From: Candidatus Saccharibacteria bacterium
GTDB lineage: Bacteria > Patescibacteriota > Saccharimonadia > JAGOAT01
Reading direction: 5' to 3'
Assembly: GCA_017983775.1 (NCBI GenBank)
Contig: JAGOAT010000005.1
Coordinates: forward strand, 1-41,714
Length of the DNA stretch: 41,714 nucleotides
In this document: positions 1 through 41,714 of the stretch, one piece after another
Layout: each line of letters starts with the position of its first letter
Position numbering within the stretch: the first letter of the stretch is position 1
Made by a program: the position numbers and the translations under genes
The notes under the pieces: generated by a model
Database searches by the model: none
Seen by the model: the letters and a program-made list of their open reading frames with translations, nothing else
What the model was told of the DNA's origin: nothing

Positions 1-1
1 A

Positions 2-2215
2 ATTATTATTTCTTTATTAAACATATTATTGGGGAGTTCTGCATATATTAGAAATCGTAAAAGTTCAAATTACATAGTATATTTTATATTTTCTATATTT
101 ACAGCATTTTGGATTGTCAGTAATTATTATACAGATTTTGCTAGTACTTTTGAGATAAAATACTTTGCTAATAAGATAGCATTCTTTTCGGCTCATATAT
201 CGGTCGTGTTAATTTGGGGATTTTCAAAGTTATTTATTGATGGTGTTTTATCAAGATTAGAGCGTATATTAATTTTTCTTTCATTTTTTATAAATGGCCT
301 GATTATTTTTTCAGGTATAGTTATCCAAGGTGCCACGGTAGATGATACAGGATTTCATCCCAGACTTAGTAGCTGGTACATATTATATATAGGCTCTCTA
401 ATAATTTTTTTAGGTTTTTATTTTAAGAACCTTATTATTGGCTATAGGAATGCGGTAGGAAAAGATTATTTTTATAAAAAGAGTCAGATAAGATATATAT
501 TATATGGCTCATTAATATTTGCTTTTTTTTCAGTTATGACCAACGGTATACTACCAGCAATAACAGGAAACTGGGCATTATCTAAGATAGGTCCCTTATT
601 CTCTATAGTTCTGGTTTCAAGTATCAGCTACAGTATTGCTAAGTACAAACTTTTTGATATAAAAGGATCAACCTTTAGGGCAATGATCTACTATCTATCA
701 CTATTCTTTGTAGTCTTGGGCTATGCAGCATTATTATTTGGCTCTACATTGATATTTTTCACAGTGGGCGGTGAGGTTACCAGGGTTCATCAAGTCACCT
801 ACATCCTCCTAGCAGTCCTCCTAGTATTTACCTTCCAGCCACTAAGAAACTTCTTTGAAAAGTTAACTAATCATTTGTTCTTTAGAGATAGATATGATGC
901 TCAAGCTTTGATTGCTAGACTGGGAGATATCTATTCTTCCAATTACAAGCTTGTTCCAATCTCTACCAAGACCTTACTAGAAATCTACAAGACTATCAAA
1001 ATAGAGAGAGGCAATATCATCGTATTCGATCAGGATTACAAAGAATATTTCAGAGCAAACCAAAACTTTATGAAGCCAGGTAAGCTAGAATTCCGAGCTT
1101 CATCAGATACTATTCAAGACTTTCAGCAACTATTTGGTACAGATACATATGTCTATGATGAGTTGCTCGAAGGTAAGAAGAAGTTCTTTATGCAACACCA
1201 CGGCATCAGCCTAATATTTCCCTTAATCAACAACAAGAAGCTCAATGGCTACTTATTGATATCTAGTAAGAGAAGTGGAGATATCTACAATAGCCTAGAT
1301 GTTTCTACTCTAAGCATTATCTCCAACGACCTAGCAATTGCTTTAGACAACGCCTTGTCTGTTGCAAAGATAGAAGACTTCAATGCCACCCTCCAACACA
1401 GAGTCAAATCCGCTACAGAAAAACTCCGCACTGCCAACAAGAATCTAAGAGCCCTGGATAAAGCCAAGGATGAGTTCCTGTCTATGGCCTCTCACCAGTT
1501 AAAGACTCCAATCACCACTATCCGTGGCTATAGCGACCTGTTTATCACCGGAGAACTAGGTAAGGCTACCCCAGATCAAACAATGGCCGCTAGAAGAATC
1601 ATGACCACTGTTGGCAATATGGACTCTACTATCAATGATCTACTCAATGTCTCTAGAATATCCCAAGATAGATTCTTCATCCAGAGAGAAGAAGTAGACC
1701 TCAAAGAACTAATTGAGCTAGAGCTAGAAAATCTAATCTCTACAATCGAAGACAAAGGACTCAAGCTCATGACAGACTTAGATCCGATTCCAACTCAGGA
1801 TCTAGACAAAGCTAAAATCCGTCAAGCAGTAATGAATCTAATTGATAATGCTATCTACTATACCCAAGAAGGATCAATCAAGGTTATCCTTAAGCTTCTA
1901 AGCAGAAGCGAATTAAAAGCAATCATCAAAGACCAGGATATCAGCTCTACTCCAGATTTTTCAGGAGACCCAGAAGACAGGCTCTATCCAGTATTCCAAG
2001 TAACAGATACTGGTATTGGTGTACCCCCTGACAAACAATCCAAGCTCTTTAGTAAATTCTATCGTGCAGACAATGCCCAAAGAACCAGGAGTGATGGTAC
2101 TGGTCTAGGTATCTATCTAGTCAAGAGAGTAGTGGAAGATCATGGAGGAGGAATATTCTTCTCATCCCCAATCAATAACAACAAGGGCTCAACCTTTGGG
2201 TGGTGGGTGAGGTGA
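2..2215 (+). CDS. Membrane sensor histidine kinase HK1 (5' end outside window)
   Basis: Sensor kinase of a two-component system. The frame is open to base 2 and the codons before the first possible start (TTG at 29) still encode a hydrophobic helix, so the true start lies upstream. About seven membrane helices form an N-terminal 7TM-type sensor, followed by two more helices, a GAF-like linker and HisKA plus HATPase_c domains. Visible motifs are the H-box SHQLKTP (His codon 1493-1495), N-box NLIDNA, G1 DTGIGVP, F-box FSKFYRA and G2 GTGLGIYLVK, so the kinase looks intact. Everything from base 793 onward also appears at 5155-6577 with no difference found, while the sensor half differs. The stop overlaps the GTG start of the next kinase (GTGA), indicating translational coupling. 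No response regulator is adjacent in the window; one could lie upstream. Confidence 0.9.
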   Translation: MIISLLNILLGSSAYIRNRKSSNYIVYFIFSIFTAFWIVSNYYTDFASTFEIKYFANKIAFFSAHISVVLIWGFSKLFIDGVLSRLERILIFLSFFINGLIIFSGIVIQGATVDDTGFHPRLSSWYILYIGSLIIFLGFYFKNLIIGYRNAVGKDYFYKKSQIRYILYGSLIFAFFSVMTNGILPAITGNWALSKIGPLFSIVLVSSISYSIAKYKLFDIKGSTFRAMIYYLSLFFVVLGYAALLFGSTLIFFTVGGEVTRVHQVTYILLAVLLVFTFQPLRNFFEKLTNHLFFRDRYDAQALIARLGDIYSSNYKLVPISTKTLLEIYKTIKIERGNIIVFDQDYKEYFRANQNFMKPGKLEFRASSDTIQDFQQLFGTDTYVYDELLEGKKKFFMQHHGISLIFPLINNKKLNGYLLISSKRSGDIYNSLDVSTLSIISNDLAIALDNALSVAKIEDFNATLQHRVKSATEKLRTANKNLRALDKAKDEFLSMASHQLKTPITTIRGYSDLFITGELGKATPDQTMAARRIMTTVGNMDSTINDLLNVSRISQDRFFIQREEVDLKELIELELENLISTIEDKGLKLMTDLDPIPTQDLDKAKIRQAVMNLIDNAIYYTQEGSIKVILKLLSRSELKAIIKDQDISSTPDFSGDPEDRLYPVFQVTDTGIGVPPDKQSKLFSKFYRADNAQRTRSDGTGLGIYLVKRVVEDHGGGIFFSSPINNNKGSTFGWWVR
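793..2215 (+). repeat. 1,423-bp direct repeat, copy A (HK1 kinase half)
   Basis: Bases 793-2215 match 5155-6577 at a constant offset of 4,362 with no difference found by reading both copies. The bases flanking each end differ (792 a versus 5154 t; 2216 a versus 6578 t). The repeat starts inside a predicted membrane helix and ends exactly at the stop codon. The sequence left of the boundary in HK1 is visibly more AT-rich than the repeat. Confidence 0.95.
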
Positions 2216-4356
2216 ATCAGATAGTCATAACCTCAATCATCCCAGTTCTGATCCTCTTTGTTTTTGGTGGATTGGTATTCAAGCGTGGGATGAATCGCAG
2301 GCTTTCGCATTGGTTTTTATTCTTTGCATTGACGGGCGGACTTTGGCAGGTTGCTACATTGGTAGCAAGCCTGTTTATAAGCGATCAGATCACAATTTTT
2401 GCCAATCGTTTGACATTTGTTTTTGGGTTTTTATCAATTATCGCATTTTATGGAATGAGCCGAGCTTACCTGGGTGAAATCAAACCCTTCAGTAGATTAG
2501 GCAAGTTGAGGCTTTGGATCTTTGCAGTAGTTTACTCAGTAATTCTATTGACAGATCAAGTAGTCGAGGGTTACCAGAATCAAAATGGTTTCTTGGTCGA
2601 TCAACGAGGAAGGTTTTATTGGAGCTTTGTGATTATTCTATTTGCAGTCTTAATTCCTTCGGTCAAAAACCTAATAAGAGCAATGGACACAGTAGAGAAT
2701 GTTAAGAAGATTCAGATCAAGGTGATGCTGACGACTTATGCGCTGGGAATCACACTGGTAGTCTTGACCAATTTAGTGCTACCAAGTTTTGTTAGTGAGG
2801 GATGGGTTAGTCAGATTGGATTATTTGTAATGGCTGGGATGGTAATAGTCAATTCTTATGTGATACTAAGAAATAAGATTTTTGATCTCAAGCTAATTTT
2901 TAGTCAGTCATTCGCATTTACTCTGGCAGTCCTGGTACTAGCTCTAATTTATAGCTTCTTTGCCAGTTATTACTTAGGCGGATTAATAGGGCTGGATCAC
3001 AAGCTGACTTCAGTCGAACGCTTGGCTTTTATTCCAATTATTATTATTTTAGCAATACTTTTTCAGCCTATGCTCAAATTGTTTGAGAGGGCTACTTATA
3101 AATGGTTTTATCAATATCATTATTACCCTAGTCAACTGATTAGTGAAGTCAGTCGGATACTCGCTAGAGATCTGAAGATTGAGGAAATGATTAAGGACAC
3201 GGCCAAGATCATTGTATCAGGAATGGGTATTGATAATATTCAAGTGATAGTCTATGAGCATAATCGGATTGCTTTTAGCTATGCTACTGATTATAAGATA
3301 TTTAATACTAAGAACTGGCACTATCTCAAAGATGAGGTAATATTTGTCGATCATATACTTGATACGGCTACATTGTATCAGCTTAAGAGCCAAGGAGCAG
3401 AGTTGATTTTTCCAATGATTCTCAAGGGTAAGCTGATTGGGCATATCATTCTCGGTCGTAAAAAGGGCGGGGATATTTATACAGATGGTGATTATCAGAC
3501 TATAGAAATCGTTGCTGGAGACTTGGCGATTGCCCTAGATAATGCCAAGGTTAATTATCGTCTGAAAGATACACTGGAGAAATTGAGAGCACTAGATAAG
3601 AGTAAGGATGAGTTCATTTCAATTGCTTCTCATCAGCTTCGTACACCCCTCACTACAATTCGAGGTTATAGTGAGATGTTGGCAGATCAAGAGTTTGGCA
3701 AAATTAGCCTAGAGCAAAAAAATATTTTAAACCAAATCAATCAAGCTGGTCAGAATATGAATCAATTATTAGAAGATTTGCTAGCTACCTCACGTCTGGC
3801 TCAGGGCAGATTGGTAATCAATAAGACTGAGTTTGATTTTGCCAACCTCGTCAGGGAGGAGTATCACTATAGACAAAATTCTCTGAAAAAAGATTTGGAA
3901 TTGAAGCTGGATCTGCCTGACTCCATCGAGCTATTTGCTGATCAAGGAAAGCTCAGACAGGTAGTTATCAATTTGATCGATAATGCTATTCAATATACAG
4001 ATCGAGGTAGTATTTTGGTTCGAGCTGAAGTAATCAGTGGTAGCAAGGTCATCAAGATGCCAGTGCATGGGTCTGATAATATTGCTCCCAGGCGTAAATA
4101 CTTAAGCTTTCAGGTGATAGATACTGGGATCGGAGTCCCAATTAGTAAACAAAAACAATTATTTAGTAAATTTTATCGTGCAAGCAATGCTAAGATTATT
4201 AGACCCGATGGTAACGGCTTGGGTGTTTATTTGGTTCGTGAAATCGCTAGAATTCATCATGGCAATGTGATCTTTCAATCGCCAGTGGAATTGAACCAGG
4301 GTTCAGTTTTTGGGATTTGGATACCATATACTAGTAGTAGAGGTAACAATGGATAA
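2212..4356 (+). CDS. Membrane sensor histidine kinase HK2
   Basis: Second of three tandem 7TM-type histidine kinases, about 714 residues. I chose GTG 2212 because it overlaps the upstream TGA (GTGA); an in-frame GTG also exists at 2200. Seven to nine membrane helices, a GAF-like linker, then H-box SHQLRTP, N-box NLIDNA, G1 DTGIGVP, F-box FSKFYRA and G2 GNGLGVYLVR. It has the same architecture as its neighbours, but the kinase half is clearly diverged in protein and codon use, so it was not part of the event that made HK1 and HK3 identical. It ends 8 nt inside the start of HK3. The signal sensed is unknown. Confidence 0.9.
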   Translation: MNQIVITSIIPVLILFVFGGLVFKRGMNRRLSHWFLFFALTGGLWQVATLVASLFISDQITIFANRLTFVFGFLSIIAFYGMSRAYLGEIKPFSRLGKLRLWIFAVVYSVILLTDQVVEGYQNQNGFLVDQRGRFYWSFVIILFAVLIPSVKNLIRAMDTVENVKKIQIKVMLTTYALGITLVVLTNLVLPSFVSEGWVSQIGLFVMAGMVIVNSYVILRNKIFDLKLIFSQSFAFTLAVLVLALIYSFFASYYLGGLIGLDHKLTSVERLAFIPIIIILAILFQPMLKLFERATYKWFYQYHYYPSQLISEVSRILARDLKIEEMIKDTAKIIVSGMGIDNIQVIVYEHNRIAFSYATDYKIFNTKNWHYLKDEVIFVDHILDTATLYQLKSQGAELIFPMILKGKLIGHIILGRKKGGDIYTDGDYQTIEIVAGDLAIALDNAKVNYRLKDTLEKLRALDKSKDEFISIASHQLRTPLTTIRGYSEMLADQEFGKISLEQKNILNQINQAGQNMNQLLEDLLATSRLAQGRLVINKTEFDFANLVREEYHYRQNSLKKDLELKLDLPDSIELFADQGKLRQVVINLIDNAIQYTDRGSILVRAEVISGSKVIKMPVHGSDNIAPRRKYLSFQVIDTGIGVPISKQKQLFSKFYRASNAKIIRPDGNGLGVYLVREIARIHHGNVIFQSPVELNQGSVFGIWIPYTSSRGNNG

Positions 4357-6577
4357 CTATACAATATTGAGCGGACTAGCAATCTTGACAGTTGGAGTGA
4401 TTGGCCTAATTATCCTACTACGTAATTACCACAATCAAGCTATTCAGTGGTATGCACTTTCCAATCTCAGCTCAATTGTTTGGTTGATAGCAACATACAT
4501 TAGCGACTATGGTTATAGCTATGACCTGAAGTTATTTGGTCATCGTCTTGGCTATAGCTTTAGCTATATGATAGTAGGCTCAGTCTTTGGTCTTGCTACT
4601 GTCTTCATGCGTCAGAAGTTTAGTAATTATCAATCTTATTTATTGATTGCTGTATCGGGAATAATGGCCTTTGTGACATTGGTCTCAAATAATATTATTA
4701 GCGATGTGGATATTACCACTGCACCCAGTAAGCCAATAGTAGGTGATTGGTATTTTCTCTATATAATCACTTTTGTTACTTTGATTCTTTATACTGCAAT
4801 AGCTTTTCTTATCGCTTATAGACAGGTAGACATTTACCAGAAGAGTCAGATCAAGTTGATTGCTATTGGTCTGATTGTGATTATCAATGCTGGCGTGATC
4901 ACCAATATTATTATGCCAGTAGCTTTTGGAATTAGTTGGAGTATTCGTTCTGCTCCATTATTATTAATTCTTTTTTCTGGGTTTAATACATTTGCAATCA
5001 CTAGGCGGCATTTATTTGATATTAGGGCTACTTTAGCAAGATATTTTTTCTATATTGTGACCTTAATTAGTTTGGTAGTTCTTTATAGTGTTATTTTATT
5101 TATTGGAGTGGGTTTATTTTTTAAGAACAATCCAAACCTGACAATCCCTAGACTAGTCACCTACATCCTCCTAGCAGTCCTCCTAGTATTTACCTTCCAG
5201 CCACTAAGAAACTTCTTTGAAAAGTTAACTAATCATTTGTTCTTTAGAGATAGATATGATGCTCAAGCTTTGATTGCTAGACTGGGAGATATCTATTCTT
5301 CCAATTACAAGCTTGTTCCAATCTCTACCAAGACCTTACTAGAAATCTACAAGACTATCAAAATAGAGAGAGGCAATATCATCGTATTCGATCAGGATTA
5401 CAAAGAATATTTCAGAGCAAACCAAAACTTTATGAAGCCAGGTAAGCTAGAATTCCGAGCTTCATCAGATACTATTCAAGACTTTCAGCAACTATTTGGT
5501 ACAGATACATATGTCTATGATGAGTTGCTCGAAGGTAAGAAGAAGTTCTTTATGCAACACCACGGCATCAGCCTAATATTTCCCTTAATCAACAACAAGA
5601 AGCTCAATGGCTACTTATTGATATCTAGTAAGAGAAGTGGAGATATCTACAATAGCCTAGATGTTTCTACTCTAAGCATTATCTCCAACGACCTAGCAAT
5701 TGCTTTAGACAACGCCTTGTCTGTTGCAAAGATAGAAGACTTCAATGCCACCCTCCAACACAGAGTCAAATCCGCTACAGAAAAACTCCGCACTGCCAAC
5801 AAGAATCTAAGAGCCCTGGATAAAGCCAAGGATGAGTTCCTGTCTATGGCCTCTCACCAGTTAAAGACTCCAATCACCACTATCCGTGGCTATAGCGACC
5901 TGTTTATCACCGGAGAACTAGGTAAGGCTACCCCAGATCAAACAATGGCCGCTAGAAGAATCATGACCACTGTTGGCAATATGGACTCTACTATCAATGA
6001 TCTACTCAATGTCTCTAGAATATCCCAAGATAGATTCTTCATCCAGAGAGAAGAAGTAGACCTCAAAGAACTAATTGAGCTAGAGCTAGAAAATCTAATC
6101 TCTACAATCGAAGACAAAGGACTCAAGCTCATGACAGACTTAGATCCGATTCCAACTCAGGATCTAGACAAAGCTAAAATCCGTCAAGCAGTAATGAATC
6201 TAATTGATAATGCTATCTACTATACCCAAGAAGGATCAATCAAGGTTATCCTTAAGCTTCTAAGCAGAAGCGAATTAAAAGCAATCATCAAAGACCAGGA
6301 TATCAGCTCTACTCCAGATTTTTCAGGAGACCCAGAAGACAGGCTCTATCCAGTATTCCAAGTAACAGATACTGGTATTGGTGTACCCCCTGACAAACAA
6401 TCCAAGCTCTTTAGTAAATTCTATCGTGCAGACAATGCCCAAAGAACCAGGAGTGATGGTACTGGTCTAGGTATCTATCTAGTCAAGAGAGTAGTGGAAG
6501 ATCATGGAGGAGGAATATTCTTCTCATCCCCAATCAATAACAACAAGGGCTCAACCTTTGGGTGGTGGGTGAGGTGA
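4349..6577 (+). CDS. Membrane sensor histidine kinase HK3 (kinase half identical to HK1)
   Basis: Third tandem kinase, about 742 residues. ATG 4349 is chosen because AGAGG sits at 4339-4343, five bases upstream; the frame also opens earlier (4310), inside HK2. The 7TM-type N-terminal sensor is unlike HK1 in sequence. From base 5155 to the stop at 6577 it matches 793-2215 with no difference found, including the GAF-like linker, H-box SHQLKTP (His codon 5855-5857), N-box and G boxes. The protein therefore joins a distinct sensor to the same transmitter as HK1. Two sensors driving one interchangeable kinase module suggests signal integration onto one response regulator (inference). pgk follows after 34 nt. 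Confidence 0.9.
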   Translation: MDNYTILSGLAILTVGVIGLIILLRNYHNQAIQWYALSNLSSIVWLIATYISDYGYSYDLKLFGHRLGYSFSYMIVGSVFGLATVFMRQKFSNYQSYLLIAVSGIMAFVTLVSNNIISDVDITTAPSKPIVGDWYFLYIITFVTLILYTAIAFLIAYRQVDIYQKSQIKLIAIGLIVIINAGVITNIIMPVAFGISWSIRSAPLLLILFSGFNTFAITRRHLFDIRATLARYFFYIVTLISLVVLYSVILFIGVGLFFKNNPNLTIPRLVTYILLAVLLVFTFQPLRNFFEKLTNHLFFRDRYDAQALIARLGDIYSSNYKLVPISTKTLLEIYKTIKIERGNIIVFDQDYKEYFRANQNFMKPGKLEFRASSDTIQDFQQLFGTDTYVYDELLEGKKKFFMQHHGISLIFPLINNKKLNGYLLISSKRSGDIYNSLDVSTLSIISNDLAIALDNALSVAKIEDFNATLQHRVKSATEKLRTANKNLRALDKAKDEFLSMASHQLKTPITTIRGYSDLFITGELGKATPDQTMAARRIMTTVGNMDSTINDLLNVSRISQDRFFIQREEVDLKELIELELENLISTIEDKGLKLMTDLDPIPTQDLDKAKIRQAVMNLIDNAIYYTQEGSIKVILKLLSRSELKAIIKDQDISSTPDFSGDPEDRLYPVFQVTDTGIGVPPDKQSKLFSKFYRADNAQRTRSDGTGLGIYLVKRVVEDHGGGIFFSSPINNNKGSTFGWWVR
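5155..6577 (+). repeat. 1,423-bp direct repeat, copy B (HK3 kinase half)
   Basis: Second copy of the repeat at 793-2215, same orientation. Recombination between the copies would remove 4,362 bp, including all of HK2 and the sensor of HK3, and would leave HK1 followed directly by pgk. Lack of divergence even at synonymous sites points to recent duplication or continuing gene conversion. Confidence 0.95.
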
Positions 6578-6611
6578 TAACAATCTAATAATTATGGAGG
6601 TAAGCAATAAA

Positions 6612-7784
6612 ATGACAAAAGGTGATTCAGTAATAATGATCAGGGGGGACTATAATGTTCCACTCCTTGAGGGCAGGATAATCGATGACTATCGTTTGGT
6701 GAGAGGGCTTGATACTATCAAGCAAGCTTTGAAGAGGACAAATAGGCTGATTTTGGCTAGTCATCTAGGGAGGCCAAAATCTATTGATGACAAGCAATAT
6801 AGTCTTATGCCAGTAGCAAAAGGTCTTAGTAGATTACTAGGTAGAGAAGTAGTGCTATTAAATCAGTTTGAATTGGATTTGGATATGAAAGCAGAAGACA
6901 TCTGGGCGCAAGGCTCAATAGTGATGCTTGAAAATCTCAGGTTCGATCCACGCGAGAAGGCTAACGACCCAGCTTATATTACAGAGATATTACGCAGTAT
7001 AGGACTAAACAATCAAGATCTTGGGTCACTAATCTATATTAACGATGCTTTTGCGGTTGCCCACCGGGCTGATAGTAGTGTTGAGGCAGGGATAAGAAAG
7101 TTTGAGCTTGAAAGAGGGGAGTTGATGACAGCTGAAATTAGTGAAATACAGAAGCTTCTTGGAGAGGTAGAAAGACCTTATGTGGCAGTGATCGGTGGAG
7201 CAAAAGTTTCTGATAAGCTTCAGGTCTTAGAGAGTTTATTGACAAAGGTAGACACCTTGATTATTGGTGGGGCAATGGCCAATACTTTCTTGCTGGCCTC
7301 AGGTCATCAGGTAGGTAATAGTCTAGTTGAGCCAGAATTATGTTCAGAGGCTATTCGAATCAGCCAGAGAGCAAATGATTTGGGCGTAAAGCTGTTTTTA
7401 CCATTTGATGTAGTAACCGCCAAACAGATAGGGCCAAATATCCAACATACCAATAAAGGGATATACTCAGTAAATTCCCAGGATATCATTCTAGACATTG
7501 GCAAACAGTCAGTTCAGGCTTGGACTAAGATAATCTCTGAGGCACATACAATATTCTGGAATGGAGATCTGGGGATGGCTGAAATTCGGGCATACAGTAA
7601 AGCGAGTGAACAGATAGCTCAAGCAATTGCGAACTCAGAGGCCTACAGTTTAGTCGGGGGCGGAGATACAGTTAGCCTGGTGCGCAAATTGAGGTTGGAT
7701 AGTCAGTTCAGCTTTATCTCGACTGGTGGTGGGGCTAGTCTGGCACTGGTCTCTGGTCAGCCGATGCCTGGATTGGTAAAATAA
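6612..7784 (+). CDS. pgk: Phosphoglycerate kinase
   Basis: Catalyses 1,3-bisphosphoglycerate + ADP to 3-phosphoglycerate + ATP in glycolysis, in the cytoplasm. Recognisable PGK landmarks in order: RGDYNVP (family R-x-D-x-N-V-P), HLGRP, ENLRF, NDAFAVAHRADSS, GGAKVSDKL, WNGDLGMAE, GGGDTVSLV and the C-terminal STGGGASL. The length of 390 residues is normal. An ATG at 6594 is in frame, but it contains the GGAGG (6596-6600) that serves as Shine-Dalgarno for ATG 6612, so the later start is preferred. One oddity is NGDLG where the family usually has NGPMG in the nucleotide-binding loop. It follows the HK3 stop closely and may be co-transcribed. Confidence 0.95.
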   Translation: MTKGDSVIMIRGDYNVPLLEGRIIDDYRLVRGLDTIKQALKRTNRLILASHLGRPKSIDDKQYSLMPVAKGLSRLLGREVVLLNQFELDLDMKAEDIWAQGSIVMLENLRFDPREKANDPAYITEILRSIGLNNQDLGSLIYINDAFAVAHRADSSVEAGIRKFELERGELMTAEISEIQKLLGEVERPYVAVIGGAKVSDKLQVLESLLTKVDTLIIGGAMANTFLLASGHQVGNSLVEPELCSEAIRISQRANDLGVKLFLPFDVVTAKQIGPNIQHTNKGIYSVNSQDIILDIGKQSVQAWTKIISEAHTIFWNGDLGMAEIRAYSKASEQIAQAIANSEAYSLVGGGDTVSLVRKLRLDSQFSFISTGGGASLALVSGQPMPGLVK

Positions 7785-7815
7785 TCGACTTGATATTGTG
7801 CTTGGCCAGTAGATA

Positions 7816-7834
7816 TGCTATACTTACCGAGTTA
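7816..7834 (+). promoter_or_regulatory. Extended -10 promoter placing rpmB leaderless
   Basis: TGC then TATACT (7819-7824), with ATG at 7834 and no Shine-Dalgarno. A weak -35 (TTGTGC, 7796-7801) lies 17 bp upstream. The predicted transcript start is within about 3 nt of the start codon. Confidence 0.6.
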
Positions 7835-8046
7835 TGTATAAATGCGATATCACTGGCAAAGGCAAAATGTATGGGCATAATGTTTCTCATTCCCAGCGTA
7901 AGACCAAAAGAGTATTCAAGCCAAATCTCCAGAAGAAAACTATCATCATCGATGGTCAAAAGGTTCGCCTGAAACTGGCAGCCTCAACTATCCGAACCCT
8001 CAACAAGCTTGAGAAGCAAAAAGTTGCCGCTCAAGCCAAAGATTAG
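7834..8046 (+). CDS. rpmB: 50S ribosomal protein bL28
   Basis: Structural protein of the large ribosomal subunit. At 70 residues it matches the bL28 pattern: an N-terminal C-x-x-(T)GK segment, the signature [12 protein letters not shown] and the following PNLQKK, then a basic C-terminal helix. The ATG start gives a normal N-terminus. It has its own extended -10 promoter just upstream and appears to be leaderless. It is monocistronic here, with repeat-rich intergenic DNA downstream. Confidence 0.93.
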
Positions 8047-8163
8047 TTACTGATATACGGGTTGGTTTTCCGTCATTCTTTAGGATGATGCCCTCTCTAT
8101 TATCTTTCAAATTTTCGCAACCTCCACTGCATCATCATTCATAATCCCCATCCCCAACTCTAT

Positions 8164-8280
8164 CATATTCCAAAGTCCTGCAGGGATTTATGGGATATCC
8201 AGCATTCCGTATTATCCTAATTCACTAGAGAGATGGATCCCCCGTAAACCCTTCCGGGTTCGGAGGATGACAAGATAGGG
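8164..8280. repeat. Dispersed palindromic intergenic repeat R1
   Basis: Non-coding. The left part (8164-8207) resembles 23954-23997 around a small hairpin (AAGTCC/GGATTT). The right part shares CCAGCATTCCGTATTATCC and the GGATCCCCCGTAA...CGGAGGATGAC core with copies at 19.6 and 20.5 kb. The core hairpin here reads AACCC-TTCC-GGGTT, whereas the other copies read AAGCTC-TTC-GAGCTT: the stem sequence changes but pairing is kept. Confidence 0.8.
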
Positions 8281-8339
8281 GAGGAGGGGTTTCGAAATAT
8301 CATGAGGCAGGTTTGAATTTCAGAGGATGGCAGGACAGA

Positions 8340-8867
8340 TCAACCCAGATAGTATTGGGTAGTCTCTGATTCGAGGTCTTTTTTGCTAATCTTTAACTTT
8401 GATTTATCTAGTATTTCGGTTTGGCTAACTTCTTTCTTGAATACAGCCTTTTTGTCCGAATCATCACCATAGGCAACCACAATTGTTGGCTCAACCATCT
8501 TTATCAGCTTATCTATATCATCAAAGCTTGCATTATCTAAGTTTATTACCAGTACATTGACTTGATCCAGTTGATCAAATTGTTTCTCGCTGGGAGTTTG
8601 GTCATAATCAGCGAGCCATAGACAATGAATAAAACCATGCTCTAGAGTGTAGGCAGTGTGACTTGGATCAAGATAGATCCCGTCAATCATAATACTATTT
8701 ATCTCATACTCACCAGGAGAATCTAGTGCCAATCCCTTGTATATGGTTGGGTCTGAAACTGGGGTAGTAGATAGGGTGACTTGAGATTTTTGGTCTCGAT
8801 GATTTAGGGCAATTTGAGACTTGTTGATTACTAGGCTGACTTGATCGTTGTCGATGATTATATCCAT
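8340..8867 (-). CDS. Metallo-beta-lactamase-fold-like protein lacking metal ligands
   Basis: 175 residues. The segment DSPGEYEINSIMIDGIY resembles the PGEYE strand-turn of the small MBL-fold family related to UPF0173/L-ascorbate-phosphate-lactonase-like proteins, and the later LWLADYDQ and VLVINL strands fit that fold. The HxHxDH zinc-binding signature is absent, so hydrolase activity is doubtful and a structural or binding role is possible. Transcribed divergently from the cell-wall hydrolase gene, sharing the intergenic region 8868-9022. The family call is moderate and the function unknown. Confidence 0.5.
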   Translation of the reverse strand: MDIIIDNDQVSLVINKSQIALNHRDQKSQVTLSTTPVSDPTIYKGLALDSPGEYEINSIMIDGIYLDPSHTAYTLEHGFIHCLWLADYDQTPSEKQFDQLDQVNVLVINLDNASFDDIDKLIKMVEPTIVVAYGDDSDKKAVFKKEVSQTEILDKSKLKISKKDLESETTQYYLG

Positions 8868-8894
8868 AACTACAGTTTACACTATCACTGTCTA

Positions 8895-8923
8895 TTGACC
8901 AAATAAGTTATTCTAGTTAGAAT
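8895..8923 (+). promoter_or_regulatory. Promoter for the Rpf/YabE-like gene
   Basis: TTGACC (8895-8900), a 17-bp spacer, then TAGAAT (8918-8923). The transcript would start near 8930, leaving either a leader of about 90 nt before TTG 9023 or an unrecognised upstream start codon. Confidence 0.6.
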
Positions 8924-9022
8924 TGGATATATCAACGAGTATTAAGTTGTGAGGGTAAGATTTTAGTATCAGATATTAGTCCCAGGTCAAAGTCTAAGAG
9001 AATTAATCCATCTAGTTCACGT

Positions 9023-10462
9023 TTGCTTTATAGTAATTCCAATCGTCGCAAAGCTCCTCACTCTAGCCAGGACTTGGGGCTGAAAAATACTGTATCCAAA
9101 TCAGTCTATTCCGGAGTGCCAGTAACTAGTAGTCAAGGGGTCAAATCTAAACAAATACAGAGTAATAAAGCTAAGACTTCAAACTATCAAGACAAAACAA
9201 CAAAGGAGCAGAAACCCAGGTCTAATATCAAGCAAACCAGTCTACTGGATAGGCTGAGATTTTCTTTGCAGAAATATAGACTACTGTTTGTTGGACTGAC
9301 TACTGTGGCGATGGTTGGTCTTGTGGTGCAATATGCTAGTTTTGATTTGCAAGGTACAAATCAGAATCGGATTATTAGATTGAATGAAGGAGGAACAACC
9401 AAGACTATGATTAGCTCAGCCAATACTGTAGGAGCAGCCTTGGATGAACTCAAAGTGCCAATTGCCGAGGGGGATTACATTAGCCCTAGTCCTTATACAG
9501 AAATTCAGCCAGGCGTGACAGATGTAGTAATTCACAAGGCCCTGCCTGTTAAGATCTATGATAATGGTAAGTTTGCTCAGGTGATCAATACTGGGTTAAG
9601 TCAACCGCGAGAAATTGCAGCCAGTGCTGGTATAGTAGTGTTTGAAGAAGATCAAGTCAGATTAACTGGGGCTGAAGATCCTGTACAGGATGGAATAATC
9701 GGTCAGAAGTTGGATATTGATCGAGCAGATCCTATCTATCTCAATTTGGCGGGAGAAGACATTGTTATGAGATACTTTTTTGATCAAAATTCCTCAAGTA
9801 TTAGTGTGGCAGATTTATTGAATAGTAATCATATAGAACTAGAGCCAGATGATCAAATATCAGTCGATCCTCAGGTTAAGATTCAGCCAGGGATGAAGAT
9901 TAAAATCAGTAGATATAGTCAAGACAAGTCAGAGGAGTTGATAGAGATTGATTATGGCGAAGAAGTGATTTATGAACATAGCAAGCCTGTTGGCTGGGAG
10001 GAAACTAGAGTAGAGGGCAAAAAGGGCAAGAAATTGATAATCTATCAAGATACTATTTTGGATGGTCAGGTCACTGATAGACAAGTAGTATCAGAAGAGG
10101 TCTTGGTCGAGCCTACGAGTAAAGTAGTAGTCAAGGGTACATATACTACGTATTCAGGATCTGTAGAGTACTGGAGGCCATATGTCGAACAAGCCGCCAG
10201 CAAATATGGTGCAGACGCTACCCAGCTGATGCGAGTGATGTATTGTGAAAGCAAGGGGGACGCTAGCAACTACAATGGACGCAGTAGTGGACTAACACCT
10301 GATCAAGCAATGGCTGCCAATCGTGCTATCGGTCTATTTCAATATCTGCCTACTACCTGGTATGGCAATGGTGGAGGAGATATCTGGGATGGTCAACAGC
10401 AAATCGAAATGGCAGCAAGGATGTTTGCCAATGGTCAGGCTTGGCAGTGGGAGTGCAAGTAA
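9023..10462 (+). CDS. Cell-wall hydrolase, DUF348-G5-lysozyme-like (Rpf/YabE type)
   Basis: Anchored peptidoglycan hydrolase, 479 residues from TTG 9023. A basic Ser/Lys-rich N-terminus precedes one membrane helix (about residues 88-105). Next come DUF348-type repeats (the first begins near IIRLNEGGTTKTMIS), a G5-like domain (EEVIYEHSKPVGWEETRVEGKKG region) and a C-terminal lysozyme/transglycosylase-like domain with RVMYCESKGD and GLFQYLPTTW. The ESKGD glutamate is the probable catalytic acid. This layout is known from YabE and Rpf proteins that remodel cell walls. The start is uncertain: the frame is open back to 8921 without ATG or GTG. The stop abuts the ksgA start, so the two are coupled. 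Confidence 0.8.
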   Translation: MLYSNSNRRKAPHSSQDLGLKNTVSKSVYSGVPVTSSQGVKSKQIQSNKAKTSNYQDKTTKEQKPRSNIKQTSLLDRLRFSLQKYRLLFVGLTTVAMVGLVVQYASFDLQGTNQNRIIRLNEGGTTKTMISSANTVGAALDELKVPIAEGDYISPSPYTEIQPGVTDVVIHKALPVKIYDNGKFAQVINTGLSQPREIAASAGIVVFEEDQVRLTGAEDPVQDGIIGQKLDIDRADPIYLNLAGEDIVMRYFFDQNSSSISVADLLNSNHIELEPDDQISVDPQVKIQPGMKIKISRYSQDKSEELIEIDYGEEVIYEHSKPVGWEETRVEGKKGKKLIIYQDTILDGQVTDRQVVSEEVLVEPTSKVVVKGTYTTYSGSVEYWRPYVEQAASKYGADATQLMRVMYCESKGDASNYNGRSSGLTPDQAMAANRAIGLFQYLPTTWYGNGGGDIWDGQQQIEMAARMFANGQAWQWECK

Positions 10463-11242
10463 ATTATTAAAGTCAAAGCCAATAAAGATCTCGGTCAGCA
10501 TTTCCTAACTGATCAAACCTGCTTACAGCAAATAATCAATCTAGCCGACATCAGTCAATCAGATACAGTTTTAGAGATTGGTGCTGGTACTGGCCTGTTA
10601 ACACAGTTGATTTCAGAGCGTGCAAACAAGGTAATAGCTCTAGAGATTGATTCAAGAATGTTACCAATCCTAGGAAGGATCAAGGGTGTTGAGGTCGTTC
10701 ATCAGGATATAAGAGAGTTTGATTTATCCAGCTTATCGACTGGGTATCGGGTGGTTGCTAACTTGCCGTATTACATGACTAGTTTTGTGATTAGGAAATT
10801 GCTTGAATCAAGCAACCCATCTAGTGATATCTTGATATTAATTCAGAGGGAAGTTGCACAACGTATAGTAGCACCTATCGGGGATAAGTCAATTTTGGCT
10901 ATTATGGTTGAATATTGGGCAGATGCGGAGGTTTTATTAGACATTGCACCAGAGAAGTTTAGTCCACCACCAAAGGTTCATTCAAGTTTGATTAGGATTA
11001 GACCAATCAAAAAGAGGATTCAGGACTTGGACTATCAAGACTTGATGAAATTAGTTCGGGCTGGGTTTTTGCAAAAGCGCAAAAAGCTCAAGAACTCACT
11101 ATCTGTAGGTCTCGGACAATCAGCAGAAACAATAGAGCTATGGCTTGAGCGAGCAAAAATAGATGGGAATAAAAGAGCTCAACAATTAGATATTGAGGAT
11201 TGGGGTAGATTATTAAGGTACCAAAAGGAAAACACCCCCTAG
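10463..11242 (+). CDS. rsmA: 16S rRNA dimethyladenosine transferase RsmA/KsgA, apparent ATT start
   Basis: Dimethylates the two adjacent adenines near the 3' end of 16S rRNA in ribosome assembly. Landmarks: DLGQHFLTD (KsgA N-terminus), SAM-binding LEIGAGTGLL, NLPYY catalytic motif, and C-terminal QKRKKLKNSL. The first ATG/GTG/TTG-type codon is TTG 10607, but that would delete the N-terminal motif and the SAM loop. The frame is closed by the upstream gene's TAA at 10460-10462, and the next codons are ATT ATT AAA. A GGGAG lies about 9 nt before ATT 10463. I therefore place the start at ATT 10463 (259 residues, normal length). ATT starts are rare; infC is the classic example. Confidence 0.88.
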   Translation: MIKVKANKDLGQHFLTDQTCLQQIINLADISQSDTVLEIGAGTGLLTQLISERANKVIALEIDSRMLPILGRIKGVEVVHQDIREFDLSSLSTGYRVVANLPYYMTSFVIRKLLESSNPSSDILILIQREVAQRIVAPIGDKSILAIMVEYWADAEVLLDIAPEKFSPPPKVHSSLIRIRPIKKRIQDLDYQDLMKLVRAGFLQKRKKLKNSLSVGLGQSAETIELWLERAKIDGNKRAQQLDIEDWGRLLRYQKENTP

Positions 11243-11270
11243 AATCTCAATTGAGACCCTAGGGGGTGTT
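11231..11270 (+). terminator. Hairpin overlapping the rsmA stop
   Basis: A perfect 12-bp stem (11231-11242 with 11259-11270) whose left arm contains the rsmA TAG stop. The loop holds a second palindrome, TCTCAATTGAGA. There is no strict U-run right after it, but T-rich sequence follows at 11278-11285. It is also the first hairpin of the array described at 11291-11470. Confidence 0.6.
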
Positions 11271-11290
11271 ATAGTTGATATTTTTCATCA

Positions 11291-11470
11291 AGACTATCAG
11301 GTCTCGATGAGAGAGGTTGCACCCCTTGCCGGCTGTGCAGGTGAGGCAAGGGGTGCCGCGAGATGAGCTCAACCAAAGGTGTGGGTTGTACACCTTTGGG
11401 AGCACCTTTCTCGCTGCCGAGTCCTGGGAGGTAAGACTCGGCAGATGGGTGCTTGATCTCTGCTTTTATT
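11291..11470 (+). ncRNA. Putative structured RNA: GC-rich hairpin array
   Basis: Three strong perfect stems in AT-rich surroundings: 11319-11330 with 11345-11356 (12 bp), 11373-11382 with 11390-11399 (10 bp), and 11414-11423 with 11435-11444 (10 bp). The last is extended by AGCACC (11401-11406) with GGTGCT (11448-11453). GAGAT 11360-11364 can pair with ATCTC 11456-11460, closing a multibranch. A short T-rich tract (TTTTATT) follows at 11464. No long ORF is present. I found no match to RNase P, tmRNA, SRP or T-box consensus motifs. It could be an ncRNA, a leader for the M50 gene or stacked terminators; the strand is assumed. Confidence 0.5.
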
Positions 11471-11576
11471 AGTATCTTATTATCTTGAAGAAGATGCGAA
11501 GACGCTATAATGCCCCACTTGTCCTTATGGGGGGCAGCCCGAGAGCAAGCTGGATAAATATTTTCCTATATTAAGA

Positions 11577-11615
11577 TTGAAATGTCAACCCCAAAGTGTG
11601 CTATAATTTGACGTA
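11577..11615 (+). promoter_or_regulatory. Promoter placing the M50 gene leaderless
   Basis: TTGAAA (11577-11582), 19-bp spacer, then extended -10 TGC-TATAAT (11599-11607). The ATG at 11615 is only 7 nt beyond and there is no Shine-Dalgarno, so transcription and translation would start at about the same base. Confidence 0.65.
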
Positions 11616-12217
11616 TGCTACTAGCCTATCTAATCATGTTGCCAATTGCGATTACTGTTCATGAGTTTATGCATGCATTTACTGGTTATAAGCTCGGTGA
11701 TCCTACAGCTGAGAGGGAAGGAAGATTGACCTTAGACCCTCGTAAGCATATTGATCCGGTGATGACTATTCTTTTACCACTACTTTTGATACTGAGTGGC
11801 TCGCCAGTAGTTTTCGGGGCTGCTAGGCCAGTACCATTTAATCCTTATCTTGTCAGAGGAGGCAAGAAGGGAGCCGCCCTAGTTGCTTTGGCAGGCCCTT
11901 TGACCAATCTTGCACTTGCTCTAGTGGTCGGGTTATACTTGAGGGTTTTACCTTTTGATGTTCCGACGGTTAGGACTATCCTCGAAAATTTCGTGATGCT
12001 CAATCTGGGATTTTTTGCCTTCAATATGATTCCATTCCCACCCCTAGACGGCTCTAGAGTACTCTACGCATTTTTGCCAGATTCCTTGAGGGATTTAATG
12101 GATAGAATTGAAAAATTCGGGATGATGGGTATCTTTATATTCTTGTTTTTACTCTATCCCCTGGTGAGACCTGTATTAAGTCAAGTCATTATCAGTTTAT
12201 ACAACTTGATAGTCTGA
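11615..12217 (+). CDS. M50-family (site-2-type) membrane metalloprotease
   Basis: Intramembrane zinc protease, 200 residues with about five to six membrane helices. The zinc motif HEFMH (HExxH) lies near residue 16 in the first helix. The third-ligand motif NMIPFPPLDG (NxxPxPPLDG) lies near residue 135. The short form without a PDZ domain is common among bacterial M50 proteins; relatives cleave membrane-bound regulators or signal peptides. It has its own extended -10 promoter and seems leaderless. The promoter of the downstream ncRNA overlaps its last codons. Confidence 0.88.
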   Translation: MLLAYLIMLPIAITVHEFMHAFTGYKLGDPTAEREGRLTLDPRKHIDPVMTILLPLLLILSGSPVVFGAARPVPFNPYLVRGGKKGAALVALAGPLTNLALALVVGLYLRVLPFDVPTVRTILENFVMLNLGFFAFNMIPFPPLDGSRVLYAFLPDSLRDLMDRIEKFGMMGIFIFLFLLYPLVRPVLSQVIISLYNLIV

Positions 12218-12234
12218 GCTTAGCAGGGTAAGAT
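12206..12234 (+). promoter_or_regulatory. Promoter of the 12.24-kb ncRNA
   Basis: TTGATA (12206-12211), exactly 17 bp, then TAAGAT (12229-12234). The predicted transcript start, 12241, coincides with the first base of the closing helix of the RNA. The -35 box lies in the last codons of the M50 gene. Confidence 0.7.
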
Positions 12235-12240
12235 ACAGTT

Positions 12241-12391
12241 AGGCTCTATTTTCTTAGATAGGGTGGTATAAATCCTGAACAATATTGTTCTAGGGAAACC
12301 TATATTGGGCAGTTCTGAGGAATTGTTTCTGCGGATTCCCACCTGGTATGCACCAGGTTTTATATCAGCCTAAGGATCTAGAGCCTTTTTG
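12241..12391 (+). ncRNA. Structured ncRNA, about 150 nt, family unknown
   Basis: Complete transcription unit with promoter, nested helices and intrinsic terminator. Helices from outside in: 12241-12248 with 12379-12386 (8 bp); 12251-12257 with 12370-12376 (7 bp, one G-U); 12264-12272 with 12359-12367 (9 bp, one G-U). Inside are a palindromic hairpin at 12277-12290, TAGG-GAAA-CCTA (12291-12302, GNRA tetraloop), GGAAT/ATTCC (12319-12323 with 12335-12339) and ACCTGG/CCAGGT (12341-12346 with 12353-12358). The outermost 3' arm runs into TTTTT (12386-12390). No ORF is present. The closed irregular rod with an open centre is reminiscent of 6S RNA, but I recognise no family signature. tRNA-Pro begins 15 nt later. 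Confidence 0.72.
12379..12390 (+). terminator. Intrinsic terminator of the ncRNA
   Basis: The 3' arm TAGAGCCT pairs with the RNA's own 5' end (12241-12248) and is followed at once by a run of five T. The terminator is therefore the closing helix of the whole RNA, not a local hairpin. Confidence 0.6.
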
Positions 12392-12405
12392 TAGGGGGAT
12401 AGATT

Positions 12406-12481
12406 CAGGGTGTGGCGCAGTTGGTAGCGCGCTGGGCTGGGGGTCCAGAGGCCGCGGGTTCAAGTCCCGCCTCCCTGACCA
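12406..12481 (+). tRNA. tRNA-Pro (anticodon GGG)
   Basis: 76 nt including an encoded CCA (12479-12481). The acceptor stem CAGGGTG pairs with CTCCCTG, with one T-T mismatch at position 6-67. D-arm GCGC/GCGC with an AGTTGGTA loop. Anticodon stem CTGGG/TCCAG with loop CTGGGGG, giving anticodon GGG. T-arm GCGGG/CCCGC with TTCAAGT loop. A reading frame passes through this tRNA into the next gene, but that is not a real start for it. Confidence 0.93.
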
Positions 12482-12504
12482 CGAAAAAGAAAAGGAGAGA
12501 TTTA

Positions 12505-13221
12505 GTGAATAAAAAATATGTAGGTTTAGTCGTGGGGTTAGTAGCGGTTATTGGGTTTGGAATTGGCTTTGGATTGGCTTATAATCTCAACAATAATACA
12601 GGTGACCAGGAGTCGGAATCTCTAAATGAGGTTACCCAAGTTGCAGATGATGATAACAGTACTATATTAGAAGCAGAACCAGCAGAAGATATTTATTATA
12701 CTGCCAGATTAGAGAAGTCTGGCTTAGCGTTTGATTACCCAGAAGAAGGTTGGGATATTGTCAATGATTATGATTCAGTTTCGGGCTCCGATTACTATTG
12801 GCATGAAGCCTATCTGGCCAGACAGACAGAGGGCTTAGAGTTAAGCTTAATTAGTAGCTCGCCACAGGTCGGTGGGGGCTGTGACCCTACAGAAGTAAAA
12901 GATTACCAGTTTAGTCAAGTTGGGGATTCTAGTCTCCTCGACATAGATGGTGGAGAGATTTATGTCGCTGAGATTACCAATAGTGACGATTACTGGCAAT
13001 TAGCTTTAGTATCGGTTTCAAGGTATCGTCCTGGCTCTCTTCATCAGAGTTGTCCAAATACTTTCTTCCCAGAGATTGTATTTTACAATTTTCCAAATAT
13101 TACTGGAGAGAACAAGCCATCAGCACTGATGATCAATAGTAGTAAAGAGGAGATCTTAGTTCCTTCTAAGACTGTTCGTAATCAGGCTATTAAGATTTTA
13201 GAGAGCTTAAGATTAGAGTAA
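12505..13221 (+). CDS. Hypothetical membrane-anchored extracytoplasmic protein
   Basis: 238 residues. GTG 12505 is preceded by AAGGAG (12492-12497), seven bases away; the frame opens earlier only because it runs through tRNA-Pro. One N-terminal membrane helix (about residues 5-25) is followed by an acidic Asp/Glu-rich linker and a roughly 170-residue domain rich in Tyr and Ser, with a phrase like GLAFDYPEEGWDIV seen in PsbP/lipoprotein-like folds. No catalytic motif is recognised. It starts 23 nt after the tRNA with no promoter visible between, so it may be read through from the tRNA. Function unknown. Confidence 0.75.
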   Translation: MNKKYVGLVVGLVAVIGFGIGFGLAYNLNNNTGDQESESLNEVTQVADDDNSTILEAEPAEDIYYTARLEKSGLAFDYPEEGWDIVNDYDSVSGSDYYWHEAYLARQTEGLELSLISSSPQVGGGCDPTEVKDYQFSQVGDSSLLDIDGGEIYVAEITNSDDYWQLALVSVSRYRPGSLHQSCPNTFFPEIVFYNFPNITGENKPSALMINSSKEEILVPSKTVRNQAIKILESLRLE

Positions 13222-13237
13222 GGTTGTCTGTCAACCT
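13221..13237 (+). terminator. Weak hairpin after the anchored protein
   Basis: AGGTTG (13221-13226) pairs with CAACCT (13232-13237) across a five-base loop. There is no T-run, so termination is uncertain. The rest of the gap to 13478 holds no ORF or repeat I can support. Confidence 0.3.
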
Positions 13238-13478
13238 CCCCAAATCACAAACACCCTGTCTATTCTCTAAGTCTGCTTGACTTCCCCCTGATTAATTAAC
13301 TTAAGATACACAGTCTGATGGACTCATTTTGAGTGAGGCATGAATACGTTTAGGATTGTCGTTGTACATAATAATGTTATATAGTACCGGTCTTTACACT
13401 AATTGGCTTGGGGTTGCGTTTGGGTGAGATATCATAGATAATAATGCTTGTACAAACTAGGCATAAGAGGGAAATAGA

Positions 13479-15182
13479 ATGCAAAAATTAAATCAAAGAT
13501 ACAAATTATTAGTAATATTAGCTGGCTTGGGTTGGTTCGCTACCTCTGGAAGTTTAGCTTTTGCCTATCCATTGCAGCTTCATACCAACTACAATGATCC
13601 TGCAAATGGAGATAAACATTTGCAGGAACTAGTCGATATAGACTTGGATGGCAGATTGGATCTAGTAGTTAGCACAGGAGAGTATCCGGGCTTTACAGTC
13701 TCTTATGGTAATGGTGATGGATCTTTCCAGCCACCTATAGGATTCGAATCCAGTGGCTATAGCGTAGGGATTGACACTGGAGACCTCAATGGCGATGGTT
13801 ATCCAGATGTTGCTGTAGTAGATGCAAATGTTTTTATGGTTTCGGTATTTATCAATGATGGCTCTGGGGGGTTCTTGCCTGCAGTTAATTATTCAGCACC
13901 AGGATCGGGAGGGAACAAGATCACTAGCTCTCGTGTGGAGATTGCAGAGCTGGATGGAATGGGAGGGTTGGATTTGGCTGTAACTTCAATCAATCAGGAC
14001 ATTTATTATTTGTTCTCGAATCCATTAGCAGACGGTGTACTAAGTACACCAATTAGCTTCTATACCCAAAAAATGCCAATCGATATCAAGAGTGGTGATT
14101 TTGATCAAGATGGTGACAATGATCTAGTCTATTCTAATAGTGGTAGTAGTACAGTATCAGTAGACATCAATAATGGTTCAGGTGTGTTTACCAATTCTTT
14201 AAGCTTTAGTATGCCAAAGTCTATGCCTGTTGATCTAACTGTTGGAGATTATAACAATGATGGATACCCTGATTTTGCCGTATCAGATATAGCAAACCAA
14301 GTGTTGTATGTATATACAAATCTGGCCAATGGTAACTTTAGCCCCCAGACAGTGATGGCTGGATCGAGCCTCTACCAATTAGCAAGTGGAGACCTTGATG
14401 GAGATGGCTGGATTGATATTGTTGGTGCAGGTTCAAGTACAGATCAGTTACAGGTTTATATCAATAATCAAGCTGGTGGATTTAACTCTCCATCTGATAA
14501 CTACCCAATGACTGGAGCTTTTGGGGTAGCACTAGGTGATATCAATGGTGATTGTACACTAGATACAACTACTGCTGGCCATAGTCCTGAGGTCAATGTT
14601 TATCTGGGTGCTGCTGCGCCAGGCCTTTTGGTGGTTGGTAACCCTTGCGGAGCTGATTATTTGACAGAGGTATCTGAACAGGGACCAACAGCCCAGAGTG
14701 TCAGTTTTGTTTTGTCTGGAAGTCCCAATCAGCCAGTTATTGTTAACTGTAGTATTGATCAACCAGGCCAAGTTGATATTGGTGATAGCTTGATGAGTTT
14801 TACACTATCACCAAAAGACCCCTACAGACCAATGACAATTGATTTCACTGCCATAGACGATTTAGAGATTGATGGTGATCAGGTGGTGCATATAAACTGT
14901 GTGACTAGTTCTGGTGATCCAGATTTTGATGGCTTAGTGATGGGTGCGGAGATAAGGGTAATCGATAATGATGGCGAAGAAACTCCAGTCGATCCGCCTG
15001 TCAATAACCCAACCCCAGAGGGTGATTCCAAAGTATCTAGCTTGGCACCTGCTGGTTTACGTTTATTAAAGGTATTTAGTGTCTTGGGCTTTGGATCAGC
15101 TATCTCTGTAAGTCTATTGAAGATATATTCCCGTCGTTCTGATGCTTCTGACGCAACAATAAGCTTTGATGATCTGCATTAG
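13479..15182 (+). CDS. Secreted FG-GAP/VCBS beta-propeller surface protein
   Basis: 567 residues. The N-terminus (about residues 1-29) is a typical signal peptide ending AFA. Repeated calcium-binding DxDxDGxxD motifs follow: DLDGRLDL, DLNGDGYPD, DFDQDGDND, DYNNDGYPD, DLDGDGWID and DINGDCTLD. This is the pattern of an FG-GAP/VCBS propeller as found in integrin-like adhesins. A beta-sandwich segment reminiscent of Calx-beta follows (residues about 400-480). The C-terminus has Pro-rich sequence, LAPAG, a hydrophobic helix and YSRRSD, resembling a cell-wall sorting or anchoring signal, though not a canonical LPxTG. GAGGG lies about 10 nt before the ATG. Likely role: surface attachment, plausible in an epibiont. 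Confidence 0.85.
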   Translation: MQKLNQRYKLLVILAGLGWFATSGSLAFAYPLQLHTNYNDPANGDKHLQELVDIDLDGRLDLVVSTGEYPGFTVSYGNGDGSFQPPIGFESSGYSVGIDTGDLNGDGYPDVAVVDANVFMVSVFINDGSGGFLPAVNYSAPGSGGNKITSSRVEIAELDGMGGLDLAVTSINQDIYYLFSNPLADGVLSTPISFYTQKMPIDIKSGDFDQDGDNDLVYSNSGSSTVSVDINNGSGVFTNSLSFSMPKSMPVDLTVGDYNNDGYPDFAVSDIANQVLYVYTNLANGNFSPQTVMAGSSLYQLASGDLDGDGWIDIVGAGSSTDQLQVYINNQAGGFNSPSDNYPMTGAFGVALGDINGDCTLDTTTAGHSPEVNVYLGAAAPGLLVVGNPCGADYLTEVSEQGPTAQSVSFVLSGSPNQPVIVNCSIDQPGQVDIGDSLMSFTLSPKDPYRPMTIDFTAIDDLEIDGDQVVHINCVTSSGDPDFDGLVMGAEIRVIDNDGEETPVDPPVNNPTPEGDSKVSSLAPAGLRLLKVFSVLGFGSAISVSLLKIYSRRSDASDATISFDDLH

Positions 15183-15259
15183 GATAATAAATACGGTGCC
15201 ATTATATTATGTCCAGAAATTATTATCTACACCAAGGGTGAGTTATTAGAGAGTATAAG

Positions 15260-15766
15260 ATGTTTAGTAAGCTAACAAAAAAACTCGGAAATTCAGAAAC
15301 ATTTAGGACACTGATATTTGGATTAGAAGATGGGTTGGTGTCAACAGGTGGAGTGATTATCGGGGTTAGCGCAGGGGTCAATCAAAAAAGGATTATCTTA
15401 CTAGCCGGATTGGTGACGATTGCAGTAGAGGCCTTGTCAATGGCCGCAGGTGAATATCTGTCCCAGAAATCTTCCCAACAAATGAAGAAACAGGTAGATC
15501 AAAAACACTTATTAGAAAGTGCTGCTGTGATGTATCTTTCATATGCCATGGCAGGATTAGTACCACTCAGTGCATTTCTGTTCTTTCCTGTCAGCACTGC
15601 CAGATTTGTAGCAATCATCTCCAGCTTGACTGTTTTGTTCATGATTGGCTTTATCAAAGGGAAGATTCTTGAGCTCGATTCACTAAAAAGCGGCTTAGAA
15701 TTTCTGTTGGTAGGTGGAACTGCTACCTTGGTAGGTATAGTTGTAGGATTGGCTTTTGGAGTCTAA
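15260..15766 (+). CDS. VIT1/CCC1-family iron/manganese transporter
   Basis: 168 residues with about five membrane helices. The helix-1 motif FGLEDGLVSTGGVIIGV and helix-2 EALSMAAGEYLS are hallmarks of the VIT/CCC1 family, which moves Fe2+ or Mn2+ across membranes. The cytoplasmic metal-binding insertion of larger homologues is reduced to a short charged linker (SQQMKKQVDQKH), giving the compact bacterial form. mscL follows after 27 nt, so the two are probably one transcript. Confidence 0.88.
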   Translation: MFSKLTKKLGNSETFRTLIFGLEDGLVSTGGVIIGVSAGVNQKRIILLAGLVTIAVEALSMAAGEYLSQKSSQQMKKQVDQKHLLESAAVMYLSYAMAGLVPLSAFLFFPVSTARFVAIISSLTVLFMIGFIKGKILELDSLKSGLEFLLVGGTATLVGIVVGLAFGV

Positions 15767-15793
15767 TAAAGTATTAAATAATAAGGAGTAAAT

Positions 15794-16099
15794 ATGAATG
15801 GGTTTGTAAAGTTTTTAAGAGAACAAGGAGTTGTAGGGCTGGCAGTTGGATTTATTCTAGGGGGAGCAGTCTCCAAAGTAGTATCAGCTCTAGTGACTGA
15901 TATTATCAATCCGATAGTCGGGGCTTTACTCGGTCAGATGAACTTGGCTGAAAGAAGTTGGGTGATTGGGGATGGTGGAGTTAAGATTATGTGGGGGGAC
16001 TTTGTCTCAGTTGGACTTGATTTTATAATTGTTGCTGCGGTTGTTTATTTTGGCGTTAAGGGACTTGGATTAGATAAACTAGATAAGAAATCTGAGTAA
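15794..16099 (+). CDS. mscL: Large-conductance mechanosensitive channel MscL
   Basis: Pressure-relief channel of the cytoplasmic membrane that opens under osmotic downshock. 101 residues, shorter than the roughly 136 of E. coli. N-terminal amphipathic helix (FVKFLREQGVVGLAVGFIL), TM1 with Gly/Ala packing (GGAVSKVVSALVTDIINPIVG), a shortened periplasmic loop, TM2 (VSVGLDFIIVAAVVYFGVK) and a basic tail. AAGGAG lies seven bases before the ATG. A hairpin at 16105-16127 follows the stop. Confidence 0.9.
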   Translation: MNGFVKFLREQGVVGLAVGFILGGAVSKVVSALVTDIINPIVGALLGQMNLAERSWVIGDGGVKIMWGDFVSVGLDFIIVAAVVYFGVKGLGLDKLDKKSE

Positions 16100-16104
16100 C
16101 TATC

Positions 16105-16127
16105 ATCAAGCCAGAATAAGGCTTGAT
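16105..16127 (+). terminator. Probable terminator after mscL
   Basis: ATCAAGCC (16105-16112) pairs perfectly with GGCTTGAT (16120-16127), loop seven bases. The following sequence is AT-rich but not a clean T-run. Confidence 0.45.
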
Positions 16128-16164
16128 TCATAGAATATTCACTTTTCTGAGCTAGGATAGATAT

Positions 16165-16845
16165 ATGGCGCAGAAGGTACTATTAGTCGAAGATGAGATT
16201 GGTATAGCTGAGATAGTTTCTGATTATCTTGTTCGGGCGGGATATCAAGTAGTAGGGGCTTGTGATGGTATTGAGGCTTTGCAGAAGTTTGATCAAGTAA
16301 TTGGCTTGGTGATACTAGATATTAACTTGCCAAAGTTATCTGGATGGGAAGTTTGTCAGAGAATTAGGCAGGAGTCTATAGTGCCAATTGTAGTATTGAC
16401 AGCTCGACAACCTAGTCAAGATGAACTCAGAGGTTTTGAATTGGGCGCAGATGATTATATCCGTAAACCTTTTGATCCAAAGGTATTGCTGGCTAGGATT
16501 GGCCGATTTTTATCAAATAAAAAAGGTGGTCAAATATTGCTATCTGGTGACATTAGTTTGGATTTGGGTAGCTTGATTCTCAAGAAGAATGGACAGAAGG
16601 TCAATCTAACAGTCGCTCAAATCGATATCCTGGAGGTTTTGATTGGTAATCAAGGGCAAGTTATTAGTAGGCAACGCTTGATTGACGAGGGCTACAAAGG
16701 CGACCAATTTGCAGATATTTTTGATCGAACTATAGATGCTCATATCAAAAATATCCGCAAGGCATTGGGTGATGATCCAAGGCAACCAAAGTACATTGAG
16801 ACAATCCGGGGCAAAGGTTATCGTTGGGTAAAAGCTGATGTTTAG
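16165..16845 (+). CDS. OmpR/PhoB-family response regulator
   Basis: 226 residues. The receiver domain has the acidic pair LVEDE, the phospho-acceptor Asp in LVILDINLP (about residue 52), Thr in VVLTARQ and Lys in IRKPFDP. The C-terminal winged helix (about residues 130-225) has the IDAHIKNIRKALGDDP and IRGKGYRWV signatures of the OmpR/PhoB class. It binds DNA when phosphorylated by its partner kinase, whose ATG overlaps this gene's stop by 8 nt. It is the only response regulator in the window. Confidence 0.93.
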   Translation: MAQKVLLVEDEIGIAEIVSDYLVRAGYQVVGACDGIEALQKFDQVIGLVILDINLPKLSGWEVCQRIRQESIVPIVVLTARQPSQDELRGFELGADDYIRKPFDPKVLLARIGRFLSNKKGGQILLSGDISLDLGSLILKKNGQKVNLTVAQIDILEVLIGNQGQVISRQRLIDEGYKGDQFADIFDRTIDAHIKNIRKALGDDPRQPKYIETIRGKGYRWVKADV

Positions 16846-17944
16846 AAAGCTCTTTGGGACTATGGGCTCAAGAATAGTCTTGCTAGTAATCACAACAGCC
16901 CTGATGACAGCAACCTTGTCCTCATTGTTCTTGAATTGGCAGATAAGCAGTAGGTTTGATAGCTTCATAGGTCGTCAGTCTGATGAGTTTGGTTCCGAAC
17001 TTAAGAGATCTAGACCAATGGTCGAGCCTTTTATTTATAAGGTTAGTGATGAGCTCAGACAAAGTTTTTTGTCAGATATCAATCAAGTGATCTTTTTGGC
17101 ACTTCTTATTACTTTGCCACCTGCTGTCTTGATCGCTTTATTGATCAGTGACAAATATTTGTTTCAAGCTAGAAGAATTCGCAAAGGGCTAGAAGATGTT
17201 CGAGCCGGGAAACTAGCTAGGCTCAAGTTTGATAGTGGGATTATTGAAATTGGAGATTTGGTCAAGGCCTTCAATGGCGCAATAGAGGCTTTAGAAAGGG
17301 TAGAAAAATTGAGAGATGACTTGATCGGAGATGTTAGCCATGAAATTGCTACCCCTTTGACCAAGCTCAAGGTTCAGATTGCGGCAATTCAGGATGGGCT
17401 TTATAGTCCGGATAAGAAAAGGATTGCTAGATTAGCTGAGGATGTAGATTATTTAGATTTTTTGATTAATAGGTTGAGATACTATAGTGAGCTTAAATCT
17501 GTCAATCATGTTGATAAAAAGGACATAAATTTGCTTGGTTTTTTAGAAAATATTACCCAAGGATACCTTGATCTTGAGGTTGAATTCATTGTAGATAAGG
17601 AGTTGGTAATTCAAGCCGACAGTAATTACCTTAGAGAAATAATTGAAAACCTAGTAAGCAATGCTAATAAGTACGCTGATCCAAGGAAGCTCAAGATATT
17701 TGCAGATAGGAATTCGATTCAGTTTCAGGATTTTGGGCCAGGCATTGATCAGGCTGATTTGCCATATATCTTTGAGAGACTTTATCGAGTCGAAAAATCG
17801 CGCAATCGCCAGACTGGTGGCATGGGGTTAGGTCTGGCAATCGTCCAAACCTTGGTCGAGGCGCATGGTTGGAGAATTTTGGTTGATAGTGACGATAAGG
17901 GAACTGTGTTTACAATTGACTTGCTTCGGTTGAGTAGGGAGTAG
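16838..17944 (+). CDS. Sensor histidine kinase paired with the OmpR-type regulator
   Basis: 368 residues. Two membrane helices (about residues 10-30 and 85-108) flank a short extracytoplasmic segment of about 50 residues. A HAMP-like linker, HisKA with SHEIATPLTKLK, N-box ENLVSNANKYA, G1 DFGPGID and G2 GGMGLGLAIVQTL follow, so it looks catalytically complete. It overlaps the response regulator by 8 nt, the usual arrangement for a cognate pair. It belongs to a different kinase subfamily from the three 7TM kinases. Confidence 0.93.
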   Translation: MFRKLFGTMGSRIVLLVITTALMTATLSSLFLNWQISSRFDSFIGRQSDEFGSELKRSRPMVEPFIYKVSDELRQSFLSDINQVIFLALLITLPPAVLIALLISDKYLFQARRIRKGLEDVRAGKLARLKFDSGIIEIGDLVKAFNGAIEALERVEKLRDDLIGDVSHEIATPLTKLKVQIAAIQDGLYSPDKKRIARLAEDVDYLDFLINRLRYYSELKSVNHVDKKDINLLGFLENITQGYLDLEVEFIVDKELVIQADSNYLREIIENLVSNANKYADPRKLKIFADRNSIQFQDFGPGIDQADLPYIFERLYRVEKSRNRQTGGMGLGLAIVQTLVEAHGWRILVDSDDKGTVFTIDLLRLSRE

Positions 17945-17990
17945 TGCTTTTTGATGCTTGATAGCCCAGAAACTCCAATACATTTTTTAA

Positions 17991-18500
17991 CTATTCATCC
18001 AAGACCGCCTTCATGACAGTATCAAATGATGGAGGCTGGTCACCGGTAAGTTCATTTTTCATATTTTGTAATTTATCAGTGTAGGGTATAATAATTTCCC
18101 CGTATATTTTCTTACCATCAGGATCCCAGGCTATGCTTTTAGCATCTCTTGTATGATAAAACTGTATATTAATATTATTAATTATATAGTCTAGAAACCG
18201 ACTAACTCGACCTGGCTTGTAAGCATACCGCCTTTCGATCGTATTGTTGTATTGCTCAATCAGAGCAAAAAAAGGCTTTAACTCACTAGATACTTGTTCA
18301 TCTGTCATATCTGGGTGGGTTATCCTTAAGGCATATGTAACCTTGAGTTTTTCAGTATGAGTGGTAGGGTCACTAGATGATTCAGGGTTATCAAAGGTGA
18401 ATAGATTTGGTTTATTGTTGTGGTTATCCTCAGTGTTACCCTTACTGTAGGGAATGCATGAGTCCTCTAGTATTTCTGAGATTTTGTCTCCTCTAGTCAT
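17991..18500 (-). CDS. Hypothetical protein, 169 aa
   Basis: No family recognised. Soluble, polar, no signal peptide; Asn/Asp/Ser-rich first 50 residues look disordered, then mixed helix and strand with YALRITHPDMTDEQV and KIYGEIIIPYTDKL. Codon use is similar to neighbours and the frame is long for a spurious ORF. Convergent with the histidine kinase gene; no clear Shine-Dalgarno or extended -10 box at the ATG. Confidence 0.55.
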   Translation of the reverse strand: MTRGDKISEILEDSCIPYSKGNTEDNHNNKPNLFTFDNPESSSDPTTHTEKLKVTYALRITHPDMTDEQVSSELKPFFALIEQYNNTIERRYAYKPGRVSRFLDYIINNINIQFYHTRDAKSIAWDPDGKKIYGEIIIPYTDKLQNMKNELTGDQPPSFDTVMKAVLDE

Positions 18501-18519
18501 AAGGTTTTTTTGGAGTTAA

Positions 18520-18750
18520 TTATGAAGTTAAACTAAGTTGTGAAGGCAGGAATTGTCTGTATTGTTCTCCAAGACCTGCGAAATCAAGCTTATTGGATGG
18601 GTGTTGGAAACAATTGGCTGGAAGCTCAACCCTGGCGTGAGCTATTGATATGGGTAGTGGTTTACTATTATTAAGGCCAAGAGGTCTAGGATATACTAAT
18701 AAAGATAGGGCTGCTAATCCCATGTCGTTTTCTGTTGACAACCGATTCAT
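18520..18750 (-). CDS. Hypothetical small protein, 76 aa
   Basis: I place the start at ATG 18748-18750 because a minus-strand extended -10 box (TGC-TATTAT) ends 9 nt before it, the same arrangement as at other leaderless genes in this window; the frame also extends to 18798. The sequence begins MNRLSTENDMGLAALSL and ends in SQLSLTS. No known domain recognised. Divergent from the secreted 161-aa protein gene. Confidence 0.42.
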   Translation of the reverse strand: MNRLSTENDMGLAALSLLVYPRPLGLNNSKPLPISIAHARVELPANCFQHPSNKLDFAGLGEQYRQFLPSQLSLTS

Positions 18751-18816
18751 AATAGATTCATAATAGCAGAATATCATAGGTATAGACAAGTAAAGCAACT
18801 GGGCTTACCAGATATT

Positions 18817-18860
18817 TATAATATGCTTGTCCAGCAATTAAGTCAATAATGAATAAGGAG
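18817..18860 (+). promoter_or_regulatory. -10 box and Shine-Dalgarno of the Spy-like gene
   Basis: TATAAT at 18817-18822, then a leader of about 40 nt with AAGGAG at 18855-18860, ten bases before the ATG at 18871. This gene therefore uses a normal leadered mRNA, unlike several neighbours. No good -35 was seen. Confidence 0.5.
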
Positions 18861-18870
18861 AGTTATATCT

Positions 18871-19356
18871 ATGTTAAAGAAGAGTTTAGTCTTAGGGGCA
18901 GTTGGATTGATTGGAGCAACAACGATTGGAGCAACTACAGTCAGTGCCCACTTTGGTGGAGATGGAGGAAGAGTCAGTGATAGTGATTTGGAGACCCAGT
19001 TCAATCTTACTCAAGATCAAGTAAATCAAATGCATACTGAGATGCAAGCAGCTATTAAGGAGGCTAGAGATAAAGTTCGTCAGAATTATATCTCTGATGA
19101 TGACTGGAATGCCTATCAAGCTGAGCGCCAGCAAGAGTTTCTCGACAGTGATCGTGGCCAAGAATTGAAAACTAAGCTGGAAGAGTATGGGATTGGTACG
19201 GATCAATTCTTTGCAGCCAAAGAAGATGGTACGCTCAAGGACTTACTTGAGTCCAAAGGCGTAGAAGAGGGAGATCTGATGATGGGTAAACATGGTAGTC
19301 GACATGGAGGCCCAGGGAGGAGCATGGGAGATATGGAAGGAGGACCTGCTTTATAG
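18871..19356 (+). CDS. Secreted Spy/CpxP-like helical protein, His-rich tail
   Basis: 161 residues. Clear signal peptide (MLKKS, hydrophobic Ala/Gly core, VSA-H cleavage near residue 26). The mature part is highly charged and helical (LTQDQVNQMHTEMQAAIKEA), similar in character to periplasmic Spy/CpxP-type chaperones, and ends in a Gly/His/Met-rich tail (MMGKHGSRHGGPGRSMGDM) that could bind metal. The Spy resemblance is by character only. A strong palindromic terminator follows. Confidence 0.75.
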   Translation: MLKKSLVLGAVGLIGATTIGATTVSAHFGGDGGRVSDSDLETQFNLTQDQVNQMHTEMQAAIKEARDKVRQNYISDDDWNAYQAERQQEFLDSDRGQELKTKLEEYGIGTDQFFAAKEDGTLKDLLESKGVEEGDLMMGKHGSRHGGPGRSMGDMEGGPAL

Positions 19357-19397
19357 AAATAAGAGATATTACAAATCACAACCTCACCAATTATTCA

Positions 19398-19421
19398 AAA
19401 CTAGCCCCTAGGGGCTAGTTT
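19398..19421 (+). terminator. Palindromic terminator after the Spy-like gene
   Basis: A 24-nt perfect palindrome (19398-19409 mirrored by 19410-19421) with core CTAGCCCC/GGGGCTAG, ending in TTT. The 3' half acts as a terminator on the plus strand, the 5' AAA side on the minus strand. Confidence 0.7.
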
Positions 19422-19579
19422 CGGTATTTGAATGGATTCGCAATAAACTCAAAAGTTGTTTGTAGAGCACACCCCCTAAGTCATCAATCCAAATCCTGAA
19501 AAATCTCATCTCATCATCTTCCAAAGCTTCAGCCTCAACCCCCTTATCTTTTAAACCCCCAATTCACTACGTTATCTTA

Positions 19580-19739
19580 CAAAATCCTGCAATCTTCATC
19601 TCGTCATCTTCGGGTTGCCCGAAGGGCAAGACCCGAGATCCAGCATTCCGTATTATCCTAATTTGCTAGAAAGGTGGATGCCCCGTAAGCTCTTCGAGCT
19701 TCGGAGGATGATGATACAAGGGAGGGTCGGAGGATGACT
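19580..19739. repeat. Dispersed palindromic intergenic repeat R2
   Basis: Non-coding. Contains a 31-nt unit at 19602-19632 (CATCTTCGGGTTGCCCGAAG core) found inverted at 33266-33296 with one difference. It also has CCAGCATTCCGTATTATCC, shared with R1. The core 19676-19737 matches 20526-20587 with about two differences. The gene-free stretch 19422-20051 otherwise shows only promoter sequence near its right end. Confidence 0.85.
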
Positions 19740-20026
19740 GTTACTTTTGTACTTATAGCCCACAAAAAACAAAACCTGTACTCTACTGTATTTTACCGTA
19801 CATAACTGTCACTCTATGGATATGATTTGTCACAATAACAACAATGCTAGACCCACAATCTATCACTCCAAGCGAACAGGTTTTGTTTAGGGCGGTTATA
19901 TTCTCTTACCGATTTTTTGGATCTTCAAGGGCTTGGTTCGAGGATGGCCGAAGGACATACTCTACAGATAATGGTTTATTTGGAAACAAATCTCTTATGC
20001 TATACTATAGGCTATAGGGGTCAAAG

Positions 20027-20046
20027 TATAATAGTTTATTTGGAGG
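20027..20046 (+). promoter_or_regulatory. -10 box and Shine-Dalgarno of the 142-aa anchored protein
   Basis: TATAAT (20027-20032), then TGGAGG (20041-20046), five bases before ATG 20052. This fixes the start at 20052 although the frame is open to 19917. Confidence 0.55.
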
Positions 20047-20051
20047 ATAAA

Positions 20052-20480
20052 ATGCAAAAAAAAGGTTTGGGTAGTCTGATGTTTGTGATGATACTAGTTT
20101 TGCTGGTTGGGGTTGTATTCGTCTTGGGCAATTTTGGTAAATTCTTTGGTGGGAGCCAGAGAGATCATCGGGTCAAGGGAGAAGTTGTAGATGTCGCAGA
20201 TCAATTCGTAGACTTAATAAGCCAAAAAGAAAATGAGAAAGCAAGAGAAATGCTATCCGAGCAAGCGGGCAAAGCAATGCCCAATCAAACATTGTTTGAT
20301 GCAAGGATCAGTGCTGTCCCTGTAGATTGGGAATTTATCAATAGTACAGAGTTGAATGATCATGCAAGTATAGTCGGTCAGGCCAAGTTTGAAGGAGACC
20401 AATCTGGTGAGATGGTGATAACTCTATCAAAGGTCAATGATAAGTGGCTGGTTGAGAACTTTGCAATTACGCTAAAATAG
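20052..20480 (+). CDS. Hypothetical membrane-anchored NTF2-like protein
   Basis: 142 residues. One N-terminal helix (LMFVMILVLLVGVVFVLG) anchors a small extracytoplasmic alpha+beta domain with VADQFVDLISQKENEKAREML and a closing strand WLVENFAITLK, like DUF4878/DUF3887-type NTF2-like lumazine-binding folds. The start was chosen from TGGAGG at 20041. No catalytic residues are apparent. Alone in its transcript; repeat R3 lies downstream. Confidence 0.7.
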   Translation: MQKKGLGSLMFVMILVLLVGVVFVLGNFGKFFGGSQRDHRVKGEVVDVADQFVDLISQKENEKAREMLSEQAGKAMPNQTLFDARISAVPVDWEFINSTELNDHASIVGQAKFEGDQSGEMVITLSKVNDKWLVENFAITLK

Positions 20481-20519
20481 CTCAACGAATATAGCATTAG
20501 AGCCTTACCGAGATTCATC

Positions 20520-20650
20520 CGAAAGATGGATCCCCCGTAAGCTCTTCGAGCTTCGGAGGATGACGATACAAGGGAGGGTCGGAGGATGACAATAAAGAGC
20601 CTCCGGACAATCGGAGGATGACAAGACGGGGGAGGATTGCGGAGGATGAC
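20520..20650. repeat. Dispersed palindromic intergenic repeat R3
   Basis: Non-coding, filling much of the 20481-20805 gap. Core GGATCCCCCGTAAGCTCTTC...GGAGGATGAC is near-identical to R2. The GGAGGATGACAA unit then recurs in short tandem form near 20581, 20611 and 20641. Hairpin AAGCTC-TTC-GAGCTT. The remaining gap to 20805 holds only the promoter of the next gene. Confidence 0.85.
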
Positions 20651-20787
20651 AAAAAGAAGGGTCGGGTTCCAAAGGTGGCAGAAGAAGGTTAGAGAAGGCT
20701 TGGATGGTGGTAAGAAATGGGTGAGGCCTTTGGAGGGATAAAAATAATAAGGTAGAGAGGGGCATTATTTTGGTCATAGGATAGGTT

Positions 20788-20806
20788 TGCTATATGATAT
20801 AGGTAA
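20788..20806 (+). promoter_or_regulatory. Extended -10 promoter placing the DUF2779 gene leaderless
   Basis: TTGCTATATGATAT: either TGC-TATATG (20791-20796) or TATGAT (20793-20798) serves as -10, with TTGGTC (20770-20775) 17 bp upstream of the second. ATG 20806 follows after 7-9 nt; no Shine-Dalgarno. Confidence 0.6.
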
Positions 20807-22377
20807 TGGCTTATATTATTTCCAAGTCTGATTATATGCTCTGGCTCAAACATCCAGCTTGGCTCTGGCTCAAGAAGCATCGTCCTAAATCATTACCACC
20901 AATTGACCAAAATACCCAAGCCCTATTTGATGCAGGGCATCTTTTTGAGGAATATGCAGAAGAACTATTTGATAATCCGATTAAGCTAGGGTTCAATTCC
21001 TATCATGAATATTTAAGTTTACCTGATCGGACTAAGTTGGCATTGGAGAATCCAGATAAGGTGATTTTGCAAGGAAGGATTGAAGTAGAACAATTGACTT
21101 GTATTTTTGATGTATTGGAGCCAAACAATTTCGGTCAATATAATCTCTATGAGATCAAGTCGAGTACTCAACCCAAGCAAGAACACTATCAAGATCTGGC
21201 TTTTCAGAAACAAGTTCTTGAGAGTAAGGGGATAATGATTGATAAGATTTTTATCATTCATCTCAACAGTTTTTTTGTCAGGAAGCGAGAAAAGATTGAT
21301 CCTAAGAAGTTAACCAAGGTCGTCGAAGTTACAGATCAGGTAGCTAAGCTTGGCCAGTCTACCATTGACAATATCCAATTGGCCAGACAAACGATTAATA
21401 TATCAGAGGCTCCGAGTTTGTCACCCGCCAATGCTAGCAAGCAAGGGCTAAGGGACTGGTTGGATATTTATAAATATCTCAATCCAGATCTATCAGAGGA
21501 TAGTATCTACAATTTGTATGGTATTAGTTTGGAGCAGATACAGTCAGCTGAAAGTTCGGGCGTGACTAAGATTAAAGATCTTGATCCATCTAAACTGATT
21601 CGATCTAAACAACGACAACAATATCAAGCTAGCCAACAGGTTGATCCGGTGATTAATCTTGATAAGATCAAAGATTTTTTGGAGCAAATAGTTTTTCCGC
21701 TTTATTTCTTGGATTATGAGACTATGGGCTCAATCATCCCTATTCTGAATGGCACTAAACCTTATCAACAGATACCCTTCCAGTATTCGTTAGATGTTTT
21801 AGAATCAAAATCAAGCGAATTCAAGCATTATCACTACCTACATACCGAGAATACCAATCCTAGCAGTGAGCTGAGTCAATCACTGCTGTCAGAGATTGGG
21901 TCAAGTGGGACAATTCTTGCTTGGAATATGGGCTTTGAGCAAAAGTGCAATCAGACCTTGGCCAAACTTAGTCCAGATCACGAGCTAGATTTATTGAATC
22001 TAAACCCTAGATTTATTGATCTGATGCAACCATTTATGGAGGGTTGGTACATTGATAAAAGGTTTATGGGCAGTGCTTCGATCAAAAAGGTTTTGCCAGT
22101 TATTGTACCAGATCTCTCTTATCAGGAGCTTGAGATTAATCAAGGAGCTAGTGCCCAGAGAGTTTGGATGGAGACGGTACTTGAAGAAAAACATCAGGAA
22201 AAGCGAGAAGAGATATTTTCAGATCTAATCAAATATTGTAATCTTGATACATTTGCAATGGTTGAAATCTATCGATTTTTGGTTGATCTTGTAAAGGCTG
22301 AGAACAATACTAAGCTCAATCAAGACACGAAACCAGCCAGAAGTAGGTCTGCTACTATTCAAGGTAGTTTATTTTGA
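20806..22377 (+). CDS. DUF2779 protein: RecB/Cas4-like nuclease plus DEDDy exonuclease-like domain
   Basis: 523 residues. The N-terminal part carries the PD-(D/E)XK pattern: Asp102 in CIFDVLE, Glu116/Lys118 in YEIKSS, Gln122 and a following H-Y, as in RecB/Cas4 nucleases. The C-terminal DUF2779 domain has FLDYET (Asp303/Glu305), the family phrase GTKPYQQIPFQYSL, AWNMGFE (Asn374/Glu378) and YCNLD near residue 485. These fit the ExoI, ExoII and YxxxD ExoIII motifs of DEDDy exonucleases. This fusion is the usual form of the family; its cellular role is not settled. No CRISPR array or cas gene is nearby. A truncated dehydrogenase relic begins 10 nt after the stop. Confidence 0.85.
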   Translation: MAYIISKSDYMLWLKHPAWLWLKKHRPKSLPPIDQNTQALFDAGHLFEEYAEELFDNPIKLGFNSYHEYLSLPDRTKLALENPDKVILQGRIEVEQLTCIFDVLEPNNFGQYNLYEIKSSTQPKQEHYQDLAFQKQVLESKGIMIDKIFIIHLNSFFVRKREKIDPKKLTKVVEVTDQVAKLGQSTIDNIQLARQTINISEAPSLSPANASKQGLRDWLDIYKYLNPDLSEDSIYNLYGISLEQIQSAESSGVTKIKDLDPSKLIRSKQRQQYQASQQVDPVINLDKIKDFLEQIVFPLYFLDYETMGSIIPILNGTKPYQQIPFQYSLDVLESKSSEFKHYHYLHTENTNPSSELSQSLLSEIGSSGTILAWNMGFEQKCNQTLAKLSPDHELDLLNLNPRFIDLMQPFMEGWYIDKRFMGSASIKKVLPVIVPDLSYQELEINQGASAQRVWMETVLEEKHQEKREEIFSDLIKYCNLDTFAMVEIYRFLVDLVKAENNTKLNQDTKPARSRSATIQGSLF

Positions 22378-22387
22378 GCTTATCCTG

Positions 22388-22819
22388 ATGAGTTTAGATT
22401 TTACCAAGGTAGACTCAGTTCAGAATATGGAGTTGATGATCAAAAGATGTATTATCCAATCACCTATTGACCCTGGCCAATATCAGATAAAGTACAGAAG
22501 ATTTATTTTGATGTCAGATTTGTATCAAGATTTTCTTGCTCGGCTCAAGCAGAGATTGATTGAGCTAGACTACGGCAATCTCAGGGATAGGACTAGAAAG
22601 GTAGAGGTTTTGAGCTGCCAAGAAGCACTTAATCAGATAGATCACAAGGTCAAATCGAGCATTGATCAGGGAGCTAAAATTTTAATGGGGGGTCAAAGGA
22701 TGATTGGATTTGATCAATATTATCTACCGACAATTCTATATGATGTTACTTCTGAGATGACTTGCTGGGATCAGGAGATTCTAGGTCCTGTGATGGTGGT
22801 AGCTAAAGGCTCTCTCTGA
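22388..22819 (+). pseudogene. Aldehyde dehydrogenase relic (truncated, catalytic Cys lost)
   Basis: 143 codons aligning with the middle of NAD(P)-aldehyde dehydrogenases. GQYQIKYRRFI corresponds to GQxCxxxxRx(Y/F)V, then LYQDFLARLKQRL, the IDQGAKILMGGQ segment, YYLPTILYDVTSEM and QEILGPV. The catalytic cysteine position of GQxC reads Gln. The Rossmann-fold half and the last ~90 residues are missing (the family is about 450-500 residues). It starts 10 nt after the DUF2779 stop and its tail overlaps cutA by 17 nt. Most likely a decayed gene; a stable truncated product cannot be excluded. Confidence 0.75.
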
Positions 22820-23111
22820 TCCAATCAAGTAGCTTGAGATTATTCTTGTCGATCAGACTAGCTGTCAGGTTGGGTATTTTGTAGCTGTGGTTTTCAATTA
22901 CGATTTGTTCTATTGCACCAAATCTATTACTTACAGAAAGCATCTCAAGTTTGATTTCTGGTTTATATTGAATCGAATCATTTATGTAATAGTAAGATTG
23001 TACGGTATATTTTTGGGCAGAAGCAATTAAGTCTTGCTCGAGTAGGAGCTTGATAATCTGGTTTGCTTGATTGTCATCACCACAAAGTAGGCGGATTAGG
23101 ATAGGCTGCAT
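22803..23111 (-). CDS. cutA: CutA-like divalent cation tolerance protein
   Basis: 102 residues, the normal CutA1 size. The pattern fits the trimeric ferredoxin-like CutA fold: QANQIIKLLLEQDLIASAQ (family A-x-x-I-A-x-x-L-x-x-x-x-L-A-A-C), SYYYINDSIQYKPEIKLEM (S-x-Y-x-W-x-x-x-I-x-x-x-x-E), HSYKIPNL (HPYxxPE) and a terminal LLDWIRESL. CutA proteins are linked to copper tolerance and protein stability, but the exact role is unclear. Preceded on the minus strand by TGA-TATAAT six bases before the ATG, so leaderless. Confidence 0.75.
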   Translation of the reverse strand: MQPILIRLLCGDDNQANQIIKLLLEQDLIASAQKYTVQSYYYINDSIQYKPEIKLEMLSVSNRFGAIEQIVIENHSYKIPNLTASLIDKNNLKLLDWIRESL

Positions 23112-23126
23112 AGGTGTATTATATCA
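23109..23126 (-). promoter_or_regulatory. Extended -10 promoter placing cutA leaderless
   Basis: On the minus strand, TGA-TATAAT (-10 hexamer at 23118-23123) with the ATG (23109-23111) six bases on; no Shine-Dalgarno. A plus-strand extended -10 box for the HNH-like gene lies about 30 bp away. Confidence 0.65.
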
Positions 23127-23151
23127 GCAACATGCTTAATAAAAAAATTTC

Positions 23152-23168
23152 TGTTATAATTAATTCAA
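23152..23168 (+). promoter_or_regulatory. Extended -10 promoter placing the HNH-like gene leaderless
   Basis: TGT-TATAAT (23152-23160), ATG 23168 seven bases later, no Shine-Dalgarno. Chosen over the upstream in-frame GTG 23114. Confidence 0.65.
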
Positions 23169-23847
23169 TGGAAGGGGTAAATACTGAGATTAGCAATGTT
23201 CCATTGGAGCCACCTGTAAATCGACATGGATTTTTATTACCTGCTGTCATGAAAGAAGAGTACATCTTTGAGCATAGGCGTACCCGGTGTATTATGTGTA
23301 TTGATGGATGTAGGCTTAATAGGCATCATCTGTATTGGCCAGAATTTAAAAAAAGAATAATAAGAAAACTTTGGTTGTTCGGGGAGAAACTATTCAAATT
23401 CCAGATTATAGAGGAGATGCATTGTATGGGTCTTTGAGGAGAGAGATGGATAATATAGTGACTGTTTGCGTACCCTGGCATAATAGTCTTCATAAATTTC
23501 AGCAACCACCAACCGAATTACCAGATAGGGACTCAATACGTACATTTCTTGAGCAGGCTCATTTTTTTAGAGAGGTAGAATCTAGATGTCGTATTTTAGA
23601 TAGAACACCAGTGAGCCAGCGTGGGGTAATTAATGATGAAACTAAGGCTAAACTTAATCAAGAGTCTGATCTTATCACAGGTCTATTGGAAGATTTTCCA
23701 AATAATAATGAGATAGTAATCCCCCGGGAAGGCTATTGGTGTTCCAGGGTTGATGACGAAAAAGCTCCAGAGGTCTTTAATCCTGATAATTTACGAAATA
23801 TGTTGTATGCAAGAGTTGATTCGACCAGTAGACTTATCAATATTTAG
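23168..23847 (+). pseudogene. HNH-like zinc-motif protein split by a -1 frameshift
   Basis: Two overlapping frames form one protein. The first frame (stop at 23437) encodes RTRCIMCIDG and NRHHLYWPEF; the second frame (open at 23371, ending 23847) encodes the continuation with YGSLRREMDN, CVPWHNSLHKF and a long C-terminus. C-x-x-C, HH and W-H-x-x-x-H are the pieces of an HNH-type zinc site, and HHLYWP-type proteins are, to my knowledge, common in Saccharibacteria. The frames meet at a run of seven A (23348-23354). Adding one A gives a continuous 226-residue protein. It may be a true mutation, a sequencing error or transcriptional slippage. Confidence 0.65.
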
Positions 23848-23953
23848 ATAAAATATACGATCTTTAAGATAGATCTTTGTCCAGTAAAAATCTAGTATGA
23901 TCTAATCCCCGAATTAATAGAAGATTGCAGCAGAGGGGATGACGTCTCTACGT

Positions 23954-24065
23954 CATATTCCAAAATCCCGCCAGGATTTATGGGATATTCGGTATTTTGC
24001 ATCAAAAGACTATCCAGATGTTAGTAGAAGGGGATGACAAGACAAGAGGGTTGGAGGATGATGAA
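23954..24065. repeat. Dispersed palindromic intergenic repeat R4 (diverged)
   Basis: The left part resembles R1 (CATATTCCAAA...GGATTTATGGGATAT), with hairpin AAATCC/GGATTT. The right part has GGGGATGACAAGACAAGAGGG and GGAGGATGATG, a decayed form of the GGAGGATGAC unit. Confidence 0.65.
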
Positions 24066-24136
24066 GAAAGAGCCCTTGATGCACAAAGCAGGACAAGATA
24101 AGTATGGCGTCTGGAGGTTAGGGCAGGAATACGTCA

Positions 24137-24191
24137 TGGTAGGCTCCTTTCCTAATTATTTAATAGTAACTACAGTTTAGGACGCCTACCA
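24137..24191. repeat. Interrupted inverted repeat upstream of the 273-aa gene
   Basis: TGGTAGGC (24137-24144) pairs with GCCTACCA (24184-24191), and inside CCTAA (24151-24155) pairs with TTAGG (24177-24181). It could be a terminator-like or regulatory hairpin. No ORF in 23848-24263. Confidence 0.5.
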
Positions 24192-24247
24192 TTTATGTTG
24201 CAAAGGTGGTGGATGATTACGTAGGTATTGCAATATCTTATATAATA

Positions 24248-24264
24248 TGATATTGTAAATACTG
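24248..24264 (+). promoter_or_regulatory. Extended -10 promoter before the 273-aa gene
   Basis: TGA-TATTGT (24248-24256) with GTG 24264 seven bases on; an overlapping TATAAT occurs at 24241-24246. No Shine-Dalgarno. Confidence 0.45.
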
Positions 24265-25085
24265 TGAAAGACAATCCAGAAAATGTAGAAAAAGATAACT
24301 GGTTAGATCAAAAGAGAGGTTATTTAAAAGCAAAAAATGAAGCTACACCTCATCTATTGCCTGAGGCAAGGTTATCTCAGGGATTTGGATCATTTTTATC
24401 ACGCTTAGCTAGGGCTGGCCTAGAATCATTTTGTTATACAGCTGGAACAATTGGGCAAGAGTTTGATCAGATGAAGCCTATGGGGGTAGATCTCACAGAA
24501 CCATCTCTGATGCTTTTATATATGGCAGAATCTATAGAAAGGCAACGTCAGATGGACCGTTTAGCAAGACATTATCCATATTTATATTCTTGGATGAAGC
24601 GAAAAGAAAAAGATGAAGGCATTGGAAAGCAGTTAGGCAGTCAAGTGAAATCTACAGGGACTTATAATGGATTATTGAATATCAAAAATGATAACCAAAA
24701 AGCATTAAGGGCTTTAGAACCAATTGCCTATGAGGAGCTTACAAAGCTACGAATTGGGCGGGGTTATTCATTGCTAGCACTGCCTACCGATAATATTGGT
24801 CAAGAATCTTTAGCCATACGTATCGGTGCTAAAATAGATTATATATTGGCAGTAATGGCACAAATGAAAGTAATACCTAGTTTTGAAAGATTGGTTTCTA
24901 GTTTTGGGTTAACCCATGATGCAGTTACGAGAATTTTAGAAGAATATGAGAATCATAATCCAAAAACTGGGAATTTTTACCTTCAGGATGCAATACGTAG
25001 GTGGGGTCAGTTGAGAGAAGGTGGCCCAACCATCAGTCCTGACAGGTTAGTACTCTATCCACCAGAAAGACGTATTAATTCCTAA
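24264..25085 (+). CDS. Hypothetical protein, 273 aa
   Basis: No family recognised. Soluble and mostly helical; charged N-terminus (residues 1-35), then GFGSFLSRLARAGLESFCY and a region rich in Arg/Glu helices. The stretch IPSFERLVSSFGLTHDAVTRILEEY reads like a helix-turn-helix, so DNA binding is possible (inference). GTG start beneath an extended -10 box. The Clp-like gene begins 42 nt after the stop. Confidence 0.65.
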   Translation: MKDNPENVEKDNWLDQKRGYLKAKNEATPHLLPEARLSQGFGSFLSRLARAGLESFCYTAGTIGQEFDQMKPMGVDLTEPSLMLLYMAESIERQRQMDRLARHYPYLYSWMKRKEKDEGIGKQLGSQVKSTGTYNGLLNIKNDNQKALRALEPIAYEELTKLRIGRGYSLLALPTDNIGQESLAIRIGAKIDYILAVMAQMKVIPSFERLVSSFGLTHDAVTRILEEYENHNPKTGNFYLQDAIRRWGQLREGGPTISPDRLVLYPPERRINS

Positions 25086-25099
25086 GACTTATAGCCACT

Positions 25100-25128
25100 G
25101 ATACTAGTTTACTGGTATCATATAGATA
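25100..25128 (+). promoter_or_regulatory. Hairpin plus extended -10 before the Clp-like gene
   Basis: GATACTAG (25100-25107) pairs with CTGGTATC (25112-25119), a possible terminator for the upstream gene. The same bases contain TGG-TATCAT (25113-25121), an extended -10 box six bases before ATG 25128, so terminator and promoter overlap. Confidence 0.45.
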
Positions 25129-27692
25129 TGAAAAACATAAGCTTCATCTCCTGGTGGTATGGACCGGGTTGGGAACAGTTGATCAAATATTGGCTTGGTA
25201 AGCTCCAATATTATCGTCAAGTATTTTCTTTGACATTGATTCTGCGCTCACTCTTCTCTCCATGGAAGCAAATGCGGGGTAGGGCGCGCAAAGGTATCCA
25301 GGGATTTTTCTATCAAGCTTTGGATAGCTTTATTTCAAGGTTTGTCGGATTGATGCTTAGGCTAGGATTATTGATATTCTCAGGGATTTGGTTCTTGATT
25401 CTGGGTATAGTGATGACCATTAGTATAATTAGTTGGCCAATTTTGATTATCTTGCTACCAACCAGTATCTATTTTTATCTGAAACGGTATAAGCCTTATT
25501 TAGATAATAAGCCCCTAACTCATCAACAGTGGGGTCGATTGGATCTATCTTTGACTAGAAGTCTAGCTAAAAAAATTGGCGAAGATACCCCAATCAAACA
25601 GATTTGGCAGGTTGTTGATAGTAAAGAATATATTGCAGACATTGGGTTTTTTCTTTGGCGCTTATCAACTCCTCCCCAGATAATTGATCAAGTGTTGGAC
25701 AATTATCCAATCGACCGAGATCAAGTATTCAAGACAGCCATTAGCTTAAGTCAACAATTTGATCAAGCTAGAATCCAGCCAATCACCTTGCTAGCAAGTA
25801 TTTTTTACTCTAGCCCAGCACTCAAAGCATATCTAGAAAATCTCAGTTTAAATGAGGATGATATCCGCTCAATACTAGCTTGGCGTTTTAGACTAAATAA
25901 ACGCCGAGAGGACTTCAAACAAAAAGTAGCATTTGGAGGTATCGCTAGAGACTGGAGTAGCGGATATACGCCACTTTTGGATCGTTATAGTCATAATATT
26001 AGCTCAATGGTGATGAATTATCGTGGGCATTATTCTGTGTTAGGTAGAGAAGATACTATCAAACAAATAGTTGAAATCCTGGCCAAGCCTAGCCGCTCTA
26101 GTGTGACTTTGGTCGGACAGAGTGGAGTTGGTAAGACTAGTATTGTCTATGGTGTAGCGCAGAAGCTGTTAATGGGCGAGAGTGAAAAACTCAAATATTA
26201 TCAGATCAGTGAGCTAGATGCTACAACTATTTTGGGGGCTGTTGATCAGTTTGGTGCTTCTGGGATAGAGCAAATGATTGAAGCCTTGGCTGTAGAGGCA
26301 ATTAAGTCCAAAAATACTATTTTGTTCCTTGATAATGCCCAGTTGTTTTTGCAGGCTGGTGTGGGGAGTGTTGATTTGAGCAACCTACTTTTGACAATCT
26401 TAGAAAAAAGTTCCCTAAAACTTATCATGACTATTGGGAGCACAGATTGGCAAAGGTTGCAAGCTGCCAAACCAAACCTAACTGGATTAATGAATCCCTT
26501 ACAGATAGAACCTACAGACAGAGATACGACTATGCGGGTACTTGAAGATATCACTATTGCCCATGAGAATAGAGAGGGTGCGATAGTGACCTACCCTGCA
26601 CTAAAGGAGGTCTATCATTTATCAGACCAGTTTATTACTACCAAGGCTTTTCCCGCCAAGGCGGTAGACTTACTAGACCAAAGTTTTGCGTTTAGTCAGG
26701 ATAATGCTGGGATCAAGCTAGTAACTGATCAAGTGATTGCTAAGACTCTAGAAGCAAAGACCAATATCAAAGTCACTCGGGCTAACCAAGTAGAGTCAAA
26801 AGAGTTATTAAATCTAGAGAATAAAATCCACCAGCGAATGATCAATCAGAGCCGAGCTGTCAAGGTGGTATCCAATGCTTTACGTCGGGCGAGAGCGGGG
26901 GTTCGTAATTCTTCTAGGCCAGTAGGAAGCTTTTTGTTTCTAGGTCCCACGGGGGTAGGTAAGACAGAGCTTGCAAAATCGCTGGCAGATGTTTACTTTG
27001 GAGGTGAGGATAATATGATCAGAGTGGATATGAGTGAGTATCAGAGAGTAGAAGATATCGCCAGACTTCTTGGATCGGTTAGTGAGTCTGGGAGCTTTTT
27101 GACAGCTATCAAGGAGAATCCGTTTTCGGTAGTATTGTTCGATGAGATCGAGAAGGCTCATCCAGATTTGCTCAACTTGATGCTACAGTTGCTGGATGAA
27201 GGTAATCTGACAGATCTAAATGGTTTGAAGGTTAGTTTTCGGGAGGCAATTGTCATCTTGACGTCAAATGCTGGTGCAGATGAAATCAGAGCAAGGATTC
27301 AGGCAGGTCAAAACTTGGAAGATTTTGAATCAGAATTAGTAGACAGATTGATAGCTAGTGGTATCTTTAGGCCAGAGTTTTTGAATCGTTTTGATGAGAT
27401 AGTCTTGTTTAGACCTTTGAACATTGAAGAGATTGTTCAGGTCGGTAAAATCATGCTTCGTTCAATCAATGCAGGTCTTGCCAATCAAAATATTTTTGTT
27501 GAATTGACGGACAACGCTTGGAGTTATGTTGCCCAGAGAGGTTATGATCCGAGACTAGGCTCTAGGCCAATGCGTCGAGCCTTACAACGCTACGTCCAAG
27601 ATCTGGTGGCTCAAAAAATTCTGTCAGGACAGGCTCAGGCAGGTGCAAGGATTTCTCTGGATTATGCGGATCTTATAGCCATCGATTCCTGA
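25128..27692 (+). CDS. Membrane-anchored Clp/HSP100-type double AAA+ ATPase with degenerate first ring
   Basis: 854 residues. The N-terminus has two to three membrane helices (about 33-45 and 75-118). Residues about 135-290 may include a Clp-N-like helical region. D1 has Walker A GQSGVGKT (330-337), but Walker B reads ILFLDN (Asp402-Asn403, Asn replacing the catalytic Glu), and the family arginine-finger segment (LERRF) reads LTGLMN. D2 is intact: Walker A GPTGVGKT (606-613), Walker B VVLFDEIEKAH (Asp672/Glu673) and FRPEFLNRFDE. The ClpP-docking V/L/I-G-F tripeptide reads AGQ. It is probably a membrane-tethered unfoldase powered by D2 and independent of ClpP (inference). The 3' end overlaps convergent corA by 20 bp. 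Confidence 0.85.
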   Translation: MKNISFISWWYGPGWEQLIKYWLGKLQYYRQVFSLTLILRSLFSPWKQMRGRARKGIQGFFYQALDSFISRFVGLMLRLGLLIFSGIWFLILGIVMTISIISWPILIILLPTSIYFYLKRYKPYLDNKPLTHQQWGRLDLSLTRSLAKKIGEDTPIKQIWQVVDSKEYIADIGFFLWRLSTPPQIIDQVLDNYPIDRDQVFKTAISLSQQFDQARIQPITLLASIFYSSPALKAYLENLSLNEDDIRSILAWRFRLNKRREDFKQKVAFGGIARDWSSGYTPLLDRYSHNISSMVMNYRGHYSVLGREDTIKQIVEILAKPSRSSVTLVGQSGVGKTSIVYGVAQKLLMGESEKLKYYQISELDATTILGAVDQFGASGIEQMIEALAVEAIKSKNTILFLDNAQLFLQAGVGSVDLSNLLLTILEKSSLKLIMTIGSTDWQRLQAAKPNLTGLMNPLQIEPTDRDTTMRVLEDITIAHENREGAIVTYPALKEVYHLSDQFITTKAFPAKAVDLLDQSFAFSQDNAGIKLVTDQVIAKTLEAKTNIKVTRANQVESKELLNLENKIHQRMINQSRAVKVVSNALRRARAGVRNSSRPVGSFLFLGPTGVGKTELAKSLADVYFGGEDNMIRVDMSEYQRVEDIARLLGSVSESGSFLTAIKENPFSVVLFDEIEKAHPDLLNLMLQLLDEGNLTDLNGLKVSFREAIVILTSNAGADEIRARIQAGQNLEDFESELVDRLIASGIFRPEFLNRFDEIVLFRPLNIEEIVQVGKIMLRSINAGLANQNIFVELTDNAWSYVAQRGYDPRLGSRPMRRALQRYVQDLVAQKILSGQAQAGARISLDYADLIAIDS

Positions 27693-28593
27693 TAAATATT
27701 GCCACGCAACCCAGGGTAATGATTACCTGGATGGCAATTACCATCAAGAAAGCATCAGGCCTGTGTGATAATGGCAGATCAACATTCATCCCATACATAC
27801 TACTCAGGATGGTTGGAATTGTCAGAATGATACTGATTGATGTGAAGAATTTGAATAGCCTGTTTAGGTTGTTGGTATTGATTGTCGAATATGCTTCACG
27901 GATATTGACAATTGTTCTTTGGCTGGCACGGCAAATCTCGATCAGCTGTAAGTTCTCTAGATAGATATCCTCGAGTTCATCTTCTTCAACTTCTATTACA
28001 GGGGCAATTTTTTTGTTTCCTAGTTTACTTAAGAGCGTATTGGTCGGAGTTAATGCAGCTAGGAAGTCACTGAGTTGGTCTTCAAATCTGACCAGCTCAA
28101 TAAAGGTTTTGTTGCTGATATCATGAGCGGCTGCTAGGTTGCGTTTTGCCTCATTGATCCTTTTGTTGATCTTGAGCATCGTTTTTTCATAGCTGTTGTT
28201 GATCAGATCTAAAAAGCTCCAAACGGTGTCGAGGTGGGTTTCATTCTTGTTTTGCTCAAGGGCTTCTCTAATCATCCCTCTAGCACCATCATTGGCAATA
28301 AATATCAAGAGATCTTTGCGGTAGACTATTAGCACTAGGTTTGTCGATATGACCTCCTCATCTGTGGTTGCATACCTGACGAAGAGGTAGAGAGTACCAT
28401 TGTCGAGATCAAGTCTAGGCACTTCAAACGTATCCAGGGCATCAGTCAGAATATCAATATCGAGCTTATAACGCTTGGATATATTTCTCAGTTCTTCATT
28501 GGAGGGCTTTAAGAGGTAGAGAACAGAGCCATCTCTTTTCCGAGTAGCACTAGTGATCTTGCCCTTGGCATTTTTATAGTAATACTTGATCAT
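27673..28593 (-). CDS. corA: CorA-family magnesium/divalent cation channel
   Basis: 306 residues. A cytoplasmic alpha/beta N-domain and long stalk helix are followed by TM1 (FFTSISIILTIPTILSSM), the diagnostic YGMN motif (YGMNVDLP) and TM2, with a basic tail (IRNRWL). CorA assembles as a pentamer and conducts Mg2+, sometimes Co2+/Ni2+. GGAG lies about nine bases before the ATG on the minus strand, so this gene has a leader. It converges on, and overlaps, the Clp-like gene. Confidence 0.92.
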   Translation of the reverse strand: MIKYYYKNAKGKITSATRKRDGSVLYLLKPSNEELRNISKRYKLDIDILTDALDTFEVPRLDLDNGTLYLFVRYATTDEEVISTNLVLIVYRKDLLIFIANDGARGMIREALEQNKNETHLDTVWSFLDLINNSYEKTMLKINKRINEAKRNLAAAHDISNKTFIELVRFEDQLSDFLAALTPTNTLLSKLGNKKIAPVIEVEEDELEDIYLENLQLIEICRASQRTIVNIREAYSTINTNNLNRLFKFFTSISIILTIPTILSSMYGMNVDLPLSHRPDAFLMVIAIQVIITLGCVAIFIRNRWL

Positions 28594-28787
28594 ATCACTT
28601 TACTCCAGTCTTTTAGTTGCCAATAGTTTGATTATATAGTAATCTCAACCCAATACCAAACACAAAAGTAATCATCATGATCGAAGTTTAGCAATATGCA
28701 ACTAAAACTATAGCCAGAAAATGGTGGAAGATCTTACAGATTACGATATACCCAGCTTGTATGGATCAATTAATAATCAATTTAAGC

Positions 28788-29222
28788 TTAGTGGTAGAGG
28801 ATGGCATTGTCATCAAAACCCTCTAAGTATTTTTTGAGAGGAGGGAATAGTGGTGAAGGTAGATTGTTTATATCAAACCACTGCCATTCTGAAGTCTCTC
28901 CAGGAGAGGCATTTTGGGGTTCTCCCGATTCCCAGTCAGCGACAAAGGTAATATCGACATAGTGTTTTGGCATCAAGTCGATAAAATTATATAGACCATG
29001 CAATCTTAAGTTTTTGACCTTTAAGTCATTTCCGGCTTCTTCAGCAAGCTCTCTAAGGACGGCCCCCTCTAAGGATTCTCCATTTTCAAGATGACCGCCG
29101 CCGCTTCCCCAATAGCCTTGACCAAAAGATTCTACTCTCTGGTGGAGCATTACCTCCCTAGTGTCATTATTGAGCCTGATGACAATAATACCAACACCTA
29201 TCTTGGGTCTCAATCCTGACAT
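28788..29222 (-). CDS. Nudix hydrolase
   Basis: 144 residues. Complete Nudix box (G-x5-E-x7-R-E-U-x-E-E-x-G): GGHLENGESLEGAVLREL followed by AEEAGND. Nudix enzymes hydrolyse nucleoside diphosphates linked to other groups, for example oxidised dNTPs or ADP-ribose; substrate not predictable. The N-terminus KIGVGIIVIRLNNDTREVMLH fits the MutT-like strand. Preceded by TGA-TATAAT six bases before the ATG, so leaderless. The next gene upstream on this strand is a P-loop kinase of possibly related nucleotide function. Confidence 0.9.
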   Translation of the reverse strand: MSGLRPKIGVGIIVIRLNNDTREVMLHQRVESFGQGYWGSGGGHLENGESLEGAVLRELAEEAGNDLKVKNLRLHGLYNFIDLMPKHYVDITFVADWESGEPQNASPGETSEWQWFDINNLPSPLFPPLKKYLEGFDDNAILYH

Positions 29223-29237
29223 GGTTGCATTATATCA
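29220..29237 (-). promoter_or_regulatory. Extended -10 promoter placing the Nudix gene leaderless
   Basis: Minus strand TGA-TATAAT (hexamer at 29229-29234), ATG at 29220-29222 six bases on, no Shine-Dalgarno. Confidence 0.65.
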
Positions 29238-29248
29238 CAAGCTAGAGT

Positions 29249-29902
29249 CTAGGTGGGTAACTCAGGTAACTTATTGTTATCTTGTAACCATTTTATAATT
29301 CTTTGAGCAATATCATGCATGCCCAGGTAGGAAGTATTATATCTTTGACCAGGAGGAGCTAGGCTCATGGCAAATTCTGTATGACTGCCATTTGGTTCGT
29401 CTGAAAAAAGCTCTTCCTTTTCTCCTTCTAGAAACTCATCTATAGTATCAAGATTATCCTTTCCACTTTGTCTAGCCTTAGCGCGAGCATATCTTGCAGG
29501 AGCAGGACAAAACAGTGCCACTATCACCCCCCTAGTCTCAAATACCTTCTCGGCTTCATCTGCATTTCGCAACCCATCAACTATTACAATTGGTGTATTC
29601 TGGTATAGTTCTGTGATTATACCAGGATTATCCGTAGGTCGTAGTTCTTGAGATCTATCACCATAATCTTCACGGGTAGGATTAGTGATACCAGTCTCAT
29701 TTAGGGATTCTCTCAGGTAGTCTGAAAAACGAAAAATCGAGATATAGCCAACGGGGTAGCCTAGCTCGGTTAACTCCTTTTTCAGATACCCAATCAGAGT
29801 AGTCTTACCAGATCCAGGTAAACCAGTTATGGCCAACACTAGCCTTTCTGATTCTGGAGGTAACTCTTTTTTCTCGTAATGCTGGGGTGTAGTCTCTGTC
29901 AT
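29249..29902 (-). CDS. P-loop kinase, (deoxy)nucleotide/dephospho-CoA kinase-like
   Basis: 217 residues. Walker A AITGLPGSGKTT near residue 32, then a kinase-like layout: ISIFRFSDYLRESLNE (substrate region), VIVDGLRNADEAE (Walker B-like strand) and a basic lid ARYARAKARQSGKDN. This matches P-loop nucleotide or dephospho-CoA kinase-like proteins annotated as AAA family; the substrate is not determined. AGGGA lies nine bases before the ATG. Divergent from the HIT gene. Confidence 0.7.
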   Translation of the reverse strand: MTETTPQHYEKKELPPESERLVLAITGLPGSGKTTLIGYLKKELTELGYPVGYISIFRFSDYLRESLNETGITNPTREDYGDRSQELRPTDNPGIITELYQNTPIVIVDGLRNADEAEKVFETRGVIVALFCPAPARYARAKARQSGKDNLDTIDEFLEGEKEELFSDEPNGSHTEFAMSLAPPGQRYNTSYLGMHDIAQRIIKWLQDNNKLPELPT

Positions 29903-29957
29903 TATATAGATTCCCTAATATGAATATGCAGTCCTTTGTTTAGTCAAGTATTATATC

Positions 29958-29973
29958 TGCTATAATACCATTA
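29958..29973 (+). promoter_or_regulatory. Extended -10 promoter placing the HIT gene leaderless
   Basis: TGC-TATAAT (29958-29966), ATG 29973 six bases later, no Shine-Dalgarno; TTGTTT (29936-29941) is a possible -35 at 19 bp. Confidence 0.65.
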
Positions 29974-30377
29974 TGAGTATTTTTAGTAAAATACTAGCTG
30001 GGGAGATTCCAGCTGAAATTGTCTATCAAGATCAGGATTTCTTTGCCATTCTCGACATCTTTCCTAGTGCTCCTGGGCATTTACTCTTGATGCCAGTCAA
30101 GCAGTATCCAAACTATCTTGAGATGCCAGAGCGGGATTATACTGAGATCATGCTGTTAGCAAGGAATATGGCAAAGTTGCTCAAGCAGGTTTATCAGGCA
30201 GATTTTGTAATCTTGAAGATTATCGGTACTGATATTATGGATCATTTACATATTCATCTGATACCGATTCACAAGGGTCAGAGGCAATTAGACCAAGATA
30301 AGCCAGTAGCTCTTGAGGACCTGAAGCCAGAGGCCGACAAGATTCGTAATGCCTTTAGTGATCTGATAGTTAGCTAA
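29973..30377 (+). CDS. HIT-family nucleotide hydrolase/transferase
   Basis: 134 residues. Typical opening SIFSKILAGEIPAEIVYQD, then GHLLLMPVKQYPN and the histidine triad HLHIHLIP near residue 90. HIT proteins cleave adenosine 5'-phosphoramidate or dinucleoside polyphosphates; the middle His is the nucleophile. The stop overlaps the uppP start (TAATG), so this is the first gene of a HIT-uppP-thioredoxin-CcdA cluster. Confidence 0.92.
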   Translation: MSIFSKILAGEIPAEIVYQDQDFFAILDIFPSAPGHLLLMPVKQYPNYLEMPERDYTEIMLLARNMAKLLKQVYQADFVILKIIGTDIMDHLHIHLIPIHKGQRQLDQDKPVALEDLKPEADKIRNAFSDLIVS

Positions 30378-31141
30378 TGTGGGTCATCATAATCCTCGCT
30401 TTGATCCAGGCAATCTCTGAATTTCTTCCTATATCATCATCCGGACATCTTGCCCTCTTCGGTAGCTTACTTGATAAATCCAACCCCTATCTTGATGCTA
30501 GTCTACATCTAGGTACAGCATTAGCCCTCCTGGTATTTTTGCGCCGAGAAGTGATGGAGGCATTGAGGGATTTTCGCAAGCTTGCTAGCTTGGTGCTAGC
30601 AACAGTGCCCGTACTTGGAATTGCCTATATATTGAGAGATCAGATAGAATGGTTACATCAAGACCAGAGAGTACTGTGGGTGGTGTTGACTGGATTAACC
30701 TTTGGCACATTATTGCTATGGTTAGCAGATCATAGAGGAGCAGTTAGACAGATTCAACTTGCCTGGCCTACTTTTTGGCAGGCTTGCCTGATAGGACTTG
30801 GCCAGATTGCCTCGCTTTGGCCAGGAGTATCAAGATCCGGGTCTAGTACAGCTACATCAGTATTAGCTGGCCTGGATTTGGTCAGTAGTGCCAAGTTTAG
30901 CTTCTTGACTGCCATACCAATTACTTTGATTGTGGGAGGGTACTCATTGGTTGATCTAGGCTCTAGTCAAAATCAGTATTCCTACCCGCAACTCTTGCTT
31001 GGTGTCGGCATTACTGCGGTTAGTGGCTATTTTATACTAAGTTTTTTAGTTAAATATTTGGCTCGACACAATCTCAAGGTTTTTATTTATTATCGATTAT
31101 TCCTGATCTTTGCTCTGAGCTTAATCATTGTGTTAGGATAA
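30377..31141 (+). CDS. uppP: Undecaprenyl-diphosphatase UppP/BacA
   Basis: 254 residues with about eight membrane helices. Signatures EFLPISSSGHL (residues about 15-25) and GVSRSGSSTATSVLAGL, both from the active site of the UppP family. The enzyme recycles undecaprenyl diphosphate to the monophosphate carrier used in peptidoglycan and polysaccharide synthesis and can confer bacitracin resistance. ATG overlaps the HIT stop by one base. The thioredoxin gene follows after 4 nt. Confidence 0.95.
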   Translation: MWVIIILALIQAISEFLPISSSGHLALFGSLLDKSNPYLDASLHLGTALALLVFLRREVMEALRDFRKLASLVLATVPVLGIAYILRDQIEWLHQDQRVLWVVLTGLTFGTLLLWLADHRGAVRQIQLAWPTFWQACLIGLGQIASLWPGVSRSGSSTATSVLAGLDLVSSAKFSFLTAIPITLIVGGYSLVDLGSSQNQYSYPQLLLGVGITAVSGYFILSFLVKYLARHNLKVFIYYRLFLIFALSLIIVLG

Positions 31142-31145
31142 GGGT

Positions 31146-31691
31146 ATGAGCAATAATATCAAATGGATTGTTACTTTAATAATTGTCGGGGTAGTTGCTA
31201 CGGCGGTAATATTTGTTTGGAATAACAAGGATACAGGGAGTGAGCCTGACAATAGTTTGGTCGGGGTTAATGGTAGCCAGTCAGAGTCTGAAGAGGATCA
31301 AGATCAGATTCAGGAGGCAGGCGATAACCAGTCAGATAGTATAGACCAACAGACTACTAGCCAGGATAATGGTAGTCAGGCAGAATCAGGTTATATTGAT
31401 TATGATCCAGCCCAGTTAGCTAGAGCTGATAATGGAGATGTGATTTTGTTCTTTCATGCAAGTTGGTGTCCGACTTGTAAGATTCTCGATCAGAGTTTGA
31501 CTAATACTGATTTCTTGTCGACTGGGATTACGGTGATGAAGCTGGACTATGATACACAGACAGAGCTCAAGAATCGCTATGGTGTGACCAGCCAACATAC
31601 TTTAGTCCAGGTAGATAGTCAGGGCAATCTTATCAAATCTTGGAGAGGTAGTTATAATCTCAGCCAGATCGAACAAGAGCTAAATAGCTAG
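31146..31691 (+). CDS. Membrane-anchored thioredoxin-like protein (CPTC)
   Basis: 181 residues. N-terminal helix (about residues 6-27), an acidic Gln/Ser/Asp-rich linker of about 60 residues, then a thioredoxin fold. The active site HASWCPTCKILDQ has the CxxC redox pair; a later HTLVQVDSQGNL segment sits where the cis-Pro loop would be but lacks Pro. It is placed outside the membrane by topology. The CcdA-like gene starts 3 nt downstream, so electrons would pass from CcdA to this protein to reduce or rearrange disulfides of exported proteins. Confidence 0.88.
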   Translation: MSNNIKWIVTLIIVGVVATAVIFVWNNKDTGSEPDNSLVGVNGSQSESEEDQDQIQEAGDNQSDSIDQQTTSQDNGSQAESGYIDYDPAQLARADNGDVILFFHASWCPTCKILDQSLTNTDFLSTGITVMKLDYDTQTELKNRYGVTSQHTLVQVDSQGNLIKSWRGSYNLSQIEQELNS

Positions 31692-31694
31692 TCA

Positions 31695-32420
31695 GTGATT
31701 CTACTGATCAGTTCATTCATAGCAGGGATTTTGACTGTATTTGCTCCTTGCATCTTGCCAATCTTACCAGTAGTATTGACACGGAGCTTAGATGGACAAG
31801 TTAGCAAGATAAGGACTTGGAGAATTCTTGGTTCTTTATCTGTGTCGATTCTTATTTTTACCTTGCTCTTGCGTGGGGCTAGTCGTTTGATACCAGTTAC
31901 AGACCAAAGGTTGGCTCTGGTATCTGGATTAATCATTATTGGCTTTGGTGTTCAGAGTTTATTCCCTAAATTTTGGGCGACTATTAGTCAGAGATTAGGC
32001 ATTACTAAAGCCTCAAATCAATTAAGTGGTAAAGGCTTAAGACAAGATAATTGGTGGGGTGATATACTGATAGGTGCCAGTCTAGGCCCAATATTCACTA
32101 GCTGTTCACCTACTTATACAATTCTAGTGGCTACAGTTTTACCCGAAAGTTGGCTGAAGGGACTAAGTTATATCTTAATCTACCTGTTTGGACTAGTTTT
32201 GATATTGAGCTTACTAGTTAAGTTTGGCCAGAAGTTCGTGACCAAAGTAGACAATCTTTCTGGAGAGAGGTCTAGGTTTAGGCGAGGAGTGGCTCTGATA
32301 TTTATTCTACTCGGAATAGCAATAGCTACTGGCTGGATCAAGGAATTGGAGATTTGGCTAATTGATAACAACCCCTTAATAGAGTGGATTACTAGCTTTG
32401 AGATTAACTTAACAAGCTAA
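31695..32420 (+). CDS. CcdA/DsbD-type transmembrane electron carrier
   Basis: 241 residues, about six membrane helices, GTG start. Carries the paired cysteine motifs of the family: FAPCILPILP in TM1 and GPIFTSCSPTYTI in TM4. It shuttles reducing equivalents from cytoplasmic thioredoxin to extracytoplasmic partners, here most likely the adjacent CPTC protein. Last gene of the cluster; a 1.45-kb gene-poor region follows. Confidence 0.9.
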   Translation: MILLISSFIAGILTVFAPCILPILPVVLTRSLDGQVSKIRTWRILGSLSVSILIFTLLLRGASRLIPVTDQRLALVSGLIIIGFGVQSLFPKFWATISQRLGITKASNQLSGKGLRQDNWWGDILIGASLGPIFTSCSPTYTILVATVLPESWLKGLSYILIYLFGLVLILSLLVKFGQKFVTKVDNLSGERSRFRRGVALIFILLGIAIATGWIKELEIWLIDNNPLIEWITSFEINLTS

Positions 32421-32455
32421 GTGGTTTGCTTAAAATGGGTGTATCCGATCAATGA

Positions 32456-32719
32456 TCAAGCCTCAAGTATTTTACCAGGTATTCTGAGAAAATTATTAGT
32501 GAGCTCGATAGAGAGTCTGAATATCTACTGACGTCAAGAGAAAGGGTAGGATTTATCGAAAGACAGCCGAGAAGGTTATCTAAATATTTTGCGACATCGA
32601 GGATCAATAGACTTGATAGGGTTAAGGAGTTCATAAAAAAGGTAACCCTCCCCGGACAAAAAAATGCCCGGGGAGGGTTAAAGTGTGTGGCTCCCCTACA
32701 GGGGGGGTTAGGGTGGTAG
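32456..32719 (+). pseudogene. Possible broken small ORF without a start codon
   Basis: An 87-codon open frame reads like a helical charged protein (YSEKIISELDRESEYLL, RLSKYFATSRINRLDRVKEF) but has no ATG/GTG/TTG before the tail. ATG 32452 lies one frame away, so a single indel would join them. The 3' end runs into the hairpin array. The low-complexity opposite-strand ORF covering the same bases is less protein-like. Confidence 0.25.
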
Positions 32720-32792
32720 AGGGGAGCCACACTGCCTCAACTATTCTGAGGCAAGGGTAATGCCATGTTCCCACGAGCACGGCATTACCCTT
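32643..32792 (+). ncRNA. Putative structured RNA: four consecutive perfect hairpins
   Basis: Stems: 32643-32655 with 32668-32680 (13 bp); 32685-32697 with 32720-32732 (13 bp); 32733-32739 with 32747-32753 (7 bp); 32753-32764 with 32781-32792 (12 bp). All perfect and very GC-rich in an AT-rich gap. The 22-nt loop of the second hairpin contains GGGGGGGTTA, which can pair with the left arm of the first hairpin (TAACCC-TCCCC) with a one-base bulge, giving a competing fold. The last hairpin is not followed by a T-run. It could be a terminator cluster, a regulatory leader or a free RNA; strand assumed. Confidence 0.45.
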
Positions 32793-33857
32793 GATAACTA
32801 ATACTACTATTGATTTATCAAAAACGCAAGCATAAGCGAATACATTATTTATCTATATTAGTCAGGCAATCGAATCGAACAATACAGCTGCTGCAATAAT
32901 GGTAGATAGAAGCTTATTAATGCCGAAAGATTTGTTCGCTAGATTAAGCACATTGGGAGTACTGCAGTATATTGTAATTTCGCTGAATAATATATTCAAA
33001 TTGTGATAAAAACAATTTATTAGGGTTGGGTAGGTTAGTGAGCAAGAATGAATAATTGATAATCCAATGTCCTTGGGTGCAAATATATACTTTATAATGA
33101 CTACAAATACTACCGAAAGATTACAATCAATAATCTTGTAATATTAACAACATCAATCCAATACTATATCTAATTGGTAGAGCTAGAACTAGCTGAAGAC
33201 GACTATACAAATATCAAGAGCCAGGTTACTAGGTAGGCTTTGGGTTAGTAAATGCTGAATCTCCGGTCTTGCCCTTCGGACAACCCGAAGATGACGGAGT
33301 TGGGAGGGTATTTAAGAGACGATGGGAGGTAGTCATCTGAATGGATCTCAATTAGCATTGGTGCTATATTCTGAGCTTAAGCAGTATTGAATTATTTGGT
33401 ACTCTATAATCAAACATAAATTATATCCAGAAAATATTCATAGAGAAAAAACATACATTTATGATTATCGCTACTGGGTTGGTATTTTCACATAAGCCTC
33501 ATTCTTTGGAGTGTTATCTTTGTCCAGATTTGAAGAATATTGCATATTGCCAAAGCAAGTATCTGTTTGGTTTTTGGTATATTCCTAAGCAATAATGTCT
33601 AATGTTTTATTTGATGCCGGATATTGACGGGGCATTACTAAGCCAACTCGTGAGTTCGGGAAGCTGTGCAGAGAATAGAATGCTGTGGTACAAAATATTT
33701 ATACATAAAAGCCGAATGACTATAGTCTGATCTGGCAATACTAACGAATAAACATTTTACACTAGAGATCATTATCAAGTATGTGACCTATAAGGTATCC
33801 ATGATGAATAAATTTTTAGATCTAAAACCTCGGTTCGCATTATTGATACCTCTATGT
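32793..33857. other. Gene-free AT-rich stretch with one repeat fragment
   Basis: About 1.06 kb with frequent stops in all frames and no ORF I can support. The only recognisable content is the inverted 31-nt piece of the dispersed repeat family at 33266-33296. It could be decayed coding sequence or hold an unrecognised RNA. Confidence 0.5.
33266..33296 (-). repeat. Dispersed repeat fragment R5 (inverted copy of part of R2)
   Basis: The reverse complement matches 19602-19632 with one difference, including the CTTCGGG...CCGAAG hairpin. Confidence 0.8.
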
Positions 33858-33871
33858 TACAATTTGATCAA
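33855..33871 (+). promoter_or_regulatory. Extended -10 promoter placing the AI-2E-type gene leaderless
   Basis: TGT-TACAAT (33855-33863), ATG 33871 seven bases later; TTCGCA (33834-33839) is a weak -35 at 18 bp. No Shine-Dalgarno. Confidence 0.6.
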
Positions 33872-34929
33872 TGATTAGTATAGGTTTATTTCGTAAATAT
33901 ATAATAAATTTTTATTTTATTACTGGGCTGATGTTAATTTTCTGGTGGATACTGGGTCGTAACGTTGGATTGATTAGTTGGTTGGTGATTTCGGCAATAT
34001 TTTCTCTAGCCTTAGAGCCAATGGTTAATTACCTAGAAAACAAGGGTTGGAAAAGGGGTTTAGCTACTTTTGCAGGGATGACTCTTGGTATCGGCCTATT
34101 GATGCTGGTCGTTATTGGGGTGATTCCAATCTTGATTAGCCAAACAAGAAATCTGGTTGATAGGTTGCCTAATGCCATTATTGATTTACAAAATTTTCTC
34201 GATCAACATTTTGGTTACAACCTAGATCTTAATCAATTAGTTACTGAAGCAGAAGGATTAAATATTAACCTGCGAAGCTATGCTGGAAGCTTGACTACAA
34301 GTGCCGTTGGACTATTGGCGCAAGCCCTAAGCTCTATTTTTCAATTCTTGACTATTTATATGTTTACTTTTTATTTAACAGCCGAAGCCCCCAAGCTCAG
34401 GAGATTTATTTTTAAGTTTTTGCCAAAATCCAAACAAGGTACCCTATTAGAAATCTGGGAGATTGCAATTGATAAAACAGGAGGATATTTTTATTCTAGA
34501 ATCATTCTAGGGCTAATTTCGGCAATCTCAGCATCAACTGTTTTCATGATATCTGGGTTAGATTTTGCTGTACCGTTAGCTATTTGGCTTGGGTTTATAT
34601 CACAATTTATTCCTAGTATTGGTACTTACTTGGCAGCAATATTGCCAATAATAGTTGCAATATTATCTGGTAATCCATTTACGATGTTGGTAGTGATTAT
34701 TTATATAGTATTGTATCAACAATTGGAAAATTACTTCATCTCTCCAAAGATTACTGCCAAAACTATGGAGTTGCACCCAATGGTAGCTTTCATATCTGCT
34801 ATTGTTGGCAACTCCATTGCTGGTCCGATGGGTGCCTTCTTGGCTTTGCCAGTTGCAGGTGTGATCCAAGAATCAATTAGTCAATACTATGAGGAACATT
34901 ACCTGGAAAAGGGTACAAACAAGGCTTGA
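33871..34929 (+). CDS. AI-2E/PerM-family membrane transporter
   Basis: 352 residues, about eight membrane helices with a soluble helical segment after TM3 (ISQTRNLVDRLPNAIIDLQNFL). The family signature region YQQLENYFISPKITAKTMELHPM is followed by GPMGAFLALPVAGVIQ. The family (YdiK/PerM/TqsA) includes exporters of autoinducer-2 and Na+/H+ antiporters; the substrate here is unknown. The stop codon overlaps the probable TTG start of the next gene. Confidence 0.9.
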   Translation: MISIGLFRKYIINFYFITGLMLIFWWILGRNVGLISWLVISAIFSLALEPMVNYLENKGWKRGLATFAGMTLGIGLLMLVVIGVIPILISQTRNLVDRLPNAIIDLQNFLDQHFGYNLDLNQLVTEAEGLNINLRSYAGSLTTSAVGLLAQALSSIFQFLTIYMFTFYLTAEAPKLRRFIFKFLPKSKQGTLLEIWEIAIDKTGGYFYSRIILGLISAISASTVFMISGLDFAVPLAIWLGFISQFIPSIGTYLAAILPIIVAILSGNPFTMLVVIIYIVLYQQLENYFISPKITAKTMELHPMVAFISAIVGNSIAGPMGAFLALPVAGVIQESISQYYEEHYLEKGTNKA

Positions 34930-36011
34930 CTCTGGTGAATCTCAAGGGGCGACCAGCCAAGATCAGGGCTTCTGGAAATTTGACTGATAGTTCCTCAAAG
35001 TCCAGCCATATCAAGCGTGTGTTGAAAATACTATTGGCAATGTTGTTGGTTTTGCTCATTTCAGCTATGTTGCTTGATTGGTACTATAAACAACAGAATA
35101 ATGATCAACCTAGAGAGCTTGGGGTGAGCTTCTCGATCAAGGCTAGTCAAGGTTTTGGATTAAATTGGCAAGAGAATTATCTGGCATTATTGGAAGACTT
35201 AGGATTTAGGGATTTACGATTGATGAGCTACTGGGATCTAATAGAGAAAAGTCCGGGGGAGTATGATTTTGCTGATTTGGATTGGCAATTCGAACAAGCT
35301 GAGAGGTTCGGAGCTAAGATTGATCTTGCTATTGGCCTGAGGCAGCCTCGTTGGCCAGAGTGTCATCAACCCGATTGGGTCAGTGGCTTGGATTATGGGC
35401 AAAGAGACCAGAAGCTTAATCAGTTTATTTCCGAAGTGGTCGAGCGCTATCGGACTAGTACTGCCCTTAGTGCTTACCAACTCGAGAATGAATACAGCAA
35501 TAAGCATTTTGGCGATTGTGACTACGATCGAAGCAACTCTAGACTTCAGGCCGAGTACGATCTGGTAAGATCAATCGATCCTGATCACCCGGTCAGAATC
35601 AATGTCAGCAATCAGAGTGGTATCCCTCTAAGAAAACCATTAGGAGATCAGATTGGATTTTCTATATACTTTCAAGCGCATTTCGATCTATTAGGTAGAG
35701 ATAATAGCTGGAGATTTATTTTGCCAAGTTATTGGCATACAGTTAGAGCGGGACTAGTCAAATTATTAGACAAGCGAGATGTCTTCGTACATGAATTTCA
35801 GCTCGAGCCTTGGGGGGACAAGCCGATAGCTGAGATGTCGATTGAGGAACAGTTGGGATATATTGATTCAGAAGAGGTAGAGGGTAGACTTCGGTACTTA
35901 GAAAAGACTGGGATCCGGGAATACTACCTATGGGGTGGGGAGTGGTGGTATTATCTCAAGACTAGAGGGGAATATTCAATCTGGGAAGCAGTAAGTAATA
36001 TTTTGATATAA
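34926..36011 (+). CDS. Membrane-anchored glycoside hydrolase-like (TIM-barrel) protein
   Basis: 361 residues from TTG 34926 (TTGA overlap with the upstream stop; GTG 34935 is an alternative). N-terminal basic segment, one membrane helix (about 33-50), then a barrel resembling GH5/GH42-type clan A enzymes: LGFRDLRLMSYWDLIEKSPGEYDF, QLENEY (Asn188-Glu189, the usual acid/base pair) and VHEFQLEPWG (Glu290 or Glu294 as nucleophile). It probably acts on an extracellular polysaccharide or glycan; substrate unknown. Coupled to the AI-2E-type gene. Confidence 0.75.
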   Translation: MTLVNLKGRPAKIRASGNLTDSSSKSSHIKRVLKILLAMLLVLLISAMLLDWYYKQQNNDQPRELGVSFSIKASQGFGLNWQENYLALLEDLGFRDLRLMSYWDLIEKSPGEYDFADLDWQFEQAERFGAKIDLAIGLRQPRWPECHQPDWVSGLDYGQRDQKLNQFISEVVERYRTSTALSAYQLENEYSNKHFGDCDYDRSNSRLQAEYDLVRSIDPDHPVRINVSNQSGIPLRKPLGDQIGFSIYFQAHFDLLGRDNSWRFILPSYWHTVRAGLVKLLDKRDVFVHEFQLEPWGDKPIAEMSIEEQLGYIDSEEVEGRLRYLEKTGIREYYLWGGEWWYYLKTRGEYSIWEAVSNILI

Positions 36012-36038
36012 AGGCAAAGTGAGGTATTAATATATAGT

Positions 36039-37568
36039 ATGGAAACGAATTCAGAGACTTTAAACACTAGCGAAATAAACGAGCAGGATCCGCAGGATCC
36101 AAGGGGTGAACTAGACAAGCTTGATCAAATACTGGAAGATGGTTGGCCAGCTTCAAAAAATGATGAAAGACAATCTTGTCTCAACAGTATCTTTGAAGGT
36201 CGGATCTTAAGGGAAATGCGTGACGCATTACTTGAAGTTATTTACCGACAAGAATATTATCAAATTTTACTATTGGTAGCAGACAACGAGAAAGGCATAT
36301 CTAATACTGGGTCTCGTTCAGAAAAAAGAGGGGATGATCAATTATGGGCCAGATATTGTAGGCACGTTACTAGAACACGTCAAGAATTTGAGTCATATAT
36401 CGAAGCAGTATTAGCAAATATTTTTAGTATTTTTTGGGACCGGGGCACTCAAGAGGCTTATCAAGAACAAATTAGCCGGATTACTAAGATTGTAGGAGAT
36501 AACGAACTCGAGTATATTATTAGTAAGATTAATGGAGTTTACGATGCGATTGAATATCTAGATGAAGAAGATAATACATTGGACACTCTGATTGGGCGGA
36601 TCTTTTTTGACTCAAGTGGTAAGGTTGTAACATCTAGGGAACTGCTTGATTTATACGACCGTTATATCGAGGAATCTAACGATCAATTATCTTCTCCTTA
36701 CCCAAGGAATTTGCTTGCAATGGGTTTTCATCAAGTATTGGTTGGTAGTGATTCTGATCAGGATAAGACTCGATCTACAGAATTGACAGGGTTAGCATTG
36801 GAGTTAGTCATCCGAGATCAGATAGGAGAATGCTTACAGTCTATTAGTAACCTAGATCCTGTTACTAAAATTGGTCTAGGAGTGTCTGAGCTGACTCCTG
36901 AAGATATTAGGTCAAGGCTACTAAGGGAGCAGGAAAGTTGGTTGACAAAACCAGTTCTTGATAATAAAGTCAGTAAAGTCTTAGAGGCTGTATTTAGCGT
37001 AGAGTCCCCGTTTGCAAGGGCTAGCACGATACAGGCAGTAGATTGGGCTAGTAAAATAGGTAGGATTATTGATTGCTACAAAGATTTCAATAGAGCCACG
37101 CTGGATAGACTGATATCGAATCAGCAAAAAGGGTACAAAAGAAAGCGGGTAGGGAGAAAGCCGCTACAGAAAGATGATCGCAGGGGATACGAATCTGTAC
37201 TAGATAATACGTATAGGATTAGCGTAGGTGGCACTGAACTTACTACAGAAGAGGATAGCAGTACACATTTCCCTTCGGGGGTTATCGAGAGTGTAAAGGC
37301 TTGGATAGGTGATCATATTAATTCCAAGGATGAGGGGGAGATTAATAACTTGACAGGCGGATTACTCGATTGGGCTATGGAAGCTATGAGGTCGTCTTGT
37401 GGAGAAAATCTTAGAAATATTAAAAAACTACGTGATTATGATGATACCTATCGACTAAGGATTGGCAACTATAGGCTATTCTTTACCTTTGAAAAAAGTC
37501 GTAATGGTATCGCCCCCCGTATTGTCTTCACTAGAATTGCCAGAAAAGACGATACGACATATAATTGA
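36039..37568 (+). CDS. Large protein with C-terminal RelE/ParE-like domain
   Basis: 509 residues. The first ~420 are soluble, acidic and mainly helical, with no family recognised. The last ~60 residues (LRNIKKLRDYDDTYRLRIGN, YRLFFTF, IVFTRIARKDDTTY) follow the RelE/ParE toxin pattern: a YRLRIGxYR strand pair and a terminal R-x-x-x-Y-like end. RelE-type toxins are normally about 90 residues with a small antitoxin gene beside them; none is seen here. The long N-terminus might neutralise or direct the domain (inference). The stop overlaps the M16 gene start by one base. Confidence 0.65.
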   Translation: METNSETLNTSEINEQDPQDPRGELDKLDQILEDGWPASKNDERQSCLNSIFEGRILREMRDALLEVIYRQEYYQILLLVADNEKGISNTGSRSEKRGDDQLWARYCRHVTRTRQEFESYIEAVLANIFSIFWDRGTQEAYQEQISRITKIVGDNELEYIISKINGVYDAIEYLDEEDNTLDTLIGRIFFDSSGKVVTSRELLDLYDRYIEESNDQLSSPYPRNLLAMGFHQVLVGSDSDQDKTRSTELTGLALELVIRDQIGECLQSISNLDPVTKIGLGVSELTPEDIRSRLLREQESWLTKPVLDNKVSKVLEAVFSVESPFARASTIQAVDWASKIGRIIDCYKDFNRATLDRLISNQQKGYKRKRVGRKPLQKDDRRGYESVLDNTYRISVGGTELTTEEDSSTHFPSGVIESVKAWIGDHINSKDEGEINNLTGGLLDWAMEAMRSSCGENLRNIKKLRDYDDTYRLRIGNYRLFFTFEKSRNGIAPRIVFTRIARKDDTTYN

Positions 37569-38860
37569 TGATAATGGTAGTAAAACACAAGGTAGAAGTC
37601 AAAGAACTAGATAATGGGCTTAAGTTAATGCTAATTGATGTTAAGGGGGCGGTGACTTTCAAGCTAGAGATCATCAATCGAGGAGGGTATCGGATCGCTA
37701 AGTCTGATCAATTTGAGCTACCCCATCTACTGGAACATTTGGCATTTGATGGCAACAAAAAGTATCCAGATAAAGAAAAGTATATGTTTGAGATTGAGAA
37801 ACGGGGGGTTTATCAAAATGCTACCACTGCGACCAATCTGATCAAGTATTATTATGATGGAGTATGTAGCGAGACCGAGGATATTATTGATTTGGCTTTG
37901 GCTCAATACTGTCATCCGCTATTTAGACAGGATGATATCAACAACGAGATGGAAGTGATAGATAATGAACTATCAAGATACCTGGAAGATGACATTTATC
38001 GAGCGGGGTATCTCAATTTGCAACTATCGAGTCCTTTTAAGTGGCCAGATCTCAAGACTAGAGTTAGCCAGATGAGAGAGATATCTAGAGAAGATATCCT
38101 GGAGTATTATTACAAGACTCATACTTCTGCCAATACGATGATTATTCTTGCTGGGGATTTGTCTGTTATCGATCTTGAAAGCAAGCTCAGCCAGATCAGT
38201 AAAACTTTTGAAGATGCTGGGTTGACTGGACGGTCATTGCTTAGTCTAGGGCAGACATATAGTACCAATCAGGATCAGGCGATAGTCAATCATCTCAAGT
38301 CAGTTCGTCAACAGCAGGCCAATTTTGAATTGGATTATCTACTGCGAGATTACAACTTGGACGATCGTTATCCCATGAATTTCTTCAATATTATTTATAA
38401 TGGCGGATTTGCCTCTAGGTTATTTGAAAAAGCAAGGAGTGCAGGTCTAAGCTACGGTCCATCTAGTGGCTATACTCAGACTTTGGATTATGCCAGCTTT
38501 AATTTGTCAGATGAGACGATTGCGGGGAAGTTGCCAGATCTTTATAAGCTAATGCTCTCAGAGCTGGATAGGCTACTAAATGGAGAGATCAACAAGTATG
38601 AATTTGCGAGGGCTAAGGGATTTATTTTGGGCAGTTTGCAGAGAAGTTTTCAATTACCAGAAGATCTAGCCAGATTTTATCGAGAAGACTTTGTCTATGG
38701 TAGAGAGCTTAGGAGTCCAGATCAAGTAATCGATATTTATCGAGATTTTGATATGGATAGTATCCTAGCTACTGCCAAGTGCTACATCCAGCCTGCCAAT
38801 AGCATCCTGACAGTGGTGGATAGCCAGCAAGAAATTGACTCCGTATTTTCTAAGAGATAA
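37568..38860 (+). CDS. M16-family zinc metallopeptidase
   Basis: 430 residues. Inverted zinc motif HLLEH (His53, Glu56, His57), with the distal Glu in the conserved helix NNEMEVIDNELSRY. The second half has the M16 C-domain with GGFASRLFEKARSAGLSY. M16 enzymes are processing peptidases that degrade peptides within a clamshell; bacterial single-unit forms act as dimers. ATG 37568 overlaps the preceding stop (TGATG); a TTG at 37565 and ATG 37574 are alternatives. Confidence 0.9.
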   Translation: MIMVVKHKVEVKELDNGLKLMLIDVKGAVTFKLEIINRGGYRIAKSDQFELPHLLEHLAFDGNKKYPDKEKYMFEIEKRGVYQNATTATNLIKYYYDGVCSETEDIIDLALAQYCHPLFRQDDINNEMEVIDNELSRYLEDDIYRAGYLNLQLSSPFKWPDLKTRVSQMREISREDILEYYYKTHTSANTMIILAGDLSVIDLESKLSQISKTFEDAGLTGRSLLSLGQTYSTNQDQAIVNHLKSVRQQQANFELDYLLRDYNLDDRYPMNFFNIIYNGGFASRLFEKARSAGLSYGPSSGYTQTLDYASFNLSDETIAGKLPDLYKLMLSELDRLLNGEINKYEFARAKGFILGSLQRSFQLPEDLARFYREDFVYGRELRSPDQVIDIYRDFDMDSILATAKCYIQPANSILTVVDSQQEIDSVFSKR

Positions 38861-39021
38861 CGGGCAAAGCATATCAAGAGATTAGCGATATAGTACTAGA
38901 TTTGAATATAGAAGGCGTAGTGTTTGATGGGGAGTCCCAGCTGTCGGTTTCAGATTTTGATACTGATGATACGAATATAGAAAACAACGATTCTGAAACT
39001 ACACCATCAATCCCTATTTAA
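38857..39021 (+). CDS. Possible small acidic ORF with non-canonical ATA start
   Basis: A 54-codon frame overlaps the M16 stop by four bases (ATAA) and reads TGKAYQEISDIVLDLNI, then VVFDGESQLSV and a very acidic tail. There is no ATG or GTG at its head; TTG 38902 would give 39 residues. The frame is closed upstream at 38851-38853. The composition is protein-like, but no family is recognised; it could be a remnant. Confidence 0.3.
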   Translation: MTGKAYQEISDIVLDLNIEGVVFDGESQLSVSDFDTDDTNIENNDSETTPSIPI

Positions 39022-39094
39022 ACTATAGGCTTGAAATCAAACTCTTTGATTATTGAGTTAAAAAGTCAGTCAAGAGACCTACTCAGATCGTTAA

Positions 39095-39796
39095 TTAGCT
39101 TTTTGGGCTCAGCACCAGACAAATCTCACCTTTGTATTGCTTTGCAGGGATAGATTGATCGGTATTCGACTGAAGAATTTCTTGATGAAGCTTACTAAGT
39201 TCTCTAGCAAGGGTCAGGTTCCATTGCTCGGTAGACTCAATTGCTTCTAATGTTTTGATGATCCTATGAGGTGACTCAAAGGCGACGAAACTTGTGTGTT
39301 TGAATATTTTTGATATTTCCTGTAGCTTATCTAGGGTTTTTTTAACACGATCTTGACCTTTGGGTAAGAAACCAATAAACATAAATTGTTTAAATTTATT
39401 AGGATGATACAACAGTGAGGTAGTGACTGCACTTGGGCCAGGCAAGATGTCAATATTTAGGTTTTGATTGATTACTTCACGGATCAGGATTTGGCCGGGG
39501 TCATTGATTGCTGGACTACCAGCCTCACTGATTAGACCAACAGTCTTATTATTATCCAGTGCTTCAAATATCTGATTAAGGCGTTTTTTTTCATTACCCT
39601 CGAAGTAAGAAATAATCTTTTGATCTGGTTTAAGTTTAATATCTAGTGAAATAGCATAGGGAGCTAGCTTTGCAATCAAATTTCTAGCCACTCTTGTATC
39701 TTCCGCCAAGAGTAGGTCGGCCCGATAGATACTCTTCAATTGGCGAATGCTAATATCTTCTAGATTGCCAAGCGGAGTAGGAATAATTACTAACAT
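39095..39796 (-). CDS. rsmI: 16S rRNA (cytidine-2'-O)-methyltransferase RsmI
   Basis: 2'-O-methylates a cytidine near the 16S decoding site using SAM. 233 residues of the tetrapyrrole-methylase fold: PTPLGNLEDISIRQLK, LLLAEDTRVARNL, GLISEAGSPAINDPG, LPGPSAVTTSLL, FIGFLPKG and FVAFESPHRI are family hallmarks. The C-terminus is slightly short (E. coli ~286 residues). Preceded by TGC-TAAAAT seven bases before the ATG on the minus strand, so leaderless. Confidence 0.93.
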   Translation of the reverse strand: MLVIIPTPLGNLEDISIRQLKSIYRADLLLAEDTRVARNLIAKLAPYAISLDIKLKPDQKIISYFEGNEKKRLNQIFEALDNNKTVGLISEAGSPAINDPGQILIREVINQNLNIDILPGPSAVTTSLLYHPNKFKQFMFIGFLPKGQDRVKKTLDKLQEISKIFKHTSFVAFESPHRIIKTLEAIESTEQWNLTLARELSKLHQEILQSNTDQSIPAKQYKGEICLVLSPKS

Positions 39797-39812
39797 ACAG
39801 CTGATTTTAGCA
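39794..39812 (-). promoter_or_regulatory. Extended -10 promoter placing rsmI leaderless
   Basis: Minus strand TGC-TAAAAT (hexamer at 39804-39809), ATG seven bases on; TTGCAA lies 18 bp upstream as a -35. The promoter runs into the first 21-nt direct repeat (39811-39831). Confidence 0.6.
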
Positions 39813-39876
39813 TTTCAAGGGGACTCCTTGCAATTTTTGATCTGTTGGAGTGGTCCATTTCAAGGGGACTCCTTGC
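39811..39876. repeat. Two 21-nt direct repeats, each a small hairpin
   Basis: Identical units at 39811-39831 and 39856-39876, 24 bp apart, each containing CAAGG-GGACT-CCTTG. They lie between divergent rsmI and padR genes and could be operators. Two copies only, so not a CRISPR. Confidence 0.8.
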
Positions 39877-39886
39877 CGAGTAGGGT

Positions 39887-39925
39887 GTTCGGTACCGAAC
39901 AAGTGGGGTAGGGTATACCGAACAA
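39887..39925. promoter_or_regulatory. Palindromic operator-like sites upstream of padR
   Basis: A perfect 14-bp palindrome GTTCGGTACCGAAC (39887-39900), then a second half-site TACCGAACAA at 39916-39925, repeating that at 39893-39902 with 23-bp spacing. Plausible binding sites for PadR or another dimeric regulator. Confidence 0.5.
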
Positions 39926-39985
39926 TTATTCTGCGACGTAGTGAAAGTTATCCACAAGTTTTACTATAAAATGATCACTTAGTAC

Positions 39986-40013
39986 TTGACCATGCAAGGT
40001 AGCTAGGTATATG
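39986..40013 (+). promoter_or_regulatory. padR promoter
   Basis: TTGACC (39986-39991), 16-bp spacer, TATATG (40008-40013). The transcript would begin about 40020, so the in-frame ATG at 40011 is upstream of the transcript and ATG 40026 is the likely start. Confidence 0.55.
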
Positions 40014-40025
40014 ATTGTACTTGTG

Positions 40026-40400
40026 ATGCAAGATAGTATACAAAGTAATCTTGCACAGATGCGTAAAGGTACCCTTGAGCTCTGTGTCCTCCAAGTGATA
40101 GGAGCAAAAGAAAGTTACGCGAACGAGATCATTGACAAACTAGAGTCTGTAGGAATAACGATTTCAGAAGGGACGCTTTATCCACTACTGAAACGACTTC
40201 TAAAGATCAAGGCTGTTGCCCATAAGTGGCAAGAGTCTAGTGTCGGTCCACCTCGTAAATACTACGAGATGACTAGGCAGGGCAGACAATATCTCGCGTT
40301 CATTGAGAGTAATTGGGAAGAGATGAACCAAGCAGTTCAACTTTTGTCCAAGAATCTCAAAAGATCAACTAAAACTAACAAAACAATCAACTTCAACTAA
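40026..40400 (+). CDS. PadR-family transcriptional regulator
   Basis: 124 residues from ATG 40026. Opening SNLAQMRKGTLELCVLQVIG, then YANEIIDKLESVGITISEGT, LYPLLKRLLK and PRKYYEMTRQGRQYL: the winged helix and wing of PadR. A C-terminal helix (residues about 90-115) would dimerise. PadR proteins usually repress a neighbouring membrane or efflux gene; none follows in this window, so autoregulation or distant targets are likely. The region upstream holds a palindrome and direct repeats. ATG 40011 is rejected because it sits in the -10 box. Confidence 0.9.
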   Translation: MQDSIQSNLAQMRKGTLELCVLQVIGAKESYANEIIDKLESVGITISEGTLYPLLKRLLKIKAVAHKWQESSVGPPRKYYEMTRQGRQYLAFIESNWEEMNQAVQLLSKNLKRSTKTNKTINFN

Positions 40401-40456
40401 CGTGCTCAATTTTACTTCGCTAGTATCAATCAACTAATACTAGCCATATAATAAGA

Positions 40457-40480
40457 AACCACCCAGCTAGGGTGGTTTTT
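40457..40480 (+). terminator. Intrinsic terminator after padR
   Basis: AACCACCC (40457-40464) pairs with GGGTGGTT (40470-40477), running into TTTTT. The rest of the gap to 40642 is AT-rich with nothing recognised. Confidence 0.85.
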
Positions 40481-40642
40481 AATTGGTACTCAAAAATAAT
40501 CTTGCAACTTATATAGGACTTAATTAATTTCAATTACTAAGTTTGAATTGATTGAGACAAAGTATCTATTGGGACAATCTAACATAGATATTGATTACTA
40601 GGCTTATATGAGGAGTCTGTTATTTATGCTTTAGGATAATGC

Positions 40643-41707
40643 CTAATGAAGTCGTTCGATTGTAATCTTATTATTTGAATAACCATAACCAATAATGCAA
40701 GTAACCCTATAAGCTATATCATTAGTTTCATCATCCAGTATTAGCTCTTGGATCGAGCCATGCATCGGAAAATTGGCTGTTGATTGCCAGTACTGCCAGG
40801 TAGTTGTGACGACGTCACTTTGCCTGGCAAATCCTGTAATAGTGCTGAGAGCACCAGTACCAACAGGAAGGCTAACATAATTATTGATAGATGTGCCACT
40901 AACTGTAAAAGAGCCACTAGTGGCGGCAAATTGGAGTGAACGGTTCCCGCTGGTAGAGACCCTGACCTGGAGATTCCCCAGCGCAACAGCAACACCAGCG
41001 TTAACATTACCACTCGCCTTGGCTATGGTCGAGCTGGTAAGGCTTTGCTCACCGATTTGACCCGTTATAGGGTCTCTGACTAGATAAGAACTGGCATTGG
41101 TAATGCTTGGTGGGACGGATCCTAGTCTGAAGGTTCCATTTAGATCTAGAGTGAATTGAGGATTATTGTTTGCAATGCCGAAGTTGCCATTGGCTGAGAA
41201 TCTTCCGACTTCTGCGGAATTGGTCTTGAATATTAATGATTGAGAATCTGTAGTGCCGATAAAGTTCGAACTAGTGATGCCGGAATTACCATTGATCGAC
41301 CAGTAGTCAGCGATAGAGCCGGTGTTATCATTACTACATACCCAAGAGCTACCATTCCATTTGAGTATTTGATTTGTACTACAAGTATTTGTCAAGCTTA
41401 ATCCACTGGGAAGTTTGATTAGGCCTGAGCCAGTGGCTAAGAGTAATTGAATATCAAGATCACTCCCAGTGAGAGAAGTGTCGATCACCCCATCATCAGT
41501 GATTAGTCCTACTGTACCAGCTGGTCCAGTAGCTCCCGTAGCCCCAGTCTCACCTTGTATACCCTGAGCACCAGTAGCTCCCGTAGCCCCAGTCTCACCC
41601 TGAATACCTTGTATCCCCTTTTCTCCAATAGCTCCCTTAGCCCCCTTCACACCTTTAGTTCCTTTTGTACCAGTCATCCCCTGACCCCCCGTCACCCCTG
41701 ACGCACC
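40643..41707 (-). CDS. Collagen-like (Gly-X-Y) surface/fibre protein, N-terminus interrupted
   Basis: About 22 Gly-X-Y triplets (GTKGTKGVKGAKGAIGEKG, GETGATGATGAQGIQ and so on) form a collagen-like stalk. A ~280-residue beta-rich region follows, with tail-fibre-like phrases (ILKWNGSSWVC, FSANGNFGIANNNPQFTLDL), ending in ITIERLH. Such proteins are trimeric adhesins or fibres. The likely start is GTG 41693-41695 or ATG 41675-41677, but triplets (GAS, GVT) continue upstream to an in-frame TAG at 41708-41710 and there is no signal peptide. A missing or frameshifted N-terminus is therefore likely. Confidence 0.75.
   Translation of the reverse strand, partial: GASGVTGGQGMTGTKGTKGVKGAKGAIGEKGIQGIQGETGATGATGAQGIQGETGATGATGPAGTVGLITDDGVIDTSLTGSDLDIQLLLATGSGLIKLPSGLSLTNTCSTNQILKWNGSSWVCSNDNTGSIADYWSINGNSGITSSNFIGTTDSQSLIFKTNSAEVGRFSANGNFGIANNNPQFTLDLNGTFRLGSVPPSITNASSYLVRDPITGQIGEQSLTSSTIAKASGNVNAGVAVALGNLQVRVSTSGNRSLQFAATSGSFTVSGTSINNYVSLPVGTGALSTITGFARQSDVVTTTWQYWQSTANFPMHGSIQELILDDETNDIAYRVTCIIGYGYSNNKITIERLH
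41526..41599. repeat. Direct repeat inside the collagen-like gene
   Basis: A 29-nt identical unit at 41526-41554 and 41571-41599 (period 45 bp = 15 codons), encoding the GETGATGAT triplets. Such in-frame repeats can change length by slippage. Confidence 0.8.
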
Positions 41708-41714
41708 CTACATA

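Follow-up and report, generated by a model that had tools for sequence, protein, structure and literature searches.

The window analyzed here is an entire contig (C5), 41,714 nucleotides in length, from a metagenome-assembled genome of a Candidatus Saccharibacteria bacterium; the genome comprises 787 kb in 43 contigs and is estimated to be 97% complete. At the left end of the window, three histidine kinase genes lie in tandem and are followed by pgk, all on the forward strand. The first gene encodes HK1 (positions 2 to 2215), a 7TM-type sensor histidine kinase with an open reading frame that is open at its 5' end. Since the contig starts inside this gene, HK1 has neither a start codon nor upstream neighbors in the window. 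HK2, a diverged 7TM histidine kinase (2212 to 4356), starts with the GTG at 2212, and the GTGA at 2212 to 2215 is common to the HK1 stop and the HK2 start. HK3, a second 7TM-type sensor histidine kinase (4349 to 6577), starts with the ATG at 4349, within the 3' end of HK2. The pgk gene (6594 to 7784), recognized by an NCBIfam match, is the constant downstream neighbor of this kinase in several relatives.

All three proteins have a HisKA domain with the phospho-acceptor histidine and a HATPase_c domain (matched in HK1 at 1.6e-13 and 3.9e-20, respectively), as expected of HisKA-type sensor histidine kinases, and H502, N616, and N620 are invariant in the 20 sequences compared. HK2 matches the HisKA_7TM profile (PF16927) at 31.6 bits (1.9e-7), which is above the cut-off of 28.6. 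HK1 and HK3 have no match to this profile, although residues 2 to 217 of an AF2 model of HK3 (pLDDT 78, pTM 0.42) form seven long helices, with two further helices before the cytoplasmic part. The window also contains a separate response regulator/histidine kinase pair (16165 to 17944), the N-terminal part of which is unrelated to the three 7TM kinases, and a 91-bp intergenic element with a hairpin-like core, which is present in three copies (8194 to 8284, 19635 to 19725, and 20487 to 20577; 100, 82, and 66%).

HK1 and HK3 each consist of a sensor half (2 to 792 in HK1 and 4349 to 5154 in HK3, the latter being covered by the AF2 model) and a kinase half. A first-pass annotation of this DNA had claimed that the two kinase halves are without any difference, and our alignment of 793 to 2215 with 5155 to 6577 bears this out: there are 0 differences over 1,423 bp, at an offset of 4,362. 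Both copies begin at the last transmembrane helix and continue through the linker, HisKA, and HATPase_c to a TGA stop (2213 to 2215 in HK1 and 6575 to 6577 in HK3), and just beyond the edges of the repeat, identity falls to background. We excluded a chance match as the source of an identity of this length. The sensor halves had been described as different and HK2 as diverged, and this too is correct, with about 22 to 23% amino acid identity between the sensor halves of HK1 and HK3 and 36% between HK2 and the shared kinase half. The HK1 sensor half is AT-rich (GC3 of 0.25) and has no close relative. In the whole genome, the only full-length matches to the kinase half are these two copies, with no third.

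Resolution of the assembly graph, or the merging of similar but different kinase halves or strains, could have produced the second copy or made it perfectly identical to the first. Several contig ends elsewhere in this 43-contig assembly overlap by exactly 126 bp, which points to short reads assembled by a de Bruijn graph with k close to 127, and the repeat exceeds any such read. HK1 is also at the extreme end of its contig, and no identical kinase pair is present among the matches listed from the 201 other genomes with homologues. However, the graph needs read support for both entries into the repeat and for both exits from it, and since the repeat path was walked twice, all four of these junctions should be real. 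The reading frames continue through both copies, the stop-start overlap of the repeat with HK2 and the adjacency of HK3 and pgk look natural, and the composition of HK3 shifts abruptly where the repeat starts (see below). We regard an assembly artefact as an unlikely explanation for the locus. Nevertheless, metagenome assemblers can merge near-identical variants, and the perfect identity is therefore an upper estimate. A search for exact overlaps between the start of the contig and the other contig ends of the same genome gave no link. In relatives, there are other contigs that, like the window, have their start within the sensor half (G025:C11, G027:C34, G170:C5, G331:C30, and G336:C103), and strain polymorphism could be what breaks assemblies at this point. 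At the right end of the window is a collagen-like triplet-repeat gene (40643 to 41695, reverse strand), 72 bp of which recur at the end of contig C32; this repeat is therefore the probable cause of the break in the assembly there.

The shared half differs in composition from the rest of the contig. Its third-position C/(C+T) value is 0.52, compared with about 0.30 elsewhere (p = 4e-13), and isoleucine is encoded by ATC in 28 of 42 instances, compared with 222 of 811 elsewhere. In a blind scan of HK3, the change point is at 5126, with an interval of 5102 to 5159 that covers the start of the repeat. The likelihood scan of HK1 puts the change point at 539 (2-unit interval, 506 to 623; 0 of 1000 shuffles), a site upstream of the repeat at which the third-position C versus T value goes from 0.16 to 0.51. 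No change point was found in a blind scan of HK2. The codon usage of HK1 from 530 to 790 is like that of the repeat (p = 0.33), and that of HK3 from 4889 to 5152 is unlike it (p = 1e-6). Judging from this codon usage, the transmitter was presumably copied from HK1 to HK3. The change at 506 to 623 is probably an older sensor/kinase junction, in which case HK1 itself would be an older fusion.

The first-pass annotation had taken the identity of the two kinase halves as a sign of recent origin. This claim is supported by the identity at synonymous sites and is weakened by the possibility that the assembler flatters that identity, and we describe the copying event as apparently recent. The switchable locus that the same annotation proposed, in which recombination would delete 4,362 bp, is no more than a possibility created by the long direct repeat.

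Homologues of this kinase were found in 201 of 393 genomes at an E value of 1e-45 or better, and the closest kinase halves in the relatives compared, none of which belongs to the same species, genus, or family, are about 40 to 45% identical to that of the window. The comparisons below are drawn from a set of about 60 relatives (60 loci) that we selected ourselves, and the pairs within it are not independent. In these relatives, the sensor half is exchanged on a conserved kinase half. Orthologues with kinase halves that are 75 to 80% identical have sensor halves that are 25 to 38% identical (25 to 37% within family f5), and those in genus g19 are 63 to 65% identical in the kinase half versus 21 to 22% in the sensor half. 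Individual orthologue pairs with a kept kinase and an unrelated sensor have kinase and sensor identities of 80 and 27%, 79 and 28%, 76 and 29%, and 65 and 22%, whereas pairs that keep both halves have identities of 78 and 91% (loci L010 and L027), 73 and 67%, and 70 and 56%. Because some pairs, such as L010 and L027, keep the sensor at a similar kinase identity, we conclude that the sensor has been replaced rather than having decayed steadily.

These values bear on whether HK1 and HK3 might be ordinary tandem paralogues, in which the sensors have diverged rapidly under relaxed or positive selection beside conserved kinase halves, with no modular exchange. The sensors of membrane kinases are often fast-evolving, and the grouping of the HK1 and HK3 sensors as sisters was not rejected in quick trees, which were unsteady (the constrained tree beat the free tree by 34 log units). 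However, it is difficult to reconcile simple divergence with synonymous sites that are identical in the kinase half when the sensors have only 23% amino acid identity, or with the relatives' sensors, which at equal kinase divergence are either 67 to 91% or about 25% identical. The sensor and kinase trees also conflict: in careful trees of 24 loci, two kinase-defined groups were rejected as sensor clades (AU p = 3.4e-6 and 3.8e-5). Cargo, as described below, is likewise tracked better by the sensor than by the kinase. In our judgment, it is very improbable that these are ordinary paralogues.

The breakpoints of exchange are clustered. In 52 pairs of relatives, 31 breakpoints are at -60 to -40 amino acids and 8 are at 0 to +20 amino acids from the start of the window's repeat, with none between. 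In the AF2 model of HK3, the first of these sites falls where the seventh long helix (195 to 217) ends, and the second falls where the last membrane helix (265 to 281) begins. The first-pass annotation had proposed a sensor swap that gives two inputs to one kinase, through duplication or conversion of the transmitter alone, and the comparison with relatives upholds this proposal, since the swap recurs throughout the class at the same type of junction.

Across the 60 loci, the flanks are constant, and what lies between the flank and the kinase is a variable set of genes, termed cargo here. In family f4, the gene order is a gene that we take, from our reading of its sequence, to be folD-like, a divergent response regulator, the cargo, the kinase, and a fixed downstream gene, and it is the cargo alone that varies. 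The types of cargo include FeeM/LuxI-fold synthases; an aminotransferase with a PaaK-like ligase, ThiF, and a nitroreductase; a pyruvoyl-type arginine decarboxylase (PvlArgDC) with two small proteins; UbiA with a methyltransferase; a different methyltransferase; and an AdoMet-decarboxylase-like protein with a LuxI-like protein. Some cargo proteins belong to the LuxI/FeeM superfamily, with a FeeM match at 1.3e-13 in genome G016 and weaker matches in G004, G041, and G127, and the profile of the LuxI-fold cargo matches solved autoinducer/AHL synthases at 3e-5. FeeM matches are rare (12 in the 393 genomes); 8 of them have an E value below 1e-5, and in at least 6 of these 8 the next gene downstream is this kinase. 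PvlArgDC has 26 matches in the same genomes, at least 11 of them within about 3 kb upstream of the kinase. In many relatives, a putative signal synthase is linked to a receptor kinase.

Cargo varies with the sensor half. For 46 loci, the cargo label changes 10 times on the sensor tree (the minimum is 6, and shuffled labels give 28.9) versus 21 times on the kinase tree. The partial correlation of sensor with cargo, given kinase identity, is 0.477 (0 of 5000 permutations), and the correlation of kinase alone with cargo is 0.145. Within genera, pairs with the same cargo have a sensor identity of 0.38, compared with 0.23 for the other pairs (p = 5e-10, for pairs that are not independent), and kinase identity is equal in the two classes of pairs (p = 0.54). 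Sensor profiles built for cargo groups classified 36 of 36 left-out members, a rate that is overstated because the groups were trimmed of outliers (among those left out were the ThiF locus of G199, the ADC locus of G021, and the FeeM-type loci of G004, G027, G041, and G127). At the level of the class, these sequences indicate a sensor half that changes together with the putative signal genes, joined to a conserved kinase half. Two loci with UbiA/methyltransferase cargo, L246 (G227) and L244 (G140), are 91% identical in the kinase half and 40% identical in the sensor half despite this common cargo, which points to exchange among alleles within a single cargo type. In G227, the methyltransferase gene is doubled.

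No synthase is seen beside HK1, HK2, or HK3 in the window; the region upstream of HK1 is off the contig, and HK2 and HK3 follow directly with no gene between. Neither the window nor the 300-bp contig ends yielded a convincing cargo gene, and searches of the genome for FeeM, PvlArgDC, and ThiF found none of these. Against the cargo-group profiles, the HK1 sensor scores best with class f20 (84.2 bits, a margin of about 3 bits) and the HK3 sensor with the FeeM/methyltransferase class (102.6 bits, a margin of about 1 bit). We rejected a firm assignment of either sensor to a cargo class, since these best scores are barely above the runners-up. The genome does have one LuxI-like synthase gene, near the end of contig C9 (L283:876-2112, at about 25.7 to 26.9 kb with its partner). 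The partner, which lies upstream, is AdoMet-decarboxylase-like (PF02675, 8.8e-9) and 67 to 71% identical to a cargo gene in the distant genomes G094, G046, G058, and G100. A broken rve-type transposase lies next to the pair and also precedes the LuxI-like gene, and the sequence downstream of that gene is something other than a kinase. The HK1 sensor scores best, narrowly, with the cargo class composed of AdoMet-decarboxylase and LuxI-like genes, and we treat this orphan pair as a lead, not a link.

Based on the identity of the kinase halves, the difference between the sensor halves, and the comparisons with relatives, we think it probable that HK1 and HK3 are two 7TM receptors with one transmitter, copied by recombination, and that they belong to a recurrent modular system with upstream cargo that is probably used for quorum sensing. 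The kinase half of one kinase, probably HK1, would have been copied over that of the other, with the last transmembrane helix as the junction. The same kind of event would recur in Saccharimonadia, where the kinase half stays at one locus and the 7TM sensor is exchanged, usually bringing with it 1 to 4 upstream biosynthetic genes. The incoming sensor and enzymes could be joined to the resident kinase half through the conserved sequence around the last membrane helices. Most likely, the upstream genes are signal synthases and the sensor is the receptor for their product, so that the signal/receptor pair would change and the output stage would remain constant, as in agr and comQXPA. A ligand and a signaling function are predicted for the system on these grounds, and HK1 and HK3 presumably act on a shared response regulator. 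Tandem receptors such as HK1 and HK3 may be a transient by-product of exchange, or they may be kept for hearing two signals through one output. In its broadest form, which we advance only tentatively, this reading would have cassettes of signal enzymes and a 7TM half plugged onto a fixed kinase half throughout the class, with the window capturing two receptors on one transmitter that either hear two signals or switch between them.

The modules could also be real and serve another purpose, if the product of the cargo is a metabolite or a modified nutrient rather than a population signal, and if sensing it serves metabolic control or interaction with a host. Enzymes of the FeeM and ThiF types may have products that are not signals. 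The chemical diversity of the cargo (a decarboxylase, the ThiF cluster, UbiA, and methyltransferases) would fit such a role, as would the position of pgk next to the kinase in several lineages and the fact that cultivated members are episymbionts. However, LuxI/FeeM-fold enzymes recur as cargo, and pairing with a receptor and exchange are typical of signal systems; we give metabolic sensing only a small chance and prefer the quorum-sensing interpretation.

The arrangement proposed here resembles known signal systems in part. In Staphylococcus, the kinase part of AgrC is conserved. A hypervariable region over agrB, agrD, and agrC of the agrBDCA locus sets signal/receptor specificity (PMC10482373). 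As in agr, a variable signal/receptor front and a constant back are found at one locus, but agr has peptide signals and alleles of one family, whereas the exchanges seen here occur between genera and involve unrelated enzyme families. The Bacillus comQXPA locus, in the portion of the account available to us, has polymorphic signal genes and a ComP with a variable multi-TM N-terminal half beside a conserved cytoplasmic half, and that portion reports no tandem kinases with an identical transmitter (PMC4008528). It differs from the present system in having a peptide signal and a ComA-type regulator. The cargo families found here are enzymes, of kinds other than the peptide signals AgrD and ComX and their partners AgrB and ComQ. 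In genomes of the Candidate Phyla Radiation (CPR), 18 LuxI and 51 CqsA homologues adjoin sensory kinases and are predicted to function in quorum sensing; in the sections of that study that we could consult, the pairs are described by adjacency only, and we found there no mention of sensor halves being swapped while the kinase half stays, of the junction, or of a comparable range of cargo (PMC7567580). Domain shuffling that joins new sensors to existing transmitters is general in histidine kinases (PMC8895600), but here it is recurrent at one locus, with preferred junctions, and involves upstream genes. HisKA_7TM kinases (PF16927) similarly have an N-terminal 7TM region on HisKA/HATPase_c, and HK2 matches them, but the sensors of HK1 and HK3 do not reach the model. 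We found no report of sensor-half exchange with cargo in Saccharimonadia in the literature searched, a body to which subscription papers and preprints do not belong.

To our knowledge, the ways in which ultrasmall episymbiotic bacteria communicate with each other or with their hosts are poorly understood. If the interpretation that we favor is correct, a single locus would identify the chemical dialect that a strain produces and perceives, and the maker of each sensor's ligand would be predictable from the sensor. It would provide a list of enzyme families with likely signal products and would reveal natural points at which sensors and kinases can be joined. The pherotype principle, familiar from agr and com, would then apply to small-molecule enzymes as well and would reach the Candidate Phyla Radiation. 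In Saccharimonadia, the swapping of antennae may provide a chemical language that can be quickly re-tuned.

Follow-up and report, generated by a model that had tools for sequence, protein, structure and literature searches.

The window (the whole stretch of DNA analysed, 41,714 nt or 41.7 kb) belongs to a Saccharibacteria genome of 787 kb that is 97% complete. Between the end of an M50 (site-2-protease-like) metalloprotease ORF (12217) and a tRNA-Pro(GGG) gene (12406-12481) lies an intergenic slot that contains a structured RNA (Table 1). The stretch from 12236 to 12396 (+) was folded at -59.2 kcal/mol with a z-score of -4.85 (200 dinucleotide shuffles, none as stable), in agreement with the strong structure claimed by the original prediction. 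That prediction had described a real, unassigned RNA gene with a complete promoter and terminator, and had offered a 6S-like regulator or a lineage-specific RNA as possibilities. Two other elements were seen on the far side of the M50 gene. One, at 11275-11480 (+) between a gene ending at 11242 and the M50 gene, folds into three long hairpins at -97.2 kcal/mol (z -6.68), gave no credible match when compared with Rfam and is possibly another ncRNA; the other is a long near-perfect inverted repeat of 18 pairs (11231-11270) at the end of the preceding gene, which has a terminator-like match on the minus strand and is probably a shared terminator.

Table 1. Features of the locus; position 1 is the first letter of the window.
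Feature	Position	Strand	Evidence and details
M50 (site-2-protease-like) metalloprotease gene, directly upstream	11615-12217	+	HEFMH motif
Promoter: -35 TTGATA (12206-12211), 17-nt spacer, -10 TAAGAT (12229-12234)	12206-12234	+	start predicted at ~12241
6S RNA gene (ssrS-like; very probable), ~146-151 nt	12241-12386/12391	+	R1 match, sub-threshold RF00013 match, fold z
Closing stem P1, 5′ strand	12241-12254	+	12241-12248 pairs with 12379-12386; 12251-12254 pairs with 12373-12376
P2, 5′ strand (GGUAUAAAUCCUG), edge of the central bubble	12265-12277	+	S1-S3 pairing energy; covariation
5′ side of the central bubble	12277-12292	+	alternative hairpin GAACA-AUAU-UGUUC (12277-12290); 5′ strand z -1.6
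Apical arm	12293-12340	+	GGGAA.CC (12293-12300) with GG.UUCCC (12333-12340); inner hairpin
3′ central-bubble hairpin ACCUGGU-AUGC-ACCAGGU	12341-12358	+	arms 12341-12347/12352-12358
P2, 3′ strand	12354-12366	+	pairing and covariation
Closing stem P1, 3′ strand, then TTTTT (12386-12390)	12373-12390	+	sequence
tRNA-Pro(GGG), downstream neighbour	12406-12481	+	

6S RNA is a small bacterial RNA that switches off the main RNA polymerase; 6S RNAs are open-promoter mimics that bind the housekeeping holoenzyme and are freed by pRNA synthesis. Rfam was searched at gathering thresholds over the whole 41.7-kb window and returned tRNA only. In a permissive Rfam scan of 241 bases the 6S family (RF00013) was the top match, at full length (12240-12388, 23.2 bits, E 0.0047), with other families at E >= 3. 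The gathering score of RF00013 is 46.4 bits, a curation cut-off and not a biological definition, and the window sequence alone lies below it; the Rfam check proposed with the original prediction thus pointed to 6S as the best full-length match, at a score under gathering. This match alone is not decisive, because a genome-wide RF00013 search of the host genome (default filters, E 10) did not recover the locus. Among 147 same-class genomes, RF00013 matches were obtained in 15, five of them above gathering and the best at 55.7 bits; comparison with the positions from an M50 protein search placed these matches directly 3′ of the M50 gene, usually near tRNA-Pro(GGG). In a sample of the phylum, 17 of 192 genomes had RF00013 matches, 15 of them outside Saccharimonadia, and two exceeded gathering (60.2 and 55.4 bits, the former in another class). 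These same-slot orthologues, within the class and in other classes, carry the homology to 6S that had been raised as a possibility, and the class covariance model R1 described below links the window to them. An improbable alternative is a 6S descendant that is no longer canonical, for example a binder of core polymerase (no sigma) like Ms1 of Actinobacteria: Ms1 is a structural relative of 6S that was initially mistaken for it (PMC9130861), and the form of polymerase bound cannot be told from sequence alone, whereas Ms1 has ~300 nt with extra hairpins at its 5′ and 3′ ends (PMC9130861) and the RNA here has ~150 nt and no extra hairpins, the Ms1 family gave no match in Rfam at E 10, and the orthologues match RF00013.

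Evidence for a 6S RNA was extended by synteny and covariance, which were used because a DNA similarity search of 98 same-class genomes had yielded chance matches only. An alignment of 21 same-class relatives, with the window excluded (A1), was converted into the covariance model R1. R1 gave one match in the 41.7-kb window, at 12238-12388 (+), with 44.5 bits and E 3e-10, and a single copy in the host genome (E 5.5e-9). At E 0.01 or better it matched in 178 of 294 genomes of the class, one per genome among the matches listed, and at E 0.001 in 65 of 239 genomes across the phylum. The match lies within ~310 nt 3′ of the M50 gene in 60 of the 61 genomes listed with both positions; as R1 was made without any M50 information, this adjacency is an independent confirmation. 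All nine RF00013-identified 6S loci fetched from other Patescibacteria classes (L201-L209) were re-found by R1 at the same coordinates, and an M50 homologue adjoins the RNA at each of the nine. E. coli ssrS was not matched by R1, and the tie to canonical 6S therefore rests on the RF00013 matches in relatives. A sequence core, GGGA[GA]..CCUAAGAUU..GCGG..ACCCACCU (also written GGGA[G/A]..CCUaAGAUU..[hairpin]..GCGGgcACCCACCUg..cAGG), was found 3′ of M50 in nearly all loci read, the window included. At L042 and L044, two loci from one genus of the class, the 330 nt 3′ of M50 lacked the 6S core and the genomes gave no R1 match, in contrast to the close relatives L040/L041; loss or relocation of 6S in these genomes is possible.

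Covariation was analysed on A1 and on a second alignment (A3) of 79 distinct sequences aligned to R1. RNAalifold predicted 24 pairs from A1, 15 of them with compensatory changes; with P2 added, the 34 pairs were 88.7% paired and 20 of the 34 changed on both sides, with a covariation score of 0.409 compared with 0.252 +/- 0.014 in shuffles and at most 0.162 in slid versions. With A3, 31 of 34 pairs changed on both sides at a score of 0.612 (shuffled 0.181 +/- 0.007; slid at most 0.127). Every pair covaried in A3 for helix 1 (P1, 13/13), helix 2 (P2, 10/10) and helix 4 (4/4), and helices 3 and 4 were 99.6% and 96.0% paired. Because A3 is fitted to the R1 structure, its pair counts are somewhat inflated and the unfitted A1 is the safer and stricter figure; the effect size in A3 leaves little doubt that the structure covaries. 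The nested long-range helices of the original prediction are the same ones that covary in homologues, and its expectation of covariation was confirmed in both alignments. That an unrelated, lineage-specific structured RNA resembles 6S by chance is a very remote explanation: it could draw on the sub-threshold RF00013 score of the window itself, and it is set against covariation across 79 sequences, a slot identical to that of above-threshold 6S RNAs and the R1 match, which together with the occurrence in 178 of 294 class genomes refutes it in the main. The RNA is not confined to one lineage, against the lineage-specific option of the original prediction.

The comparative structure is of the 6S type and consists of a closing stem, P2, a central bubble with a 3′ hairpin competing with P2, and an apical stem; the helices of closing stem, bubble and apical arm covary in A1 and A3, and all of their pairs are possible in the window. 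P2 (12265-12277/12354-12366) contains a U-U mismatch at 12273/12358 and, as S1-S3 pairing, has an energy of -13.7 kcal/mol (z -3.4 when S1 is shuffled). The 3′-bubble hairpin, at which a CCCACCU motif is conserved, has -10.0 kcal/mol and z -4.9 (class median z -2.87). Both use the CAGG at 12354-12357, and the two structures therefore compete. The hairpin form of the 5′ side (GAACA-AUAU-UGUUC) is not clearly conserved. A GNRA hairpin (UAGG-GAAA-CCUA, 12291-12302) had been proposed from the fold of the single sequence and is absent from the comparative structure, in which this stretch is one strand of the apical stem (12293-12300 paired with 12333-12340); the comparative and minimum-energy folds differ by only 0.3 kcal/mol (-57.4 vs -57.7 kcal/mol). 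In L066, L073, L152-L160 and others, a 5′-bubble hairpin was observed whose loop carries the conserved UUUCCUGAAU; its arms also complement the 3′ strand, so that the element looks like a switch with several states.

The -35 element of the promoter falls within the last bases of the M50 gene. The TTGATA-17-TAAGAT element that had been predicted is present, although a plain promoter scan gave 6 matches compared with 4.3 +/- 1.8 in shuffles, about as frequent. The comparison of relatives is stronger evidence: 106 of 117 homologues carry a -10-like hexamer immediately upstream of the RNA, in most cases 3-6 nt from the model start, compared with 37 of 117 when the preceding 20 nt serve as background, and a dedicated promoter is therefore a conserved feature. 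The complete terminator of the original prediction is weakly supported and does not hold as a conserved feature: five T follow the closing helix, but no more than 25 of 117 homologues have a T-run of 4 or more behind the RNA, and the terminator scan of the window did not call the T-run at 12386-12390. The TTTTT after P1 is a possible weak terminator. In many relatives the same tRNA lies a few tens of nt from the 6S gene, and in several it follows on the same strand within a few to ~50 nt, so the 3′ end of the 6S RNA may arise by processing. In L030, L032, L054, L065, L066 and the window, tRNA-Pro(GGG) stands a few to ~20 nt behind the 6S gene on the same strand, which suggests that in some species RNase P cleaves a 6S-tRNA precursor. 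It is hardly credible that the structure is a 3′ UTR or leader (terminator of M50 or leader of tRNA-Pro) and not a free RNA, as the gaps on both sides would allow by being short, with the -35 within M50 and the tRNA only a few nt behind in some relatives, since the RNA has its own conserved -10 at a fixed distance, its structure is of the 6S type, and in many relatives the tRNA is on the opposite strand or at a distance of hundreds of nt.

The stretch 12241-12386/12391 (+) very probably encodes a compact, diverged 6S RNA (SsrS) that would act as an open-promoter mimic. For this explanation homology, structure, covariation, synteny, promoter conservation and the presence of an RpoD gene were established. 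The RNA, left unassigned by the original prediction, can now be assigned as a divergent 6S RNA of Saccharimonadia (Patescibacteria), and its standing as a real RNA gene is borne out by a position, sequence core and covarying structure kept across the class.

Polymerase binding, pRNA synthesis and a role in starvation are taken over from the 6S family. By this analogy, the window RNA would most likely pose as an open promoter, bind the holoenzyme that contains sigma70 and come off again through pRNA synthesis. The open promoter would be imitated by closing stem, central bubble and apical arm, and under nutrient shortage the RNA would keep the RpoD (sigma70) holoenzyme of RNA polymerase occupied. 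When nucleotides are back, the polymerase would copy the 5′ side of the bubble into a short pRNA, with a start predicted near 12275-12277 (nt 35-37 of the RNA); the pRNA would unwind P2, the freed 3′ strand would close into the hairpin at 12341-12358, and the RNA would be released. In 6S RNAs of the E. coli type the pRNA unwinds P2 and the freed 3′ strand forms the 3′-bubble hairpin, and in those of B. subtilis and Aquifex the strand also pairs with the distal 5′ bubble in a collapse helix (PMC8876501). A collapse helix was not evident in the window (S2-S3 pairing, z +1.1); together with a strong P2 and a strong 3′ hairpin on the same CAGG, this points to release by the 3′ hairpin, possibly aided by the 5′ hairpin GAACA/UGUUC. 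The fold with P2 formed is ~5 kcal/mol costlier than that with both hairpins (-52.2 vs -57.4 kcal/mol), and from these energies the free RNA may be predicted to sit in the hairpin form. A collapse helix in every member was considered and rejected, as S2-S3 pairing went beyond z -1.64 in only 15% of sequences. RpoD is encoded in the host genome beside a DnaG-like ORF and matches Sigma70_r2 in full; its C-terminal part appears classic, the domains beyond region 2 having been read from the sequence. A 301-aa ORF (L120, 1330-2235; own genome, C21) gave another Sigma70_r2 match, below the cutoff at 19.5 bits, and perhaps encodes a divergent sigma-like protein.

Five of 147 class genomes exceeded the RF00013 cut-off, whereas 178 of 294 were matched by the class model; most 6S genes of the class lie under the Rfam cut-off and would therefore be missed by annotation pipelines that use it. 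The retention of 6S by Saccharibacteria suggests that global parking and release of RNA polymerase persist in these bacteria. The conserved M50-6S order offers an easy way to locate 6S in other Patescibacteria, and the short RNAs demonstrate how small a part of the apical arm suffices for a 6S RNA. For Patescibacteria as a whole, we lean towards an ancient, single-copy and very short 6S lineage that was fixed beside M50 and is mostly invisible to Rfam. If so, polymerase hibernation would have been retained in tiny episymbionts, the apical arm would be reduced and the release switches would be clade-specific, with a collapse helix in some and a 5′-bubble hairpin in others. In the open literature, nothing was found that joins 6S RNA with Saccharibacteria or the Candidate Phyla Radiation, and for 6S RNA and Patescibacteria only signal recognition particle work was found; a prior mention is possible and priority is not claimed.

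Compared with known systems, the RNA shares with the E. coli and B. subtilis 6S-1 types (RF00013) a rod with closing stem, central bubble and apical arm, the conserved GGG-A-GC../..GC-A-CCCACCU core, a 3′-bubble hairpin that excludes P2 (as in PMC8876501) and a single-copy gene with its own promoter. It differs in length (~146-151 nt vs ~180-200 nt) and, from E. coli, in gene context, which is zapA-ssrS-fau there and M50/tRNA-Pro here. Ms1 of Actinobacteria has a 6S-like fold and is itself a polymerase ligand, but it is about twice as long, carries the extra end hairpins and binds core polymerase (PMC9130861). The 6S RNA of Aquifex aeolicus, with ~160 nt cited among the shortest known (PMC9130861), is likewise compact, and by length the window RNA is shorter still.
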